Source: Microbacterium sp. YJN-G (GTDB taxonomy: Bacteria; Actinomycetota; Actinomycetes; Actinomycetales; Microbacteriaceae). Taken from it: a DNA stretch of 64,000 bases. The translations under genes were made by a program, and so were the position numbers. This document shows positions 1-64,000 of the stretch, piece after piece (the stretch's first letter is position 1; the number at the start of each line of letters is the position of its first letter). Location: contig NZ_CP060402.1 of NCBI RefSeq assembly GCF_015040615.1, positions 3,286,001 through 3,350,000 on the forward strand, in the 5' to 3' direction. Under the pieces are notes generated by a model. It was given only the letters and a program-made list of their open reading frames with translations, did not search any database and had not been told where the DNA came from.

Positions 1-545
1 GCGTCGCCGTGCTGGGAACGTCCAGCACTGACGGCGACAGCACGGCACCTGCGACGTCCGAAGACGGCACCACCGACGCCAGCACCACCGGCAGCGATGG
101 AACCGCCTCCGGCACGCAGGCGGTCGCGGATGCCGACGCACCGGTCACCGTGACCGACAACAGCGTCGCCGTGCTGGGCACGTCCAGCACCGACGGCGAC
201 AGCACGGCATCTGCGACGTCCGAAGACGGAACCAACGACGCCACCACTGACGGCGCTGACGGCATCGCCTCCGGCACCCAGGTGCTCGCACCGACCGACG
301 CACCGATCACCGTGACCGACAACAGCGTCGCCGTGCTGGGCACGTCCAGCACGGGCGGCGACAGCACCGCCACCGCGGCATCCGAAGACGGAACCGATTA
401 CGCCAGCACCAGCGGCACCGACGGTATCGCCTCGGGCACCCAGGTGCTCGCACCGGCCGACGCACCCGTCACCGTGACCGACAACAGCGTCGCCGTGCTG
501 GGCACGTCCAGCACGGACGGCGACACGACCGCCCCGGCGGAGCCG
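1..545 (+). repeat. Tandem 162-bp coding repeat
   Basis: The motif GTGCTGGG(A/C)ACGTCCAGCA begins at 9, 171, 333 and 495, an exact 162-bp (54-codon) period. Copies differ by substitutions without indels, and the fourth copy degenerates after about base 540. The array must continue to the left of the window because the frame is already inside a unit at base 1. It is part of the surface protein gene and likely to vary in copy number. Confidence 0.85.
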
Positions 546-1121
546 ACCGACGTATCCACGGACGGGCTCACCGACGGGCTCACCGAGGGTCTCACGGACG
601 GCGAGGGAGCCCTCTTCGGCTTCCCGCTGCTCGCCCGGGCCGCGGTGGACGTGACCGGTGACTCGGACGGCATCTCGGGTGCACTCACGTTCTCGGGCGA
701 CTCCTTCGCGATCGACGCGGAGGGGACGACGGAGACAGCAGATGGTGAGTCCACGACCGGCGACGGCATGCTGTTCCGCACCGCGCGGCTGATGTTCGCC
801 GCGGCGTCGGAGCCGGCCGAGGTCGGAAGCGATGTTGTCGTCGACGGCAGCGTCAGCGGCGACCCGGCTCCGCAGCCGCGGACCGAGCCGGCGGCGGGTG
901 TCGATGAGATCCCTGCCACCGACGTGGTGACCTCGCCGAGCGTGATTGCCTCGGCATCCGCTGTCCTGGACACGCGCACGACTGGCTCGAACGCCACGGG
1001 CTCATCCGCCCTGGCGGCGAGCGTCCTGGCGGCGACCGGCGGTGATTCGGTGGCGGCGCTGGGCCTGCTCGCGGGCCTGATGCTGCTGAGCGGCGGCGCT
1101 CTGGTCGCCCGCATCGTCTGA
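1..1121 (+). CDS. LAXTG-anchored repetitive surface protein (5' truncated)
   Basis: The reading frame is open from the window edge (codons start at base 3), so the N-terminus is missing. The first ~180 visible residues are a tandem 54-residue repeat rich in Thr, Ser, Asp, Gly and Ala, each unit containing TDNSVAVLGTSST. A second low-complexity part follows. The C-terminus has LAATG (bases 1026-1040), a hydrophobic stretch and a short ARIV tail. This is the layout of a sortase substrate; LAXTG is the pentapeptide recognised by class E sortases of actinobacteria. The charged tail is weak, with a single Arg. The protein is probably displayed on the cell wall, with the repeats as a stalk or adhesive region. 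Ligand and exact role are unknown. It converges with rplI across a hairpin. Confidence 0.75.
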   Translation, partial: VAVLGTSSTDGDSTAPATSEDGTTDASTTGSDGTASGTQAVADADAPVTVTDNSVAVLGTSSTDGDSTASATSEDGTNDATTDGADGIASGTQVLAPTDAPITVTDNSVAVLGTSSTGGDSTATAASEDGTDYASTSGTDGIASGTQVLAPADAPVTVTDNSVAVLGTSSTDGDTTAPAEPTDVSTDGLTDGLTEGLTDGEGALFGFPLLARAAVDVTGDSDGISGALTFSGDSFAIDAEGTTETADGESTTGDGMLFRTARLMFAAASEPAEVGSDVVVDGSVSGDPAPQPRTEPAAGVDEIPATDVVTSPSVIASASAVLDTRTTGSNATGSSALAASVLAATGGDSVAALGLLAGLMLLSGGALVARIV

Positions 1122-1211
1122 TGCAGACGAGAGCGGCGGGTGCGGCTCAGTGCCGCATCCGCCGCCTCGGCGCGCTCGGGCGCGGCATCCGGACTCGCCG
1201 CAGACGCGAGA

Positions 1212-1241
1212 ACGCCCCGGGATCCGCAGATCCCGGGGCGT
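1212..1241. terminator. Hairpin between convergent genes
   Basis: ACGCCCCGGGATC (1212-1224) and GATCCCGGGGCGT (1229-1241) form a perfect 13-bp stem around CGCA. It sits between the end of the surface protein gene and the end of rplI, so it can serve both strands. There is no clear T-tract. Confidence 0.7.
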
Positions 1242-1288
1242 CCTTCGACAGGCTCAGGAACCCATACAGGTTCAGAAGCCCATCGGAA

Positions 1289-1741
1289 TCACTTGGCGGC
1301 GACCACCTGGAGGGTGATCACGGCGGTGACGTCGTCGTGCAGACGGACGGTCGCCTCGTGCTCGCCGACCGACTTGATCGGGGCGGCGAAGTGCACCTTG
1401 CGCTTGTCGATGGAGCCCAGCTCGGCGGCGGCGACAGCGTCGGCCACGTCGGCCGTCTTCACCGAGCCGAACAGGCGACCCTCGGCACCGGCCTTGACGG
1501 CCAGGCGCACCTTGGTGCCCTCGAGCTTCGCCTTGAGGGCGTTCGCCTCGTCGAGGTCGTGGATCGCACGCGCCTTGCGGGCGGCCTGGATCGACTCGAC
1601 CTGCTTGGCGCCACCACGGGTCCACGCGACAGCGAAGCCCTGGGGGATGAGGTAGTTGCGGGCGTACCCGTTCTTGACCTCGATGACGTCACCGGCGCTT
1701 CCGAGCCCGGCGACCTCGTTCGTGAGAATCAGCTTTGCCAT
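1289..1741 (-). CDS. rplI: Large ribosomal subunit protein bL9
   Basis: This 150-residue protein matches bL9 in full: N-terminal RNA-binding domain ([14 protein letters not shown], then [19 protein letters not shown] at about residues 17-35), a connecting helix, and a C-terminal domain. bL9 binds 23S rRNA near the L1 stalk and supports reading-frame maintenance. It is the last gene of the rpsF-ssb-rpsR-rplI operon, 11 bp after rpsR. In many actinobacteria dnaB follows; here the next gene is an unrelated surface protein on the other strand. Confidence 0.97.
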
Positions 1742-1752
1742 GTCGGTACCCC

Positions 1753-2007
1753 TCAGCGGCCAGCGCCGGCGTAGGGCAGGAGAGCCATCTCGCGAGCGTT
1801 CTTGATCGCCTTGGCGATCAGACGCTGCTCCTGCACGGAGACACCGGTGATACGACGGGCGCGGATCTTGCCGCGCTCCGAGATGAACTTGCGAAGCGTT
1901 GCGACGTCCTTGTAGTCAATGACGCCCACGCGGATCGACTTCGCGGGAGCGGTGGGCTTGCCACCCTTCCGCGGCTTGCGGCGGTCGCCGCTCGACTTTC
2001 CAGCCAT
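1753..2007 (-). CDS. rpsR: Small ribosomal subunit protein bS18
   Basis: This is an 84-residue basic protein with the bS18 core: [19 protein letters not shown] at about 30-48, then [23 protein letters not shown]. bS18 binds next to bS6 on the platform of the 30S subunit, which fits its position in the rpsF operon. No Cys4 zinc motif is visible. It is separated from ssb by about 100 bp containing two copies of a dispersed repeat, and lies 11 bp before rplI. Confidence 0.97.
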
Positions 2008-2040
2008 GAGTTTTCCTTAAGAAGAATTTCGGATTCCTGG

Positions 2041-2102
2041 CCCTTCGACAGGCTCAGGGACCCAGGTCGGGTGCCCGGCCTTCGGCAGGCTCAGGGATCC
2101 AG
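2041..2102. repeat. Dispersed CCTTCGACAGGCTCAGGG repeat, two copies
   Basis: Two copies lie in the ssb-rpsR gap: CCCTTCGACAGGCTCAGGG followed by ACCCAGG at 2041-2066, and a diverged one (CCTTCGGCAGGCTCAGGG) at 2079-2096. A shorter related copy lies at 1242-1264 downstream of rplI. The same sequence recurs at 27515-27612 and, inverted, at 34281-34358 and 51735-51760. The two copies here would be transcribed inside the ribosomal operon. Confidence 0.8.
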
Positions 2103-2106
2103 AGAT

Positions 2107-2619
2107 TTAGAACGGGGTGTCGTCGCCGAAGCTACCCGGGGTGCTCCACGCGTCAGCGCTCGACGAGCCGGGGGTCGACCACGGCTCCTCCGAGACCTGC
2201 TGCTGCTGCGGGCGGCCACCGCCCTGGAAGCTTCCGCCACCGCCACCGCCGCCGGATGCGGCCCGCGTGACCTGTGCCGTCGCGTAGCGCAGCGACGGAC
2301 CGATCTCGTCAACCTCCAGCTCGATCGCCGTGCGGTTGTTGCCGTCGCGGTCCTGGTAGGAGCGCTGACGCAGACGGCCCTGCGCGATGACGCGCATGCC
2401 CTTGGTCAGCGAGCCTGCCACGTGCTCGGCGAACTCCCGCCACACCGACGCACGGAGGAACAGCGCTTCGCCGTCCTTCCACTCGTTGGCCTGACGGTCG
2501 AACGTGCGCGGAGTCGAGGCGATGGTGAAGTTCGCCACCGGCAGACCGTTCTGCGTGTAACGCAGCTCGGGGTCTGCGGTGAGGTTGCCCACCACGGTGA
2601 TGACGGTTTCGCCGGCCAT
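2107..2619 (-). CDS. ssb: Single-stranded DNA-binding protein
   Basis: This 170-residue protein has an N-terminal OB fold (residues 1 to about 110, beginning [20 protein letters not shown], with an [22 protein letters not shown] segment), a Gly/Gln-rich linker and an acidic tip DDTPF, the variant of the DDDIPF peptide that recruits replication and repair partners. SSB coats single-stranded DNA in replication, recombination and repair. Placement between rpsF and rpsR is the common bacterial arrangement and marks this as the housekeeping copy. It begins 6 bp after rpsF. Confidence 0.97.
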
Positions 2620-2624
2620 GATGC

Positions 2625-2990
2625 TTACGCCTTCGCGACCTTGGGCTTGCGAGCGGCCTTGTCAGCGGCGCGCTTCGCCTCGGCGGCGACCATGGCCTGA
2701 GCCTCTTCGGCGCGCAGAACCTTGGTGCGGAAGACGAGCTCGCTCAGCTTCAGCTGACGGTCGAGCTCCTGAGTGGCCTCGCTCGTCGCGGTGAAGTTGA
2801 CGACGGCGTAGATGCCCTCGTTCTTCTTGTTGATCTCATAGGCGAAACGGCGCTTGCCCCAGATGTCGACCTTGTCGATCGAGCCACCATCGTTAGTGAT
2901 GACCTTCAGGAACTTGTCGAGGTTGGGGGCAACCTGGCGCTCGTCCAGCTCGGGGGTCAGAATGACCATGAGCTCGTACTGGTGCGTCAC
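2625..2990 (-). CDS. rpsF: Small ribosomal subunit protein bS6
   Basis: This 121-residue protein has the bS6 fold: [15 protein letters not shown] at the start, [22 protein letters not shown] in the middle and an Ala/Lys-rich tail. It pairs with bS18 on the 30S platform. The start is GTG with a strong AAGGAGG about 10 bp upstream. It is the first gene of the operon with ssb, rpsR and rplI. The 130-bp leader holds GC-rich inverted repeats around 3030-3050 and may carry autogenous control, but no specific S6:S18-binding motif was confirmed. Confidence 0.97.
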
Positions 2991-3122
2991 TTACCCACCT
3001 CCTTCGGACTAGAACGGCTCCCGGGACTTTCCCGGAAGCAGGAGGGTGTGTTGCATGTCATCCGCTCTTTCGGCATGAAACCACCGCATTCAGGCATGCG
3101 GAGAGCAGACAACCACAGAAGT

Positions 3123-4454
3123 CTACCGGATCGGAGCGGATGCCGCAGGCCGGCGCCGCACAGGCTCCGCGAGCGGGCTCGGCGCCAGCGTGAAGTCCTC
3201 CGTGGCATCGGCATCCGCTGTGCCCGTGCCGCGGCGGCGGCGCACCGCGGCGAGCGCCGAGATCACCGGGGTGACCAGCAGCCCAGCGAGCCGCCCGGTG
3301 AGGCTGCGGTCCTCGGCGCCCAGCACGTTGCGGCGGTGCCAGGCGGCGTGCAGCGCACCGCCGCGCGGCCGCGGCACGGTGCGCGCGGGCAGCATCCCGC
3401 TCCGTCGCTGCGCGACGAGCCGCTGCACCTGCTCCCACCAGCGCGAGTCGCGCGGGTCGTGGAAGTAGTTGGTCGTCGCCCAGCGGGGGTCGGGATGCCG
3501 GAAGCGGCGGGCGACGACGTCCTCCGCCCCTCCCAGCAGGCCGCTGCCCTCGAACACCCGGTTCAGCAGCTCGGAGCGCACCCCGAACGTGTCGAGCGCG
3601 ATCACCGGCACACCGGCAGCCATCGCCTCGATCGCGGCCGTCGAGCTCACCGTCACCAGTCCCTCGGCGGTCTCGAGCGCCTCGGACATCGGGGCGAACG
3701 AGAAGACGAGGTTGTCGGGGGCGTGATCGAGCAGCTCGGTGTAGCCGTCGCGCTCCTGGTGCGCCTCGACCTCGCCGGGCCTCGAGCGCAGCTTGACGAC
3801 CACGCGGCGGGACGGGTCGGCGACGGCCGCCAGGCGCAGGATCTCGGCGATGCGGCGCCGGTCGTCGCGGTCGGCCGGCACGAGCGCCTGCGCGGCGAAG
3901 ACCAGATCCGTGTCGCCGGGGCGGGCGGCCGCACGATGCGCGAACGGTAGGGTCGCCAGCGCGATCGGCACGGTGGCGCCGATCGCCCGGCCGAGCTGCG
4001 CGTACGCGGCGACCTCGCGGCGGGAGTGCACGACCATCAGGTCGCAGTGCCGGCGGTAGTCGAGCGCACCCCGCAGCGCGGGGATCGACATGCCGGGCAG
4101 CCCGCTGACCACGACAGGACGCCGGGTGAGCCGGTCGATCTCCCGGCTCATCAGCCGCACGAACGGCGCACGTCCGGCGAGCACGACGACATCCGGCAGG
4201 TCGCGGGCCAGCCAGTCCGCGACGTCGGCGAAGGCGATGCGCGTGACGGTCTTCGGATGCTCGGCGAACCGGGTGCCGGCGATCGCGGCATCCTTCTGGG
4301 CGTCGCTGACCGTCAGCGGTGTGCGCACCAGCAGCAGATGCTGGCTGATGTCGTCGACGCGGTCGACGAGGTGGGCGGCCCACTTCACGAACGAGTCGGC
4401 GTCGCCGATCGCGACCACCCGCAGCCGGGGCTCCCGGCTGCCCGGGTAGGTCAT
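3123..4454 (-). CDS. Putative glycosyltransferase, DUF6716 type
   Basis: This 443-residue protein resembles the actinobacterial DUF6716 family, which travels with NeuB and sialyltransferase-like genes. The N-terminal half has a Rossmann-like start (RLRVVAIGDADSFVKWAAHLV). The C-terminal half has a glycosyltransferase-like segment, TVSSTAAIEAMAAGVPVIALD at about 280-300, resembling the donor-binding end of GT-B enzymes. Its start overlaps the neuB stop as ATGA, so the two are translationally coupled. It likely transfers or handles the nonulosonic acid made by NeuB/NeuA. The family call is from recognition and no activity can be shown. Confidence 0.65.
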   Translation of the reverse strand: MTYPGSREPRLRVVAIGDADSFVKWAAHLVDRVDDISQHLLLVRTPLTVSDAQKDAAIAGTRFAEHPKTVTRIAFADVADWLARDLPDVVVLAGRAPFVRLMSREIDRLTRRPVVVSGLPGMSIPALRGALDYRRHCDLMVVHSRREVAAYAQLGRAIGATVPIALATLPFAHRAAARPGDTDLVFAAQALVPADRDDRRRIAEILRLAAVADPSRRVVVKLRSRPGEVEAHQERDGYTELLDHAPDNLVFSFAPMSEALETAEGLVTVSSTAAIEAMAAGVPVIALDTFGVRSELLNRVFEGSGLLGGAEDVVARRFRHPDPRWATTNYFHDPRDSRWWEQVQRLVAQRRSGMLPARTVPRPRGGALHAAWHRRNVLGAEDRSLTGRLAGLLVTPVISALAAVRRRRGTGTADADATEDFTLAPSPLAEPVRRRPAASAPIR

Positions 4455-5323
4455 GCCCCCACGCGGCGGAGCTTGGCCATGGGCGCGAGCTCGCCGGGGT
4501 AGACCCGCTTGACGCCGTCGCCGAGCGCTTCCTCGATGACCCGGATGTCACGCACGAGCCGCTCGGGGCCCCCCGGCTCGAGCGACGCGGCGTGGTCCGA
4601 CCCCCACATGGCGCGGTCGAGGGTGATGTGCCGCTCGACGGCGACAGCACCCAGCGCCACCGCGGCGAGGGAGATCTGCAGGCCCCGCTCGTGACCGGAG
4701 TAGCCCACCGGAACCCCGGCGTAGCGGTCACGCAGGGTGGAGATCATCTTGAGGTTCGCCTCACCGGCCTCCATCGGATAGGTGGAGGTGGCGTGCATGA
4801 GGATCGTGCGGTCGGTGCCGAGCGTGTCGAGCGCCCGGTCGATCTGCTCCATGGTCGACATGCCGGTGGAGAGGATGACCGGCTTGCCCGTCTCGCGCAG
4901 CGCCTGCAGCAGCTCGGTGTCGGTCAGGCTGGCCGAGGCGACCTTGTGCGCGACGACGTTCAGGTCCTCGAGGAAGGCGACGCTCGGCACATCCCAGGGC
5001 GAGGCGAACCAGTGCAGCCCCGACATGGTCACGTAGTCGCCGATCTCGACGTACTGGTCGCGGTCGAACTCGACCCGGCGACGGTAGTCGAGGTAGCTCA
5101 TGGTGCCCCACGGCGTCTCGCGCGGCACGTCGCGCATGTGCTCGGGGGTGGCGATCTCGGGGGTGCGCTTCTGGAACTTCACGGCATCCGCCCCCGCCTC
5201 CCTGGCCACGTCGATGAGGCGCTTGGCGATCTCGACGTCGCCGTTGTGGTTGAGGCCGATCTCGGCGATGACATAGGTGGGACGGCCCCCGCCGATCACC
5301 CGTTCTGCGATGCTGACGGTCAT
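4451..5323 (-). CDS. neuB: N-acetylneuraminate synthase family protein without SAF domain
   Basis: This is a NeuB-type TIM barrel that condenses phosphoenolpyruvate with a six-carbon amino sugar to give a nine-carbon nonulosonic acid. Visible marks are YVIAEIGLNHNGD (residues 17-29), ADAVKFQKRTP, the barrel strand VILSTGMSTMEQID, YSGHERG and ERHITLDR with AMWGSDHAASLEP. At 290 residues it ends soon after the barrel, whereas classical NeuB is about 345 residues with a C-terminal SAF domain that helps close the partner active site. The product could be Neu5Ac, Kdn or a related sugar. GGAG lies about 12 bp upstream of the ATG. It is coupled to the DUF6716 gene by ATGA. Confidence 0.85.
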   Translation of the reverse strand: MTVSIAERVIGGGRPTYVIAEIGLNHNGDVEIAKRLIDVAREAGADAVKFQKRTPEIATPEHMRDVPRETPWGTMSYLDYRRRVEFDRDQYVEIGDYVTMSGLHWFASPWDVPSVAFLEDLNVVAHKVASASLTDTELLQALRETGKPVILSTGMSTMEQIDRALDTLGTDRTILMHATSTYPMEAGEANLKMISTLRDRYAGVPVGYSGHERGLQISLAAVALGAVAVERHITLDRAMWGSDHAASLEPGGPERLVRDIRVIEEALGDGVKRVYPGELAPMAKLRRVGA

Positions 5324-5476
5324 GAGACGCTCCGTTCTCCAGCGCTGGTGCTCCGGTCTGTCTTCCCGGTTTACGCGCGCGAGGTGAACCCCCGGGGTCG
5401 CGCGGGTGGCCGTCGGCGGAAGCCCTCAAGGCCGGCTGCGGTCGCGCGGCAGGACGGATGCCGTTCCCGGCGCGCT

Positions 5477-5495
5477 CCCCGCCCACAGGGCGGGG
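5477..5495. terminator. Hairpin after vapC
   Basis: CCCCGCCC (5477-5484) and GGGCGGGG (5488-5495) form a perfect stem just beyond the vapC stop, before neuB. There is no T-tract. It would separate vapBC transcription from neuB. Confidence 0.5.
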
Positions 5496-5502
5496 CGCAC
5501 GG

Positions 5503-5943
5503 TCAGTCGACGGACCCCCGCGGGACGATCCACAGGTGCTGGAACTCGGGTGCGATCTGGGCGACATGCTCGAAGTCGGCGTCGTAGTGGACGACCGAGA
5601 CCCGCTGTGCGCTGTCTGTGTGGCGGATCGCGGTCGCGGCGATCTGCAGGTCGCTCACGCCGACGGCGCGACCGGTGCCCGCAGCGAACAGACGGGTCTG
5701 CAGGTCGAGGGCGATGCCGGCCACCTCTGCATCCGGCGGCAGGAACACTCTCGCCCGTTCGGTTGCGGCACGGATCATCCCGAGCTCATCGGCGGATCTC
5801 GCCGAATACCCCTCCTCCAGCAGCTGCGGAAGGCACCCGGCGAGCTCTCCCCAGCTGAGAAGCCGGGTCAGTGCCGCCGCCACCTCGCCGGACCGGTGCA
5901 CACGCTGCAGCACCGAGTTGTCGACGAGGAAGAGCTGATTCAC
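5503..5943 (-). CDS. vapC: PIN-domain toxin, VapC-like
   Basis: This 146-residue protein has PIN-domain marks: LVDNSVLQR with the first acidic residue at D8, a central helix region ending EEGYSAR, and GVSDLQIAATAIRH followed by VSVVHYDADFEHVA, which supply the remaining acidic residues. VapC toxins are Mg-dependent RNases that cleave tRNA or rRNA and are blocked by VapB. The start overlaps the vapB stop by 4 bp (ATGA). It lies in the middle of the nonulosonate gene cluster. The target RNA cannot be told from sequence. Confidence 0.88.
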   Translation of the reverse strand: MNQLFLVDNSVLQRVHRSGEVAAALTRLLSWGELAGCLPQLLEEGYSARSADELGMIRAATERARVFLPPDAEVAGIALDLQTRLFAAGTGRAVGVSDLQIAATAIRHTDSAQRVSVVHYDADFEHVAQIAPEFQHLWIVPRGSVD

Positions 5944-6146
5944 CGCTGTGCGCCGTCGATCACCTGCGGGTCGTCGAGGTCCACCACGAGGCCTCCGCGG
6001 ACGAGGTCGATGTACCCCAGCGCTTCAGCCCGTCTCACCACCTGAGCCAGAGCGGAATTGACGGCCGCCTTCTTGGTCGGCGCACCCGTCAGCGCCATCG
6101 CCCGCGCGAGCAGCGCGTCGTCGACGTCGATGAGCGTCTTCGTCAT
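5940..6146 (-). CDS. vapB: Antitoxin, VapB-like
   Basis: This is a 68-residue protein of the ribbon-helix-helix VapB type: TKTLIDVDDALLARAMALTG is the usual start of the short family that pairs with PIN toxins, and the acidic C-terminus (LVVDLDDPQVIDG) would wrap the toxin. GGAGG precedes the ATG. A near-perfect operator lies 10-41 bp upstream, fitting conditional autorepression by VapBC. The module sits between neuA and neuB without visible damage to either gene. Confidence 0.88.
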   Translation of the reverse strand: MTKTLIDVDDALLARAMALTGAPTKKAAVNSALAQVVRRAEALGYIDLVRGGLVVDLDDPQVIDGAQR

Positions 6147-6155
6147 GATGGCCTC

Positions 6156-6187
6156 CGTATATCCGTCTTGCTTCCACAGGATATACG
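6156..6187. promoter_or_regulatory. Putative VapB operator
   Basis: CGTATATCC (6156-6164) and GGATATACG (6179-6187) form a perfect 9-bp inverted repeat with a 14-bp spacer, directly upstream of the vapB ribosome-binding site. AT-rich arms stand out against the GC-rich surroundings. Position and symmetry fit a ribbon-helix-helix autorepressor site. Confidence 0.75.
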
Positions 6188-6197
6188 ACGACGGGTG

Positions 6198-7475
6198 TCA
6201 GCGGGCCAGCATCCGCTCGATGACCTCGCGGACGGCGCCCTCGCCACCGCGCCGTGTCAGGACGACGCGGGCGGCGGCCTTCACGGCCGGGTGGGCGTTC
6301 GCGACGGCGATCGGCCAGCCCACCAGCGCGAGCGCGCCGAGGTCGTTCACGTCGTTGCCGACGTAGGCGATCTCGGCCAGCGGCACGTCGTGCGCGGCCG
6401 CCCACGACGCGAGAGCGGTCGCCTTGTCGTCGATGCCGTGCAGCACCGGCACCCGCAGCTTCTCGGCGCGGCGGGCGACGACCGGGTTCTGCTCGGTGGA
6501 GAGGATGAGCATCGGGATGCTGGCACGGCGCAGCCGCGAGACGCCCATGCCGTCCTCACGGCTGACGCGCACGGATTCGCGTCCCTCGCTGTCGACGCTC
6601 GCGGTGTCGTTGGTGTGCACGCCGTCGAAGTCGGTGACCAGGACGGATGCCGTGATCGGCTCGTCGGCATCCGCGCTCTGCACGGATTCGCAGATCGGCA
6701 CCGTTTCGCAGCGATTCGCGGATGCGGTTGCGAGATCGTGCGGATCTGCGAGGTCGTGCGGATCCGAGTCAGCGGGAACGGCGGATGCCGCGGCGAGCGC
6801 CTCTGCCACGGCCAGCTGCTGCTCGTCGTCGATCTCGATGGCCGAGGCCTCGGGCACCTCGACGATGCCGATGCGGCCGAAGAACCGGTGCCCGGCCGCG
6901 CGGAACCCGTCGGCGGTGAACGCGTAGAAGGCGCCGGTCTCGAGGTGGTGCGGTTCGCGGTCCTGCCGGCGCGGGCGGTGGGTGGCGTCATGGTTGATCG
7001 CCTGCGCTGTGCCCCCGGCATCCCGCCGCCAGAGGAACCCGTAGGTCTCGTACGCCGAGAAGACGCTGTCGAAGCGGCCCGCGGTGATGTGCGCGACGGC
7101 CTCGGCGATGCCGTCGGCGGGGATGAACGGCGACGTCGCCTGCACGAAGACGACCGTGGCGACGCGGATGCCGTCGGCTTCGAGCACGTCGAGGGCATGC
7201 AGCAGTGCGCTCTCGGACGAGACGGTGTCGCCGGAGAGCTCGGCGGGCCGGATGACCACCCGGGCGCCGGCATCCCGGGCGACCGCGGCGATCGCGTCGC
7301 CGTCGGTGCTCACGACCACGAGATCGACGCCCGCGGCGGCGGATGCTGCGCGCACGGCCCGTTCGACCAGCGGCACCCCGCCGACGCGGCGCAGGTTCTT
7401 GCCCGGCACGCCCTTGGATCCGCCCCGTGCGGGGATGATGGCGACGGCGAGCCCGTCCGGCATCCGCTCTGTCAT
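6198..7475 (-). CDS. neuA: Acylneuraminate cytidylyltransferase fused to HAD phosphatase
   Basis: The N-terminal ~220 residues are a CMP-sialate synthetase: AIIPARGGSKGVPGKNL is the CTP-binding loop, followed by RAVRAA and FVQATSPFI. A ~60-residue linker leads to a HAD domain of the KdsC/YrbI type with VTDFDGVHTND (nucleophile Asp), LSTEQNPVV and YVGNDVNDLGAL. The fusion can therefore activate the nonulosonic acid as its CMP form and possibly dephosphorylate the 9-phosphate made by a NeuB-type synthase. The ATG overlaps the polysialyltransferase stop (ATGA at 7472-7475). A GTG at 7496 is an alternative start, less likely given the coupling. Confidence 0.85.
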   Translation of the reverse strand: MTERMPDGLAVAIIPARGGSKGVPGKNLRRVGGVPLVERAVRAASAAAGVDLVVVSTDGDAIAAVARDAGARVVIRPAELSGDTVSSESALLHALDVLEADGIRVATVVFVQATSPFIPADGIAEAVAHITAGRFDSVFSAYETYGFLWRRDAGGTAQAINHDATHRPRRQDREPHHLETGAFYAFTADGFRAAGHRFFGRIGIVEVPEASAIEIDDEQQLAVAEALAAASAVPADSDPHDLADPHDLATASANRCETVPICESVQSADADEPITASVLVTDFDGVHTNDTASVDSEGRESVRVSREDGMGVSRLRRASIPMLILSTEQNPVVARRAEKLRVPVLHGIDDKATALASWAAAHDVPLAEIAYVGNDVNDLGALALVGWPIAVANAHPAVKAAARVVLTRRGGEGAVREVIERMLAR

Positions 7476-8860
7476 CGTCCGCTTGCCGCCTTCCACACCC
7501 GGACCGCACGGCGCTTCGCCCCCGCGGCGGTGAGCCGCAGCTCCTCCAGCCGCCCCACTCCCCCGGCGGGGTCGGTGAGGCGCTGCAGGCGCGTCGGCGC
7601 GGGGGCTCCCGGCAGGCCGAGGGCGCGCAGCCGTGCCGGTGGCACGTAGCGCTCGCGCTCGGTTCGCGACAGGGCGCCGAGGTGCTCGACGGCGCGCTGA
7701 CGCAGGTGCGTGAGGATCTCGGGCTGCATGGCGTAGCCGACCGTGTCGACGAGTGACTGCATCCGTTCCGGGTCGGCGTGCTCGGCCCGGGTCATGGCGT
7801 CGATGATGGTCGCGGGCATCCGGTTGCTGTTCTCGTACGGGGTGAGACGGGCGAGCACCGTCTCGGTGCCGACCGCGTGCACGCGCGTGCCGAACAGGGC
7901 GCGGACGGTCGGAAGCGCCGTGGAGAATCCGGCGATCACGTCGGTGGCGGCGAGCCGGTGTGCGACGTATTCGGCGGGCAGGTCGCCGGTGAGCACGGCG
8001 AAGTCGATCGCGTGTGCGGCGGCCCGGCCGGCGAGCGCGGCGGTGAGCGCTGGCGGGGCGGAGGGATGCGGTTTGAACACCACCCGCTGTGCGCCTGCCT
8101 CGGCGGCGCGATCGATCATCGCCGCCTGCATCGCGGTCTCCTCCGCGGGCGAGACGAGCCCGAGCGCGGCGAGGTACTGCCCGATCACCAGTGCGGTGGG
8201 CGGTGCGCCGTCGGCGGCGAGGGCCTCGAGGGAGGCATCCGGTTCGGCATCCCCCGCCTCCCGCAGCGCGGCGCCGAACGCCGGCGCCGGCACGGGAACC
8301 CGGACGGCCCCGCTCTCGGCGAAGACGAGCGGGGCGACACCGGGCAGCACGTCGGCGTGGACGACGCGGTCGACCCGTTCGGTGAGCTGCCGGGGCAGGC
8401 GCGAGCGGATGGGCGCGTAGGTCATCAGTCCGTCGCCGACGACGTTCAGCCGCGCGTCGCGGAACAGCGCCATCAGTGTGCGGGCAGGTGCCACCTGCGG
8501 CGACTGCACGAACAGGTCGATCTGCGCATCGCCCAGTCCCCAGGCGCGGCGGAGCAGACGCTCGAGCATCGGCAGGTCCTGCTCGTCGGGCTGCCAGGCG
8601 GTGGGGTGGTGCGGGTCGACCAGCGGGTTCAGCGGCTCAACGCGGCCGAAGCGGGCGCGCAGCGACGCGAACCGCGGCGCCGTGCCGATGTCGGTCGCGG
8701 TCTCGGGCACCTTCGCGGTGTTCATCGGCACGAGGATGCGCTGCTCGCCCTCGCCCTGCTCGCCCTCGCCCTGATCGCCGAGCAGCCCTGCGTCGATCGC
8801 GGCGGCCGTGCCCATCAGCCCGTAGGGGCTGTGCAGGGCGAACAGCTGGATGCGGTTCAT
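7472..8860 (-). CDS. Polysialyltransferase-family glycosyltransferase
   Basis: This 462-residue protein has the layout of the bacterial polysialyltransferase family: N-terminal MNRIQLFALHSPYGLMGTAA, a DG motif in VVGDGLMTYAP (about residue 160), and an HP motif in VVFKPHPSAPP (about residue 280). Members move nonulosonic acids from CMP donors onto capsule or wall glycans. A basic C-terminus (KRRAVRVWKA) may touch the membrane. The start ATG follows GGGAGG and overlaps the stop of the upstream GT2 gene. A GEGEQGEGEQ stretch near residues 31-40 is encoded by a short in-frame DNA repeat. Donor and acceptor are unknown. Confidence 0.75.
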   Translation of the reverse strand: MNRIQLFALHSPYGLMGTAAAIDAGLLGDQGEGEQGEGEQRILVPMNTAKVPETATDIGTAPRFASLRARFGRVEPLNPLVDPHHPTAWQPDEQDLPMLERLLRRAWGLGDAQIDLFVQSPQVAPARTLMALFRDARLNVVGDGLMTYAPIRSRLPRQLTERVDRVVHADVLPGVAPLVFAESGAVRVPVPAPAFGAALREAGDAEPDASLEALAADGAPPTALVIGQYLAALGLVSPAEETAMQAAMIDRAAEAGAQRVVFKPHPSAPPALTAALAGRAAAHAIDFAVLTGDLPAEYVAHRLAATDVIAGFSTALPTVRALFGTRVHAVGTETVLARLTPYENSNRMPATIIDAMTRAEHADPERMQSLVDTVGYAMQPEILTHLRQRAVEHLGALSRTERERYVPPARLRALGLPGAPAPTRLQRLTDPAGGVGRLEELRLTAAGAKRRAVRVWKAASGR

Positions 8861-9828
8861 CGTGCCTCCCTCAGCACCCGGGCGAGCACCCGCCGGCGCG
8901 GTCCGCTCAGGCGCGCAATCGCCGCCTCGGCCTGGTCGTGCGGCAGGCGCGCCAGCAGATCCCGGATGCCGCGGCGCAGCTCGCGGCGCAGCGCCGGGCG
9001 CATGCGGCGAGCGCGCACCAGGTGGTGCGAGCTGAGCGCGAGCACGGTGAACACGGCCTTGGGCAGCATCCGCTCGGCATCCCTGTCGGCCTCGACGAGG
9101 TCGAGCACCTCGCCCAGCGCCCGCGTGAAGTGCAGCTGGCGGGCGTCGAGCGTCTTCGACAGCGAGTCGGACAGGCCTCGCCGGTACAGCAGGTGCGGTG
9201 CGTCGACGACAGCGAAGGATGCTGCGCTCAGGTGCAGGCGCCAGATCCACGGCCTGTCCTCGGCGGTGAACAGCCCGTCGCTGAACCCGGCGAGGCCGCG
9301 GTCGATGAGCCGGCGGTGCAGGAGGCCCGCCCAGGCGTAGGGGTAGTCGACCATGCTGCGGTCGTCGAGCGGCAGGATGCCCTCGCGCGGGTCGGCCACG
9401 ACGCCGCGGTGCGTGAACGGGGCCCGCACGAGCCGGCGCTCGGAGCGCTTGACGGTGACATGGTCGGTGCGCACGAAGTCGCAGCCGAGGTCGTGCAGCG
9501 CCCGGATCAGCACGGGCAGGCGGCCCGGCTGCATCCAGTCGTCGCCGTCGAGAAAGCAGAACGCGTCGCCCTCGACGTGCGCGAGGCCCTGGTTGCGGGC
9601 GGTCGCGAGCCCGCGCGGCGCGGGATTGACGATGACCTCGGCGTGGTCGAAGCGCGCGGCGAAGGTGCGCATGATCTCGCCCGTGCCGTCGCGGGACCCG
9701 TCGTCGATGGCCACGAGCTTGAGCGCACGCCGGTCGTCGAACTGCCGGGTGAGGGTCTCGAGGGTCGTGCCGATGTAGTCACCCGCATCCTTGGCCGGCA
9801 CGATCACGGTCACGGACGGGGAAACCAT
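8857..9828 (-). CDS. Family 2 glycosyltransferase
   Basis: This is a 323-residue GT-A enzyme: SVTVIVPAKDAGDYIGTTLETL at the start, LVAIDDGSRDGTGEIM, and FLDGDDWMQPGRL, which contains the DXD-type metal site. It would add one sugar to a glycan from a nucleotide sugar. It is the first gene of the three-gene run with polysialyltransferase and neuA, coupled by ATGA. The start at 9828 is chosen because the GT-A fold begins at once; no good ribosome-binding site precedes it. An 86-bp divergent gap separates it from the next gene. Confidence 0.85.
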   Translation of the reverse strand: MVSPSVTVIVPAKDAGDYIGTTLETLTRQFDDRRALKLVAIDDGSRDGTGEIMRTFAARFDHAEVIVNPAPRGLATARNQGLAHVEGDAFCFLDGDDWMQPGRLPVLIRALHDLGCDFVRTDHVTVKRSERRLVRAPFTHRGVVADPREGILPLDDRSMVDYPYAWAGLLHRRLIDRGLAGFSDGLFTAEDRPWIWRLHLSAASFAVVDAPHLLYRRGLSDSLSKTLDARQLHFTRALGEVLDLVEADRDAERMLPKAVFTVLALSSHHLVRARRMRPALRRELRRGIRDLLARLPHDQAEAAIARLSGPRRRVLARVLREAR

Positions 9829-9914
9829 CCGGCCATGGTGCAGGGCGGCGCTGACGCGTGCACGACCGGCAGGTGAACAGCCGGTGACGCGCGGCGCGCG
9901 GGTACGGTGTACGC

Positions 9915-10877
9915 ATGGAGTGGATCGACGACCCCTCCCGGGGGGACTGGCTTCGCGAGCGACTGGACGAGAGCTACGCGACGATGCACGGGGTCGTGCC
10001 GCGCGGGTACCCCGCGTACGCGCGGGTGTTCCATCCGGCATCCGTGCGCTCGCTGCCCGACCGGCCGGTGCCGACGCAGGACGAGTACGAGCGGATGCCC
10101 GAAGCGGAGCACCAAGCGCTGTACGGCCGGTACATCGATGAGCCGGCGCGCTGGGCCGACGCCGCCACGGCGTTCGGCACCGTGCTGCACCCCACCGCGC
10201 AGTGGCAGGCGCTGGTGCGCACCCCGGTCGGCGGCGACTGGCGCACCCGCCACACCTCGAACGGACGTGAGTTCTCCGCACCGGCCGAGGGCGACCTCGA
10301 GCCCGCCGACCTGGCGGCGATCGCCCGGCACCTCGTCGCGCACACCGCGACCCCGGATGCCGGTGTCGCCGCGGTCTGGGAAGGCTGGGGCGGCCTGCTC
10401 GGCCACCTCGGTCACTCACCCTCGCGTTCGATGCTCTCGGATGACCCGGTGCACGAGCGGATGCTGCAGCGCAGCATCCCGAACCCCTTCGAAGACGCAT
10501 TCCGCAAGCCGACCTGGCAGGCGGGCATCCTGTCGGAGCGGATCTCGACCGGCCCGCGGCTGACGCTGCCAGGCCGGGAGTACGTGATGTTCTCGGCGGC
10601 TCCGCGCGAGTTCGCCGACCCGGACTGGGTCCTCGGTGCGCCCTGGCGCGACGTCGAGTCCGAGGAGCGCGGATTCCCGCCCGCGGCGCAGCATCCGAGC
10701 CTCATCTGGCCCGACGACCGAGCCTGGGTGCTGGTCAGCGAGATCGACTTCGACTCGACCGTGATCGCGGGGTCGGCCGAGCTGATCCGGGCGATCTGCG
10801 CCGATCCGGTGATCGAGGCGCTGCCGCTGCCCGAGAACGCCGCCCTCACCTGGGATGCCGACGAGGTGAACGCGTGA
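9915..10877 (+). CDS. Conserved hypothetical protein
   Basis: I do not recognise a domain in this 320-residue protein. It is soluble, rich in Trp, Pro and acidic residues, with MEWIDDPSRGDWLRERLD at the start and SLIWPDDRAWVLVSEIDFDSTVIAGS near the end. Translation is probably leaderless: TACGGT (9903-9908) sits exactly 6 bp before the ATG. Its stop overlaps the GTG start of the following membrane protein gene, so the two are co-expressed and likely act together. Confidence 0.7.
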   Translation: MEWIDDPSRGDWLRERLDESYATMHGVVPRGYPAYARVFHPASVRSLPDRPVPTQDEYERMPEAEHQALYGRYIDEPARWADAATAFGTVLHPTAQWQALVRTPVGGDWRTRHTSNGREFSAPAEGDLEPADLAAIARHLVAHTATPDAGVAAVWEGWGGLLGHLGHSPSRSMLSDDPVHERMLQRSIPNPFEDAFRKPTWQAGILSERISTGPRLTLPGREYVMFSAAPREFADPDWVLGAPWRDVESEERGFPPAAQHPSLIWPDDRAWVLVSEIDFDSTVIAGSAELIRAICADPVIEALPLPENAALTWDADEVNA

Positions 10878-12121
10878 CGCTTCCCCCGCCCACCCAATCG
10901 CACCACCCCTTCGACGCCCGGCCCCTCACCGAACCCGTCGACGCGGCGGCCGTGGCCGGTTTCTGGCGGCAGGTCCGCGCACAGCATCCCACTCCTGTCG
11001 GCACCGTGATCGCGTGGGTCGTGATCGCCGTCGTGGGTGCACTGATCGTCCTGCCGATGGTTGCGGTCACCGCCATCGGCGTCGTCGCCGGCGGCGGGGA
11101 CTCCGGGCCGTTCGGGTTCCTGTTCGCCGTGCCGCTGCTCGTGCTCGTCGTGGCCGCGGCGATCGGTATCCCGCTCGGCATCCTCGCCTACCGGCGCAGA
11201 CGCACGGATGCCTACCGGATCGCCCGCTTCGCCGCGGCGAACGGGATGGCCTACGAGCACCAGGTGCGCTCACCCGATCTGCCGGGGATGATCTTCCACC
11301 GCGGTGACGACCGCACGGCCTCGTCACTCGTGCGCGGCTACGCGCCGCGGTTCGTCGAGTTCGCGAACTACCGGTACACGACCGGATCGGGCAAGAACCG
11401 CACCACCCACGACTGGGGCTATGTGGCCGTCAAGCTCGACGTCCCCCTGCCGAACATCGTGCTCGACGCCCTCGGCAACAACACCCTCGGCACCAACCTG
11501 CCCGCCTCGTTCGCCCGCGACCAGCGCCTCTCACTCGAGGGCGACTTCGACCGATACTTCACGCTGTACTGCCCGCAGGGCTACGAGGCCGACGCGCTGT
11601 ACCTGTTCACGCCCGACATCATGGCGCGTTTCATCGACCACGCCGCACAGCTCGACGTGGAGATCGTCGACGACTGGATGTTCCTGTACATGCAGCGCCC
11701 GGCTTCGACGACGGATGCCGCGACCTGGGCCTGGCTGTTCGGCACGGTCGGCGCGCTGATGACGAAGTTCGACCAATGGGCGCGCTGGCGCGATGACCGG
11801 CTGCGCGAGGCGCAGGCGCGAGCGGTCCAGGCTCCTCCCGCTCCCCCATTGCCGCCCGGTGCGCCGCTGCCTCCCGCCGGTCTGCCTTCCGAGCCGCAGG
11901 GCTTCGCCGCTGCGCCCGTACTGCCCGCCCCTCCCGCGGTCGCATCGCTCCCGTTCGCAGCTCCTGCCGGGATGCTGGCGCCGCCGCCCGGGGTCGCGCT
12001 GCCGGGGCGACGGCTGAAGAGGGGCTTCTCCTGGGTGACGGTCGTGGTGATCGTCCTGGTGCTCGGCTTCGGCTTGATACCGCAGCTGTTCGGCGTGCTC
12101 AGCGCGTTGTTCCTGCGCTGA
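10874..12121 (+). CDS. Membrane protein of unknown function
   Basis: This 415-residue protein has two hydrophobic segments at about residues 42-65 and 77-100 (GTVIAWVVIAVVGALIVLP, PFGFLFAVPLLVLVVAAAIG), a ~200-residue soluble region beginning RRRRTDAYRIARFAAANGMAY, a Pro/Ala-rich linker (APPAPPLPPGAPLPPAG) and a final membrane helix. The start is GTG overlapping the previous stop. No enzymatic motif is seen. The central region may be a cytoplasmic sensory or scaffold domain, which is only a guess. It converges with the DUF779 gene 19 bp away. Confidence 0.7.
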   Translation: MTLPPPTQSHHPFDARPLTEPVDAAAVAGFWRQVRAQHPTPVGTVIAWVVIAVVGALIVLPMVAVTAIGVVAGGGDSGPFGFLFAVPLLVLVVAAAIGIPLGILAYRRRRTDAYRIARFAAANGMAYEHQVRSPDLPGMIFHRGDDRTASSLVRGYAPRFVEFANYRYTTGSGKNRTTHDWGYVAVKLDVPLPNIVLDALGNNTLGTNLPASFARDQRLSLEGDFDRYFTLYCPQGYEADALYLFTPDIMARFIDHAAQLDVEIVDDWMFLYMQRPASTTDAATWAWLFGTVGALMTKFDQWARWRDDRLREAQARAVQAPPAPPLPPGAPLPPAGLPSEPQGFAAAPVLPAPPAVASLPFAAPAGMLAPPPGVALPGRRLKRGFSWVTVVVIVLVLGFGLIPQLFGVLSALFLR

Positions 12122-12140
12122 GCACGGGCAGGGGAAGCGC

Positions 12141-12536
12141 CTACTCGCGCGTGAAGCCGAAGTACTCCAGCTCCGCGTCGTTCAGCATCCGCGACCTGAT
12201 CATGAACCGCATACCGGTCGGGCCCTCGACGCTGAAGCCGGCACCACGGCCCGGGACGACGTCGACGGTGAGGTGCGTGTACTTCCAGTACTCGAACTGC
12301 GCCTCCGACATGAACATCTCGACTGCGGCATCCAGGCCCACGTCGAGCTCGCCGAGCTTCACGTCTCCCGCACCGGTGATGAACATGCCCACCGGATAGC
12401 ACATCGGCGACGACCCATCGCAGCATCCGCCCGACTGGTGGAACATCAGGGGGCCGTGCTGCGATGTGAGATCTCGGATGAGGGATGCCGCGGCATCCGT
12501 GACATCCACCCGCTGATACGTGCCGATGCTGACCAT
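12141..12536 (-). CDS. DUF779 family protein
   Basis: This 131-residue protein is of the DUF779 family, known for sitting next to acetaldehyde or alcohol dehydrogenase genes, as here. The conserved core SGGCCDGSSPMC (residues 36-47) has three Cys that could bind a metal or be redox active. GRGAGFSVEGPTGMRFMIRSR follows near the end. Function is unknown. Ribosome-binding sequence AGAGGA/AGGA precedes the ATG. It lies 70 bp downstream of the aldehyde dehydrogenase gene, probably in one transcript. Confidence 0.85.
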   Translation of the reverse strand: MVSIGTYQRVDVTDAAASLIRDLTSQHGPLMFHQSGGCCDGSSPMCYPVGMFITGAGDVKLGELDVGLDAAVEMFMSEAQFEYWKYTHLTVDVVPGRGAGFSVEGPTGMRFMIRSRMLNDAELEYFGFTRE

Positions 12537-12606
12537 GGTCCTGTCCTCTCTGCACCCGCGAGTATGGAATCCGGGTGGGAGCCGTCGGCTCCCACCCGGA
12601 GGTCGA

Positions 12607-14154
<1,548 letters not shown>

Positions 14155-14220
14155 GGCGTCTCCTTCGACATCCGGCGGCTCCGATGCCGCTCGATGGTGA
14201 CGACGGTACGTCGCACGAGG

Positions 14221-14256
14221 TTGCACTCCCGTGCGTCACGTTGCATCGGGTTGCAC
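14221..14256. promoter_or_regulatory. TTGCA direct repeats upstream of aldehyde dehydrogenase
   Basis: TTGCA occurs at 14221, 14241 and 14251 in the 125-bp gap between the GAF regulator and the aldehyde dehydrogenase gene. Spacings of 20 and 10 bp place all three on one helical face. They read as TGCAA on the coding strand. This could be an activator site for the adjacent GAF protein. Confidence 0.45.
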
Positions 14257-14279
14257 GCGGGTCCGCCGGGGCGGTGCCG

Positions 14280-15617
14280 TCACTGCCGGTCGAGCTTCTC
14301 GATCCTGCTCACCAGTCCGGCGCGGCGCGGCGAGCGCGCGGGCAGCATCTCCAGGCAGAGCCGCAGCACCTCGGCATCCTCTGCGCCTTCGGGGATGTCG
14401 GCGTAGGCCAGCAGCACGTCCACGCTCGCCTCGGTGAGCATCGTCTCGCGCAGCGTGCCGCGCAGGCTCTCGCGCAGTTCGATCACGCCTGGCGCGTCCG
14501 AATCGGGCAGCACCGGTCCGCGATAGGCCGACAGTGCCACCCGGTGCGCGCCGCGGTCGAGCAGCGAGAGCACGTTCTGCGCGTCGGTCTCCAGCACGAT
14601 CGGCAGTCGGTACGGCCGCGACTGGGGCACGAGGTCGGGCGACAGCCGCTCCAGCACCTTCCGCAGCCGCACCATCTCGGGCCGCAGGGTCTCCGGCGAG
14701 GCGTTCTCTCCATAGACCAGCTCGGCCAGACGCTCAGCAGACAAGCCCTGACGGTGCACGGCGAGCATGAGCAGGATCTCGGCGTGCCTGGCGCTGAGCT
14801 CCACGATGCGCGCCTCGACTTCGACCCCGCCCGCCTCCAGCCGGGCACGGTCGCGACCGAGCACCTGCAGCTGTGCGCGCTGCACGCCGTCGCGCATCGC
14901 GCGGCGGGGAGGGGATGCCGAGGATGGTGGTGCCTCCGCTCTGGCACGCAGGCGGGTGACCATCAACTCCGCCTCCACGGCACGCGCGGTCGCATCCACC
15001 AGCATCCGGGCCTGCGGCGTCACGGCCTCGTCGCCACCGGTCACGTCGATGACACCGAGGATGCGCCGGGTCTCCGGATCGAAGACGGGTGCCGCCGTGC
15101 ACGACCAGGGCTGGACGAGCCGGTTGTAGTGCTCTGCTCGGTGGATCTGGACCGACTCTCCGAGCGCCAGCGCCGTCCCGGGCGCGGCCGTGCCGACCAT
15201 CCCCTCCGACCAGTTGGCGCCCTCCACGAAGCCCATCTCGCCCGACAGCATCCGCTGACGCAGGTCGCCCTCGACCCACAGCAGCCGCCCCGCGTGGTCG
15301 CCGACCGCCACGACGACGCCGGAGTCTCCCGGCTCGCCGGGCAGCAGCAATGCGCGGATGAGCGCCATCGCCCCGGCCAACGGATGCCCGGTGCGGTATG
15401 CGTCCAGCGCCTCCTGCGAGAAGTCCAGCCGAGGCAGATCCTGCGCGCCGACCTTGCTCTGCCAAGCGCGCTCCCAGGACTCGCGCACCAAAGGGCGGAC
15501 CTGCTGCAGCCGCTGGTCATCGAGGTTCCCTGCGACCAGCTCCTCATGCGCACGCTCGATGATGAGGCGCGAGGTCTCCGGCGAGTGGTCGCGCGATGAG
15601 GACCAGGGAGACGGCAC
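14280..15617 (-). CDS. GAF-domain transcriptional regulator
   Basis: This 445-residue protein resembles AcoR-like regulators of aldehyde or acetoin genes in actinobacteria, which lack the sigma-54 AAA domain. An N-terminal helical region (SRLIIERAHEELVAGN) leads to a GAF fold at about 70-215 (GVVVAVGDHAGRLLWVEGD, GFVEGANWSEGMVGTAAPGTAL, APVFDPETRRILGVIDVTGG). The C-terminus has a winged-helix-like segment, RHAEILLMLAVHRQGLSAERLAELVYGENASPET, at about 285-320. The GTG start follows GGAGG closely. It sits upstream of the aldehyde dehydrogenase on the same strand and probably senses an aldehyde-derived signal. Confidence 0.75.
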   Translation of the reverse strand: MPSPWSSSRDHSPETSRLIIERAHEELVAGNLDDQRLQQVRPLVRESWERAWQSKVGAQDLPRLDFSQEALDAYRTGHPLAGAMALIRALLLPGEPGDSGVVVAVGDHAGRLLWVEGDLRQRMLSGEMGFVEGANWSEGMVGTAAPGTALALGESVQIHRAEHYNRLVQPWSCTAAPVFDPETRRILGVIDVTGGDEAVTPQARMLVDATARAVEAELMVTRLRARAEAPPSSASPPRRAMRDGVQRAQLQVLGRDRARLEAGGVEVEARIVELSARHAEILLMLAVHRQGLSAERLAELVYGENASPETLRPEMVRLRKVLERLSPDLVPQSRPYRLPIVLETDAQNVLSLLDRGAHRVALSAYRGPVLPDSDAPGVIELRESLRGTLRETMLTEASVDVLLAYADIPEGAEDAEVLRLCLEMLPARSPRRAGLVSRIEKLDRQ

Positions 15618-15716
15618 GGGGCCTCCGATCGGCGCTGACGGGTCTGCCTAGTGTAGATCGAATGCGCATGCGTCGGAATCCCCGTCATGCGCACCGGTTT
15701 CGGGAGGAGTTCTCCC

Positions 15717-15786
15717 GCTCGGGAGGAGGAATCCGGCTCAAGCCTCCTCCGATCCGTGAGTTCTCCTCCCGAGCCGGCGCCGGCTC
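15717..15786. terminator. Nested palindromes at the end of the ABC operon
   Basis: GCTCGGGAGGAG (15717-15728) pairs perfectly with CTCCTCCCGAGC (15763-15774). The loop contains CCTCCTCC, which can pair with an alternative partner. A second perfect 16-bp palindrome, GAGCCGGCGCCGGCTC (15771-15786), overlaps the stop codon of the ATPase gene. It is probably a terminator or transcript end-stabilising structure. Confidence 0.6.
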
Positions 15787-17503
15787 AGTGCCGGCGCACC
15801 GCCTGCCACTGCGCACGCCGCTCTGCCTGGGCCACCGGGTCGGGCACGGGCAGGGCCGTCAGCAGCTCGCGGGTGTACTGGTCGCGCGGGTCGCCGAGCA
15901 CCTGGGCGGTGGTGCCCTGCTCCATGATGCGGCCCTGCTGCAGCACGATGATCCGGTCCGCGACCGCATCGATCACCGCGAGGTCGTGACTGATGAACAG
16001 CGACGCGAAGCCGAGCTCCGCCTGCAGCTGCACGAACAGCTCCAGAACCGTCGCCTGCACCGAGACGTCCAGTGCGCTGGTCGGCTCGTCAGCGATCAGC
16101 AGCTTCGGATCCAGCGCGAGCGCACGGGCCAGCGAGGCGCGCTGGCGCTGGCCGCCGGAGAGCTCGTGCGGATAGCGGTCACCGAAGTTGACCGGCAGCC
16201 GCACGGCATCCAGCAACTCGTTCACTCGCGTCCGCGCGGACTGCAGGCTCGACGCGCGACCGTGCACGATCAGCGGCTCCGCGATGCACTCGGCGATCGT
16301 CAGCAGCGGGTTGAAGCTCGTCGCCGGGTCCTGGAAGACGAACCCGATCTGCGGACGCAGCGGGGCGAGCGTGCGGTTCTTCACGCCGCGCATCTCCTGC
16401 CCGAGCACCGTCAGCGAGCCGCCGAGCACCGTGGTCAGGCCCACGACCGCGCGCCCGATCGTCGTCTTGCCCGAACCGGACTCGCCGACCAGACCCACGA
16501 CCTCGCCGGGACCGACATGGAAGTCGATGCCCTTCACGGCGATGACCGAGTTGCGTCCGAAGCGTCCGGGGTAGCCGATCTCGGCACGGGTCGCGACGAT
16601 GAGGCTGCCCTCGGGCGCCGGCGGTGCGACGTGCTGCTCATCATCCGGGGTGACCGCGGCCGACGCCGCCGGAGCGGTCGCCGACTTGCCCTGACCGACA
16701 TGCGGCACGGCAGCCAGCAGCTTGCGGGTGTACTCCTCGCGGGGGTTCGCGAACAGCTCGGCGACGGGCGCCTCCTCAACGATGTCACCCTGGTACATGA
16801 CGACCACACGGTCGGCCAGGTCGGCCACCACACCCATGTTGTGAGTGATCAGCACGATCGTCGCACCGAACTCGTCGCGGCAGGTGCGCAGCAGCTCGAG
16901 GATCTCGGCCTGCACCGTGACGTCGAGGGCCGTGGTCGGCTCGTCGGCGAGGATCAGCCCGGCATCCAGCACCAGGGCCATCGCGATGACGATGCGCTGC
17001 TTCTGCCCGCCGGAGAACTGATGCGGGTAGTGGTCGACCCGCTGCTCGGGCTCGGGGATGCCGACGCGGCGCAGCATGTCGATGGCGCGCGTCCTGGCAT
17101 CCTTCTTCGAGATCTTCGTGTGCGCGCGCAGGCCCTCGGCGATCTGCCACCCCACGGTGTACACCGGGTTCAGCGCGGTCGACGGCTCCTGGAACACCAT
17201 CGCGGCATCCCGCCCGCGCATTTCCCTCAGGCGATGCTGCCCGGCGTGGACGATGTCGGTCTCGTCACCCGTGCGCCCGCGGACGATCACCGCGCCGGTC
17301 GTGGTGGCGGTCTCGGGCAGCAGTCCGAGCAGGGTGTTCGCGGTGACGGTCTTGCCGGAGCCGGACTCGCCGACGATCGCGAGCACCTCGCCCGCGTGCG
17401 CGCTGAGCGAGATGCCCTTGACGGCCTCGACCGGCTCGTCATCGGTGGCGAACACGACCCGCAGGTCTCGGATCTCGGCCACTTCCATCGGCGCGTTCGT
17501 CAC
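15785..17503 (-). CDS. Dipeptide/oligopeptide ABC transporter, fused double ATPase
   Basis: This 572-residue protein joins two ATP-binding domains that are separate genes (DppD and DppF) in many bacteria. Domain 1 (about 1-265) has GESGSGKT, SGGQKQR and ILADEPTTALD. Domain 2 (about 290-560) has GESGSGKTT, SGGQRQR and LIADEPTSALD. Both are followed by the oligopeptide-type C-terminal extension (NPREEYTRKLLAAVP; DPRDQYTRELLTALP). The GTG start overlaps the permease stop by 4 bp. It powers the permease pair encoded upstream. Confidence 0.92.
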   Translation of the reverse strand: MTNAPMEVAEIRDLRVVFATDDEPVEAVKGISLSAHAGEVLAIVGESGSGKTVTANTLLGLLPETATTTGAVIVRGRTGDETDIVHAGQHRLREMRGRDAAMVFQEPSTALNPVYTVGWQIAEGLRAHTKISKKDARTRAIDMLRRVGIPEPEQRVDHYPHQFSGGQKQRIVIAMALVLDAGLILADEPTTALDVTVQAEILELLRTCRDEFGATIVLITHNMGVVADLADRVVVMYQGDIVEEAPVAELFANPREEYTRKLLAAVPHVGQGKSATAPAASAAVTPDDEQHVAPPAPEGSLIVATRAEIGYPGRFGRNSVIAVKGIDFHVGPGEVVGLVGESGSGKTTIGRAVVGLTTVLGGSLTVLGQEMRGVKNRTLAPLRPQIGFVFQDPATSFNPLLTIAECIAEPLIVHGRASSLQSARTRVNELLDAVRLPVNFGDRYPHELSGGQRQRASLARALALDPKLLIADEPTSALDVSVQATVLELFVQLQAELGFASLFISHDLAVIDAVADRIIVLQQGRIMEQGTTAQVLGDPRDQYTRELLTALPVPDPVAQAERRAQWQAVRRH

Positions 17504-18537
17504 GACTGCGCTCCTTCGCTCGCGGTGGTGGTGGCCTGCTTCTTCGCTCCCGCACGACGGCGGGTGCGCAGCCGCGGGTCGCTCAGGTCGTTCAGGCTCT
17601 CGCCGACCAGGGTCACGCCGAGCACCACCAGCACGATGGCCACACCCGGGAAGACGCTGGTCCACCAGATGCCGCTGGTGACGTCGCTCATCGCACGGTT
17701 GAGGTCGTAACCCCACTCGGCGGCGGCGGTCGCCTCGATGCCGAAGCCCAGGAAGCCCAGGCCCGCGAGGGTCAGCAGCGCCTCGGAGGCGTTCAGGGTG
17801 ATGATCACCGGCAGCGAGCGCGTCGAGTTGCGCAGCACGTGACGCAGCAGGATGCGGTGCGTGGGCACCCCGATCACCTTGGCCGAGTCGACGAACGGTT
17901 CGGCGCGCACGCGCACGACCTCGGAGCGCACCACCCGGAAGTACTGCGGCACGAACACCACCGTGATGGCGATCGCGGTGGCCATGATGCCGCCCAGCAG
18001 CGTGGACTGCCCGCGGCTGATGACGATCGACATGACGATCGCGAGCAGCAGCGACGGGAAGGCGTAGATCGCGTCGGCGACCACGACGAGCACCCGGTCG
18101 AGCCAGCCGCCGAAGTAGCCCGAGAGCAGGCCGAGCGCGATGCCGATGAAGATCGAGCAGGCGATCGCGGCGATGATGACCAGCAGCGCGGTCTGCGCTC
18201 CCCAGATCACCCTCGACAGCACGTCGAAGCCCGACACGGTCGTGCCGAGCAGGTTCGTGGCGTTGGGTGCCTGCCGGGTGCCGAACGAGGCGCCGTCGGC
18301 GGTCTGCTGCGCCCAGGAGTAGGGCGCGATCAGCGGGGCGATGAGCGCGACGATGACGAACACGGCCGTGATGACCAGGCCCGTGATCAGCATCCCGCGC
18401 TGCAGCCCGACGCTCTGCCGCAGCTGCGAGACGACCGGTACCCGCTCGCTCCAGTGCCGCTTGCGCGGCGGCACGGCGGCGAGCGCCTCGGTCTTCGGGG
18501 TGGGCATGTCCTCGCGGGTCTCCGGAGTCCAGGTCAT
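17500..18537 (-). CDS. Peptide ABC transporter permease, DppC-like
   Basis: This 345-residue inner-membrane permease has a long cytoplasmic N-terminus, first membrane helix at about 50-72, then five more helices. The EAA-type loop is visible in DSAKVIGVPTHRILLRHVLRNSTRSLPV at about 220-247. FGIEATAAAEWGYDLN near the end is typical of DppC/OppC proteins. It forms the channel with the upstream permease. One base separates it from that gene, and it overlaps the ATPase gene by 4 bp. Confidence 0.92.
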   Translation of the reverse strand: MTWTPETREDMPTPKTEALAAVPPRKRHWSERVPVVSQLRQSVGLQRGMLITGLVITAVFVIVALIAPLIAPYSWAQQTADGASFGTRQAPNATNLLGTTVSGFDVLSRVIWGAQTALLVIIAAIACSIFIGIALGLLSGYFGGWLDRVLVVVADAIYAFPSLLLAIVMSIVISRGQSTLLGGIMATAIAITVVFVPQYFRVVRSEVVRVRAEPFVDSAKVIGVPTHRILLRHVLRNSTRSLPVIITLNASEALLTLAGLGFLGFGIEATAAAEWGYDLNRAMSDVTSGIWWTSVFPGVAIVLVVLGVTLVGESLNDLSDPRLRTRRRAGAKKQATTTASEGAQS

Positions 18538-18538
18538 G

Positions 18539-19612
18539 TCAGTACCTCACCCTCGGGTCGATGAACGCGGCGACGATGTCGACGATGAAGTTCGTCACGG
18601 CGACGACGACGGCGATCATCACCACGATTCCCTGCACGGCGACGAAGTCGCGCGCCTTCAGGTACTCGGCGAGCATGAAGCCGATGCCCTTCCATTCGAA
18701 GGTCGTCTCGGTGAGCACGGCGCCTGCCAGCAGCAGGGCGATCTGCATGCCCATCACGGTGATGATCGGGATGAGCGCGGGCCGGTAGGCGTGCTTGGTG
18801 ATCAGGCGGTACTCGCTGACCCCGCGGGAGCGACCCGAGGTGACGTACTGCTGCCCCAGGGTGCCGATGACGTTCGTGCGGATCAGCCGCAGGAACACTC
18901 CGGCGGTCAGCAGGCCCAGCGCGATGGCGGGCAGGATGGCGTGCTGCAGCACATCGCCGATCGCGGCGGAGTTGCCCAGGCGGATCGCATCGAGCAGGTA
19001 GATGCCGGTCGGGGTGTCGACACCGGCCATCAGCAGCTCGGTGCGGGTGCTGCCCCGGCCCGAGACGGGCAGCCAGTCCAGCCACACCGAGAAGACGAGT
19101 TTGAGCAGCAGGCCGGCGAAGAAGATCGGCGTCGCGTAGGCGAGGATCGCCATGACGCGCAGCACGGCATCCTGCCAGCGGTCACGGCGGTACGCCGCGA
19201 CCAGACCGAGCGGGATGCTGATCAGCAGGGCCACGATGAGGGCGTAGATCGCCAGCTCGAGGGTGGCCGAGCCGTACTGCAGCAGGATCTCGATCACAGG
19301 GCGGCGGTCGGTGATCGTGGTGCCGAAGTCACCGCGGAACACGCCGCCGAGGTATTCGAAGTACTGCACGATCAGCGGCCGGTCGTAGCCGGCGTCGTGC
19401 ACGCGCTGGGCGAGTTGATCCGGTGGGAGGCGGCCGCCGAGGGCCGCGGTGATCGGGTCTCCGGTGATCCGCATCAGGAAGAAGACCGTGGTGACGAGGA
19501 TGAAGACGGTGGGGATGATCAGCACGAGTCTGATCAGGATGTAGCGCCAGAGCCCTCCCCCTTTGGAGGGACTGCGCGCCTCGATGACTGGTGTGGCGAC
19601 ATCGGCCGACAT
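18539..19612 (-). CDS. Peptide ABC transporter permease, DppB-like
   Basis: This 357-residue permease starts with a membrane helix (WRYILIRLVLIIPTVFILVTTVFFLMRITGDP region, about 22-52), typical of DppB/OppB. DRPLIVQYFEYLGGVFRGDFGTT and the EAA loop YVTSGRSRGVSEYRLITKHAYRPALIP (about 255-280) confirm the family. It is separated from the binding-protein gene by about 145 bp that hold a strong hairpin, so it is probably expressed at a lower level than that gene. Confidence 0.92.
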   Translation of the reverse strand: MSADVATPVIEARSPSKGGGLWRYILIRLVLIIPTVFILVTTVFFLMRITGDPITAALGGRLPPDQLAQRVHDAGYDRPLIVQYFEYLGGVFRGDFGTTITDRRPVIEILLQYGSATLELAIYALIVALLISIPLGLVAAYRRDRWQDAVLRVMAILAYATPIFFAGLLLKLVFSVWLDWLPVSGRGSTRTELLMAGVDTPTGIYLLDAIRLGNSAAIGDVLQHAILPAIALGLLTAGVFLRLIRTNVIGTLGQQYVTSGRSRGVSEYRLITKHAYRPALIPIITVMGMQIALLLAGAVLTETTFEWKGIGFMLAEYLKARDFVAVQGIVVMIAVVVAVTNFIVDIVAAFIDPRVRY

Positions 19613-19693
19613 GGTGGAACCTTACTGCTCGGGTACTGCGCTTGTGGCGCGTTCGGACGCTTCGCAGAGGTGGCGAAGGGCACAGCGGAAGAG

Positions 19694-19744
19694 ACGGAGA
19701 CCCTGGGGCGCGTCGAGTCAGATTCAGCGCCCCAGGGTCTCCGT
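19694..19744 (-). terminator. Strong hairpin between binding protein and permease genes
   Basis: ACGGAGACCCTGGGGCGC (19694-19711) pairs with GCGCCCCAGGGTCTCCGT (19727-19744), a perfect 18-bp stem with a 15-base loop, 13 bp beyond the binding-protein stop. There is no T-tract. Such intercistronic stems commonly protect the upstream mRNA or cause partial termination, raising the binding protein over its permeases. Confidence 0.8.
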
Positions 19745-19756
19745 GTCAGTCGTGCG

Positions 19757-21382
19757 TCACTTGGTCAGCGGCCCGAAGCGGAACTTGAACGACGCGTCGA
19801 GCGTCGCCCCGTTCACGTCCTTGCCGACGATGGCGACCTGCTTGCCCTGCAGGATGGGCAGGGTCGACAGGTCACCGGCGACCATCTCCTGGATCTCGCC
19901 GAGCATGTCCATGCGGGTGTCGGCGTCGGTCTCGGTCTGCGACTTGACGATGAGGTCGTTCACCGCCGGGTTGTCGTAGTGGTTGACGATGAAGTTGTCC
20001 TTCACGAAGAACGGCGACAGGTAGTTGTCGGCATCCGAGTAGTCCGGGAACCAGCCCAGCTGGTACACCGGGTAGACGTCGGCGGTGCGGTCCTTGGAGT
20101 ACTGCACCCACTCGGTCTGCTGCAGGTTGACGGTGAACAGGCCGCCCTCTTCGAGCTGCGTCTTGTACGCCGCGTACTCGTCACCCGACGAGGGTCCGTA
20201 GTGGTCGCCGTTGTACTGCAGGTTGATGGTCACCGGCGTCTGCACACCGGCATCCGCAAGACGCTGGGTCGCCTTGTCGACGTCCGGTCCGCCGTTGCCG
20301 TCGCCGTAGAGCTCCTTCAGCGGCTGGGTCGCACCTGGCATCCCCTCGGGGACGAACGAGTACAGCGGGGCGAAGGTGTCCTTGTAGACGTCCTTCGCGA
20401 CCGCGTCGCGGTCGATGAGGTCGGCCATGGCCTGACGGACGGCCAGCGCCTTGGCCGGGTCGGCCTCGGGCGTGGTCGCACCGAACGGCATGGTGTTGAA
20501 GTTGAAGACGAGGTAGCGGATCTCGCCACCGGGGCCGTCGACGACCTTGACGTCGTCGTTGCCCTTGAGGTCTTCGACGTCGGTGGCCGACAGGCTGCGG
20601 TACGCCACGTCGATGTCGCCGTTGCCGATCGCGAGCTTCAGGTTCGAGGCGTCGGCGTAGTACTTCACCTGCACGCCGTCGTTCTCGGCGGCGCCGAGGT
20701 TGCCCTGGTAGCCGTCGAACGGTGCGTAGGCGACGAGCTCGTTGGTCGTGTAGCTGGTGATCGTGTACTGACCGGCGAAGGGCTCGCCCGCGATGATCTC
20801 GTCGTCGGGCGTGACGGCGTCGGCCGAGAAGACGTCCTCGTCGATGATCGGGCCGGCGGGGCTGGAGAGGATCAGCGGGAAGATCTGGTCGTCGCCGTTC
20901 TTCAGCGTGAACACGACGGTGGTGTCATCGGGTGCCTCGACCGAGGCGAGGTTGCCGAGCAGCGACGACGGGCCGTTGGGGTCGGCGATCTTGACCATCC
21001 GGTCGAACGAGAACTTCACATCGCTCGAGGTGAGCTCGTTGCCGTTGGCGAAGGTCAGGCCCGGCTTCAGCTTGACGGTGTACTCGGTCGGCGAGGTGAA
21101 CTCGGCCGACTCGGCGATGTCGGGCGTGACCTCGGCGGTGCCGTACACGCTGTTCATCAGGAACGGGTAGATCTGGTTCATCACGGCGAACGAGCCGTTG
21201 TCGTACGAGCCGGCCGGATCGATCGAGGTGATCTTGTCGGTGGTTCCGACGATGATCTCTCCGCCGGAGTCGTCGTCGCCCCCGCCCTGTTCCGCCGTGC
21301 TGGTGGCGCAGCCGGAGAGGACGAGCGCCGAGATGCCGAGCGCTCCGATGGCAAGGCCGAGTCGGCCCCTGGTGTTCTTCAT
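19757..21382 (-). CDS. Peptide ABC transporter substrate-binding lipoprotein
   Basis: This 541-residue lipoprotein has signal peptide MKNTRGRLGLAIGALGISALVLSGCA with lipobox LSGC (Cys25), then a Ser/Asp/Gly linker and a family 5 extracellular solute-binding domain (DPAGSYDNGSFAVMNQIYPFL; LKPGLTFANGNELTSSDVKFSFDRM; GWFPDYSDADNYLSPFF). It captures peptides or related substrates outside the membrane. The start at 21382 is set by the signal peptide and an AGGAAA site. The promoter lies about 60-90 bp upstream. Confidence 0.92.
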   Translation of the reverse strand: MKNTRGRLGLAIGALGISALVLSGCATSTAEQGGGDDDSGGEIIVGTTDKITSIDPAGSYDNGSFAVMNQIYPFLMNSVYGTAEVTPDIAESAEFTSPTEYTVKLKPGLTFANGNELTSSDVKFSFDRMVKIADPNGPSSLLGNLASVEAPDDTTVVFTLKNGDDQIFPLILSSPAGPIIDEDVFSADAVTPDDEIIAGEPFAGQYTITSYTTNELVAYAPFDGYQGNLGAAENDGVQVKYYADASNLKLAIGNGDIDVAYRSLSATDVEDLKGNDDVKVVDGPGGEIRYLVFNFNTMPFGATTPEADPAKALAVRQAMADLIDRDAVAKDVYKDTFAPLYSFVPEGMPGATQPLKELYGDGNGGPDVDKATQRLADAGVQTPVTINLQYNGDHYGPSSGDEYAAYKTQLEEGGLFTVNLQQTEWVQYSKDRTADVYPVYQLGWFPDYSDADNYLSPFFVKDNFIVNHYDNPAVNDLIVKSQTETDADTRMDMLGEIQEMVAGDLSTLPILQGKQVAIVGKDVNGATLDASFKFRFGPLTK

Positions 21383-21442
21383 TGAAATTTCCTGCCCCTG
21401 TGTGGATCGGAACACCGTCTCGGGTGGAGACGGTCCGGCCCC

Positions 21443-21472
21443 AATCTAGGCCTGTGATCGCGAGACGCTCAA
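21443..21472 (-). promoter_or_regulatory. Promoter of the peptide transporter operon
   Basis: On the minus strand TTGAGC (21467-21472) and TAGATT (21443-21448) are 18 bp apart, a good housekeeping-type match. A leader hairpin with 8-bp arms (ACCGTCTC/GAGACGGT, 21414-21434) lies between it and the binding-protein start. Confidence 0.65.
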
Positions 21473-21542
21473 ACCCTGCCCGCGCATCGTGACCCGACCG
21501 CAACCGATCTCAGGGGCCGTGTGAGCCCGCCGCAACGGCGAT

Positions 21543-22970
21543 TCAGCGGGACTGCGCCCACCATTCGCGCAGCCGCTGCTCGGCGGCATCCGCTCCGATC
21601 ACACCCTCGTCGAGGCGCAGGTCGAGCAGGAACCGGTAGGCCTCGCCGACCTCGCGCCCTGGTGGGATGCCGAGGATCTCCTGGATGCGGTTGCCGTCGA
21701 GTTCGGGACGGATGCTGTCGAGCTCCTCCTGCTCGCGCAGCTCGGCGATGCGCCGCTCGATGTCGTCGTAGGCGGACGCGAGCCGGGCGGCCTTGCGCCT
21801 GTTGCGCGTGGTCACGTCCGCTCGGACGAGGATGTGCAGGCGCTCGACGACGTCACCGGCGTCGCGCACGTAGCGGCGCACAGCACTGTCGGTCCAGGCG
21901 CCCTCGGCATAGCCGAAGAACCGCAGGTGCAGCTCGACGAGCTTCGCCACGACGTCGGTCGTCTCGCCGTCGAAGCGCAGGGCCTGCAGGCGCTTGCGCA
22001 CCATGCGCGCGCCGACCACGTCGTGGTGGTGGAACGACACCCCACCACCCTGCTCGAGCTTGCGCGTGCGGGGTTTGCCGATGTCGTGCAGCAGGGCGGC
22101 CAGGCGCAGCGGCACGTCGGGCGCGGCGCCGGGGTTGCGGGTCTGCTCGAGCTCGATCGCCTGGCGGACCACGGTGAGCGAGTGCTCGTAGACGTCCTTG
22201 TGGTGGTGGTGCTCGTCGACCTCGAGGCGCAGCGCACTGACCTCGGGCAGGAACTCCTCGATCAGGCCGGTGTCGACCAGCACGCGGATGCCGCGGACCG
22301 GATCGGGCGTGCCCATCAGGCGCACGATCTCGCCCTGCACCCGCTCGGGGCTGACGATCTTCAGCGTCTCGCGCAGCTTCTCGATCGCCGCGAGGGTGTC
22401 GGGGTCGATGTCGAAGCCGAGCTGGGCGCTGAACCGTGCCGCGCGCAGCATCCGCAGCGGATCGTCGCCGAAGCTGACGGCCGGGTCGATCGGGGTGCGC
22501 AGGCGCCCCGCGACGAGGTCTTCGACCCCGCCGGTGGGGTCGATCAGCTTCACGGCGGGCACCTGCAGCGCCATGGCATTGACGGTGAAGTCGCGGCGCA
22601 GCAGGTCGCCGTCGATGCTGTCGCCGAATTCGACGACGGGCTTGCGGGTGACGCCGTCGTAGCTGTCGGCACGGTAGGTGGTGATCTCCACCTGCTCGCC
22701 CTGCACACGGGCGCCGATCGTGCCGAAGGCGCGGCCGATGTCCCAGTGCGCGGTGGCGATCGGCTTGACGATCGCGAGGATGTCGTCGGGCTCGGCGTTC
22801 GTGGTGAAGTCGAGGTCGTTGGTCGTCCGGCCCAGCAGGGCATCGCGGACGGGGCCGCCCACGAGGGCGAGATCGAAGCCGGCCGCGGCGAAGGCGTCGG
22901 CGAGCGTCGCGACGACGGGTTCCGCGGCGAGCGCGCCGAGTCGGGCGAGGCCCTCGGCCATGTTGAGCAT
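21543..22970 (-). CDS. cca: CCA tRNA nucleotidyltransferase
   Basis: This 475-residue enzyme adds or repairs the 3' CCA of tRNAs. ALVGGPVRDALLGRTTNDLDFTTNA (about 35-58) holds the GGxVRD motif and catalytic acidic pair, RRDFTVNAMAL follows, and DPLRMLRAARFSAQLGF is the base-recognition region. A C-terminal HD domain is present (AALLHDIGKPRTRKL, HHHDVVGARM). The start ATG at 22970 lies 7 bp after TAACCT, suggesting a near-leaderless mRNA; MAEGL at 22961 is an alternative. A position close to murJ is common in actinobacteria. Confidence 0.95.
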   Translation of the reverse strand: MLNMAEGLARLGALAAEPVVATLADAFAAAGFDLALVGGPVRDALLGRTTNDLDFTTNAEPDDILAIVKPIATAHWDIGRAFGTIGARVQGEQVEITTYRADSYDGVTRKPVVEFGDSIDGDLLRRDFTVNAMALQVPAVKLIDPTGGVEDLVAGRLRTPIDPAVSFGDDPLRMLRAARFSAQLGFDIDPDTLAAIEKLRETLKIVSPERVQGEIVRLMGTPDPVRGIRVLVDTGLIEEFLPEVSALRLEVDEHHHHKDVYEHSLTVVRQAIELEQTRNPGAAPDVPLRLAALLHDIGKPRTRKLEQGGGVSFHHHDVVGARMVRKRLQALRFDGETTDVVAKLVELHLRFFGYAEGAWTDSAVRRYVRDAGDVVERLHILVRADVTTRNRRKAARLASAYDDIERRIAELREQEELDSIRPELDGNRIQEILGIPPGREVGEAYRFLLDLRLDEGVIGADAAEQRLREWWAQSR

Positions 22971-23073
22971 GGGTTCCAGGTTACCGGGGCGGATGCCGCG
23001 GCCCGGGCGTGTGCGACGGCATCCGGTGGTGGTGATTCTGAGTTGAGCGGCCGCGTTGCGGCCGGAGGGGCTG

Positions 23074-23682
23074 TCAGGGGTGCGGCGCGGGCTGCAGCAT
23101 CGCGCGCAGCAGGATGCCGGGGGCGGATGCCGCGCCGGCGGCATCCGGGTCCTCGGACGTCTCTGTGCTGAGCGCCCACTCGTCAAGGCCCCGCAGCATC
23201 CCGAACGTCGCGGCGGCGAGGGCGTCGACGGGAAGGTCGTCGCGCACGGCGCCGCTCGCGGCGCCGACGCTCAGCACCTCGCGCACCCAGCCGCGCACGC
23301 TGTCGAGCAGGGCGGTGCGGGCGTCGGCGGCGCCGGTGGCGGGCAGGTAGAAGATGCGCCCGAGCAGGCCGAGGGCGCGGTTCTGCGCGGTCAGCGTCGC
23401 CAGCTCGCCGAGCACGCGGTCGACGGCCGGCCAGAAGTCGTCGCCCTCGAACGAGGCGGGCGCCGGTGCCGTCCACCGCGCCCGCACGTCGCCGATGAGC
23501 GTCTCGACAACCGCGTCGAACAGCTCGGCCTTCGACCCTGCGGCGTGATAGAACGAGCTCTTGCTGATGCCGGCGGCGCGGATGATGCGGTTCAGCGAGG
23601 CGCCCTCGTAGCCGGCGTCAGCGAACTCGGCCACGGTCGCCTCGATGAGGGAGTCGCGATGCGTTCCGGTGAGCTCGGTCAT
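23074..23682 (-). CDS. TetR-family repressor
   Basis: This is a 202-residue TetR regulator. The DNA-binding domain at about 8-60 reads RDSLIEATVAEFADAGYEGAS, then IIRAAGISKSSFYHAAGSKAELF. The C-terminal ligand domain is divergent. TAGCCT (23689-23694) lies 6 bp from the ATG, so the mRNA is probably leaderless. It is divergent from a flavin monooxygenase gene, with two near-identical palindromes between them, so it most likely represses both itself and that gene until a substrate-like inducer binds. Confidence 0.9.
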   Translation of the reverse strand: MTELTGTHRDSLIEATVAEFADAGYEGASLNRIIRAAGISKSSFYHAAGSKAELFDAVVETLIGDVRARWTAPAPASFEGDDFWPAVDRVLGELATLTAQNRALGLLGRIFYLPATGAADARTALLDSVRGWVREVLSVGAASGAVRDDLPVDALAAATFGMLRGLDEWALSTETSEDPDAAGAASAPGILLRAMLQPAPHP

Positions 23683-23694
23683 GCGTCCAGGCTA

Positions 23695-23748
23695 CTGGAC
23701 CGAGTGGTCCAGTCGGGCGTAGGGTTCATTCTGGACCAGGTGGTCCAG
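23695..23748. promoter_or_regulatory. Two TetR operators in the divergent promoter
   Basis: CTGGACCGAGTGGTCCAG (23695-23712) and CTGGACCAGGTGGTCCAG (23731-23748) share the arms CTGGACC/GGTCCAG around a 4-bp centre. Centres are 36 bp apart. The first overlaps the region immediately upstream of the TetR -10; the second overlaps the expected start point of the monooxygenase transcript (TAGGGT at 23720-23725). Confidence 0.85.
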
Positions 23749-23757
23749 AGGAGGATC

Positions 23758-25008
23758 ATGCTCACCGACACATCCCTCGCCGACCAGCTCGCCGCGCAGC
23801 GGGACGACCGGCTGCGCGTGCTCATCGTGGGCGCCGGCATCGCCGGCATCACCCTCGCGCAGCTGCTGCGACGCGCCGGTCTGCACCCGGTGCTCATCGA
23901 CCGGATGCCGGCCATGGAGCACCCCGGCTACATGCTCGCGCTCATGCCCACCGTCGATCAGGCGTTCGTCGACCTCGGCATCCACGAGCAGTACCATGCG
24001 GCCGGCACGCCGATGGCGAGGTACTCGTTCCGCTCGCATCGTGGTCGCGTGCTGCGCACGGATCCGCTCGGCGAGCTGCTGAACGTGTACGGCGACTACA
24101 ACGGGATCTCGCGCGGAGCCCTCATCGAGGTACTCACCGCCGGCGGATGCCCGGTGACCTTCGGCCTGTCGATCGACCGGTCCGATGCGAGCGGGGTGCG
24201 CTTCGTCGATAGGGACGGCGCCGGGGTGGCCCAGGCCGCATTCGATCTCGTCGTCGGCGCCGACGGCATCCGCTCGCGTCTGCGTGCCGTGCTCGGCGCC
24301 GGAACGCCCGAAGTCGTCGAGACCGGCTGGTCGGGCTGGGTGGCGTGGGCCGACGACAGCGGCGACCCGGCGCTGGGTGAGGAGCTGTGGGGCGACGGCT
24401 TCTTCCTCGGCATGTACCCCGTGAAGGACAGGCTCGGAGTGTTCCTGGGTGGGCCGGATGCCGACCTCGAGGTCGGGCCCGCCGCGTTCGCGGCATCCGT
24501 GCGCGCCCGTGTCGACGAGCTCGGGCCGCGCCTGTCGGCATCCCTCGACGCCGTGGCCGCCGACCCCGATCCGTACCTGTGGCGGCTCGACGACGCACGG
24601 GTGGCGTCGTGGGTGCTGCCGCACGGCATCCTGCTCGGCGATGCGGCCGCGGGTTTCCTGCCGACCGCGGGGATCGGCGCGGGGATGGCCATCGAATCGG
24701 CGTGGATGCTGGGGCGGATGCTCGCCCGCGCCGACCGGGCGACGCTGCCCGCGGTGCTCGCCGCGTGGGAGCGGGTCGAGCGGCCCCGTGTCGAGGCCGC
24801 GCAGTCGAACTCGCGGATGCTGGCGAAGCTGATGTTCCGGCGCGGGCGGGTCGTCGCCTGGCTGCGCGAGACGGTGATGCGGATGCTGTCGGTGCGCGCG
24901 GCGCTCGGCCCGATCCTGCGCCTGGTCGCCACGCGTCCCGACCCCGACGCCGAGGCCGCCGCCGCCCTCGCCGCCGCCGGCTCCCCCGAGAAACCACATT
25001 CCGCATGA
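23758..25008 (+). CDS. FAD-dependent monooxygenase
   Basis: This is a 416-residue PHBH-type flavoprotein: VLIVGAGIAGITLAQLLRRAG (FAD-binding GXGXXG, about 21-41), DLVVGADGIRSRLR (DG motif, about 160), and GILLGDAAAGFLPTAGIGAGMAIESA (GD motif, about 295). Such enzymes hydroxylate aromatic or antibiotic-like substrates with NADPH. AGAGGAGG precedes the ATG. The C-terminal residues EKPHSA and the stop codon are encoded by a 70-bp palindromic repeat, so the tail has been replaced or extended by it. It is divergent from its TetR repressor. Confidence 0.88.
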   Translation: MLTDTSLADQLAAQRDDRLRVLIVGAGIAGITLAQLLRRAGLHPVLIDRMPAMEHPGYMLALMPTVDQAFVDLGIHEQYHAAGTPMARYSFRSHRGRVLRTDPLGELLNVYGDYNGISRGALIEVLTAGGCPVTFGLSIDRSDASGVRFVDRDGAGVAQAAFDLVVGADGIRSRLRAVLGAGTPEVVETGWSGWVAWADDSGDPALGEELWGDGFFLGMYPVKDRLGVFLGGPDADLEVGPAAFAASVRARVDELGPRLSASLDAVAADPDPYLWRLDDARVASWVLPHGILLGDAAAGFLPTAGIGAGMAIESAWMLGRMLARADRATLPAVLAAWERVERPRVEAAQSNSRMLAKLMFRRGRVVAWLRETVMRMLSVRAALGPILRLVATRPDPDAEAAAALAAAGSPEKPHSA

Positions 25009-25057
25009 AAAACCCGCTCAGACGTGGTTTCTCACGACGAATGTGGTTTCTCGCGGG
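24988..25057. repeat. 70-bp palindromic repeat, copy 1
   Basis: The copy starts GAGAAACCACATTCCGC and ends with GCGACGAATGTGG-type sequence followed by TTTCTCGCGGG, so the ends are complementary. An internal third GTGGTTTCTC is also present. A second copy lies at 25871-25940 with 64 of 70 bases identical. This copy overlaps the last codons and stop of the monooxygenase gene. Confidence 0.85.
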
Positions 25058-25097
25058 CGATGCGGGGTCGGGAGAGGTGCGAGGAGTTTGCATCCCT

Positions 25098-25122
25098 ACC
25101 TAAGTAGTGTGACTATCTAGGT
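25098..25122. promoter_or_regulatory. Imperfect palindrome at the padR start
   Basis: ACCTAAGTAG (25098-25107) and CTATCTAGGT (25113-25122) form a 10-bp inverted repeat with two mismatches around TGTGA, ending at the base before the GTG start. It is a likely PadR operator covering the promoter. Confidence 0.5.
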
Positions 25123-25446
25123 GTGACGAGCGGATCGAGAGCCGAGATCGACAGGGCGGGCCTTCCCCTCGCCGTGCTGTCGCTGCTCGCCGTCGCACCC
25201 GGGCACGGCTATGCGCTGATCGAACGTCTGCGCGAGCAGGGGTTCGAGCGCATCCAGGGCGGCACGCTGTATCCGCTGCTGCGCCGCCTCGAGGAACGCG
25301 GGCTCGTGCACCACGAATGGCTGCACGAGGAGAGCGGACCCGGGCGCAAGGAGTTCTCGATCACCGACGCCGGGCTGGCCGAGCTGTCGGCCGCGAGACG
25401 CGAATGGGCGCGGATGGGCGCGATCATCAACGGAGAAGGACGATGA
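25123..25446 (+). CDS. PadR-family transcriptional regulator
   Basis: This 107-residue winged-helix protein is of the PadR type: PLAVLSLLAVAPGHGYALIERL (about 15-36), GGTLYPLLRRLEERGLV (recognition helix and wing, about 46-62), and GPGRKEFSITDAGLAEL. Small PadR proteins repress their own operon. The GTG start lies directly after an imperfect palindrome and no ribosome-binding site is seen, so translation may be leaderless. The stop overlaps the start of the next gene (ATGA). Confidence 0.9.
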   Translation: MTSGSRAEIDRAGLPLAVLSLLAVAPGHGYALIERLREQGFERIQGGTLYPLLRRLEERGLVHHEWLHEESGPGRKEFSITDAGLAELSAARREWARMGAIINGEGR

Positions 25447-25850
25447 GCTACGAACAGGATCTGACCTTCGAGCTGCGGCTGCGCGGGCGCGACGAGACCG
25501 AGATCGCCGAGATCCTGCGCGAGGTGCAGGCGCACGGCACCGATGACGCGGACCTCGAGAGGGAGTTCGGCGCACCCGCCGAGTACGCCGCCTCGTTCGG
25601 CAGGAGCAGGCGCCGCACGCTCGGCGGCCGCATCACCGCCACGGCCGTGATCGTCGCGATCGCCTGGGTCGTGGGCTCGTTCGGCGTCGTACTCGTGCGC
25701 CGCCTCGCCTTCGGCATCGAACCCGTGTCGGGAGCGCTGCTCGGCTCGCCGTGGACCCTGGCGATCGCCGTCGTGATCGCCGCCGCCGGCGTGCTCGCCG
25801 GGTTCCTCGTGGACCGGCTGAGCCCCGTGCGGGGCCGCACCGGGGTCTGA
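25443..25850 (+). CDS. HAAS/DUF1700-like membrane protein
   Basis: This 135-residue protein has a charged N-terminal helical region (SYEQDLTFELRLRGRDETEIAEILREVQAHG) ending with EREFGAPAEYAASF, typical of HAAS domains that accompany small PadR regulators. Two membrane helices follow at about 65-88 and 100-122. It is coupled to padR by a 4-bp overlap. The pair probably senses envelope or membrane stress; the direct partner is not known. Confidence 0.7.
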   Translation: MSYEQDLTFELRLRGRDETEIAEILREVQAHGTDDADLEREFGAPAEYAASFGRSRRRTLGGRITATAVIVAIAWVVGSFGVVLVRRLAFGIEPVSGALLGSPWTLAIAVVIAAAGVLAGFLVDRLSPVRGRTGV

Positions 25851-25870
25851 GCGGGTCATCCGCCGCCTCT

Positions 25871-25940
25871 GAGAAACCACATTCCGCATGAGACACACGC
25901 TCAGGCGTGGTTTCTCGCGGCGAATGTGGTTTCTCGCGGG
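25871..25940. repeat. 70-bp palindromic repeat, copy 2
   Basis: Same orientation as the copy at 24988-25057, with six substitutions and no indels. It lies 20 bp after the membrane protein stop, so the two copies bracket the padR gene pair. The outer arms can fold into a long hairpin, and the copy may act as a terminator between convergent genes. Confidence 0.85.
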
Positions 25941-26001
25941 TGTTTCGGGGGTGCGGACCGGTCGAGCGACGCGGTGCGGGCGACGCGGGGCGCGACGCGG
26001 G

Positions 26002-27060
26002 TCAGGCGACGGGGTCGCCCTGCACGGGGCCCTCGGTGTTCGGCTTCCAGCCCAGAGCGGGAGCGACGTGCTCGGCGAAGGCCTGCAGCACGTGCAGGTT
26101 GTACTCCGGGCCGAGCTGGTTCGGGATGGTCAGCATGAGCGTGTCGGCGGCCATGACCGCCTCGTCGGCGCGCAGCTGCTCGATGAGCACATCCGGCTCG
26201 GCGGCGTACGTCTTGCCGAAGGTGGAGCGGTAGCCGTCGATGATGCCGATCTGGTCGCCGTTCTCCGCCGAGCGCAGGCCGAAGTAGGCCCGGTCGCGGT
26301 CGCTGACCAGCGGGAACACGCTGCGGCTGACCGAGACGCGCGGTGCGCCGGTGTGACCGGCCTCCTTGTAAGCAGCGCGGAACAGGTCGATCTGCTCGCG
26401 CTGCAGCTCGTGGAACGGCTGCCCGGTCGCCTCGGTGACGAGCGTCGAGCTCATCATGTTCAGGCCCATCCGCCCGGTGGTCTCGGCGGTGGCGCGGGAT
26501 CCGGAGCCCCACCAGATGTGATCGCGCAGGGTGGGCGACTGCGGCTCGATGGCCAGGTACTGCCCGGCACCGACCATCCGCGGGTCACCCGGGGCGATGC
26601 GCTCCCCGTCGATGATGCGCAGGAACAGGTCGAACTTCTCCCGGGCCATCACGCTGCCGCGCTCGGTGTCCTCGCCGTCGTGGAACCCGAAGGTCTCGTA
26701 ACCGCGCAGCGCGGTCTCGGGTGACCCACGGCTGACACCGAGGGCGATGCGCCCGTCGGCGATGAGGTCGAGGGCGGCCGCCTCCTCGGCGAACTGGAAC
26801 GGGTTCTCGTAGCGCATGTCGATCACGCCCGTGCCGACCTCGATGCGCTTCGTGCGTGCGGCCATCGCCGTCAGCAGCGGGATGGGCGACGCCGCCTGCC
26901 GCGCCCAGTGGTGAACGCGCACATACGCACCGTTCACTCCGATCTCATCGGCCCCCTCGGCCAGTTCGATGGTCTGCTTGAGCATGTCGCCGGCCGTGCG
27001 CGTGAGCGAACCCGGGACGTCGGCGTAGTGCCCGAACGAGAGGAATCCGAAAGCCTTCAT
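26002..27060 (-). CDS. LLM-class flavin-dependent oxidoreductase
   Basis: This 352-residue protein is of the bacterial luciferase-like fold: MKAFGFLSFGHYAD at the start, then SPIPLLTAMAARTKRIEVGTGV and ENPFQFAEEAAALDLIADGRI with the GVSRGSP phosphate-binding segment. These enzymes use reduced FMN or F420 to oxidise small molecules. The substrate cannot be told. CATTCG-AA-CGAATG (27065-27078) lies just upstream of the start and could be an operator. It is convergent with the padR pair. Confidence 0.85.
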   Translation of the reverse strand: MKAFGFLSFGHYADVPGSLTRTAGDMLKQTIELAEGADEIGVNGAYVRVHHWARQAASPIPLLTAMAARTKRIEVGTGVIDMRYENPFQFAEEAAALDLIADGRIALGVSRGSPETALRGYETFGFHDGEDTERGSVMAREKFDLFLRIIDGERIAPGDPRMVGAGQYLAIEPQSPTLRDHIWWGSGSRATAETTGRMGLNMMSSTLVTEATGQPFHELQREQIDLFRAAYKEAGHTGAPRVSVSRSVFPLVSDRDRAYFGLRSAENGDQIGIIDGYRSTFGKTYAAEPDVLIEQLRADEAVMAADTLMLTIPNQLGPEYNLHVLQAFAEHVAPALGWKPNTEGPVQGDPVA

Positions 27061-27100
27061 GCTGCATTCGAACGAATGGATGCCGGATGCTATTCCGCGC

Positions 27101-28720
27101 TCAGGATGTCGGGAGCAGCAGCCCGTCCTCGATCAGCCGGCGGATGCGCGGCTCGAGGTCGGCCCAGAGGTCATCCAGCGGCACCTCGAACAGGTCGGAC
27201 AGGGCCGAGACGATCTGCACGACCGTCAGCTCGCCGTCGCACGCTCCGACGAAACCCGCCAGAGCGGAGTCGACGCTGATCGTGCGGGCGAAGCCGCCAC
27301 CCTGCCGCAGCTCGATCACACTCGGATGCTCACTGCCCGGCATGTGGTGGCGCGCCTCGGTCACGTCGGGTGCGACGGTGAGACGCTCCGGGATGCCGTC
27401 GGCGAGAGCATCATGCGCGGCCAGGCCCGCGCCGAGGGCGCGGCCGAGATCGGACACCGGCTGCGTGAGCGTCTCGAAGCGGCGGAGCCGGGTGGGTGTG
27501 TGGTGGGGCTCCGGCCCTTCGACAGGCTCAGGGACCCAGGTGGGCTGGGGCCCTTCGAGAGCCTCAGGGACCCAGGCGGGGTCGGGCCCTTCGAGAGCCT
27601 CAGGGACCCAGGCGGAGGCGGGGCGGCGGAGGAGGATGTAGCCGAAACCGATCGCGGTCACGCCGCGGGCGGTGAAGTCGTCGAGCCAGGCCGACAGCAG
27701 GCGCGAGAACCCGGCATCCCTCGGCAGCGTCCCGCCATCGCGGATCCACAGCTCGGCGTACGCCAGCGGGCTGAGCTCCTCGCGCTGGATCACCCACACG
27801 TCCAGGTCGTCGGCCACCCATGAGCGCACGCGCTCCATGCCCGGCTCGCCGTCGCGGGACTCCCAGTTGCCCAGCAGCTGCGCAACCCCGCCCGGGGTGA
27901 GGTGGTCGGGCGCCGCGCTCAGCACGCTCTCGACCAGCGCATCCCCGATCAGGCCGCCGTCACGGTATTCGTACTCCGGAACCCCGGTGGCGCGCGGGGT
28001 GATCACGAACGGCGGGTTCGAGACGATCAGGTCGAACGCCTCGCCGGCGACGGGTTCGAACAGGCTGCCGGCACGGAACTCGATGTTGTGCACGCCGTTG
28101 AGGTGCGCGTTCAGCTCCGCATAGGCGAGAGCGCGGTCCGAGATGTCGGTGGCTATGACGACGCGGGCGTGGCGCGAGACGAGCAGGGCCTGGATGCCGC
28201 ATCCGGTGCCCAGATCCAGCGCGCGCTCGACCGGAACAGGGATCACGAGCTCGGCGAGCGTCCGTGAGGCACCGCCGACCCCGAGCACATGGTCGGCAGG
28301 AAGGGATCCGCCCAGCGCGATCTCATCCAGGTCGCTGGCGATCCACCACTCGCCGACCCCATCGGCATCCACGAACGACTGCGGACGGATGATCGCCTGC
28401 GGCGCCACCTCACCGTGCTCCACCCGCGCGAGGCCGAGCGCGACGAGACCGTCGACGCCCAGTCGAGGCAGGGCGTGCTGCACAGCATCCTGCGGCTGCG
28501 GCATCCCGAGCACGAGGAGCCGTCCGAGCGTCGGCAGCGCATCACGGCGACCGGCGATCGCCCGCAGGATCGGCTCGCGCAGTCCGCGCCCGAGCGCGTC
28601 GTCGGCCTCCTCCCCCCACAGCCGCCGCAGCGGATCGGAACGGAAGTCCGCGGCATCCAGGTCGGCGGCGAGCGCCCTCGCGAGGGAGAGGTCGGGGCGG
28701 GGATGGTCACGATCCGGCAC
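27101..28720 (-). CDS. SAM-dependent methyltransferase with repeat insertion
   Basis: This 539-residue protein has a central methyltransferase of the small-domain/HemK-RsmC type: ALDLGTGCGIQALL (SAM motif I, about 165-178) and DLIVSNPPFVITPR (NPPF catalytic motif, about 230-243). An N-terminal ~140-residue domain and a C-terminal winged-helix-like domain flank it, an actinobacterial arrangement. Between the methyltransferase and C-terminal domains are three 12-residue repeats (WVPEALEGPDPA, WVPEALEGPQPT, WVPEPVEGPEPH) encoded by copies of a dispersed DNA repeat. The GTG start is 6 bp from TAAAGT, so the mRNA is leaderless. The substrate may be RNA or protein. Confidence 0.85.
   Translation of the reverse strand: MPDRDHPRPDLSLARALAADLDAADFRSDPLRRLWGEEADDALGRGLREPILRAIAGRRDALPTLGRLLVLGMPQPQDAVQHALPRLGVDGLVALGLARVEHGEVAPQAIIRPQSFVDADGVGEWWIASDLDEIALGGSLPADHVLGVGGASRTLAELVIPVPVERALDLGTGCGIQALLVSRHARVVIATDISDRALAYAELNAHLNGVHNIEFRAGSLFEPVAGEAFDLIVSNPPFVITPRATGVPEYEYRDGGLIGDALVESVLSAAPDHLTPGGVAQLLGNWESRDGEPGMERVRSWVADDLDVWVIQREELSPLAYAELWIRDGGTLPRDAGFSRLLSAWLDDFTARGVTAIGFGYILLRRPASAWVPEALEGPDPAWVPEALEGPQPTWVPEPVEGPEPHHTPTRLRRFETLTQPVSDLGRALGAGLAAHDALADGIPERLTVAPDVTEARHHMPGSEHPSVIELRQGGGFARTISVDSALAGFVGACDGELTVVQIVSALSDLFEVPLDDLWADLEPRIRRLIEDGLLLPTS
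27515..27612. repeat. Three in-frame copies of the dispersed repeat
   Basis: Copies of CCCTTCGA(C/G)AG(G/C)CTCAGGG plus ACCCAGG lie at 27515-27540, 27551-27576 and 27587-27612, exactly 36 bp apart. Read on the minus strand inside the methyltransferase gene they encode WVPE(AL/PV)EG three times. Confidence 0.95.
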
Positions 28721-28784
28721 GGCGTCACTTTACGCGCCTTCAGGGTTCACCGTGCCCCGCGGCCTAGAATCGGGGGCGTCGACG

Positions 28785-31007
28785 ATGCCCGGATCCCCGG
28801 CACCGCCGACGTCGACTATGACTGCGAAATCCCCCCGCGACGGCCACCGCCCGCGCGCGCGACGGCTGCTGAGCCGGCTCGCCGCGCTGCTCGTCGTCGG
28901 CACCATCGCGCTGGGAGGCGCGGCCCCTGCCGCCGCCGAGACCGGCGACGGCGAGGCCGAGGCCGCAGAGGGCACCGTCGGGCTCGCGGTCTCCACCGGA
29001 GCGGGTGCGACGATCGAGCCCGGCGGGCCGCTGGTGAGCACGATCACCCTCACCAACGACACCGACAGCGCCCTCGGCGCCGCGGCCGTCTCGCTCGAGG
29101 TCAACCCCACCCCGCTCACCGACGGCAGCGCCGTCGACACCTGGCTCGACATCGGCACGGCATCCGGCGCCTTCTCCACGGTCGCCACCGAGGCGACGCC
29201 CGAGGTGGCGGCCGGTGAGGCGGCACAGATCAGCACCGTGGTGGATGCCGTCGACCTGGGCATCGCGCAGCCGGGCGTCTACGCGGTGCGCGCCCGCCTC
29301 AGCGGCGCCGCCCTCGACGACACGACCACGACGAGCCTCACCGCGACCACCGTCGCCGTCGTCGCCGCCCCGGGCGAGCGCACGGTCGCTGTGCTCGTGC
29401 CCATCACCGCCACGCCGGCCGACGGCTCGCTGCTGACCGCCCAGGAACTCACCGAGCTCACCGCGCAGGACGGCGCCCTCACCGGCCAGCTCGACGCGGT
29501 CACCGGCACTGCCGCCGTGCTCGCCGTCGACCCGGCGATCCCGACCGCCATCCGCCTGCTCGGCACGCGCGCGCCGCAGACCGCGATCGACTGGCTCGAC
29601 CGGCTGGAGCGGCTGCCGAACGACATCTTCACCCTGCAGTTCGCCGACGCCGACCCGACGACGCAGGTGCACGCGAAGCTGCCCGCCATGCTCGGACCGC
29701 TCGACCTCGGCCCACTGCTGCAGCCCGACGACTTCCCGGCGAGCACGCCCGGGCCCACCCCGGCGGCGTCGCCGACAGCATCCGCCGAACCGGAGCTGCC
29801 CGACAACACCGCCCTCGCGGCGATCTCGGGCGCACGAACCGACATCCTCTGGCCCCGCGCCGACGTCACCGGCGGCGACCTGACCGTCTTCGACACGTAC
29901 CTGGGCCAGCCTGCGACGACGATCCTCCCCTCGACCTCACTGGATGCCGCCGCCGGACCGCATTCCGCGGTCGGCGACTCCAGCGTGCTGGTCACGGATG
30001 CCGCGGCATCCGCCCGCCTGTCCGCCGCCGCGGAACTGACTGAGCTGCCCGCGATCGGGCGTGAGCTCGCGGCGGCCGCGGGGCATCTCTTCTTCGCCGC
30101 CGAGAAGTCGGATCCCGTGCTCGTGGGCCTCGACCGCTCCGAGACCCGCTCCCCCGTCGCGCTGCGCTCGCTGCTGAGCACGTTCGCCTCGCCGACCGTC
30201 GGGCTGGCGGCACTGCGGGCGACGCCGCCGGCATCCGCCACCCTCACTGGTGAGGCCGACGCCACCCGCGCCAACGCGCTGACCGCCATGCTCGCCGGCG
30301 AGGAGCGCCTGCGGGCGTTCTCGACCGTGCTCGACGTGCCGGCGCTCATGCTCGCCCCTGAGCGCATCCGTCTGCTGCGCACGATCGCAGTCGGCGTCGA
30401 CGACGAGACCTTCGCGGCGGATGCCGCAGCCCGCACCGCCCATGTACAGGACCTGCTCGGCTCGGTCAGCATCCAGCGCCCGAAACCGGTGCAGCTGATC
30501 ACCTCGGCGGCCCCGCTGCCGGTGTGGATCCGCAATGACCTGCCGTGGACGGTGCGGGTGCTGCTGCACAGCGACCCCTCCGACCCGCGCCTGGACATCA
30601 AGCCGGTCACCGAGGTCGAGGCCCTCGCCGCCAGCAGCACGCGCGTCGACGTGCCCATCGAGGCCCGAGTGGCCAGCGGTGAGGTCGAGGTCGACTTCCG
30701 GCTCACCAGCCCGACCGGCGTGCCGATCGGGCAGCCCGCCGCCGCGGATGTGACGCTCCGCGCCGACTGGGAGGGCATCGGCATCGGCATCCTCGCCGGG
30801 ATCATCGCGCTGCTGTTCGTGTTCGGTCTCATCCGGACGGTGCGCCGTCGGCGCCAGAGTGCGGCGGATGCTGACGCTGTGGCTGGGGATGCCGGGGCGG
30901 ATGCTGTGGCGGGGTCGGCAGAGTCTGCGGCGACGGCATCCGGCGCCGAGGCGGCATCCGATACGGCGACGGAACCCGGCCCCGGGGCCGGCGAAGGGAA
31001 ACGATGA
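28785..31007 (+). CDS. DUF6049 family secreted membrane-anchored protein
   Basis: This is a 740-residue protein with an N-terminal signal sequence (RRLLSRLAALLVVGTIALGGAAPAAAE), a large extracytoplasmic region and one C-terminal membrane helix (GIGIGILAGIIALLFVFGLI) followed by a basic stop and an Ala/Asp/Glu-rich tail. DUF6049 proteins are found directly before murJ in actinobacteria, so a role in cell-wall lipid II traffic or its control is likely but unproven. TAGAAT at 28765-28770 is a good -10. ATG 28785 has GGGGG upstream; ATG 28818 is an in-frame alternative. The stop overlaps murJ by 4 bp. Confidence 0.85.
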   Translation: MPGSPAPPTSTMTAKSPRDGHRPRARRLLSRLAALLVVGTIALGGAAPAAAETGDGEAEAAEGTVGLAVSTGAGATIEPGGPLVSTITLTNDTDSALGAAAVSLEVNPTPLTDGSAVDTWLDIGTASGAFSTVATEATPEVAAGEAAQISTVVDAVDLGIAQPGVYAVRARLSGAALDDTTTTSLTATTVAVVAAPGERTVAVLVPITATPADGSLLTAQELTELTAQDGALTGQLDAVTGTAAVLAVDPAIPTAIRLLGTRAPQTAIDWLDRLERLPNDIFTLQFADADPTTQVHAKLPAMLGPLDLGPLLQPDDFPASTPGPTPAASPTASAEPELPDNTALAAISGARTDILWPRADVTGGDLTVFDTYLGQPATTILPSTSLDAAAGPHSAVGDSSVLVTDAAASARLSAAAELTELPAIGRELAAAAGHLFFAAEKSDPVLVGLDRSETRSPVALRSLLSTFASPTVGLAALRATPPASATLTGEADATRANALTAMLAGEERLRAFSTVLDVPALMLAPERIRLLRTIAVGVDDETFAADAAARTAHVQDLLGSVSIQRPKPVQLITSAAPLPVWIRNDLPWTVRVLLHSDPSDPRLDIKPVTEVEALAASSTRVDVPIEARVASGEVEVDFRLTSPTGVPIGQPAAADVTLRADWEGIGIGILAGIIALLFVFGLIRTVRRRRQSAADADAVAGDAGADAVAGSAESAATASGAEAASDTATEPGPGAGEGKR

Positions 31008-32617
31008 GCGGTCTGGGACGGGCGAGTGCGGTCCTCGGTGCGGGGACCCTGGTCTCGCGCATCACCGGACTGATCCGCACGATCGTGCTGCTGGCGGCGA
31101 TCGGATCGCTCGGGCGCGCCAGTGACGCCTTCAGCACCGCGAATCAGCTGCCCAACAACGTCTTCACGATCATCCAGACCGGTGTGCTCACCGCCGTGAT
31201 CATCCCGCAGATCGTGAAGTCCGCCAGTCACAAGGACGGCGGGCAGGCGTTCATCTCGAAGCTGTTCACGCTCGGCACGGTGGTGTTCCTCGCGGCGACG
31301 GGCCTGGCCATGGCACTCGCGCCGTGGCTGGTGTTCATCTACTCCAGCCAGTTCACCCCCGACCAGCTGGCGCTCGGCACGGCCTTCGCGTACTGGTGCC
31401 TGCCGCAGATCTTCTTCTACGGGCTCTACGCGCTCATCGGCGAGACGCTGAACGCCAAGCGCGTCTTCGGGCCGTACACCTGGGCGCCGATCGCGAACAA
31501 CGTCATCTCGATCATCGGCTTCATCCTGTTCATGCTGCTGTTCGGCGACAACCGCAATCGTGTCGAGATGTGGGATCCCACGATGATCGCCGTGATGGGT
31601 GGCACCGCCACCCTCGGCATCGCCGTGCAGGCTGCCCTGCTGCTGCTGGCGTGGAGGCGCACCGGGCTGCACCTGCGGCCCGACTTCCGCTGGAAGGGCG
31701 TGGGCCTGGGTGATGTCGGCAAGCTCGCCGGCTGGACCTTCATGATGGTCATCGCCGGTCAGCTCGCGGGACTCGCGCAGTCGAACATCGTCTCGCAGGC
31801 CTCAGGCGATCACCCCGCAGGCACCATCATGATGGCCGCCTGGCTGGTGTTCATGCTCCCGTACTCGATCTTCGCTGTGTCGATCGGGACGCCCTACTTC
31901 ACGCAGATCGCCGAGCACACCGCCGAGGGCAGACACGACGAGGTGCGCGGTGACGTCGCCCGCAGCATCCGTGCGATCAGCCTGTTCATCGTCGTCTCGA
32001 CGGTGGCGCTGGCCGTGGCATCCGTGCCCGCCACTCGCATCTTCACCGACGACGGGAGCGATGCGGTGCAGGCGGCGCCCGTGCTGATCTGCTACCTCGT
32101 CGGCCTGCTGCCGCTGTCGGTGCTGTTCATCGTGCAGCGCACGTTCTACGCCTACGGCGACACCCGCACGCCGTTCTGGTTCACCATTGTGCAGTGCTCG
32201 CTGATCGTGATCTCCGCGCTCGTCGCGCCCCTGTTCGTGCCGCTCAGCCAGCTCGCGGCCGCCGTCGCACTCGGGCAGTCTCTGGCAGGCCTGGTGCAGA
32301 CGATCATCGCGCTGGTGCTGCTGCGCCGGCGCCTGGACGGACTCGAGTTCCCGCGGATTCTGCTGTCACTGGGACGCTTCGCCCTCGCAGCCATCCCCGC
32401 CGGCCTCGCCGGCTGGGGCACGTACCTGCTCCTCGGCGGCACGGACGGCTGGGCCGTCGCATCCGAGGGGATGACCGGACGCCTGCTCGGTGCCGTCGGC
32501 ACCGGCGTCGTCGGAGGTGTGACGGTGGTCGTCTACCTCGCGGTGCTGTTCATCCTGCGCGCGCCCGAGCTGAGCGTCGTCTCGGGGCTCGTGAAGAGGT
32601 TCGCCGGGCGGCGCTGA
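31004..32617 (+). CDS. murJ: Lipid II flippase MurJ
   Basis: This 537-residue polytopic membrane protein of the MVF family has about 14 helices. SRITGLIRTIVLLAAIG at the N-terminus, NQLPNNVFTIIQTGVLTAVIIPQIV and LCYLVGLLPLSVLFIVQRTFYAYGDT-like segments match MurJ. It flips lipid-linked peptidoglycan precursor across the membrane. It is coupled to DUF6049 by ATGA, the usual actinobacterial pair. No C-terminal pseudokinase domain of the mycobacterial type is present. Confidence 0.95.
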   Translation: MSGLGRASAVLGAGTLVSRITGLIRTIVLLAAIGSLGRASDAFSTANQLPNNVFTIIQTGVLTAVIIPQIVKSASHKDGGQAFISKLFTLGTVVFLAATGLAMALAPWLVFIYSSQFTPDQLALGTAFAYWCLPQIFFYGLYALIGETLNAKRVFGPYTWAPIANNVISIIGFILFMLLFGDNRNRVEMWDPTMIAVMGGTATLGIAVQAALLLLAWRRTGLHLRPDFRWKGVGLGDVGKLAGWTFMMVIAGQLAGLAQSNIVSQASGDHPAGTIMMAAWLVFMLPYSIFAVSIGTPYFTQIAEHTAEGRHDEVRGDVARSIRAISLFIVVSTVALAVASVPATRIFTDDGSDAVQAAPVLICYLVGLLPLSVLFIVQRTFYAYGDTRTPFWFTIVQCSLIVISALVAPLFVPLSQLAAAVALGQSLAGLVQTIIALVLLRRRLDGLEFPRILLSLGRFALAAIPAGLAGWGTYLLLGGTDGWAVASEGMTGRLLGAVGTGVVGGVTVVVYLAVLFILRAPELSVVSGLVKRFAGRR

Positions 32618-32624
32618 GCGTGCC

Positions 32625-32643
32625 GGATGCCGTTACGGCATCC
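32625..32643 (+). terminator. Short hairpin after murJ
   Basis: GGATGCCGT and ACGGCATCC form a perfect 9-bp stem around one base, 8 bp after the murJ stop, followed by a pyrimidine-rich run. Both arms are the octamer that is over-represented across the window. Confidence 0.45.
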
Positions 32644-32818
32644 ACTCTCTTCGGTTTCCGGGGCGTCGGGACGTCCTCGAGATCCGGATGCCGTGGTGGG
32701 ATGCCGTCGCGCGCCCGCGATGCACAGCCCGGGGGAATGTGGCGCGGTTACCATGGGTTGAAGCAGTCGTGGCGGGTTTCTCGCGTCCTGTGACGCGCCC
32801 GCCGACAGAGGAGAGCAC

Positions 32819-33793
32819 ATGCGTCAGGTCATCATCATCGGTTCGGGTCCGGCCGGATTCAGCGCTGCCATCTATGCCGCGCGCGCCAACCTGAATCCGC
32901 TGCTGGTCGCCAGCTCGGTCGAGGTCGGCGGCGAGCTGACCAAGACGACCGATGTCGAGAACTTCCCGGGCTTCCCGGAGGGCATCCAGGGTCCCGACCT
33001 CATGGTCAAGATGCAGGAGCAGGCCGAGAAGTTCGGCACTGAGGTCCTGTACGACGATGTCGTCGAACTCGATGTCGACGGCCCGGTCAAGAAGGTCACC
33101 CTCGGAACCGGTGCCGTGCACGAGGCGCACACGATCATCTACGCGACCGGCTCGGCGTACCGCAAGCTCGGCATCGAGGGCGAAGAGCGCCTGTCCGGTC
33201 ACGGCGTCTCGTGGTGCGCCACCTGCGACGGCTTCTTCTTCCGTGAGAAGACGATCGCCGTGGTCGGCGGCGGCGACTCGGCCATGGAAGAGGCGACCTT
33301 CCTCACCCGCTTCGCCTCGAAGGTGTACGTGATCCACCGCAAGGACTCACTGCGCGCCTCGAAGATCATGCAGGAGCGGGCGTTCGCGAACGAGAAGATC
33401 GAGTTCGTGTGGAACAGCGAGGTCGAAGAGATCCTCGGCGAGTTCGAGACCACCGGCGTGCGCCTGCGCTCGGTCGTCGACGACTCGACCCGTGAACTCG
33501 ACGTGCAGGGCGTGTTCGTCGCGATCGGCAACGACCCGCGCACGCACCTCGTGCACGACAAACTCGACCTGACCCCCGAGGGCACGATCTGGGTCGACGG
33601 CCGCTCGTCGCGCACCTCGGTGCCCGGCATCTTCGCCGCCGGTGACGTGATCGACCCCACCTACCGTCAGGCCGCCACCGCCGCCGGATCCGGTGTCGTC
33701 GCCGCTCTCGACGTGGAGCACTTCCTGGCATCACTCGAAGACGCCTCCGTCGAGGTGCCGGCCGCTGAGGCCGCCGAGATCATCGTCGGCTGA
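32819..33793 (+). CDS. trxB: Thioredoxin reductase
   Basis: This 324-residue flavoprotein reduces thioredoxin with NADPH. FAD site GSGPAG at 8-13, redox pair WCATC with Cys133 and Cys136, NADPH site VVGGGDSAMEEA, and C-terminal GIFAAGDVIDPTYRQAATAAGSG are all intact. GAGGAGAG precedes the ATG. It lies 79 bp upstream of trxA, the usual pair next to the origin in actinobacteria. Confidence 0.97.
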   Translation: MRQVIIIGSGPAGFSAAIYAARANLNPLLVASSVEVGGELTKTTDVENFPGFPEGIQGPDLMVKMQEQAEKFGTEVLYDDVVELDVDGPVKKVTLGTGAVHEAHTIIYATGSAYRKLGIEGEERLSGHGVSWCATCDGFFFREKTIAVVGGGDSAMEEATFLTRFASKVYVIHRKDSLRASKIMQERAFANEKIEFVWNSEVEEILGEFETTGVRLRSVVDDSTRELDVQGVFVAIGNDPRTHLVHDKLDLTPEGTIWVDGRSSRTSVPGIFAAGDVIDPTYRQAATAAGSGVVAALDVEHFLASLEDASVEVPAAEAAEIIVG

Positions 33794-33872
33794 CCGCCGG
33801 GAACAGTTTGCCCGTGCCCGGTGTTTCACCGGGTGACACCGAGCCGCACTTACTGATTGAGAGAGAGATTCC

Positions 33873-34196
33873 ATGACTGCCAAGGCAACCACCGAGGCGA
33901 CCTGGGAGCAGGACGTGCTCCAGGCCGACGGCCCCGTCCTCGTCGACTTCTGGGCCGCGTGGTGCGGACCGTGTCGCATGGTCGCGCCGGTTCTCGATGA
34001 GATCCAGTCCGAGCACCCCGACAAGATCACGATCCTCAAGCTGAACGTCGACGAGAACCCCAACCTCGCGATGAAGTACCAGATCACCTCGATCCCCGCG
34101 ATGAAGGTGTTCCAGGGCGGCGAGGTCAAGACGACGATCATCGGTGCAAAGCCGAAGTTCGCTCTCGAGCAGGATCTCGCCGCGTTCATCGGCTGA
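33873..34196 (+). CDS. trxA: Thioredoxin
   Basis: This 107-residue thioredoxin has active site WCGPC at 30-34, cis-Pro in TSIPAMKVF, and VDENPNLAMKYQI. It is the general protein disulfide reductant and is regenerated by the adjacent TrxB. Purine-rich GAGAGAGA precedes the ATG. A clear intrinsic terminator follows. Confidence 0.97.
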   Translation: MTAKATTEATWEQDVLQADGPVLVDFWAAWCGPCRMVAPVLDEIQSEHPDKITILKLNVDENPNLAMKYQITSIPAMKVFQGGEVKTTIIGAKPKFALEQDLAAFIG

Positions 34197-34210
34197 TTCC
34201 CGTGCTTCCC

Positions 34211-34250
34211 GAAGCCCGTCGCCTCTCAGGCGGCGGGCTTCGTCGTTTTT
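34211..34250 (+). terminator. Intrinsic terminator after trxA
   Basis: GAAGCCCGTCGCC (34211-34223) pairs with GGCGGCGGGCTTC (34229-34241), with one wobble pair and a 5-base loop, followed by GTCGTTTTT. It is the clearest intrinsic terminator in the window. Confidence 0.9.
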
Positions 34251-34280
34251 CGGTGGGTCTTGGTGGCGGTCTGGCGGTTG

Positions 34281-34358
34281 CTGGGTCCCTGAGCCTGTCG
34301 AAGGGTCGTACTTGTTCAAGGGTGTCTACTTGGCTGGGTCCCTGAGGCTCTCGAAGGG
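34281..34358. repeat. Dispersed repeat, two inverted copies
   Basis: CTGGGTCCCTGAGCCTGTCG followed by AAGGG lies at 34281-34305, and a CTCTCG variant at 34334-34358. The two variants match the PVEG-coding and ALEG-coding versions inside the methyltransferase gene, in the opposite orientation. Between trxA and the small minus-strand gene nothing else is seen. Confidence 0.9.
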
Positions 34359-34407
34359 CTCCAGCAGCACACAGGTGTCTCGCTCGTAGAAGAGCGTCAG
34401 CCCCCGG

Positions 34408-34740
34408 TCAGGACGCGTCAGCGATGGTGGGATCCCACCTGCGATGCCGCTTCTCCCCCAGCATCCCCCACACGGTCGTCGTGAGTTCCGGGTACTCGAT
34501 CGCGATCTGACGCAGCACGCGATAGTGCCGTGCCGCGTTCGGCCGAACACTGTCGTTCGCGAGGATGTTCTCGGCCCGAAGCAGGTACACCACCAGCTCG
34601 TCGACGCTCGGCAGCTCCTCCATGAAGTCCCACGGGTCCTCGCCGGCGTGCAGCCGTTCCTGCACCAGCACCGCCAGTTCATCGGCGGCTTCGGCGCGCA
34701 GCACCTCCAGGCTGGCTCGGCGCGGAACGGATTCGGTCAT
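34408..34740 (-). CDS. Small conserved protein of unknown function
   Basis: This 110-residue soluble protein is mostly helical and acidic: RAEAADELAVLVQERLHAGEDPWDFMEELPSVDELVVYLLRAENI region, then a basic end KRHRRWDPTIADAS. I do not recognise the family. Its place next to parB is suggestive but not informative. TAGGCT at 34747-34752 on the coding strand lies exactly 6 bp before the ATG, so translation is probably leaderless, although GGAGGG also sits right against the start. Confidence 0.7.
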   Translation of the reverse strand: MTESVPRRASLEVLRAEAADELAVLVQERLHAGEDPWDFMEELPSVDELVVYLLRAENILANDSVRPNAARHYRVLRQIAIEYPELTTTVWGMLGEKRHRRWDPTIADAS

Positions 34741-34782
34741 CCCTCCAGCCTACGTCCCCGGACCCGTGTGAACGGTCGGAGT

Positions 34783-35766
34783 TCAGCGCGATCCGTAGGC
34801 TTCCTCACCGAGTTCGGCAAGAATCCGGTTGAGATCTTGGATCGAGGCGAACTCGATCTTGACCTGGCCTTTTCGAGCACCGAGTGAGATCTGCACGCGC
34901 GTGTTGAGCCGGTCACCGAGCTTGCCCGAAACCTCGTCGAGGTAGGCGCGACGAGCACCGGGCTGCGGCTTCGCAGTCTTACCGGAGGTGACCGGCATCA
35001 TCTTCGCGGCGGCCTCAGTGGCTCGCACCGAGAGGTCCTCATTCACGACCTTGTCGGCGAGCTGCTGCATCCGCTCCGCGTCCTCGACCGAGAGGATCGC
35101 ACGGGCGTGACCGGCGGTGAGGACACCTGCCGCGACGCGCTGCTGCACGGGAACCGGCAGCCGCAGAAGGCGGATCGTGTTGCTGATCTGCGGACGCGAG
35201 CGACCGATCCGTGTGGCGAGTTCCTCCTGCGTGATGCCGAAGTCCTCGAGCAGCTGCTGGTAGGCCGATGCCTCTTCGAGCGGATTCAGCTCGGAACGGT
35301 GCAGGTTCTCCAGAAGCGCGTCGCGCAGCAAGTCCTCATCAGCCGTGTCGCGGACAATCGCCGGGATCTCTGTGAGACCGGCCTCACGTGCCGCCCGGGT
35401 ACGCCGCTCCCCCATGATGAGCTCGTAGTCGCCGTCGGCGTTCTTGCGGACGACGACGGGCTGCAGCACGCCGAACTCACGGACGCTGTGCACGAGTTCG
35501 GCGAGGTGATCCTCGTCGAAGTGGGTGCGCGGCTGACGGGGATTCGGGACGATCTGTTTCGGGTCGAGCTGAATGAGGTGGATGCCGGGCACTTCGGTGA
35601 GCTCCACAGCATCCTGCGCGTCACCCGTCTCGGGGGCGGCGGGGGTCACATCGGTCGTCTTGACCTTCGTGGCTCCGGGGAAGAACACGTCGACCGGACG
35701 CTCCGACTGATCCGTCGTCGGGATGAGTGCGCCGATTCCACGCCCGAGTCCAGTTCGCTTGGCCAT
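34783..35766 (-). CDS. parB: Chromosome partitioning protein ParB
   Basis: This 327-residue ParB binds parS and spreads as a CTP-dependent sliding clamp. N-terminal RGIGALIP (ParA-contact region), the CTP-binding box GERRTRA at 119-125, helix-turn-helix ITQEELATRIGRSRPQISNTIRLL (about 175-198), and a C-terminal dimer domain (GQVKIEFASIQDLNRILAEL) are present. It starts on the parA stop (TGATG). Six cognate sites lie within 3 kb upstream. Confidence 0.97.
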   Translation of the reverse strand: MAKRTGLGRGIGALIPTTDQSERPVDVFFPGATKVKTTDVTPAAPETGDAQDAVELTEVPGIHLIQLDPKQIVPNPRQPRTHFDEDHLAELVHSVREFGVLQPVVVRKNADGDYELIMGERRTRAAREAGLTEIPAIVRDTADEDLLRDALLENLHRSELNPLEEASAYQQLLEDFGITQEELATRIGRSRPQISNTIRLLRLPVPVQQRVAAGVLTAGHARAILSVEDAERMQQLADKVVNEDLSVRATEAAAKMMPVTSGKTAKPQPGARRAYLDEVSGKLGDRLNTRVQISLGARKGQVKIEFASIQDLNRILAELGEEAYGSR

Positions 35767-36698
35767 CAGTTCTCCTTCTTCTGCGCTGCCTGCGGCGCCC
35801 GACGGGCGATCTCGACGGCGGCTTCACGGTAGGCGATCGCTCCTGCGGATGATCCGTCGTAGGCGATCACGGTCTGTCCGAAGCTCGGTGCCTCTGAGAC
35901 GCGGACGGATCGTGGGATCACCGCGTCGAGGACCTGTTCGGGGAAATGCGAGCGAACCTCGTCTGCGACCTGCTGGGCGAGGCGCGTGCGCGCATCGAAC
36001 ATCGTGAGCAGGATCGTCGAGAGCCGGAGCTCCGGGTTGAGGTGTTTCTGGATCATCTGGATGCTGCCGAGCAGCTGGCTGAGGCCCTCGAGTGCGTAGT
36101 ACTCGCACTGGATGGGGATGAGAACCTCGGATGCCGCGGTGAAGGCGTTGATGGTGAGCAGCCCGAGCGATGGCGGGCAGTCGATGATGACCACGTCCAT
36201 CGGGTTGTCGGCGAGGTAGGTGTCCAAGGCGCGACGCAGCCGGAACTCGCGGGCGACCTGCGAGACCAGTTCGATCTCGGCACCGGCGAGGTGGATGGTG
36301 CTCGGAGCGCAGAAGAGATTGGGTGACTCGGGGCTCGGCTGGACGATGTCGCCGAAGGGGAACTCGTCGATGAGTACGTCATAGACGCTCGGGGTGTCCG
36401 CGGTATGCGTGACGTTGAGCGCTGTGGACGCGTTGCCCTGCGGGTCTAGGTCGATCACGAGGACCTTGGCACCGAGCTCAGCGAGGGCGGAGGCGAGGTT
36501 CACCGCGGTGGTCGTCTTGCCGACGCCACCTTTCTGGTTGGAGATGGTGAAGATCCGCGTGTCGCCAGAGAAAGAGACTTCGATGTCCCGAAGCGCCTTA
36601 CGACGAGTGGAGAGATCGGCGAGCTCCCGAGCAAGCGGGGTATCCATCCCGAAATCTTCGTTCGGCGATGCGTTGTCGGATGGTTTCACGTGAAACAT
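35766..36698 (-). CDS. parA: Chromosome partitioning ATPase ParA
   Basis: This is a 310-residue ParA/Soj ATPase: deviant Walker A KGGVGKTT at 56-63, VIDLDPQGNAS, and VVIIDCPPSLGLLT. It drives origin segregation with ParB. The first residues FHVK are encoded by a parS site that overlaps the start codon, so ParB binding there could repress the parAB operon. AAAGGAG precedes the ATG; TAGAGT about 30 bp upstream is a possible -10. Confidence 0.97.
   Translation of the reverse strand: MFHVKPSDNASPNEDFGMDTPLARELADLSTRRKALRDIEVSFSGDTRIFTISNQKGGVGKTTTAVNLASALAELGAKVLVIDLDPQGNASTALNVTHTADTPSVYDVLIDEFPFGDIVQPSPESPNLFCAPSTIHLAGAEIELVSQVAREFRLRRALDTYLADNPMDVVIIDCPPSLGLLTINAFTAASEVLIPIQCEYYALEGLSQLLGSIQMIQKHLNPELRLSTILLTMFDARTRLAQQVADEVRSHFPEQVLDAVIPRSVRVSEAPSFGQTVIAYDGSSAGAIAYREAAVEIARRAPQAAQKKEN
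36683..36696. other. parS site 1
   Basis: Perfect GTTTCACGTGAAAC overlapping the parA start codon. Confidence 0.97.
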
Positions 36699-36983
36699 CG
36701 ACTCCTTTCGGGACCGTCTACCACTCTAATCGCGCGCCCCGACATGACGAAACGCACCCCCTCTTCCCCGCTCACCGAGCGTGGTGAAGCCGGCATCCCC
36801 CGGTCATTGAGCGAGGCGAAGCCGAAACGAAATGCCCCCACGGCCCACGCACTCGTTTCGTCTCGCTCCGCCCGCTCAACGACCAACCGGTCATGAGCGA
36901 TGAGCGCAGCGAGGAGACGAAATGCCGCCCGACGCGCACCTTCGTTCGCGGTGGGCCCCAAGCTCCTCCCCCGGGTCCTAGAC

Positions 36984-36997
36984 GTTTCACGTGAAAC
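36984..36997. other. parS site 2
   Basis: Perfect 14-mer in the first unit of the 313-bp tandem duplication. Confidence 0.97.
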
Positions 36998-37139
36998 ACC
37001 GACATTCTGCGTTTCGTCTCGCTCCGCTCGCTCAACGACCGGAACAGCACCGGTCATTGAGCGAGGCGAAGCCGAGTCGAAATGACCCTCCGCCCCACTC
37101 TTCCGATCGACCAGCCATCCGCCGAACGAGAGCGGCGAG

Positions 37140-37153
37140 GTTTCACGTGAAAC
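37140..37153. other. parS site 3
   Basis: Perfect 14-mer in the unique spacer between the two duplicated blocks. Confidence 0.97.
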
Positions 37154-37296
37154 ACCGATGGTGCGAGGTTTCGTCTCGCTCCGCTCGCTCAACGACCAAC
37201 CGGTCATGAGCGATGAGCGCAGCGAGGAGACGAAATGCCGCCCGACGCGCACCTTCGTTCGCGGTGGGCCCCAAGCTCCTCCCCCGGGTCCTAGAC

Positions 37297-37310
37297 GTTT
37301 CACGTGAAAC
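37297..37310. other. parS site 4
   Basis: Perfect 14-mer in the second duplicated block, 313 bp from site 2. Confidence 0.97.
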
Positions 37311-37431
37311 ACCGACATTCTGCGTTTCGTCTCGCTCCGCTCGCTCAACGACCGGAACAGCGCCGGTCATTGAGCGAGGCGAAGCCGAGACGAAATGCCC
37401 CCACGCGGCGCACGCAAACTTGAAGCACCAC

Positions 37432-37734
37432 TCAACGACCAGGGGTGGCGCGGAGCTTGCGCTCGCGTGCACTCCACCCTTTGATCGCGTCGAAACCGCC
37501 CTCGATGAACGCGAGACGCTTCGCGTGGCTCCACCCCTGGATCCGCTTCTCCAGCCCGAAGGCCTCATCGATCCGTTCGAACTCGTCGAACCACACCAGC
37601 TCCACCGGCAGCCGGCACGAGGTGTAGTTGCTGCCGAGCCCCTGAGCATGAGTCTCAAGGCGTCGGTGCAGGTCGCGTGTGCTGCCCACGTAGAAGGTTC
37701 CGTCGGAGCAGCGGAGGATGTAGACGTAGCCCAT
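37432..37734 (-). CDS. GIY-YIG nuclease family protein
   Basis: This 100-residue single-domain protein of the UPF0213 (YhbQ-like) group has YVYILRCSDGTFYVGSTRDLHRRL (GIY-YIG core at 3-14, with the catalytic Arg following) and EAFGLEKRIQGWSHAKRLAFI. Members are small DNA endonucleases with poorly defined roles. The start at 37734 is supported by homology and by TACCGT (37741-37746, minus strand) 6 bp upstream, a leaderless layout. It lies between parA and rsmG inside the parS region; the family is often seen as a mobile or accessory insertion. Confidence 0.88.
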   Translation of the reverse strand: MGYVYILRCSDGTFYVGSTRDLHRRLETHAQGLGSNYTSCRLPVELVWFDEFERIDEAFGLEKRIQGWSHAKRLAFIEGGFDAIKGWSARERKLRATPGR

Positions 37735-37793
37735 GCGAGGACGGTAGCTCGATCGTGTACGCCCATACCCCGCGCGGGGCGGCTGCTGTGGAT

Positions 37794-37807
37794 GTTTCAC
37801 GTGAAAC
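37794..37807. other. parS site 5
   Basis: Perfect site flanked by T and A, matching the 16-bp consensus. It lies between the GIY-YIG gene and rsmG. Confidence 0.97.
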
Positions 37808-37849
37808 AGCGAGATGTGCAGGGAGATACACCTACCCCCTCGCATCCAC

Positions 37850-37881
37850 GTTTCGTCTCGCTTCGCTCGCTCAACGACCGG
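37850..37881. repeat. TTTCGTCTCGCT repeat overlapping the rsmG stop
   Basis: The repeat GTTTCGTCTCGCTTCGCTCG, followed by CTCAACGACCGG, spans the last codons and stop of rsmG. The TGA inside the repeat (GGTCGTTGAGCGAG on the minus strand) is the stop codon. Further copies at 38560-38590 and 38616-38647 lie upstream of rsmG. Confidence 0.9.
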
Positions 37882-38515
37882 CGGGGTCACAGGCGCGGAC
37901 GCGGGCGCGGAAGACCCGGGTCGTGTCGGCGAGGACGTTCTCGCCGAGCACCTCGACCGAGACCTCGGTCACCTCGTGCTTGCGCAGCACCTTCTGCGCC
38001 GCTTCGATCTCGGCGGGCACGTTATGACCCTTGAGGAAGACCAGTTCCCCGCCATCCTTCACCAGCGGAGCGGTGATCGGGATCAGAGTCCGCAGTGCAC
38101 TCACAGCTCGTGCCGTCACCACATCGAACTCCAGGCCCACGTCCTCGGCGCGAGCGCGCATGATCGCGACATTGTCCAGACCGAGAGCATCCTTCTGCTC
38201 GGTCAGCCACGTCACGCGACGCTCCATCGGCTCGACGAGAGTCCACTGCACATCGGGCCGTGCGATCGCGAGAACCAATCCGGGAAGGCCAGCACCTGAG
38301 CCGATGTCGGCAACCGAGCCATGAAACAGAGGAGCCACGATCGCGGAGTTCAGGATGTGGCGCGTCCACAGACGAGGAAGCTCGAGCGGCCCGATCAGGC
38401 CACGCAACTCTCCCCCGGCAGCGAGGGCCGCGGTGAACCGGCGTGCAAGGTCGATGCGGTCACCGAAGAGCTCCGCCGCAGCGGCGGGCTCTGATTCGAC
38501 GATCGCGTCGGACAT
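37871..38515 (-). CDS. rsmG: 16S rRNA (guanine-527-N7) methyltransferase RsmG
   Basis: This is a 214-residue GidB/RsmG enzyme: PRLWTRHILNSAIVAPL and SAM motif DIGSGAGLPG at 70-79, then LVEPMERRVTWL and TARAVSAL. It methylates G527 of 16S rRNA; loss causes low-level streptomycin resistance. The start at 38515 has GGAG upstream. A longer frame to 38584 is only the translation of a dispersed repeat. The C-terminal codons and stop also lie in a repeat copy. Confidence 0.95.
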   Translation of the reverse strand: MSDAIVESEPAAAAELFGDRIDLARRFTAALAAGGELRGLIGPLELPRLWTRHILNSAIVAPLFHGSVADIGSGAGLPGLVLAIARPDVQWTLVEPMERRVTWLTEQKDALGLDNVAIMRARAEDVGLEFDVVTARAVSALRTLIPITAPLVKDGGELVFLKGHNVPAEIEAAQKVLRKHEVTEVSVEVLGENVLADTTRVFRARVRACDPAGR

Positions 38516-38559
38516 GTGGGGCTCCGGGGGTTCTGAAGAGTGGGTGGGTTGCGGTGGAC

Positions 38560-38647
38560 GTTTCGTCTCGCTTCGCTCGCTCAACGACCGAGACTACTCG
38601 ACCTGCTCGAAGGGCGTTTCGTCTCGCTTCGCTCGCTCAACGACCGG
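38560..38647. repeat. Two more TTTCGTCTCGCTTCGC repeats upstream of rsmG
   Basis: Direct copies at 38560-38590 and 38616-38647, the second ending 3 bp before parS site 6. They fill most of the jag-rsmG gap. Confidence 0.88.
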
Positions 38648-38649
38648 GC

Positions 38650-38663
38650 GTTTCACGTGAAAC
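38650..38663. other. parS site 6
   Basis: Perfect 14-mer directly after the jag stop codon, next to a TTTCGTCTCGCTTCGC repeat. It is the site closest to oriC. Confidence 0.97.
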
Positions 38664-38664
38664 A

Positions 38665-39159
38665 TCAGTGGCGGGAGATCACCGTGTGGCGATCAGCACC
38701 GTCGCCATAGGACTCCGAGACGAGGCCTCGCTCAGAGACGATGTCGTGCACCAGCTTGCGCTCGTAGCTGGACATCGCGGGCAGCGAGGCCTGGCCTGCT
38801 CCCCCATCGAGCTTTGCGACGGCGGCATCCACCAGTGCCTCGAGCTGGCGGCGACGTGTGTCGCGCGAACCGCCGATGTCGAGGATCAGGCGCGAGAACG
38901 CTCCGGTCTGATTCTGCACGGCCAGACGCGTCAGCTCCTGAAGAGCCTGAACGGTCTCGGGGGCAGACAGCACCGGCAGCGAACCACCGTCCGCCTCGAC
39001 CGAGACATAGGCGCGCCCCTGACGGACGTCGAGATTGAGGTCGCCGTCGATGTCGGCGATGTCGAGCAGCTCCTCGAGGAAGTCGGCGGCGAAGTCGCCC
39101 TCCTTCTCGAGCTCTTCGACCGTCGCGTCTGCCGACTCCTTCAGTTCCTCAATGGCCAT
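38665..39159 (-). CDS. RNA-binding protein Jag/KhpB (KH and R3H domains)
   Basis: This 164-residue protein of the Jag/KhpB group has a middle KH-like part (DLNLDVRQGRAYVSVEADGG) and a C-terminal R3H domain (RRQLEALVDAAVAKL, MSSYERKLVHDIVSERGLVSESYGDGADRH). It binds RNA and, in firmicutes, controls cell elongation. It starts on the yidC stop (TGATG), the standard arrangement. parS site 6 follows its stop directly. Confidence 0.92.
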   Translation of the reverse strand: MAIEELKESADATVEELEKEGDFAADFLEELLDIADIDGDLNLDVRQGRAYVSVEADGGSLPVLSAPETVQALQELTRLAVQNQTGAFSRLILDIGGSRDTRRRQLEALVDAAVAKLDGGAGQASLPAMSSYERKLVHDIVSERGLVSESYGDGADRHTVISRH

Positions 39160-40226
39160 CAGTTGGACCCCTTCTTCTTCGCGCGCTTCTTGCTCATCGG
39201 CTGCTCTCGCTTCGGGATCTCAGCCTTGGCACGCTCCACCTCTTCGAGCTTGCGCTGCTGCTCCGCCTCGTACACAGCCATCGGAACGACCTTGCCCTCG
39301 GCGTTGATCGCCTTGCCCTTGCGAGCCAGACGCTCCTCGCGAGCTCGCGCGGCCTCAGAGCCGGGCGTCGGCATCTCGCGGATGACCATGAACTGCTGGC
39401 CCATGGTCCACAGGTTCGAGACGAACCAGTAGATAACCACACCGAGCGGGAAGAAGACACCCGAGAAGATGAAGCCCAGCGGCAGCACGTAGAGCATGAT
39501 CTTCTGCATCTGGTACGCCTGGCCGGTCTTGGCCTCGGGCGACAGGTTCTTCGAGATGATCTGCAGCTGGGTGAAGAACTGCGACACGATCATGAGCACC
39601 ACGAGCGTGGCGATGATCACGATCGCGAGGGTGTTCTGGTCCTCCCACGCGACGCTCAGCGTCTCGTGAAGGGAGACGCTGCCGAACAGGCGCGCGTCGT
39701 AGAACTGCTGGGTGAGCTCGTTGCTCAGCATCCCGACACCGCTGAACGACGGGTTGTCGCGGATCTTCTGCACGTCGACCAGCACGCTGTACAGCGAGAA
39801 GAAGATCGGCATCTGCACCAGCAGCGGAAGGCAGCTCGACATCGGCGTCGTGCCGTGCTTCTTGTACAGCGCCATCGTCTCGCGGCTCATCGCCTCACGA
39901 GAGAGCTGGTCTCGCTTGCCCTTGTACTTCTCCTGAACTTTTCGCAGTTCAGGAGCGATTTCCATCATCTTCCGCTGACTCTTGATCTGCTTCACGAACA
40001 GCGGGAAGACCGCGGCACGGACGACGATCACCAGACCGACGATCGCGAGCACCCAGGTCACACCCTCGGCCGCCGGCAGGCCGACGACCGTCAGCAGCCA
40101 GTGCCAGGCGACGAGGATCAGCTCGACCATCCACTTCAGCGGCCAGAGGATCATGCCGAACAGATCGAAACCGCCGCCGGATGCCGGCTGGCTGGTCGAG
40201 CTTGCGAGCAGAAGGTCAAGACCCAC
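39159..40226 (-). CDS. yidC: Membrane protein insertase YidC
   Basis: This is a 355-residue YidC/Oxa1 insertase of the short Gram-positive type: about five membrane helices, a cytoplasmic hairpin with KYKGKRDQLSREAMSRETMALYKKHGTTP, and a basic C-tail (KREQPMSKKRAKKKG) that contacts ribosomes. It inserts membrane proteins alone or with SecYEG. The start is GTG with AAAGGA upstream. It is 4 bp after yidD in the rpmH-rnpA-yidD-yidC-jag run. Confidence 0.96.
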   Translation of the reverse strand: MGLDLLLASSTSQPASGGGFDLFGMILWPLKWMVELILVAWHWLLTVVGLPAAEGVTWVLAIVGLVIVVRAAVFPLFVKQIKSQRKMMEIAPELRKVQEKYKGKRDQLSREAMSRETMALYKKHGTTPMSSCLPLLVQMPIFFSLYSVLVDVQKIRDNPSFSGVGMLSNELTQQFYDARLFGSVSLHETLSVAWEDQNTLAIVIIATLVVLMIVSQFFTQLQIISKNLSPEAKTGQAYQMQKIMLYVLPLGFIFSGVFFPLGVVIYWFVSNLWTMGQQFMVIREMPTPGSEAARAREERLARKGKAINAEGKVVPMAVYEAEQQRKLEEVERAKAEIPKREQPMSKKRAKKKGSN

Positions 40227-40229
40227 TGT

Positions 40230-40580
40230 TCAGTCCTTTCGAGCGGGTACGACGAACCCGCGAGGAGTCAGGTCGTATCGGAAGTGAGCGTGGGGACGGA
40301 CGTCGTCGACGCCGCCCTTGCTCCACGGATTGCACCGCAGGATGCGCCACGCCGAGAGCACCGCTCCCCACACAGCGCCATGCTGCTGAACCGCACCTAC
40401 AGCGTAAGCCGAGCAGGACGGGTAATACCTGCACACGTCTCCGTACAGCGGGGAGACGACGGCGCGGTAGACGACCAGCAAGGCGAGGACGGCATTTCGC
40501 GGCAGGACAAGGATGCTGCGCAGCAGATCCGCGGCATGGAACTTCGCGGTGCCGAAGGCATAGGACGGGAGCGCGCTCAT
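40230..40580 (-). CDS. yidD: Membrane protein insertion factor YidD
   Basis: This 116-residue YidD has an amphipathic N-terminal part and the core YRAVVSPLYGDVCRYYPSCSAYAVGAVQQHG with three Cys, then RILRCNPWSKGGVDDV. It assists YidC-dependent insertion. The ATG overlaps the rnpA stop (ATGA). Confidence 0.95.
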   Translation of the reverse strand: MSALPSYAFGTAKFHAADLLRSILVLPRNAVLALLVVYRAVVSPLYGDVCRYYPSCSAYAVGAVQQHGAVWGAVLSAWRILRCNPWSKGGVDDVRPHAHFRYDLTPRGFVVPARKD

Positions 40581-40924
40581 GCCGGCACCGGGCCGACGAG
40601 ACGGCTGATGCAGCGGGCCACGTCGGAGCGGAGCGCGGCGAAGTCGGCGTCGGCGGATGCCGGAAGGGCACGGATGACGACATCCGTGCCCTCGGGAACC
40701 GCCTCGAGGAATTCCGCGCACACCGCTTTCAGACGGCGGCGAACGGTGTTCCGAACCACGGCGGTTCCAACCTGCTTGCTGATGATGAACCCGAACCGCG
40801 GCGCACCCTCCCGTGCTGTGGGCAGCACGGAGGTGATCAGCCGCGGACCGCCGCATCGCGTGCCGCGCCGAACCACCTGGCGGTAATCGACACCGCGGGT
40901 CAGACGATTCGGCCGGGCGAGCAC
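40577..40924 (-). CDS. rnpA: Ribonuclease P protein component
   Basis: This is a 115-residue basic RnpA. VLARPNRLTRGVDYRQVVRRG at the start and FIISKQVGTAVVRNTVRRRLKAV (the RNR-type RNA-binding motif) are typical. It binds the RNase P RNA to mature tRNA 5' ends. The GTG start at 40924 is chosen because the family begins at MLARxNRL; a longer frame adds a low-complexity tail. It begins 19 bp after rpmH. Confidence 0.93.
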   Translation of the reverse strand: MLARPNRLTRGVDYRQVVRRGTRCGGPRLITSVLPTAREGAPRFGFIISKQVGTAVVRNTVRRRLKAVCAEFLEAVPEGTDVVIRALPASADADFAALRSDVARCISRLVGPVPA

Positions 40925-40943
40925 GGCGGGTCCGGGCGAAGGC

Positions 40944-41081
40944 TTACGCCGAGAGCTCGCTGCGGCCCTTCGCGCGGCGGGCCGAGAGGATGGCACGGCC
41001 GGCGCGGGTGCGCATGCGGGCGCGGAAGCCGTGCTTCTTGGCGCGACGACGGTTGTTGGGCTGGAAAGTGCGCTTGCTCAT
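40944..41081 (-). CDS. rpmH: Large ribosomal subunit protein bL34
   Basis: This is a 45-residue, strongly basic protein beginning [20 protein letters not shown] and ending RSELSA, a complete bL34. The TAA stop is at 40944-40946. CGGAG lies 7 bp upstream of the ATG. It is the first gene of the minus-strand run next to dnaA, as in nearly all bacteria. Confidence 0.96.
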
Positions 41082-41240
41082 GGAATCACTCCGGGAATGG
41101 TGTCACCGGGGTTCTTTCATCCGGAGACAGGGGGTTCTGCCGTTAGGCATAAGTCAACCGATTAAGGGTACGACTCGCCGGGGCGCAGGGCAAATCGACC
41201 GGTGGATGCCGCGATGCCGTCCACCGGTTGCGCACACCCA

Positions 41241-41350
41241 TTATCCACATCTGTGGAGATCGGGCCGGCACACGACACACCCGCGTGTTTCCGGGGGCGG
41301 CTTGCTGTTCACGCACGCGATGACTACCGTGGCATCCGATGTTATCCACA
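41241..41350. promoter_or_regulatory. dnaA promoter region with two DnaA boxes
   Basis: The 319-bp rpmH-dnaA gap has no gene. It holds TTATCCACA at 41241-41249 and 41342-41350, and a promoter TTGCTG (41302-41307), 17 bp, TACCGT (41325-41330). The second box starts about 12 bp after the -10, around the expected transcript start, so DnaA would repress its own gene. The rpmH promoter must lie on the other strand near 41150. Confidence 0.75.
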
Positions 41351-41400
41351 GGTGGAGATCCCGATTCGCGGGACCTCTCCACAACTTCGCCCGGAGCGCC

Positions 41401-42792
41401 ATGACCTCTGCAGCCCAGCCCGACGTGCCGATCTGGTCGACCCTGCTGGAGCACCTCTCAGAGGATGAGCGCGTCTCGCCCCAGCTGCACGGCTTTCTCA
41501 GCCTGGTCGTGCCGGCAGGTGTCATGGCCGGGGTGCTCTACCTCGACGTGCCGAACGACCTCACCGCCGCGCAGATCAACAAGCGCCTGCGCCTTCCGCT
41601 GATGGAGGCCCTTTCGGTGATCGGTGACGAGGTGACCTCGTACCGCACGGTCGTGAACCACGAGCTCGCCGACCAGCCGACCGCGCCGATCGCCGTCCCC
41701 GACTTCTCCACTCCCGAGCCCGTCCGTCTCGAGACCGCGATCGAGCCACCGGCGGTGCTGCGTCACGAGTCGCGCCTGAACCCGAAGTACACCTTCGACA
41801 ACTTCGTCATCGGCCAGTCGAACCGGTTCGCGCACGCCGCGGCGGTCGCGGTCGCCGAGGCGCCGGCGAAGGCCTACAACCCGCTGTTCATCTACGGCGA
41901 CTCGGGACTGGGCAAGACCCACCTGCTGCACGCCATCGGCGACTACGCGCAGTCGCTCTACGCCGGGGTCAAGGTGCGGTACGTCTCCAGCGAGGAATTC
42001 ACGAACGATTTCATCAACTCGATCGCCAACAACCGCGGCGCCGCCTTCCAGAGCCGGTACCGCGAGGTCGACATCCTGATGATCGACGACATCCAGTTCC
42101 TGCAGGGTCGTGCCGAGACCCAGGAGGCGTTCTTCCACACCTTCAACCAGCTGCACGATCACAACAAGCAGGTGGTCATCACCAGCGATGTCGCCCCGAA
42201 GCTGCTCACCGGTTTCGAGGACCGCATGCGCAGCCGCTTCGAGTGGGGTCTGATCACCGACGTGCAGGCCCCAGACCTCGAGACGCGCATCGCGATCCTG
42301 CGCAAGAAGGCGCAGAGCGAATCACTGCACATCCCCGACGAGGTGCTCGAGTACATCGCCACCGTGGTGTCGTCGAACATCCGCGAACTCGAGGGCGCTC
42401 TCATCCGGGTCTCGGCGTTCGCCAGCCTGAACCGCTCCTCGCTCGACATCTCGCTCGCCCAGACCGTGCTGCGCGACATCGTCGACACCACCGAGGACAA
42501 CATCATCTCGCCGACCGACATCATCACGTCGACGGCCGCCTACTTCAAGCTCACCGTCGACGACCTCTACGGTTCGAGCCGTTCGCAGCAGATCGCCATC
42601 GCCCGGCAGATCGCCATGTACCTGTGCCGGGAGCGCACGAGCCTGTCGCTTCCGAAGATCGGGCAGCTGTTCGGCAACCGCGATCACACCACGGTGATGT
42701 ACGCCTGCAAGAAGATCAGCGAGCTCATGAAGGAGCGTCGATCGATCTACAACCAGGTGCAGGAGATCACCACGCAGATCAGCCGACGCTGA
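41401..42792 (+). CDS. dnaA: Chromosomal replication initiator DnaA
   Basis: This 463-residue DnaA starts at the ATG at 41401 (GGAG just upstream). Domain I is at about 1-85 (IWSTLLEHLSEDERVSPQLHGFL), followed by a short domain II, AAA+ domain III with Walker A GDSGLGKTH at 166-174 and Walker B MIDDIQF at 228-233, and DNA-binding domain IV with GNRDHTTVMYACKKI near 425-440. It opens oriC by binding TTATCCACA boxes. The frame is open further upstream but has no homology there. Confidence 0.97.
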   Translation: MTSAAQPDVPIWSTLLEHLSEDERVSPQLHGFLSLVVPAGVMAGVLYLDVPNDLTAAQINKRLRLPLMEALSVIGDEVTSYRTVVNHELADQPTAPIAVPDFSTPEPVRLETAIEPPAVLRHESRLNPKYTFDNFVIGQSNRFAHAAAVAVAEAPAKAYNPLFIYGDSGLGKTHLLHAIGDYAQSLYAGVKVRYVSSEEFTNDFINSIANNRGAAFQSRYREVDILMIDDIQFLQGRAETQEAFFHTFNQLHDHNKQVVITSDVAPKLLTGFEDRMRSRFEWGLITDVQAPDLETRIAILRKKAQSESLHIPDEVLEYIATVVSSNIRELEGALIRVSAFASLNRSSLDISLAQTVLRDIVDTTEDNIISPTDIITSTAAYFKLTVDDLYGSSRSQQIAIARQIAMYLCRERTSLSLPKIGQLFGNRDHTTVMYACKKISELMKERRSIYNQVQEITTQISRR

Positions 42793-43208
42793 CACGGCGC
42801 GTCGCCTGCGACGACGCCGATCGGCGGGGTTTTCCGCATGGGTTGTGGATAACTTGTGGAAACAGGACCGAGCGGATGCCGTCCGGCCGGTCACCCTGTG
42901 GATAACGTCGAGGGCCGATTTCGGACCCGATGCCCTCCACAGCCCCGGATTCCTCAGGGCATCCACATGTCACACGCCTGTAGTTTCCTACTCTCCGCTG
43001 ATATCCACCGGGTTATCCACAGTATCCACAGTTGTTAACACCGTTAAGAGATCAATCTCATCCAGGGGTCATCCGATCACCAGACGAATGTGGACGGAAC
43101 CCGGAATGACAAAGATCCGGGGGTAGCGGGGCCTTCGCCCGGTACGACTAGCATGGGATGGCCCGCAGTGGACCACTGCGCTGGGTGAGGTACAACGAGG
43201 GAGCGCCC
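42793..43208. other. Replication origin oriC (dnaA-dnaN gap)
   Basis: The 416-bp gap has perfect DnaA boxes TTATCCACA at 43013-43021 and inverted at 42844-42852 and 42897-42905, and near matches GTATCCACA (43022-43030) and GCATCCACA (42959-42967). A relatively AT-rich stretch, GTTGTTAACACCGTTAAGAG near 43031-43050, is a candidate unwinding element. Position and content match actinobacterial oriC. No gene is visible. Confidence 0.9.
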
Positions 43209-44351
43209 GTGAGGTTCCAGGTCAACCGCGATGTGTTCAGCGAGGCTGTGTCCTTCGTCGTGAAGCTGCTGCCGCAGCGCAATCCGCAGCCGATCCTCGC
43301 CGGAGTGCTCATCGAGGCGACCGACGCAGGGCTCACCCTCTCGGCGTTCGACTACGAGGCGTCCGCTCGAACCACCATCGAGGCGACGGTGGACGAGCCG
43401 GGCACGATCCTCGTTCACGGCCGGCTGCTCTCCGACATCGCCAGCCGGCTGCCCAACGCTCCTATCGAGATCGCGGTCGAGGAGGACGGCGGCATCGCGG
43501 TCACCTGTGGTTCGGCACGCTTCACGCTGGCGGCCATGCCCGTCGAGGAATACCCCTCGATCCCCGAGGTCACCGGCTCGACGGGACTCGTCCCCGCCGA
43601 GGACTTCGGCACCGCCATCGCACAGGTGGCGTTCGCCGCATCCCGCGACGATGTCACCCCGGTTCTCACCGGCGTGCAGCTCGAGGTCTCGGGCACCACG
43701 CTCAGCCTGGTCGCGACCGACCGCTACCGCGTCTCGCTGCGCGATGTGCCGTGGGACGGCGACGTCACCGAGCAGACCGCACTCGTCCCGGCGCGCACGC
43801 TGACGGAGGTCGGCAAGACCTTCGCGCACGCCGGCAACATCGAGGTCGCCTTCTCGGGCGCGGGCGATCGCGAGATCATCGCGTTCACCGCCGGCAACAA
43901 GACCGTCACCTCGCTGCTGATCAAGGGCAATTTCCCGCCGGTGCGCCGCCTGTTCCCCGAGCAGACCGACCACTACGCGGTCATCAACACGGCTGACCTG
44001 ATCGAGGCGGTGCGCCGAGTCGCCCTGGTGCTCGACCGGTCGGCGCCGCTGCGATTCACGTTCGGCCCCGACGCGGTGACGATGGATGCCTCCGGCAGCG
44101 AGCAGGCCCGCGCATCCGAGTCGGTCGACGCACACCTCAACGGCGGCGACGAGGTGACTCTCGGCCTGAACCCGCAGTACCTTCTCGAGGCACTCGGCGC
44201 GGTCAAGAGCGAGTTCACCCGCGTGACCTTCACCTCGAGCGACAACGCGAACAAGCTCAGCCCGGTGCTGGTGACCAGCCAGACCTCGGTCGACCAGGCC
44301 GGCCTCGATTCGTTCAAGTACCTGCTGCAGCCCAACCTGCTGTTGCGCTGA
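43209..44351 (+). CDS. dnaN: DNA polymerase III beta sliding clamp
   Basis: This 380-residue sliding clamp has three similar domains; VRFQVNRDVFSEAVSFVVKLLPQR begins domain 1. LVATDRYRVSLRDV in domain 2 is a conserved clamp-loader contact. It encircles DNA and tethers polymerases. The GTG start has GAGGGAG upstream, and an upstream in-frame ATG lacks homology. It is the first gene after oriC. Confidence 0.97.
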   Translation: MRFQVNRDVFSEAVSFVVKLLPQRNPQPILAGVLIEATDAGLTLSAFDYEASARTTIEATVDEPGTILVHGRLLSDIASRLPNAPIEIAVEEDGGIAVTCGSARFTLAAMPVEEYPSIPEVTGSTGLVPAEDFGTAIAQVAFAASRDDVTPVLTGVQLEVSGTTLSLVATDRYRVSLRDVPWDGDVTEQTALVPARTLTEVGKTFAHAGNIEVAFSGAGDREIIAFTAGNKTVTSLLIKGNFPPVRRLFPEQTDHYAVINTADLIEAVRRVALVLDRSAPLRFTFGPDAVTMDASGSEQARASESVDAHLNGGDEVTLGLNPQYLLEALGAVKSEFTRVTFTSSDNANKLSPVLVTSQTSVDQAGLDSFKYLLQPNLLLR

Positions 44352-44421
44352 CGCGGACAACCGCCCCGGCGGCCCTGAGCCGGGCCCAGTCGTTGTCGCA
44401 GGCCGAAGGTAGGCTGATCCG

Positions 44422-45624
44422 GTGATTGTGGAGCACCTGAACCTGGTCGATTTCCGCAATTATGCGACCGCTGATCTCACCATGCACAGCGGACCGAATG
44501 TGCTGGTGGGCAGCAACGGTCAGGGCAAGACCAACCTCGCCGAGGCGATCGTCTTCCTGGCGACGCTCGGCTCGCACCGGGTCTCATCGGATGCTCCGAT
44601 GGTGCGCGACGGCCACGAATTCGCGGTGATCCGGGCCCGCCTCGCCCATGGAGAGCGCAAGGTGCTCATCGAGGTGCAGCTGAACAGGCAGGGCTCGAAC
44701 AAGGCGCGCATCAACGGCTCGCCCTCGAAGACCAACGAGCTGCCCCGCTACGCACACGTCGTGCTGTTCGCTCCCGAGGATCTGCAGATCGTCCGCGGTG
44801 ATCCGTCCGCGCGCAGAAGATTCGCAGATCAGCTGCTGATTCAGCGCACCCCGCGGATGGCCTCGGTCATCGCCGACTACGACCGTGTGCTGCGGCAGCG
44901 CACCGCGCTGCTGAAGTCTGCACGGGCTCGCGGAGTCCGCGGTGACGGGCTGTCGACGCTGGACGTATGGGACGACAAGCTCATCGCCCTCGGCTCGGAG
45001 ATCATCCATGCCCGCCTGCGGCTGGCATCCGATCTGCAGGGACCGCTGACCGAGGCGTACACGGCGATCGCCGGCGCCGACCACCGGCCGCGGCTCGAGT
45101 GGGCGCTGTCGGTGCGGGGCGGTGACCCGGAGGAGGGCACCCCGTCGACCGATCCGGAGACCCCGGGCGATGTCAGGGGCGAGATCGAAGAGCAGTTCCG
45201 CGCCGCACTGCAGGCTAAGCGCGGCAAGGAGATCGAGCGCGGACTGACTTTGGTCGGCCCACACCGCGACGATCTCATCATGCGCGTGCGCGATCTGCCG
45301 GTGAAGGGCTACGCCTCACATGGCGAGTCGTGGTCGGTCGCGCTCGCCCTGCGGCTGGCATCGGCCGAGCTGCTGCGCAGCGAGTCGCCGGCAGGCGACC
45401 CGGTGCTCATCCTCGACGACGTCTTCGCCGAACTGGATGCCGACCGCCGCCGCCGCCTTGCGGCGATCACCGCCGAGTACGAGCAGGTGATCGTCACGGC
45501 CGCCGTCGAGAATGACATCCCGGATGCTCTGCACCGGCATGTCGTGCGCATCCACGCGGGTACCATCAGCGACGAGCGCGCGGAACGCGCGGAGCAGCAC
45601 GGCGAGGAGGCGGACGATGACTGA
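44422..45624 (+). CDS. recF: DNA repair ATPase RecF
   Basis: This 400-residue SMC-like ATPase loads RecA at gapped DNA with RecO and RecR. Walker A GSNGQGKTN is at about 30-38, and the C-terminal region has SHGESWSVALALRLASAEL (signature) and PVLILDDVFAELD (Walker B). The GTG start lies 6 bp after TAGGCT (44410-44415), so its own transcript is leaderless. It overlaps the DciA gene by 8 bp. Confidence 0.96.
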   Translation: MIVEHLNLVDFRNYATADLTMHSGPNVLVGSNGQGKTNLAEAIVFLATLGSHRVSSDAPMVRDGHEFAVIRARLAHGERKVLIEVQLNRQGSNKARINGSPSKTNELPRYAHVVLFAPEDLQIVRGDPSARRRFADQLLIQRTPRMASVIADYDRVLRQRTALLKSARARGVRGDGLSTLDVWDDKLIALGSEIIHARLRLASDLQGPLTEAYTAIAGADHRPRLEWALSVRGGDPEEGTPSTDPETPGDVRGEIEEQFRAALQAKRGKEIERGLTLVGPHRDDLIMRVRDLPVKGYASHGESWSVALALRLASAELLRSESPAGDPVLILDDVFAELDADRRRRLAAITAEYEQVIVTAAVENDIPDALHRHVVRIHAGTISDERAERAEQHGEEADDD

Positions 45625-46102
45625 TCCGCAGGTCCCCGAGACCGTCGCCACCTACCTGCGCCTGCGCGGGCTCAAGCCCAGTTCGAAGAGCTGGAAGCGC
45701 AAGAAGCGGCTGGTCGTCGACGATGACAACGCGCCCTTCACCAAGGGCCGCGACCCCGGCACCCTCGGCGACGTGCTCGCCAAGCTGACCAAGGACTCGG
45801 GCTGGGAGAAGAATCTCGCCGCCGAGGATCTGGTGCGCCAGTGGGCGGAGCTTGCCGGCGAAGACACCGCGAAGCACTCCGAGCCGGTCTCGCTCGAGCG
45901 CGGCGTGCTCACCGTGAAGTGCGACTCGACCGCCTGGGCGAAGAACCTGCAGTTCATGCGCGGCATCATCATGACCGAGATCACCAACCGCTACCCGGAT
46001 GCCGGTGTCGAGAACCTGCGCTTCATCGGTCCGGACGTTCCATCGTGGAAATGGGGACCCCGCGTCGTGCCGGGACGGGGCCCACGGGACACCTACGGGT
46101 AG
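45617..46102 (+). CDS. dciA: DciA family protein (DUF721), helicase loader
   Basis: This 161-residue protein of the DUF721 family, now known as DciA, is the ancestral loader or operator of the replicative helicase DnaB in bacteria without DnaC/DnaI. The KH-like core is in the C-terminal two thirds: LVRQWAELAGEDTAKHSEPVSLERGVLTVKCDSTAWAKNL region at about 74-115. The N-terminus is basic (SSKSWKRKKRLVV). It overlaps recF by 8 bp and precedes gyrB, the standard actinobacterial position. Confidence 0.9.
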   Translation: MTDPQVPETVATYLRLRGLKPSSKSWKRKKRLVVDDDNAPFTKGRDPGTLGDVLAKLTKDSGWEKNLAAEDLVRQWAELAGEDTAKHSEPVSLERGVLTVKCDSTAWAKNLQFMRGIIMTEITNRYPDAGVENLRFIGPDVPSWKWGPRVVPGRGPRDTYG

Positions 46103-46153
46103 GGCATCACGAACGGACCCTCAAGCGCTCAGAATCGCACACACGGCGTTTGA

Positions 46154-48316
<2,163 letters not shown>

Positions 48317-48372
48317 TTGCCCAACTCCTCACACACCGCTGATCTCGGTGGTGACACAACTTCAGAACGCAA

Positions 48373-48463
48373 GGGATTGCGGATGCCGCGTGAGCGAGCA
48401 TCGGGAGGGGCCCGCGAAGCGGGAGGGAACCCGCTCTGCGAGCGAAGCGGCAGCCGCAATCCC
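48373..48463. repeat. Composite palindromic element, copy 1
   Basis: Arms GGGATTGCGGATGCCGC (48373-48389) and GCGGCAGCCGCAATCCC (48447-48463) match at 16 of 17 positions. They enclose a 57-bp GC-rich core containing GAGCGAGCATC, GGGAGGGGCCCGCG and CCCGCTCTGCGAGCG. A second copy of the core, inverted and with different arms, lies at 51641-51699. It sits in the gyrB-gyrA gap and would fold in the transcript. Confidence 0.85.
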
Positions 48464-48489
48464 GGCCCATGAGCACGGAAAAGACTGAA

Positions 48490-51096
48490 ATGACTGACGA
48501 AGAACGCCCCGAGCCGGCCCACGAGCACGGCCGCATCGACCAGGTCGACCTGCAGTCCGAGATGCAGCGCAGCTACCTCGACTACGCCATGGCCGTGATC
48601 GTCGGCCGCGCGCTGCCCGATGTGCGCGACGGCCTCAAGCCGGTGCACCGACGCGTGATCTACGGCATGTACGACGGCGGGTTCCGCCCCGACAAGTCGT
48701 TCTCGAAGTGCGCCCGCGTGGTCGGCGAGGTGATGGGTCAGTACCACCCGCACGGTGACACCGCGATCTACGACACCCTCGTGCGTCTCGTGCAGCCGTG
48801 GTCGCTGCGCTACCCGCTGGCTCTCGGCCAGGGCAACTTCGGCTCCCCTGGCAACATGGGCGCCGCAGCTCCCCGGTACACCGAGACGAAGATGGCTCCC
48901 CTCGCGCTCGAGATGGTGCGCGACATCGAAGAGGAGACCGTCGACTTCTCGCCGAACTACGACGGCCAGACGCAGGAGCCCGATGTCCTGCCCTCGCGCT
49001 TCCCGAACCTGCTCGTCAACGGCTCGATCGGCATCGCGGTCGGCATGGCGACCAATATCCCGCCGCACAACCTGCGCGAGGTGTCGGATGCTGCGCTGTG
49101 GGCGCTCGATCACCCGGGCCTTCCCCGCGAGGAGCTGCTCGACGGCCTCATCCAGCGCATCCCGGGTCCGGACTTCCCGACCGGCGCGCAGATCCTGGGC
49201 ACCAAGGGCATTCACGAGGCCTACCGCACCGGCCGCGGGTCGATCACGATGCGCGCGGTCGTCGAGGTGGAGGAGATCCAGGGCCGCACCTGTCTGGTGA
49301 TCACCGAGCTGCCGTACCAGGTCAACCCCGACAACCTGGCGGTGAAGATCGGCGAGCTGGCGCGCGACGGCAAGATCACCGGCATCGCCGACATCCGCGA
49401 CGAGTCGTCCGACCGCACCGGTCAGCGCCTGGTCGTGGTGCTCAAGCGGGATGCCGTGGCCAAGGTCGTGCTGAACAACCTGTACAAGCACACCCAGCTG
49501 CAGGACAACTTCGGCGCGAACATGCTGGCGATCGTCGACGGCGTGCCGCGCACGCTGGCGCTCGACGGCTTCATCACCCACTGGCTCGACCACCAGCTCG
49601 ACGTCATCGTGCGGCGCACCACGTTCCGGCTACGCAAGGCGCAGGAGCGGATGCACATCCTGCAGGCGTTCCTCAAGGCGCTCGACGCGCTCGACGAGGT
49701 CATCGCGCTGATCCGCCGCTCCCCCACGGTCGCCGAGGCGAACGAGGGACTGCGCCGGCTGCTCGACATCGATGAACAGCAGGCCGAGGCGATCCTGCTC
49801 ATGCAGCTGCGCCGTCTCGCCGCGATGGAGCGCCAGAAGATCATCGACGAGGCGACCGACCTCGAGGCGAAGATCGCCGACTACAAGGACATCATCGCCA
49901 CCGAGTCGCGCCAGCGCGACATCGTGCGCACCGAGCTCACCGAGATCGTCGACCGCTTCGGCGACGAGCGCCGCACGCACATCCTGCACGGGTTCGACGG
50001 CGACATGTCGATGGAGGACCTCATCCCCGTCGAGGAGATGGTGGTCACCGTCACCCGCGAGGGCTACATCAAGCGCACCCGCAGCGACAACTACCGTTCG
50101 CAGCACCGCGGCGGCAAGGGCGTGAAGGGCGCGCAGCTGCGCGCCGACGACCTGGTCGAGCACTTCTTCGTGACCACGACCCACCACTGGCTGCTGTTCT
50201 TCACCGACAAGGGCCGTGTCTACCGCACCAAGACGTACGAGGTGCCTGAGGCCGGCCGGGATGCCAAGGGTCAGCACGTCGCGAACCTGCTCGCGCTGCA
50301 GCCCGAGGAGAAGATCGCCCAGGTGCTCGCGATCAGCGATTATCAGGCGAAGGACTACCTGGTGCTCGCCACCCGCGGCGGCCTGGTGAAGAAGACCCGC
50401 CTGGGCGACTACGACACCAACCGTCAGGGCGGCGTCATCGCGATCCGGATGCGCGAGGGCGACGAGCTCGTCAGCGCGAAGCTCGTGAACGCCGACGAGG
50501 ACATCCTGCTCATCAGCGCGAAGGGCATGTCGGTGCGCTTCCACGCGACCGACGACGCACTGCGTCCGATGGGCCGCGCGACCGAGGGTGTACGCGGAAT
50601 GAAGTTCAAGGATGAGGAGGACTGCCTGCTCTCGGCATCCATCGTCGCCGAGGATTCGTTCGTGTTCACCGTCACCGACGGCGGCTACGCGAAGCGCACC
50701 ACCGTCGACGAGTACAAGGTGCAGAAGCGCGGTGGAACGGGCATCAAGGTGGCCAAGCTGAGCGACGAGAGAGGCGTTCTCGCGGGTGGTCTGATCGTCT
50801 CCGAGGACGACGAGGTCTTGGTGGTTCTGTCCAGCGGCAAGGTGGTACGCTCTGCCGTGGCCGAGGTGCCCGCCAAGGGCCGCGACACCATGGGAGTCGT
50901 GTTCGCCCGTATGACGGGCGATGACCGCATCCTCGCCGTGGCACGCAACAGCGAGCGCGGCATCGACGATGAAGACGAGTCGGATGCAGAGACCTCGGAG
51001 CCCCAGACCCCTGAGGCTCAGACCGCTGAAACCCAGAGCGCTGAGGCTCAGAACGCTGAGACCCAGTCCCCCGAAGTCGAGAACCCCGACGCCTGA
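48490..51096 (+). CDS. gyrA: DNA gyrase subunit A
   Basis: This 868-residue GyrA cleaves and rejoins DNA through Tyr130 in AAPRYTE. The quinolone-determining stretch is [12 protein letters not shown], with Thr91 and Asp95 at the positions of E. coli Ser83 and Asp87. The C-terminal beta-pinwheel includes the GyrA box QHRGGKG. The last ~40 residues are an acidic, Gln/Thr/Glu-rich tail of short imperfect repeats ([17 protein letters not shown]). The start at 48490 has GGAAAAG upstream; an in-frame ATG at 48469 is an alternative. Together with GyrB it introduces negative supercoils. Confidence 0.96.
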
Positions 51097-51117
51097 GACC
51101 TTGAAGAGAGCTGACCG

Positions 51118-51522
51118 ATGAGCACAGTGGCAGACAAGCTGGCGAAGAAGTCCACGCGCAGGACCAGCGGCAAGCAGGTGCGCCTGCGCCTGGTCTACGT
51201 CGACTTCTGGTCGGCTGTGAAGCTGTCGTTCCTCGGCGCGGTCGCGCTGGCGATCGTCACGATGGTGTCGTTCTTCCTCATCTTCATGGTGCTGCAGGCG
51301 ACCAACGTGCTGGCCCAGACCGGTGAGTTCCTCGACACGCTGACCGACGGCGCCGTCGACCTGCAGAGCCTGATCGGCCTGCCGCAGGTGATGGCGTTCG
51401 GCGCGGTCGTGTCGATCCTGAACCTCATCGTGTTCACGGTGCTCGGCGCCGTGCTCGCCGGCATCTACAACCTCGCGGTCAAGGTCACCGGCGGCCTGCT
51501 CGTCGGCTTCATGTCCAACTGA
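51118..51522 (+). CDS. DUF3566 membrane protein
   Basis: This 134-residue protein has a basic N-terminus (KLAKKSTRRTSGKQVRLRL) and two membrane helices at about 35-62 and 92-120 with a short loop between. DUF3566 proteins follow gyrA in actinobacteria, as here (21 bp gap); their function is unknown. The conserved linkage suggests a role near the membrane at the origin or division site, which is inference. Confidence 0.88.
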   Translation: MSTVADKLAKKSTRRTSGKQVRLRLVYVDFWSAVKLSFLGAVALAIVTMVSFFLIFMVLQATNVLAQTGEFLDTLTDGAVDLQSLIGLPQVMAFGAVVSILNLIVFTVLGAVLAGIYNLAVKVTGGLLVGFMSN

Positions 51523-51523
51523 C

Positions 51524-51581
51524 GACTGGGTCGCTGAGCCTGTCGCCTGTACTGAGCGAGCGTCAGCGAGACGAAGTGAAG
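51524..51581. repeat. 58-bp direct repeat, left copy
   Basis: The repeat begins GACTGGGTCGCTGAGCCTG and ends GCGAGACGAAGTGAAG. It recurs at 51735-51792 with two substitutions. It combines the start of the dispersed CTGGGTCCCTGAGCCTGTCG family with the AGCGAGACGAA end of the second repeat family. Confidence 0.92.
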
Positions 51582-51610
51582 CGCCCTTCCTCTTCGGAGG
51601 AGGGGCGCTT
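51579..51610 (+). terminator. Terminator of the gyrase operon
   Basis: AAGCGCCCTTCCTC (51579-51592) pairs with GAGGAGGGGCGCTT (51597-51610) around a TTCG tetraloop, with one wobble pair. It lies 57 bp after the DUF3566 stop. Confidence 0.85.
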
Positions 51611-51622
51611 TCTACGTTGGGC

Positions 51623-51717
51623 GGGTGCGGAGATGTTCCCTGCGCTCGCAGAGCGGGGGACCCCTCCCGCTGCGCGGGCCCCTCCCCGATGCTCGCTCCG
51701 GGAACATCTCCGCACCC
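51623..51717. repeat. Composite palindromic element, copy 2
   Basis: Arms GGGTGCGGAGATGTTCCC (51623-51640) and GGGAACATCTCCGCACCC (51700-51717) are perfectly complementary over 18 bp. The 59-bp core is the inverted counterpart of the core at 48390-48446, while the arms are unrelated to those of copy 1. Between DUF3566 and the next gene (331 bp) there are only this element, the terminator, the flanking 58-bp repeats and a promoter. Confidence 0.88.
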
Positions 51718-51734
51718 TCGGCACCTGTTCGCCT

Positions 51735-51792
51735 GACTGGGTCCCTGAGCCTGTCGCCTGTACTGAGCGAGCGCCAGCGAGACGAAGTGAAG
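51735..51792. repeat. 58-bp direct repeat, right copy
   Basis: Same orientation as the copy at 51524-51581, 211 bp apart. Together they bracket the terminator and palindromic element. Confidence 0.92.
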
Positions 51793-51820
51793 GGTTGCGT
51801 GATGGGAGGAGTGGGAGGAA

Positions 51821-51843
51821 TATAGTGAACGTCACGTTCACTA
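51821..51843. promoter_or_regulatory. Promoter with perfect 21-bp palindrome
   Basis: TAGTGAACGT (51823-51832) and ACGTTCACTA (51834-51843) are perfect arms around a central C. The -10 TATAGT (51821-51826) and the ribosome-binding site AAGGAG (51843-51848) overlap the ends. It is a likely site for the TetR protein encoded at the end of this operon. Confidence 0.85.
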
Positions 51844-51853
51844 AGGAGTTCGG

Positions 51854-54307
51854 ATGCGCACGGTGGTGGGGCTGGAGGAGCTGGGCCGACACGACCTGGC
51901 GGTCGCCGGCGGCAAAGGCGCCAACCTCGGGGAGCTGATCCGCGCGGGACTGCCCGTGCCGGGCGGTTTCGTGGTGACCACCGAGGCCTATGCGCAGGCC
52001 GCCGAGGCGGTGGGGCTCGCCGAGCGCGTCGACAGAGCGCAGCCTGAAGAACTGCGGCGGATGCTGAGCACAGCGCCCGTGCCCGATGCACTGCGCGATG
52101 AGATCTCGACGGCGTACCGCGCGCTCGGCTCTGACGTCGCCGTGGCGGTGCGCTCGAGCGCCACGGCCGAAGACCTTCCCGGTGCGGCGTTCGCCGGTCA
52201 GCAGGACACCTATCTGAACATCGTCGGAGCGGATGCCGTGATCGACGCGGTTCGCGACTGCTGGGCGTCGCTGTGGACCGACCGCGCGGTGTCGTACCGG
52301 CGCGAACGCCGCGTCGACCCGCACACCGTGCGCATCGCCGTCGTGGTGCAGACGCTCGTCGACTCGGATCTCGCCGGCGTGATGTTCAGCGCCGATCCGG
52401 TCAGCGGCGCTCGCGACCGCATCGTCGTCGACGGCGCCGCCGGTCTCGGCGAGGCCGTCGTCTCGGGCAGCGTCACGCCCGACCACTACCTGCTCGACGA
52501 CGAGGGAAACCGGCTCGAATACCGACCCGGGCGGGCCGAGGTCATCATCCGCCGGGATGCCGGCGGTGGCGTGCGCGAGGAAGCGGCGACGGCATCCGAT
52601 GCTCCGCTTCTCGATGCCGCACAGCTCCGGCAGCTCGCCGGATATGCCCGCGTCGCACAGGAGCACTTCGGGCGCCCGCAGGACATGGAATGGGCGATCG
52701 CCGACGGCGAGGTGTTCATCCTGCAGGCACGGCCGATGACCGCGCTGCCGCCCGAGCAGGCGAAGCTCAACAGCCGGCAGCGGGTGCAGTCCATGATCTT
52801 CAGTGAGTACCTGTCGGTGCGCCCCTACCCGCTCGATGTCACGACCTGGCTCGGCCGGGGACCTGCCGACATGATGCGCCAGATCACCGAGTACTTCGGG
52901 TTGCGCGGCGCGTTCCGCGACTATCTGCGCGAAGAGGACGGCGTCGTGACGGGGTTCACCGCCCCGAACCCGCATCCGGGGCCCGGTGCCCTGCTCGCGC
53001 CGTTCCGCATCGCGGCGAAGGCACGGCGGTTCCACCCGGAGGACTGGCAGGACGATCCGCGGCTCGCCCGCCTGCTGAGCGCCTCGGATGAGCTCGATGC
53101 CCTGCCGCTGGCCGACCTCAGCTGGCGCGACCTGCTCGCGGTGCCCGAGCGCGCGCTGGGGCTGATGGACATCAGCCGCGACATGCGGATCGACTACCTG
53201 CCCGGCGCGGGGCTCGCCATCGCCCGCCTCGCCATCGTGCTCACCCTGCTCGGACGGCGGCGGCTGCTCGGCGCCCTCACCGGCGGCGCCCCCACCCGCA
53301 CCGCGGACTCGGAGCAGGCGCTCGTCGAGATGGCCGCGATGGTGCGAGAGGATGCCGCGCTGCGCGCCCTGCTCGCCGAGCGCACCCCGCAGGAGGTCGT
53401 CGAGACGCTCGGCGAAGGAGGCCACCCGGTGTTCGCGGATGCCCTCGCCGGGTATCTGCGCGAGTTCGGCCGCAAGGAGACCGCGTCTCCGCTGCTGGTC
53501 AGCCCGCCGACGCTCGCCGAGTCGCCTGACGTGATCGTGGGGATGGTCGCCGGCTTCGTCGACCACGAGCCCGAGACCGATCGGCGATCCGGGTCGGAGC
53601 AGGCGCTCGAGCAGCTGCTCCGTCACCCTCTGCTGCGCTGGCGTCCTCTGCGCACGGCGGTGCGCCGGTGGGTGCGGGCCGCACAGGCCGGCGTCGCCTA
53701 CCGGGAGGACAGCCACTTCTACTTCACGGCATCCCTTCCGGCGCTGCGCCGGGCGCTGCTCGAGATCGGACGGCGCCTGCAGCTCGCCGGCGTGGTCGAC
53801 GAGGCGTTCGACGTGTTCCATCTGCGCTGGGATGAGCTGACGAGCATCCGGGATGTCGCTGCCCTCACCGACGGCGAGGTGAGCCGCCTGCGTGGACTGG
53901 TCACCGAGCGGGCGGCGAAGCGGGCGGAGCTGGCCGGCATCCCCGTGGTCGACGTGCGCGCGGTCTTCGACAGGGATCCGCACGACGCGGCCGTCGTGAC
54001 CGGCGCCCCGGCCGGCGGCGGGACGGCGACCGGCCCGGCGCGGGTGATCCGGGATGCCGCGGACTTCCACCTGCTGCAGGACGGCGATGTGCTCGTGTGC
54101 CCGTACACGAATCCCGCGTGGACTCCGCTGTTCCTGCGTGCCTGCGCGGTGGTCGTCGACACCGGGTCCATCGCCTCGCATGCGGCGATCGTCGCGCGCG
54201 AGTACGGGCTGCCCGCTGTGATGGGCACCGGCGACGGCACCCGCGTGCTGACCGACGGCGAACGCGTCACAGTCGACGGGATCACCGGGACGGTGACCCG
54301 TGCCTGA
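51854..54307 (+). CDS. PEP synthase-like phosphotransferase (rifampin phosphotransferase-like)
   Basis: This 817-residue three-domain enzyme has an N-terminal PEP/pyruvate-dikinase ATP-grasp domain (about 1-300: VAGGKGANLGELIRAGLPVPGGF, VRSSATAEDLPGAAFAGQQDTYLN, FILQARPM), a long middle region, and a C-terminal swivelling His domain with TGSIASHAAIVAREYGLPAV, phospho-acceptor His776. Length and layout resemble rifampin phosphotransferases, which move phosphate from ATP to the antibiotic, rather than true PEP synthase, which ends in a TIM barrel. The substrate is unknown. It is controlled by a promoter palindrome and overlaps the TetR gene by 8 bp. Confidence 0.8.
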   Translation: MRTVVGLEELGRHDLAVAGGKGANLGELIRAGLPVPGGFVVTTEAYAQAAEAVGLAERVDRAQPEELRRMLSTAPVPDALRDEISTAYRALGSDVAVAVRSSATAEDLPGAAFAGQQDTYLNIVGADAVIDAVRDCWASLWTDRAVSYRRERRVDPHTVRIAVVVQTLVDSDLAGVMFSADPVSGARDRIVVDGAAGLGEAVVSGSVTPDHYLLDDEGNRLEYRPGRAEVIIRRDAGGGVREEAATASDAPLLDAAQLRQLAGYARVAQEHFGRPQDMEWAIADGEVFILQARPMTALPPEQAKLNSRQRVQSMIFSEYLSVRPYPLDVTTWLGRGPADMMRQITEYFGLRGAFRDYLREEDGVVTGFTAPNPHPGPGALLAPFRIAAKARRFHPEDWQDDPRLARLLSASDELDALPLADLSWRDLLAVPERALGLMDISRDMRIDYLPGAGLAIARLAIVLTLLGRRRLLGALTGGAPTRTADSEQALVEMAAMVREDAALRALLAERTPQEVVETLGEGGHPVFADALAGYLREFGRKETASPLLVSPPTLAESPDVIVGMVAGFVDHEPETDRRSGSEQALEQLLRHPLLRWRPLRTAVRRWVRAAQAGVAYREDSHFYFTASLPALRRALLEIGRRLQLAGVVDEAFDVFHLRWDELTSIRDVAALTDGEVSRLRGLVTERAAKRAELAGIPVVDVRAVFDRDPHDAAVVTGAPAGGGTATGPARVIRDAADFHLLQDGDVLVCPYTNPAWTPLFLRACAVVVDTGSIASHAAIVAREYGLPAVMGTGDGTRVLTDGERVTVDGITGTVTRA

Positions 54308-54923
54308 CACGGCATCCGCCGCTCCCCGTCCGCGCCGCCGAGGCGACGCGCTGCTCGACGCGATCCACGCCGCCGTCGTCGCCGAGCTCGACGAGAACGG
54401 CTACGCCGGGATGACCATGGAGGGCGTCGCCGAGCGTGCGGGCGCCGGCAAGGCCTCGCTGTACCGGCGGTGGGATTCGCGGGCCGAGCTCGTCCGCGAC
54501 ACGGTGTACCACCTGATGCGCGACCCCGCAGGTTCGCCCGACACCGGCAGTCTGCGCGATGACCTGCGCGCGCTGCTCGGACAGACCACGCGGCTGCTGT
54601 CGGGACCGCTCGGCGAGGCGCTGCGCGCTCTGCTCTCGGAGATGCTCGCCGATCGCCTCCGCACCGACGATCTCTCGGCCCTGTCGCTGCGGATGGGCCG
54701 GCGGCTGATGGGCGAGGCGGTGCAGCGAGCGGTCGCACGCGGAGAGATCGACCCGGATGCCGTGACCGACGCGCGCCTCGACGTCGGGCAGGCGCTCATG
54801 CGCGACCGCTTCCTTTTCCGCTCGGTCGACGAGCACGACGTCGACGAGATCGTCGACACGGTCATCCTCCCGCTGCTGCACGCACCCGTGACCGGCCCGC
54901 CGAACCGCCCGCCCGCCGGCTGA
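54300..54923 (+). CDS. TetR-family repressor of the phosphotransferase operon
   Basis: This is a 207-residue TetR protein: RRGDALLDAIHAAVVAELDENGYAGMTMEGVAERAGAGKASLYRRWDSRAEL at about 13-64 is the DNA-binding domain. The C-terminal domain includes LRALLSEMLADRLRTDD. The GTG start overlaps the stop of the phosphotransferase gene, so both are made together. The only strong palindrome upstream of the operon is at 51823-51843, making autorepression likely. Confidence 0.88.
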   Translation: MPDTASAAPRPRRRGDALLDAIHAAVVAELDENGYAGMTMEGVAERAGAGKASLYRRWDSRAELVRDTVYHLMRDPAGSPDTGSLRDDLRALLGQTTRLLSGPLGEALRALLSEMLADRLRTDDLSALSLRMGRRLMGEAVQRAVARGEIDPDAVTDARLDVGQALMRDRFLFRSVDEHDVDEIVDTVILPLLHAPVTGPPNRPPAG

Positions 54924-54926
54924 CGT

Positions 54927-55649
<723 letters not shown>

Positions 55650-55766
55650 GCCCCCAGTGAACCATCCGCGAGCACCGCAGGGGCGATGAACGGTAGGGAA
55701 AACCCGAACCCAGGTGTCCGGTCTCCCCCGTTCCCCCGTGCGACCGGCCGCCCGTACCTTTGAGCC

Positions 55767-57113
55767 ATGACCACGAATCCGACCCCCACGCCGCCCCCGG
55801 CGCCGACGGGTGCCGCCACGACTCCGCCGGCGCCCGCGAGCCCGCCGCGCCCCGCGGCATCCGCCGACGCCCCGAAGCGTCCGCTGCGCATCTTCCTCAC
55901 CGTCCTCGAGCTCGCCGCGCTCGGCACTCTCGGCACGGCGGTGTTCGTCTTCCTCACGACCATGCTGGGCGTCGGCCTCGGACTGGTCTTCATCTTCGGC
56001 ATCGGCCTGTTCGTCCTGCTCGGGCTCGTGTACGCGCTGTTCGGCGTCGCCTGGTTCGAGGTGCGCCGCGTCAGCGGCCTCTACGGCGACGACCTACCCG
56101 ACCTGCGCTGGCGTCCGCGTACCCGCCCCGGCTTCGGCGGCTGGCTGCGCAACGTCGGTCGGCAGTCGATCGACGGGGCGATGTGGCGCGCGATCCTCAA
56201 CTTCCTGCTCGGCGCGATCACCGGCGCCATCGTGCTGCGCCTGTTCTGGGCCGGCATCTGGTCGTTCGCCTACGCCTTCGCGCCGCTGCGCGCCGACGGA
56301 CCCGTCGAGGGTCCGCTGGGCACCACGATCCTGCTCGGATGGACGCCGGTCGTCGGCATCCTCGGTGTTCTCGCCGCAGCCGCCGCGATCATCGGCCTCG
56401 CGCTGCTGCACCGTCTGCTCAGCCGCACGCTCGTCGTGCCCAGCCGCGAGGCGGAGCTCAGTGCGCAGGTGCGCACCACCTCCGCCCAGCGGGCCGGCGC
56501 GGTCCGCGCCGCCGAGCTCGAGCGCACCCGCATCGAACGCGATCTGCACGACGGCGTCCAGCCCCGGCTGGTCTCGGTCGGGATGACGCTGGGGCTGGCG
56601 CAGCAGAAGATCGACACCGACCCCACGACAGCCAAGGCACTGATCGACGAGGCGCACACCTCGACGAAGGCCGCGATCACCGAGCTGCGACAGCTCGCCC
56701 GCGGCATCCACACCTCGGTGCTCGACGACCGCGGACTCGACGCGGCCCTCTCGGCCCTCGCCGGACGCTCGCACATCCCCGTGCAGCTCGACGTGCGGCT
56801 CGACCCGGGCATGACCGGTGCGAACGCCGGATGCCGGGATGCCGAGGCGGCGATCTACTTCGCGATCGCCGAGTCGCTGACCAACGCGGCCAAGCACTCG
56901 CGGGCCAGCGAATGCCGTGTGGTGGTGCGCAGCCGTGACGGTGCCCTGTGGGCGCGCGTCGAGGACAACGGCATGGGCGGCGCGCAGGTGCAGCCCGGCG
57001 GCGGACTCGACGGCATCACCAACCGCATCCTCGCCGCGGGCGGGACCTTCCGCCTCGACAGCCCCGCCGGCGGACCGACCAGTCTGGAGGTGACGGTGCC
57101 ATGCGCATCCTGA
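55767..57113 (+). CDS. Sensor histidine kinase, NarL/DesK type
   Basis: This is a 448-residue kinase with a Pro/Ala-rich cytoplasmic start, membrane segments at about 42-92 and 150-215 forming an integral sensor domain, a HisKA_3 domain with phospho-acceptor His261 (ERDLHDGVQPRLVSVGMTLGLAQ) and a C-terminal ATPase (AIAESLTNAAKHSRASECRV, VEDNGMGG, GGLDGITNRI). It probably senses membrane or envelope stress. The ATG is 6 bp after TACCTT (55755-55760), so translation is leaderless. It overlaps its response regulator gene by 13 bp. Confidence 0.93.
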   Translation: MTTNPTPTPPPAPTGAATTPPAPASPPRPAASADAPKRPLRIFLTVLELAALGTLGTAVFVFLTTMLGVGLGLVFIFGIGLFVLLGLVYALFGVAWFEVRRVSGLYGDDLPDLRWRPRTRPGFGGWLRNVGRQSIDGAMWRAILNFLLGAITGAIVLRLFWAGIWSFAYAFAPLRADGPVEGPLGTTILLGWTPVVGILGVLAAAAAIIGLALLHRLLSRTLVVPSREAELSAQVRTTSAQRAGAVRAAELERTRIERDLHDGVQPRLVSVGMTLGLAQQKIDTDPTTAKALIDEAHTSTKAAITELRQLARGIHTSVLDDRGLDAALSALAGRSHIPVQLDVRLDPGMTGANAGCRDAEAAIYFAIAESLTNAAKHSRASECRVVVRSRDGALWARVEDNGMGGAQVQPGGGLDGITNRILAAGGTFRLDSPAGGPTSLEVTVPCAS

Positions 57114-57802
57114 TCTGCGAGGACTCCGTCCTGCTCCGCGAGGGTCTGGTGCGTCTGCTCGAAGACGCCGGCCACCAGGTCGTCGCGGCCCTGCCCGACA
57201 CGAACGGCCTCTCGGATGCCGTGATCGAGCGCGACCCCGAGCTCTGCATCCTCGATGTGCGGCTGCCCCCGACGTTCACCGACGAGGGCATCCGTGCGGC
57301 GCTCTCGATCCGCGCCGCGCATCCGGCCCTGCCGCTGCTGGTGCTCTCCCAGTACGTCGAGGAGCGGTACGCGAGCGACCTGATCACCGCCGGATCCGCA
57401 CAGGGCGGGGCGCTCGGCTACCTGCTCAAGGACCGGGTCGCCGACGTCGCCGAGTTCGTCGAGTCGGTGGAGCGCATCGCCGCCGGCGGCACGGTGCTCG
57501 ACCCCGAGGTCGTGGTTCAGCTGCTCACCCGGCGCAACCGCGACGAGCGGATGATGCGCCTGACCGAACGCGAGCGCACCGTGCTCGCACTGATCGCCGA
57601 GGGCAAGTCGAACAGCGCCATCGCGGGGCTGCTGTTCCTCAGCGAGGCGAGCGTCGAGAAGCACATCACCGCGATCTTCCAGAAGCTCGGGCTCGAGCCC
57701 GAGGACGGCAACCGGCGGGTGCTCGCCGCACTCGCCCACATCGAGAACACCGGATCCGCGTCCGCGGACCCTGCACGGGACAATCAGGGAGGCCTGCGAT
57801 GA
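57101..57802 (+). CDS. NarL/LuxR-type response regulator
   Basis: This is a 233-residue regulator. The receiver domain (1-120) has the acidic pocket E7-D8 and phospho-acceptor Asp52 in CILDVRLPP, with Lys in LLKDRVAD. The LuxR-type helix-turn-helix at about 155-215 reads LTERERTVLALIAEGKSNSAIAGLLFLSEASVEKHI. It is activated by the adjacent kinase and probably controls this operon, including the DUF4097 gene that overlaps its stop. Confidence 0.94.
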   Translation: MRILICEDSVLLREGLVRLLEDAGHQVVAALPDTNGLSDAVIERDPELCILDVRLPPTFTDEGIRAALSIRAAHPALPLLVLSQYVEERYASDLITAGSAQGGALGYLLKDRVADVAEFVESVERIAAGGTVLDPEVVVQLLTRRNRDERMMRLTERERTVLALIAEGKSNSAIAGLLFLSEASVEKHITAIFQKLGLEPEDGNRRVLAALAHIENTGSASADPARDNQGGLR

Positions 57803-58599
57803 ACGGCACGACCAAGAAGAGCGTCGGCGCACTGACCGTCGTGCTGGCGGTGATCGGCGGGGTCTCCCTGCTGGGCACCGGAGCGGGCGCGGCGTTCGCC
57901 GGAGTGCGCAGCCTCGGCCCGCAGGCGGGTTCGCTGGAGCAGGATGTGAGCGGCGTGACCTCGCTCGACGTCGAGGTGCACGGAGCCGCGATGGAGGTGG
58001 AGTTCGCCGATGTCTCCGAGGCGCAGCTGCGCATCGAGGGCGGCCCCTCGGACGGGTGGCGCCTGAGCCGGGACGACGACGAGCTCGATGTTCGAGGGCC
58101 CGACCGCGGGTTCGACTGGTTCCGGCCGGACTGGCTGCGCGGCGACGAGCGTGCGACCCTCCTGCTGCCTGAGTCGCTGCGCGGTCTCGATGCCGAGCTC
58201 ACCCTCGAGGCGGGTTCACTCTCGGTCGACGGCGAGTTCGGCGAACTGCAGCTCGACGTCAACGCCGGAGCGCTGACCGTGGAGGGTGCGGCGCGGATGC
58301 TGGATGCCGAGCTGAACGCGGGGCGGGCCGACATCGACCTGAGCAGCGTCACCGAGGCGAAGTACTCCGTGAGCGCGGGCCGCATCACCTCCACGCTGAC
58401 CGACGCCCCGAGTCAGGTCGCCATCACCGTGGAGGCCGGCCAGCTGGACCTGACCGTGCCCGACACCGACTACGACGTGCGTGAGAACGTCAGCGCCGGA
58501 TCCATCAACAACGGGCTGTCGCAGCGGTCGGACAGCGACCGCCGGATCACCGCGAAGGTGTCGGCCGGATCGATCAACCTGCGGGCCTCTGACGACTGA
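57799..58599 (+). CDS. DUF4097-family protein
   Basis: This 266-residue protein has an N-terminal membrane or signal segment (VGALTVVLAVIGGVSLLGTGAGAAFAG) and a repeated beta-strand region (LDVEVHGAAMEVEFADVSEAQL, LELNAGRAD-like and SVSAGRITSTL motifs), the adhesin-like beta-helix pattern of DUF4097 proteins. These often accompany envelope-stress two-component systems. It is coupled to the response regulator by ATGA. Function is unknown; it may be a surface sensor. Confidence 0.82.
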   Translation: MNGTTKKSVGALTVVLAVIGGVSLLGTGAGAAFAGVRSLGPQAGSLEQDVSGVTSLDVEVHGAAMEVEFADVSEAQLRIEGGPSDGWRLSRDDDELDVRGPDRGFDWFRPDWLRGDERATLLLPESLRGLDAELTLEAGSLSVDGEFGELQLDVNAGALTVEGAARMLDAELNAGRADIDLSSVTEAKYSVSAGRITSTLTDAPSQVAITVEAGQLDLTVPDTDYDVRENVSAGSINNGLSQRSDSDRRITAKVSAGSINLRASDD

Positions 58600-58613
58600 C
58601 GACGGATCGAAAC

Positions 58614-58637
58614 GCCCGGCCTGCACGCAGGCCGGGC
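58614..58637 (+). terminator. Terminator after the two-component operon
   Basis: GCCCGGCCTG (58614-58623) pairs perfectly with CAGGCCGGGC (58628-58637) around CACG, followed by TCGATTCGCTTTT. Confidence 0.85.
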
Positions 58638-58685
58638 TCGATTCGCTTTTCCTCAGGTTCATCCGGTAAAGTCTTGGAGGTTGAC

Positions 58686-58759
58686 GGGGCTATAGCTCAG
58701 GCGGTTAGAGCGCTTCACTGATAATGAAGAGGTCCCAGGTTCAAGTCCTGGTAGCCCCA
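58686..58759 (+). tRNA. tRNA-Ile (GAT anticodon)
   Basis: A 74-base cloverleaf: acceptor GGGGCTA/TAGCCCC, D arm GCTC/GAGC, anticodon stem CTTCA/TGAAG with loop CTGATAA (GAT), T arm CCAGG/CCTGG with TTCAAGT, discriminator A. CCA is not encoded. TAAAGT (58667-58672) upstream is a possible -10. Confidence 0.97.
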
Positions 58760-58796
58760 CTCCGTTCGCGGAAATCCGCGGTGACCGCGCCGCTCC

Positions 58797-58869
58797 GGGG
58801 CCTTAGCTCAGTTGGTAGAGCGCTTGCTTTGCAAGCAAGATGTCAGGAGTTCGAATCTCCTAGGCTCCA
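58797..58869 (+). tRNA. tRNA-Ala (TGC anticodon)
   Basis: A 73-base cloverleaf: acceptor GGGGCCT/AGGCTCC with one wobble, D arm GCTC/GAGC, anticodon stem CTTGC/GCAAG with loop TTTGCAA (TGC), T arm AGGAG/CTCCT with TTCGAAT, discriminator A. It is 37 bp after tRNA-Ile, probably one transcript. The lower-GC segment starts just after it. Confidence 0.97.
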
Positions 58870-58876
58870 CGAAAAA

Positions 58877-58892
58877 GCCCGGCGTGCCGGGC
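58877..58892 (+). terminator. Terminator after tRNA-Ala
   Basis: GCCCGGC and GCCGGGC form a 7-bp stem around GT, preceded by five A and followed by CGTTAT. Confidence 0.7.
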
Positions 58893-58999
58893 CGTTATCG
58901 TCTTCGCAACACGACGACGAGTCCTGGGCTTATGGTCGGTCACTGAGGCTGACCTCAAACTGCCGGTAGACCGACTTCATCCTGTGCGAGACTCGCTGC

Positions 59000-59560
59000 A
59001 TGGGCAAGAGGGTACATCCGAAGACGCGAGATCACGTGCACACCTCGGCCTGGGTTGCGGCGGGTAGTGCGATACTCGCAGCCATTGCCGCGTTTGCGGG
59101 CGTCTATTGGACTACTTACCAGGCTCACCAGCAAGATGTGATTGACCGCCGCGCCGCAGCCTATGCGGCATACCTCGGGACCTTCGCCGAGTTCAACGAA
59201 CTCGTTTGGGCAGCGTCGGCATGGGCTGGTGAGGGCGCACCAGAACCGCAGCCAACCGACCCGGGACCATTCTGGAGCACCGCATCGCAGTTGCAATCGG
59301 ATCTTGAAGCTGGATACGCGAGGTCTGTAATGTCGACCACTGACTCACGGACACTCGCAGTGCTGCAGTCGTTGCGCGACGGCCAGAGTGATATGTTTCT
59401 CTCCTTCAAGTGCGCGGCCCAATTGCAGATTGCCGGTTGTGACGACGAAGCTCCGCTGGCGACCAACGACGCGATCATCGAGATTCTTGAGAACTGGTCC
59501 GCGTCTGCCGGAGCGGACAAGCAGACCTTGATGGATCTTGCGCGGGATCAGCTGAACTGA
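59000..59560 (+). CDS. Membrane-anchored protein of unknown function
   Basis: This 186-residue protein has one N-terminal membrane helix (AWVAAGSAILAAIAAFAGVYWTTY, about 18-41), then a helical region starting HQQDVIDRRAAAYAAYLGTFAEFNELVW, and two Cys (FKCAAQLQIAGCDDEA) that may form a disulfide. I do not recognise a family. Codon use and GC content are lower than in neighbours, suggesting acquisition. It lies between tRNA-Ala and the ATPase-nuclease gene, convergent with the latter, so co-function is possible but not shown. Confidence 0.65.
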   Translation: MGKRVHPKTRDHVHTSAWVAAGSAILAAIAAFAGVYWTTYQAHQQDVIDRRAAAYAAYLGTFAEFNELVWAASAWAGEGAPEPQPTDPGPFWSTASQLQSDLEAGYARSVMSTTDSRTLAVLQSLRDGQSDMFLSFKCAAQLQIAGCDDEAPLATNDAIIEILENWSASAGADKQTLMDLARDQLN

Positions 59561-59844
59561 GGTCGGGTGCACTGGGGTGAAGACCTCGCACAGGTCGGCA
59601 ATCTCACCGGGATTGCGCAACGCTCGAGCAGCGGGGCGCGCTCGAGCGGTTATCCGTACGATGCGAACCCTACTCACAGGAGTCCTTTGGAACGCTACGA
59701 GCGTTTGATGCGTTATGAGAAGGGGCTCCACCGAGCCCAGCAGCATGAGCAGATATGCACTGCAGTGGCGCTCGGACGCCGCTGGGTTAGACAACGAGTA
59801 CGGGTGGCGCGCGTACCGAGCTACTGGGTCCGAATGGGCGACGC
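59561..59844. other. Gap with a possible 39-codon gene
   Basis: This 284-bp gap holds an ATG frame at 59745-59864 encoding MSRYALQWRSDAAGLDNEYG and a Trp-rich end (EWATLSPWPH), which overlaps the nuclease gene end by 20 bp. No ribosome-binding site is clear and no family is recognised. An inverted repeat around CGCTCGAGC lies near 59620. Otherwise nothing is seen. Confidence 0.25.
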
Positions 59845-62058
59845 TCAGCCCCTGGCCGCACTGATTGATTCGAGCGTCTTCATGAATCGCTCGAACTCGG
59901 CGGGAGCGGTGGTTCCCTCCGCGGCGGCGCGGAGTGTCTCCTCGGTGAAGCGGAATTGAAACTTTTGCTGTAGCCACGGCTTGAATCTCTTCACCGTCTT
60001 CGTTGGTGCGGATTCGCGTTCAGCCTGGTGCTGAGCGTGCAGCTCAGCCCATGACTCCGCCTGCGGGACGAACGCGGTCACGGGCAGGTAGTCGATAATA
60101 TCAGCAGCCTCGAGAGCGTACGGAGTGATGCGACTATCGAGGTCCCTTTTCAGTGCTGCTTGAAGCCACTCGCGCAGGAAGCCGGATTCTGAGCTCGTGA
60201 GCGGGATTCCGTGGAGCACGGTGTCGATAGCCGCTTGCTTGTTGCCTTGAGCGGCTGCCACCTGCGCCTTGGCCCAGGTGGCGGTGAGGGTCTCGGCATT
60301 CTCGTTGTCCATCAGCGCTACCACGTGTGCTTCGGTGTGGTCAAACAAGACCTTGCTGTCCACGGTGGGGTGCAACTTTGTTCCACCGCGAAGCACCAGC
60401 ACATCAACGCGCGCCGCGCGAAGTCGGTCAGCGAAGTAATGGTCGAGGAGGACCTCATCATGCATGCCTTCGACGAGCAGCAGAACACGAGGCCAGCGCA
60501 ACAGGTCGCTCGGTGTTAGGCCAAGGGCATCCAGGGCCTGGCGGTCGGCGAAGTCGAGTCGACGAACGGTCGGTGTCCGATTGTCTCCACCATCGTGGCG
60601 CAGTTCGACCAGTCGTGCCTCGGTGGTGTCGAGGAGTTCCGGCGAGTGTGTCGCGACGATGAGTGCCCGCGGAGCGTCCTTTGCGCGCGCGAGCAGGCTT
60701 CTAGCCATGAAGGCCTCAGCTGCGCGATGTAGGGCGGACTCCGGCTCGTCCAGGAGGTAGACCGCCGGACGAAGCGACAACAGTTTGCTGGCGTCGTGCT
60801 CCCGGCGGTGCCAGTACACCGCTTCATTGATGGAGCGCTCAGCCCACAGGCGCTCGGCCTTCGAGAGACCATCAAGGCCGACCTGCACTCGAGCAGTGGA
60901 CGCCCGATGGAAGCGCCATTCCAAGGCCGGCATGGAGGCTCGAAGCGCAGACGGAGCAACTTCGAGCCGTGCGACGAGCGCGTCGAGAAGTACATCCTGG
61001 AGTGCCGTGGTCACTCGCTCGCTGAGTTGCTCGGCGGCAGCGTCGATGGCCTGCTCGATGAACTCGATCGCGTTCTTGCGGCGCTCGTCGGCAAGGCGGT
61101 GCCAGAGGTTCCGAATGTATTCCGGGTTTCCGAAGCTGAACGTGCCGTCGAACGAGTCTTCATCGCCATCAAATCCCAGCTTGTCGTTGAGTGCGCCAGC
61201 GACCAGGCGGGCGAAATGGTCATGAGTGGCGTCCACAGCATCGTGCTCCAGGGTGAGCACGTCAACGCCGAAGTCGATTGGTCCTTCAAGGTTCACGGGA
61301 GACTCGTACAGGAGGTCCGTCATGGTGATGTTGTAGAGCTCCACGCTCGAAGGCTGCACCCGCACACGACGATGACCGCGTGCGATGAAGACATCCCCTC
61401 CGGTTGCAAAGAACGGAATCGCGCGGAGCTTCTCGACGTATGCGTCGAATTCGTCGTCGTCGGTATCGTCGTCCGGATACGTCTCCTCGACCTGACGCAA
61501 CTGCTGGAGAACCGCCTCAGCAGCTGGTCGGGATCTGTCAGCTACTGCGTATGCATCCCATGACGGAGCACCTTCTGTGCCTGTCGGTGCGAGGACGAAA
61601 AGGCGGTCATCCAGCACCTCGGCTCTGAGCTCGGGGTACTCCCACCCGACCATCGCTTCGATGTGCCTAATGACGACGGCCTCAACGGTCTCGGGTGAGA
61701 ACTCGCGCTCTGAGCTGCGCTGGCCCGGCGCTGCCCTGTAGTCGGAGGGGTCGGCGAGCTCCTGCGCAAGCGCGAGAGCAAAGGGCCGAGCATCGTCCCT
61801 TTGGCGCCGCCAGGGGGCTGGGATGAAGAGCCCAGCCTCCTGTGTCACGACTGCGCGGGCGAGCAGGCTGACGTTGACATCTGTCTGCACACCCAGAAGG
61901 GCCCCTCGAATGCCGCGAATCAGGCGGCTCTTGCCTGTTCCATTCAATCCGTACAGGACGGTGAGCCCCTCTTCGAAGGTGAGCCGTTCCCCCCTGAGCA
62001 TCGGGTCGCCGGAGAAGTCGAAGCCGACGATGACATGCTCTGCACTCGGGTCGCCCAT
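59845..62058 (-). CDS. ATPase-TOPRIM nuclease, OLD-like (candidate phage defence)
   Basis: This 737-residue protein joins an ABC-type ATPase and a TOPRIM nuclease. Walker A is GLNGTGKS at 37-44. A long insert rich in helices follows. LDGLSKAERLW is the signature region, Walker B is VYLLDEPESALH with D437-E438, and VATHSPELL holds the His471 switch. TOPRIM residues are E530 in LLVEGMHDE and D584/E586 in ALMDNENAE. A further ~150 residues follow. OLD nucleases and AriA-AriB-type proteins share this layout and block phages. Translation appears leaderless (TAGCGT, 6 bp, ATG). GC is lower than in neighbours. Confidence 0.82.
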   Translation of the reverse strand: MGDPSAEHVIVGFDFSGDPMLRGERLTFEEGLTVLYGLNGTGKSRLIRGIRGALLGVQTDVNVSLLARAVVTQEAGLFIPAPWRRQRDDARPFALALAQELADPSDYRAAPGQRSSEREFSPETVEAVVIRHIEAMVGWEYPELRAEVLDDRLFVLAPTGTEGAPSWDAYAVADRSRPAAEAVLQQLRQVEETYPDDDTDDDEFDAYVEKLRAIPFFATGGDVFIARGHRRVRVQPSSVELYNITMTDLLYESPVNLEGPIDFGVDVLTLEHDAVDATHDHFARLVAGALNDKLGFDGDEDSFDGTFSFGNPEYIRNLWHRLADERRKNAIEFIEQAIDAAAEQLSERVTTALQDVLLDALVARLEVAPSALRASMPALEWRFHRASTARVQVGLDGLSKAERLWAERSINEAVYWHRREHDASKLLSLRPAVYLLDEPESALHRAAEAFMARSLLARAKDAPRALIVATHSPELLDTTEARLVELRHDGGDNRTPTVRRLDFADRQALDALGLTPSDLLRWPRVLLLVEGMHDEVLLDHYFADRLRAARVDVLVLRGGTKLHPTVDSKVLFDHTEAHVVALMDNENAETLTATWAKAQVAAAQGNKQAAIDTVLHGIPLTSSESGFLREWLQAALKRDLDSRITPYALEAADIIDYLPVTAFVPQAESWAELHAQHQAERESAPTKTVKRFKPWLQQKFQFRFTEETLRAAAEGTTAPAEFERFMKTLESISAARG

Positions 62059-62194
62059 ACCTGAACGCTAGCGAGTTCAGCTCCGGGCGCCGACCGGGCA
62101 CGCGGCACCGCGTGTCGGCGCTCCGACGAGACGCGCGACTGCCCGTGCTCGACGGCAGTCGCCTCGCGGTTCGATGCAGCACGTCGTCCGCCCC

Positions 62195-62222
62195 TTGACT
62201 CCTGATTGTTAGTGACTAACAT
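62195..62222 (+). promoter_or_regulatory. Promoter and TetR operator
   Basis: TTGACT (62195-62200), 16 bp, TAACAT (62217-62222). The spacer and -10 contain the perfect palindrome TGTTAGTGACTAACA (62207-62221). The -10 ends 6 bp before the ATG, so the transcript is leaderless. The TetR protein would block its own promoter. Confidence 0.88.
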
Positions 62223-62228
62223 TGCAGC

Positions 62229-62774
62229 ATGGGTCGATGGGAACGCACGCATGAGGCGCTCGCGCAGGCGGCGTGGGAGCTGTTCTCCGAGCGCGGGTAT
62301 GAGGCGACGGCGATGGCGCACATCGCCGAGCGCGCGGGTGTGAGTGAGATGACGCTGTTCCGGCACTTCCCGACCAAGGAGGCGCTGGTGGTGACCGACC
62401 CGTTCGACCCTCTCCTGGCCGAGGCTGTGCGCGAGCGCCCCGCCGAGGAGCCGGCGATGCGCGCCCTCGCCGAGGGGATCCGGCAGGCATGGGCGCGGAT
62501 CGGCGCCGATGACGTGCGGATGCTGCGCGCCAGACTCGAGCTCATCGCCCGCACCCCCGCACTGCGCGGGGCGATCGAGCGGGGCAGCGACGACACCGTC
62601 GCCGCACTCGTCGCCGCACTGGTGGATCGCGGCACGAGCGAGGAGCAGGCGCGGGTCGCCGCGACCGCCCTGATCGCAGGGCTGAGCACCGCACTGCTGC
62701 AGTGGGCGCGATCGGAGCAGACCACGCTGGATGCCGCACTCGGCGCCGCACTCGACGTGCTCGGCGGCCAGTGA
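62229..62774 (+). CDS. TetR-family repressor of an ABC exporter
   Basis: This is a 181-residue TetR protein: RTHEALAQAAWELFSERGYEATAMAHIAERAGVSEMTLFRHFPTKEAL at about 6-53 is an intact DNA-binding domain. The C-terminal domain is short and Ala-rich. The gene is followed after 1 bp by an ABC exporter ATPase, so it probably controls efflux of a toxic compound that is also its ligand. Confidence 0.9.
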   Translation: MGRWERTHEALAQAAWELFSERGYEATAMAHIAERAGVSEMTLFRHFPTKEALVVTDPFDPLLAEAVRERPAEEPAMRALAEGIRQAWARIGADDVRMLRARLELIARTPALRGAIERGSDDTVAALVAALVDRGTSEEQARVAATALIAGLSTALLQWARSEQTTLDAALGAALDVLGGQ

Positions 62775-62775
62775 C

Positions 62776-63516
62776 ATGCTCGCGTTCGAGAACGTCACCC
62801 GCCTGTTCCGCGGCGGCGGCGGAGTGTCCGATCTGACGTTCACGGTCGGCGCGGGAGAGATTGTGGCGCTGATCGGGCTGAACGGGGTCGGCAAGACGAC
62901 GCTGATGAGGCTGGCACTGGGGATGCTGCGCCCGCAGCAGGGCTTTGTGCGCGTCCTCGGTCACGCGCTCGAGCAGCGCCGCACGCCGACCATCGTGCCG
63001 GCGGCTGTCTGGGCGCAGGTGGGTGCCCTGATCGAAATGCCCCTGGTCTATCCCGAACTGACCGCCCGCAGGAACCTCTACATCGCCGCACTGCTGCACG
63101 GTGCCGATCCCGATGGCACGGTGCCGCGCTCGATCGCCGAGTGGCAGCTCGGCCCGGTGGCTGATCGCCGCTTCCGCCGGCTGTCGCTGGGTAACCGGCA
63201 GCGGGTCGGCCTGGCCGCAGCGCTGCAGCACGATCCCCGGGTGATCGTGCTCGACGAACCGGGTAACGCGCTGGATCCGGCCTCCGTGCTCCTGCTGCGT
63301 GAGCAGCTGATCCGGCGCGCCCGAGAAGACGCGGCGATCCTGGTCAGCAGCCATCATCTCGATGAGGTGTCACGGATCGCCGACCGCGTGCTGCTGATGA
63401 ACGGGGGCCGGTTGATCGGAGAACTCGACACCACGGGCAGCGATCTCGAACGCGCATTCTTCGAGCGCGTCCGCGAGGACGACGCCCGCCGTGAGGCCGC
63501 GGAGGTCGGTCGATGA
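62776..63516 (+). CDS. ABC exporter ATP-binding protein
   Basis: This 246-residue ATPase of the bacitracin/multidrug (BcrA) type has Walker A GLNGVGKTT at about 34-42, Q-loop in WAQVGALIEMPLVYPELTARRNL, signature LSLGNRQRVGLA, Walker B VIVLDEPGNALDP and H-loop VSSHHLDEV. The signature has LSLGN in place of LSGGQ-like, common in this group. It energises the permease whose gene overlaps its stop by 4 bp. Confidence 0.92.
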   Translation: MLAFENVTRLFRGGGGVSDLTFTVGAGEIVALIGLNGVGKTTLMRLALGMLRPQQGFVRVLGHALEQRRTPTIVPAAVWAQVGALIEMPLVYPELTARRNLYIAALLHGADPDGTVPRSIAEWQLGPVADRRFRRLSLGNRQRVGLAAALQHDPRVIVLDEPGNALDPASVLLLREQLIRRAREDAAILVSSHHLDEVSRIADRVLLMNGGRLIGELDTTGSDLERAFFERVREDDARREAAEVGR

Positions 63517-64000
63517 GGGCGGCGATCAGCGTCGAGGCGATCAAGCTGACGCACTCGCTGGTCGGTGCGATCGCCACGCTCGCGGTCGTCCTCGGCATCC
63601 TCGGGCTGCTCGGCGGCATCACCGCCGGCGTCGCCGGCGGCAATCCCGAGCTGATCGCCCAGGCCGGACCCGCCGCCGTACTGAACTGGCACGGACTGCT
63701 CGCCGGTGCCACCCAGATCACTGCCGTCGCCACGGTGCTCGGGTTCGGAATCGTGCTGGCCTGGATGTTCGGCCGCGAGTTCATCGACGGCACCATCACC
63801 GGCCTGTTCGCCCTGCCGATCAGCCGAGGGCGCATCGCGCTCGGCAAGCTTCTCGTCTACGCGCTCTGGGCGACCCTTGTCAGCACGGCTCTCGTGCTCG
63901 GCGTGGTCATGCTGGGGCTGCTGGCCGGCTACGGTCCGCTCGACGGCGACGGCTGGGCCTCGCTGGGCCGGCTCTGGGCTCTCGCACTGCTCTCGGCGGG
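63513..64000 (+). CDS. ABC-2 type permease (3' truncated)
   Basis: The frame runs to the window edge, 162 codons so far. MRAAISVEAIKLTHSLVGAIATLAVVLGILGLLGG gives the amphipathic start and first membrane helix. A second pair of helices spans about 65-90 and 105-135, and SRGRIALGKLL is the usual cytoplasmic loop of BcrB/ABC-2 permeases. It forms the export channel with the preceding ATPase. The rest lies outside the window. Confidence 0.85.
   Translation, partial: MRAAISVEAIKLTHSLVGAIATLAVVLGILGLLGGITAGVAGGNPELIAQAGPAAVLNWHGLLAGATQITAVATVLGFGIVLAWMFGREFIDGTITGLFALPISRGRIALGKLLVYALWATLVSTALVLGVVMLGLLAGYGPLDGDGWASLGRLWALALLSA

Follow-up and report, generated by a model that had tools for sequence, protein, structure and literature searches.

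Two hairpin-forming elements beside gyrA in Microbacterium sp. YJN-G share a conserved core in opposite orientation, and the arms flanking this core are complementary within each copy but not between the copies. The question raised by this locus is what keeps the two arms of one copy complementary when their letters are largely free to vary. The window, which is the whole stretch of 64,000 nucleotides analysed, covers what we take, from gene order and protein sequence, to be the dnaA-dnaN-recF-gyrB-gyrA region. The names gyrB, gyrA and DUF3566-like gene in Table 1 are presumed on the same grounds.

Both composite elements were part of the original prediction and are read directly from the sequence, with arms paired as listed in Table 1. 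The three core blocks quoted in that prediction are common to the two copies in opposite orientation. The cores are 88% identical across 56 bases, with a few substitutions and insertions between them. A 19-base core pattern allowing up to three mismatches occurs at two places in the window, both of which are the copies themselves, and none of 100 shuffles of the window reached two such places. The arms were said to differ completely, but they are not wholly unrelated: a loose frame is kept family-wide, in which AGGG marks the outer edge, GGGATG lies farther inward and CCC adjoins the core, the letters between being freer. The true start of gyrA is probably position 48490 (ATGACTGACGAA), 26 nt past copy 1.

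Table 1. Elements and genes in the window, and copies of the family at the eleven named gene neighbourhoods.
Feature	Position or copies	Strand or orientation	Remark
Hairpin element copy 1	48373..48463	+	gyrB-gyrA gap, same strand as gyrA
Copy 1 5' arm, 17 nt	48373..48389	+	16/17 paired with 48447-48463
Copy 1 conserved core (GAGCGAGCATC ... CTGCGAGCG)	48392..48444	+	
Copy 1 3' arm, 17 nt	48447..48463	+	
Hairpin element copy 2	51623..51717	-	3' of the small gene after gyrA, antisense to that gene
Copy 2 5' arm, 18 nt	51700..51717	-	18/18 paired with 51623-51640
Copy 2 conserved core	51643..51698	-	
Copy 2 3' arm, 18 nt	51623..51640	-	
gyrB	46184..48316	+	presumed from gene order and sequence
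gyrA	48469..51096	+	presumed from gene order and sequence
Small membrane protein gene (DUF3566-like) after gyrA	51118..51522	+	
recF start	16 copies	16/16 sense	
gyrA start	15 copies	15/15 sense	
rsmG end	14 copies	14/14 antisense	
crgA/rhomboid convergent gap	20 copies	19 in one orientation	L272 in the other
gpmA start	10 copies	10/10 sense	
parA start	10 copies	10/10 sense	
metG start	7 copies	7/7 sense	
DUF3566 end	7 copies	7/7 antisense	
trxA end	6 copies	6/6 antisense	
clpC start	4 copies	4/4 sense	
radA start	1 copy	1/1 sense	

The two copies are members of a family of extragenic hairpin elements, each about 100 nt long, in Microbacterium. A profile search of all fetched DNA (E <= 1e-4) matched 144 distinct sequences. 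The genome of origin contains six full copies, all with complementary arms, two of which (L002 and L003) have identical arms. Within the genus, the element was matched in 49 of 198 genomes by a DNA search that scored four candidates per genome among the matches listed, so that copy numbers are lower bounds. A core-pattern scan of one genome from each of 84,980 species returned 71 stretches. Seventy are titled Microbacterium, and the other is titled Actinomycetales bacterium SN12, whose genome is assigned to this genus. The family was not found beyond the genus at the sensitivity used; the profile search outside the genus scored 13 candidates per genome out of hundreds to thousands, and this absence rests mainly on the core-pattern scan. 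Three low-scoring family matches in other genera (L159-L161) look by eye like another repeat or coding DNA. Viral contigs yielded no match to the exact pattern, and plasmids and phages yielded none by blastn with copy 1 of the window as query; an origin in a virus, plasmid or phage is thus unsupported. Rfam 15 has no match at any element in window positions 47800-52200 or at 10 loci, which sets aside a known Rfam RNA at the elements searched. Literature searches showed no description of this element.

The consensus runs from AGGGCGnnGGGATGTTCCCG through the core GAGYGAGCATCGGGAGGGGCCCGCGAAGCGGGAGGGAACCCGCTCTGCGARCG and AAGGGAACATCCCnGnGCCCG to a C-rich tail. In a position profile of 121 copies, conservation stops about 20 nt left and about 26 nt right of the core. 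The element is predicted to fold as a single long hairpin with a nearly fixed top. This top combines internal loops, some rich in purines (G/A mismatches) and a small one of the U/YUC type, with a G/C-rich apical hairpin whose loop is rich in purines. Thirty-eight columns are invariant across 36 copies. The same 121-copy profile contains no promoter-like stretch at a fixed position before the element and no T-run 3' of it, and the lack of a T-run leaves an intrinsic terminator unsupported. A G-quadruplex was likewise set aside as the conserved feature, the G-runs being lost in the gyrA-site variants L084, L105 and L153.

Pairing of the arms was compared with a control in which right arms were swapped between copies, with equal freedom of offset and an equal demand for two starting pairs. 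The inner 11 arm positions have a mean of 10.07 pairs against 6.95 after swapping (n = 123; copies share descent and are counted without tree correction). At least six of the 11 positions are paired in 121 of the 123 copies, two copies have fewer than six pairs, and eight have fewer than eight. Among 36 chosen copies, 94.2% of cells are paired over 28 pairs, and two-sided changes occur in 15 of the 28. The covariation score for these copies is 0.303, compared with 0.108 after shuffling and no more than 0.065 when partners are slid; sliding also lowers pairing to 32-49%. None of 500 shuffles matches the observed values on any of five measures, for a structure derived from the same alignment and shuffles that ignore relatedness. 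One core pair covaries as well, as C-G in 22 and U-A in 12 of the 36.

The arms also covary at orthologous places, namely the recF and gyrA leaders. At the gyrB-gyrA site, three species have the arm pairs GGATGCCGC/GCGGCATCC, GGAATCTCGTC/GACGAGATTCC and GGAATCTTCTC/GAGAAGATTCC. Pairing in excess of the swapped controls and covariation at orthologous places together indicate that the arms are a maintained helix. Of the three origins offered by the original prediction, selection for the hairpin is therefore the one that is supported, in orthologous copies as well as across the 121 that keep at least six of 11 pairs. A lack of arm complementarity in other copies, which would have refuted the original prediction, was not seen.

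The history of the gyrB-gyrA site bears on the other two origins. In a gyrA tree built from 53 chosen rows, one supported clade of 25 contains 14 of the 15 rows that carry the element at this site, and the element label requires seven gains or losses against 13.4 when shuffled. This clustering suggests that most gyrB-gyrA copies were probably inherited from a shared ancestor, with both arms changing in step. Copies within a genome also undergo exchange with one another. The remaining 38 rows lack the element at this site, and their spacers hold no known repeat (27), the R1 repeat (7) or the R2 repeat (4). Since these spacers either have no known repeat or carry R1 or R2, replacement of the whole spacer looks likelier than clean insertion and excision. 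No clean empty site was found among the 38 by eye and by a check for short stems.

Insertion of the core into an existing hairpin loop receives little support. A perfect stem of at least 7 bp with a loop of 2-8 nt is absent from 36 of the 38 element-free spacers. One exception (L187) has a 7-bp stem. The other (L185) has a bare 11-bp hairpin with a 2-nt loop (CGGATGCGGCG), a length reached in one of 200 shuffles, and its letters resemble the arms of some carriers, which speaks in favour of this origin. Longer-loop palindromes of other repeat families also occur in element-free spacers. Creation of the arms on insertion is not supported: at fixed sites the two arms have changed together, and the sole pair of copies with identical arms in the genome of origin, L002 and L003, lies in a segmental duplication. 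This duplication includes the 3' end of the upstream gene at 88% identity, and the element stretch within it is identical.

Several known systems resemble the family in form. The ERIC/IRU elements of enterobacteria are intergenic units of about 100-130 nt with one long stem-loop, as here, a likeness of form only; PMC2267715 reports that Yersinia ERIC regulate neighbouring genes by folding as RNA hairpins. The Microbacterium element fits the form of the roughly 127-bp ERIC/IRU unit, an intergenic single hairpin. Unlike ERIC, it occurs in another phylum, has largely free arm letters and a fixed top, and is concentrated near oriC. REP, BIME and REPIN sequences are likewise extragenic palindromes, and some families have complementary stem changes or alternative stems (PMC3733652, PMC8266576, PMC3116915). 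REPs are described in PMC3733652 as 20-40 bp units with stems of 5-13 bp and a GTAG or CGTC tag, whereas the Microbacterium unit is about 100 nt long, its arms measure about 20 nt and its edges read AGGG...CCCG. Neither tag shows up at any position of the 121-copy profile. Structured leader RNAs of the Rfam type share the fixed loops in a covarying helix and the presence of several copies in leaders; in contrast to them, the Microbacterium element also lies at gene ends and antisense, and serves no single gene class. By description, it would be a new, genus-restricted variant of extragenic hairpin repeats, nearest in form to ERIC.

The reading placed first, at slightly under one half (about 0.48), is that this is a new ERIC/REP-like family of extragenic hairpins that acts mainly in RNA, as punctuation between genes. 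The 5' and 3' arms would form a long helix, largely free in its letters, that carries the nearly fixed top. The helix would be kept for use of the folded strand, most likely as RNA. Lying in leaders or between genes, at gyrB|gyrA and dnaN|recF, before parA, metG, gpmA, clpC and radA, and at the convergent ends of crgA|rhomboid, the element would separate the fates of adjoining messages in processing, stability and read-through, in the manner reported for Yersinia ERIC. Copies may have spread rarely, at least once through segmental duplication, and then been inherited with compensatory arm change. In this family, pairing of the helix is preserved although much of its sequence can vary, at many sites within one genome and at matching sites in different species. 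Such a clean natural example may serve as a testbed for telling selection on palindromes at the RNA level from selection at the DNA level, a long-standing question for REP, BIME and ERIC.

Orientation relative to genes bears on which strand is used. The eleven named neighbourhoods hold 110 of the 144 matched sequences, and the other 34 lie elsewhere; neighbours were named by eye from protein sequence or by matching to window genes. At the seven named start sites together, 63 of 63 copies are sense. The antisense gene-end sites (rsmG, DUF3566 and trxA) carry the same core as the start sites. Among 97 copies with two clear neighbours, the arrangement relative to the element is tandem sense in 37, convergent in 23, divergent in 20 and tandem antisense in 17; this count excludes 11 of 111 copies that overlap a reading frame from automatic gene calling. 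In the divergent and tandem-antisense arrangements, the element also lies antisense upstream of some genes. The sense orientation at named starts points to RNA, and the antisense sites and the concentration near oriC point to DNA; RNA is accordingly put first, though below one half.

If RNA of the top strand folds, G·U is expected to be tolerated above A·C. In the arms of 121 copies, G·U exceeds A·C by 40 to 20 (p 0.013, uncorrected). The ratio is 30 to 18 (p 0.11) when repeats of one change per site are counted once, and 33 to 19 (p 0.07) with a stricter pairing threshold. It is 20 to 5 in the inner stem of 83 copies, 15 of 98 having been dropped for a gapped arm alignment, and 43 to 37 in a looser alignment that includes loop positions. 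A partial parse of 83 copies, with 53 of the 144 unparsed, gives 23 to 10. By site, the counts are 15 to 6 at gene ends and 19 to 10 at starts, so the excess is no smaller at ends than at starts. The excess of G·U is present but weak, and does not settle RNA versus DNA.

Use of the folded strand as DNA is the less probable but serious counterpart of the RNA reading. Close to the origin, the top strand would be extruded or single-stranded, and the fixed top of the hairpin would be bound by a protein of the nucleoid, of replication or of DNA topology, so that the arms need only pair. The mixed gene orientations suit this proposal, and position suits it further. With dnaN as the mark for oriC, 71 of the 124 copies listed in the genus DNA search are no farther than 50 kb away, and 53 of these are within 10 kb, a count in which inherited sites recur and which is not a probability. 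Another 19 lie beyond 50 kb on the dnaN contig, 31 on other contigs, and three in a genome with no dnaN match. A copy near dnaN is present in 42 of the 49 genomes. In 15 genomes with dnaN on a chromosome-sized or nearly chromosome-sized contig, 18 of 36 listed copies fall near dnaN, in about 3% of the sequence (chromosome lengths rounded for G004, G021 and G099), and 12 of the 15 have a near copy. Seven of the eleven named neighbourhoods are near dnaN.

This clustering is left unexplained by a general role in messages, and the 172 copies of the R2 repeat in the genome of origin are scattered along the chromosome at the places listed. However, the clustering is inflated by inherited copies, and the R1 repeat is also concentrated near oriC in this genome (seven of nine copies, in one local array), so the bias is not unique to the hairpin element. 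The copies farther from dnaN, the uniform sense orientation at named starts and the mild preference for G·U also weigh against a DNA-level role. If the concentration near oriC survives a tree-aware test, it would indicate a role in origin-region biology. On a quite speculative view, with little probability, the oriC-proximal hairpins could form a genus-specific chromosomal address for a dedicated protein on the folded strand (nascent RNA or single-stranded DNA), through which origin firing or segregation would be coupled with how dnaN, recF, gyrA and parA are expressed.

Selfish mobility of the hairpin is unlikely. Under this explanation, a putative transposase reads the folded top or the core enters hairpin loops, so that the arms must pair while their letters stay free, and the oriC bias reflects target choice. 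The 34 matches outside the named neighbourhoods, the local inverted pairs of elements in the rsmG-parA gap of several genomes, the defined ends of the unit at about -20 and +26 of the core, and the bare arm-like hairpin in the non-carrier spacer L185 are compatible with mobility. Against it, many copies are old and orthologous, no clean empty site was seen among the 38 element-free spacers, and no copy was found in viral contigs, plasmids or phages. The Y1 (RAYT) transposase (Y1_Tnp, PF01797) was matched in one of 198 genus genomes (G041), which is not a carrier, and in five of 14 control genomes. It was not found in any of the 49 carriers, and RAYT mobilisation was rejected on this ground. 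MITEs are marked by terminal inverted repeats common to their copies, by target duplications and by empty sites; the arms of this element differ between copies, and no clean empty site was seen in the spacers lacking it.

It is very improbable that the arms stay paired with no selection at all. Quasi-palindromes can be corrected through template switching, which would keep drifting arms complementary and would account for near-perfect pairing despite varying letters. Arguing against such correction, the conserved G/A mismatches and the small asymmetric loop of the top are left uncorrected, 38 columns are invariant in 36 copies, and a mild preference for G·U is seen. A leader specific to gyrase, one that would sense supercoiling or the enzyme and control gyrA, is barely credible. 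All 15 gyrA-site copies are sense, and of the 13 for which a gyrA start is called, 11 lie 18-51 nt upstream of it (measured from a point 25 nt beyond the core). However, recF, parA, metG, gpmA and clpC are preceded by the same element, which also lies at gene ends, and 38 of the 53 chosen rows lack it at gyrB-gyrA.

Probable distant relatives, which would keep the hairpin design with less of its sequence, count in favour of the reading placed first. L154 (G111), L200/L280 (G010) and L279 (G058) have other long stems below a similar top. The stem of L200/L280 has two mismatches, and that of L279 has 24 bp and no mismatch. Their top motif resembles ATCGGGrrGGG...CCCCG(T)TCT, most plainly so in L200 and L279. 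Kinship of these sequences with the family is suggested by the top and the outer purine loop that they have in common with it.

The hairpin element is an approximately 100-nt extragenic repeat of Microbacterium in which the core and top are nearly fixed and the complementary arms covary. Among the copies that precede the start of gyrA, those of L084, L105, and L153, three loci fetched from Microbacterium genomes, carry an apical hairpin that differs en bloc from that of the others. The loci L084 and L123 come from close relatives and have near-identical arms, yet their apical hairpins also differ as a block. These block-wise differences suggest that gene conversion takes place between copies of the element. 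Only the right flank carries a conserved C-rich tail, at +22 to +26 relative to the core; this tail might base-pair with the G-rich apical loop to form a putative pseudoknot.

Copy 2, beyond gyrA, is flanked on both sides by direct repeats, and a small second hairpin lies upstream of copy 1, in the gyrB-gyrA gap. This small hairpin has counterparts in the gyrB-gyrA spacers of several carriers. The same spacer in L185, a locus from a genome without the element, contains a perfect 11-bp bare hairpin whose letters resemble the arms of some carriers.

Two other repeats of this genome, R1 and R2, are distinct from the hairpin element. R1 clusters around the rsmG-parA gap and totals nine copies in the whole genome (≤3 mismatches); R2 is counted 172 times there (≤2 mismatches). 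In several other carriers, the rsmG-parA gap holds the hairpin element as divergent pairs. The copy before recF in a further fetched locus, L128, has an R1-like sequence in place of the apical hairpin, a pattern that resembles the insertion of one repeat into another's loop.

Coordinates of the features (window positions unless a locus is named)
Feature	Position	Remarks
Small second hairpin (CACCGCTGATCTCGGTG)	48334-48350	
58-nt direct repeats	51524-51581; 51735-51792	97% alike
R1 repeat (CGTTTCGTCTCGCTTCGCTCGCTCAACGACC)	36854-38656	seven copies
recF-site copy with R1-like sequence	L128, 11904-11984	
R2 repeat (CCCTTCGACAGGCTCAGGGACC)	2039; 27513-27619; 34280-34358	
Palindromic repeat with GAGAAACCACATTC arms	24977-25067; 25860-25950	86% alike
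Small ORF	25317-25850	
162-nt tandem repeat	1-577	
ORF containing the tandem repeat	9-1121	

A palindromic repeat also occurs in the window as two copies with a small ORF between them, and a tandem repeat lies within an ORF whose product is likely a repeat protein.
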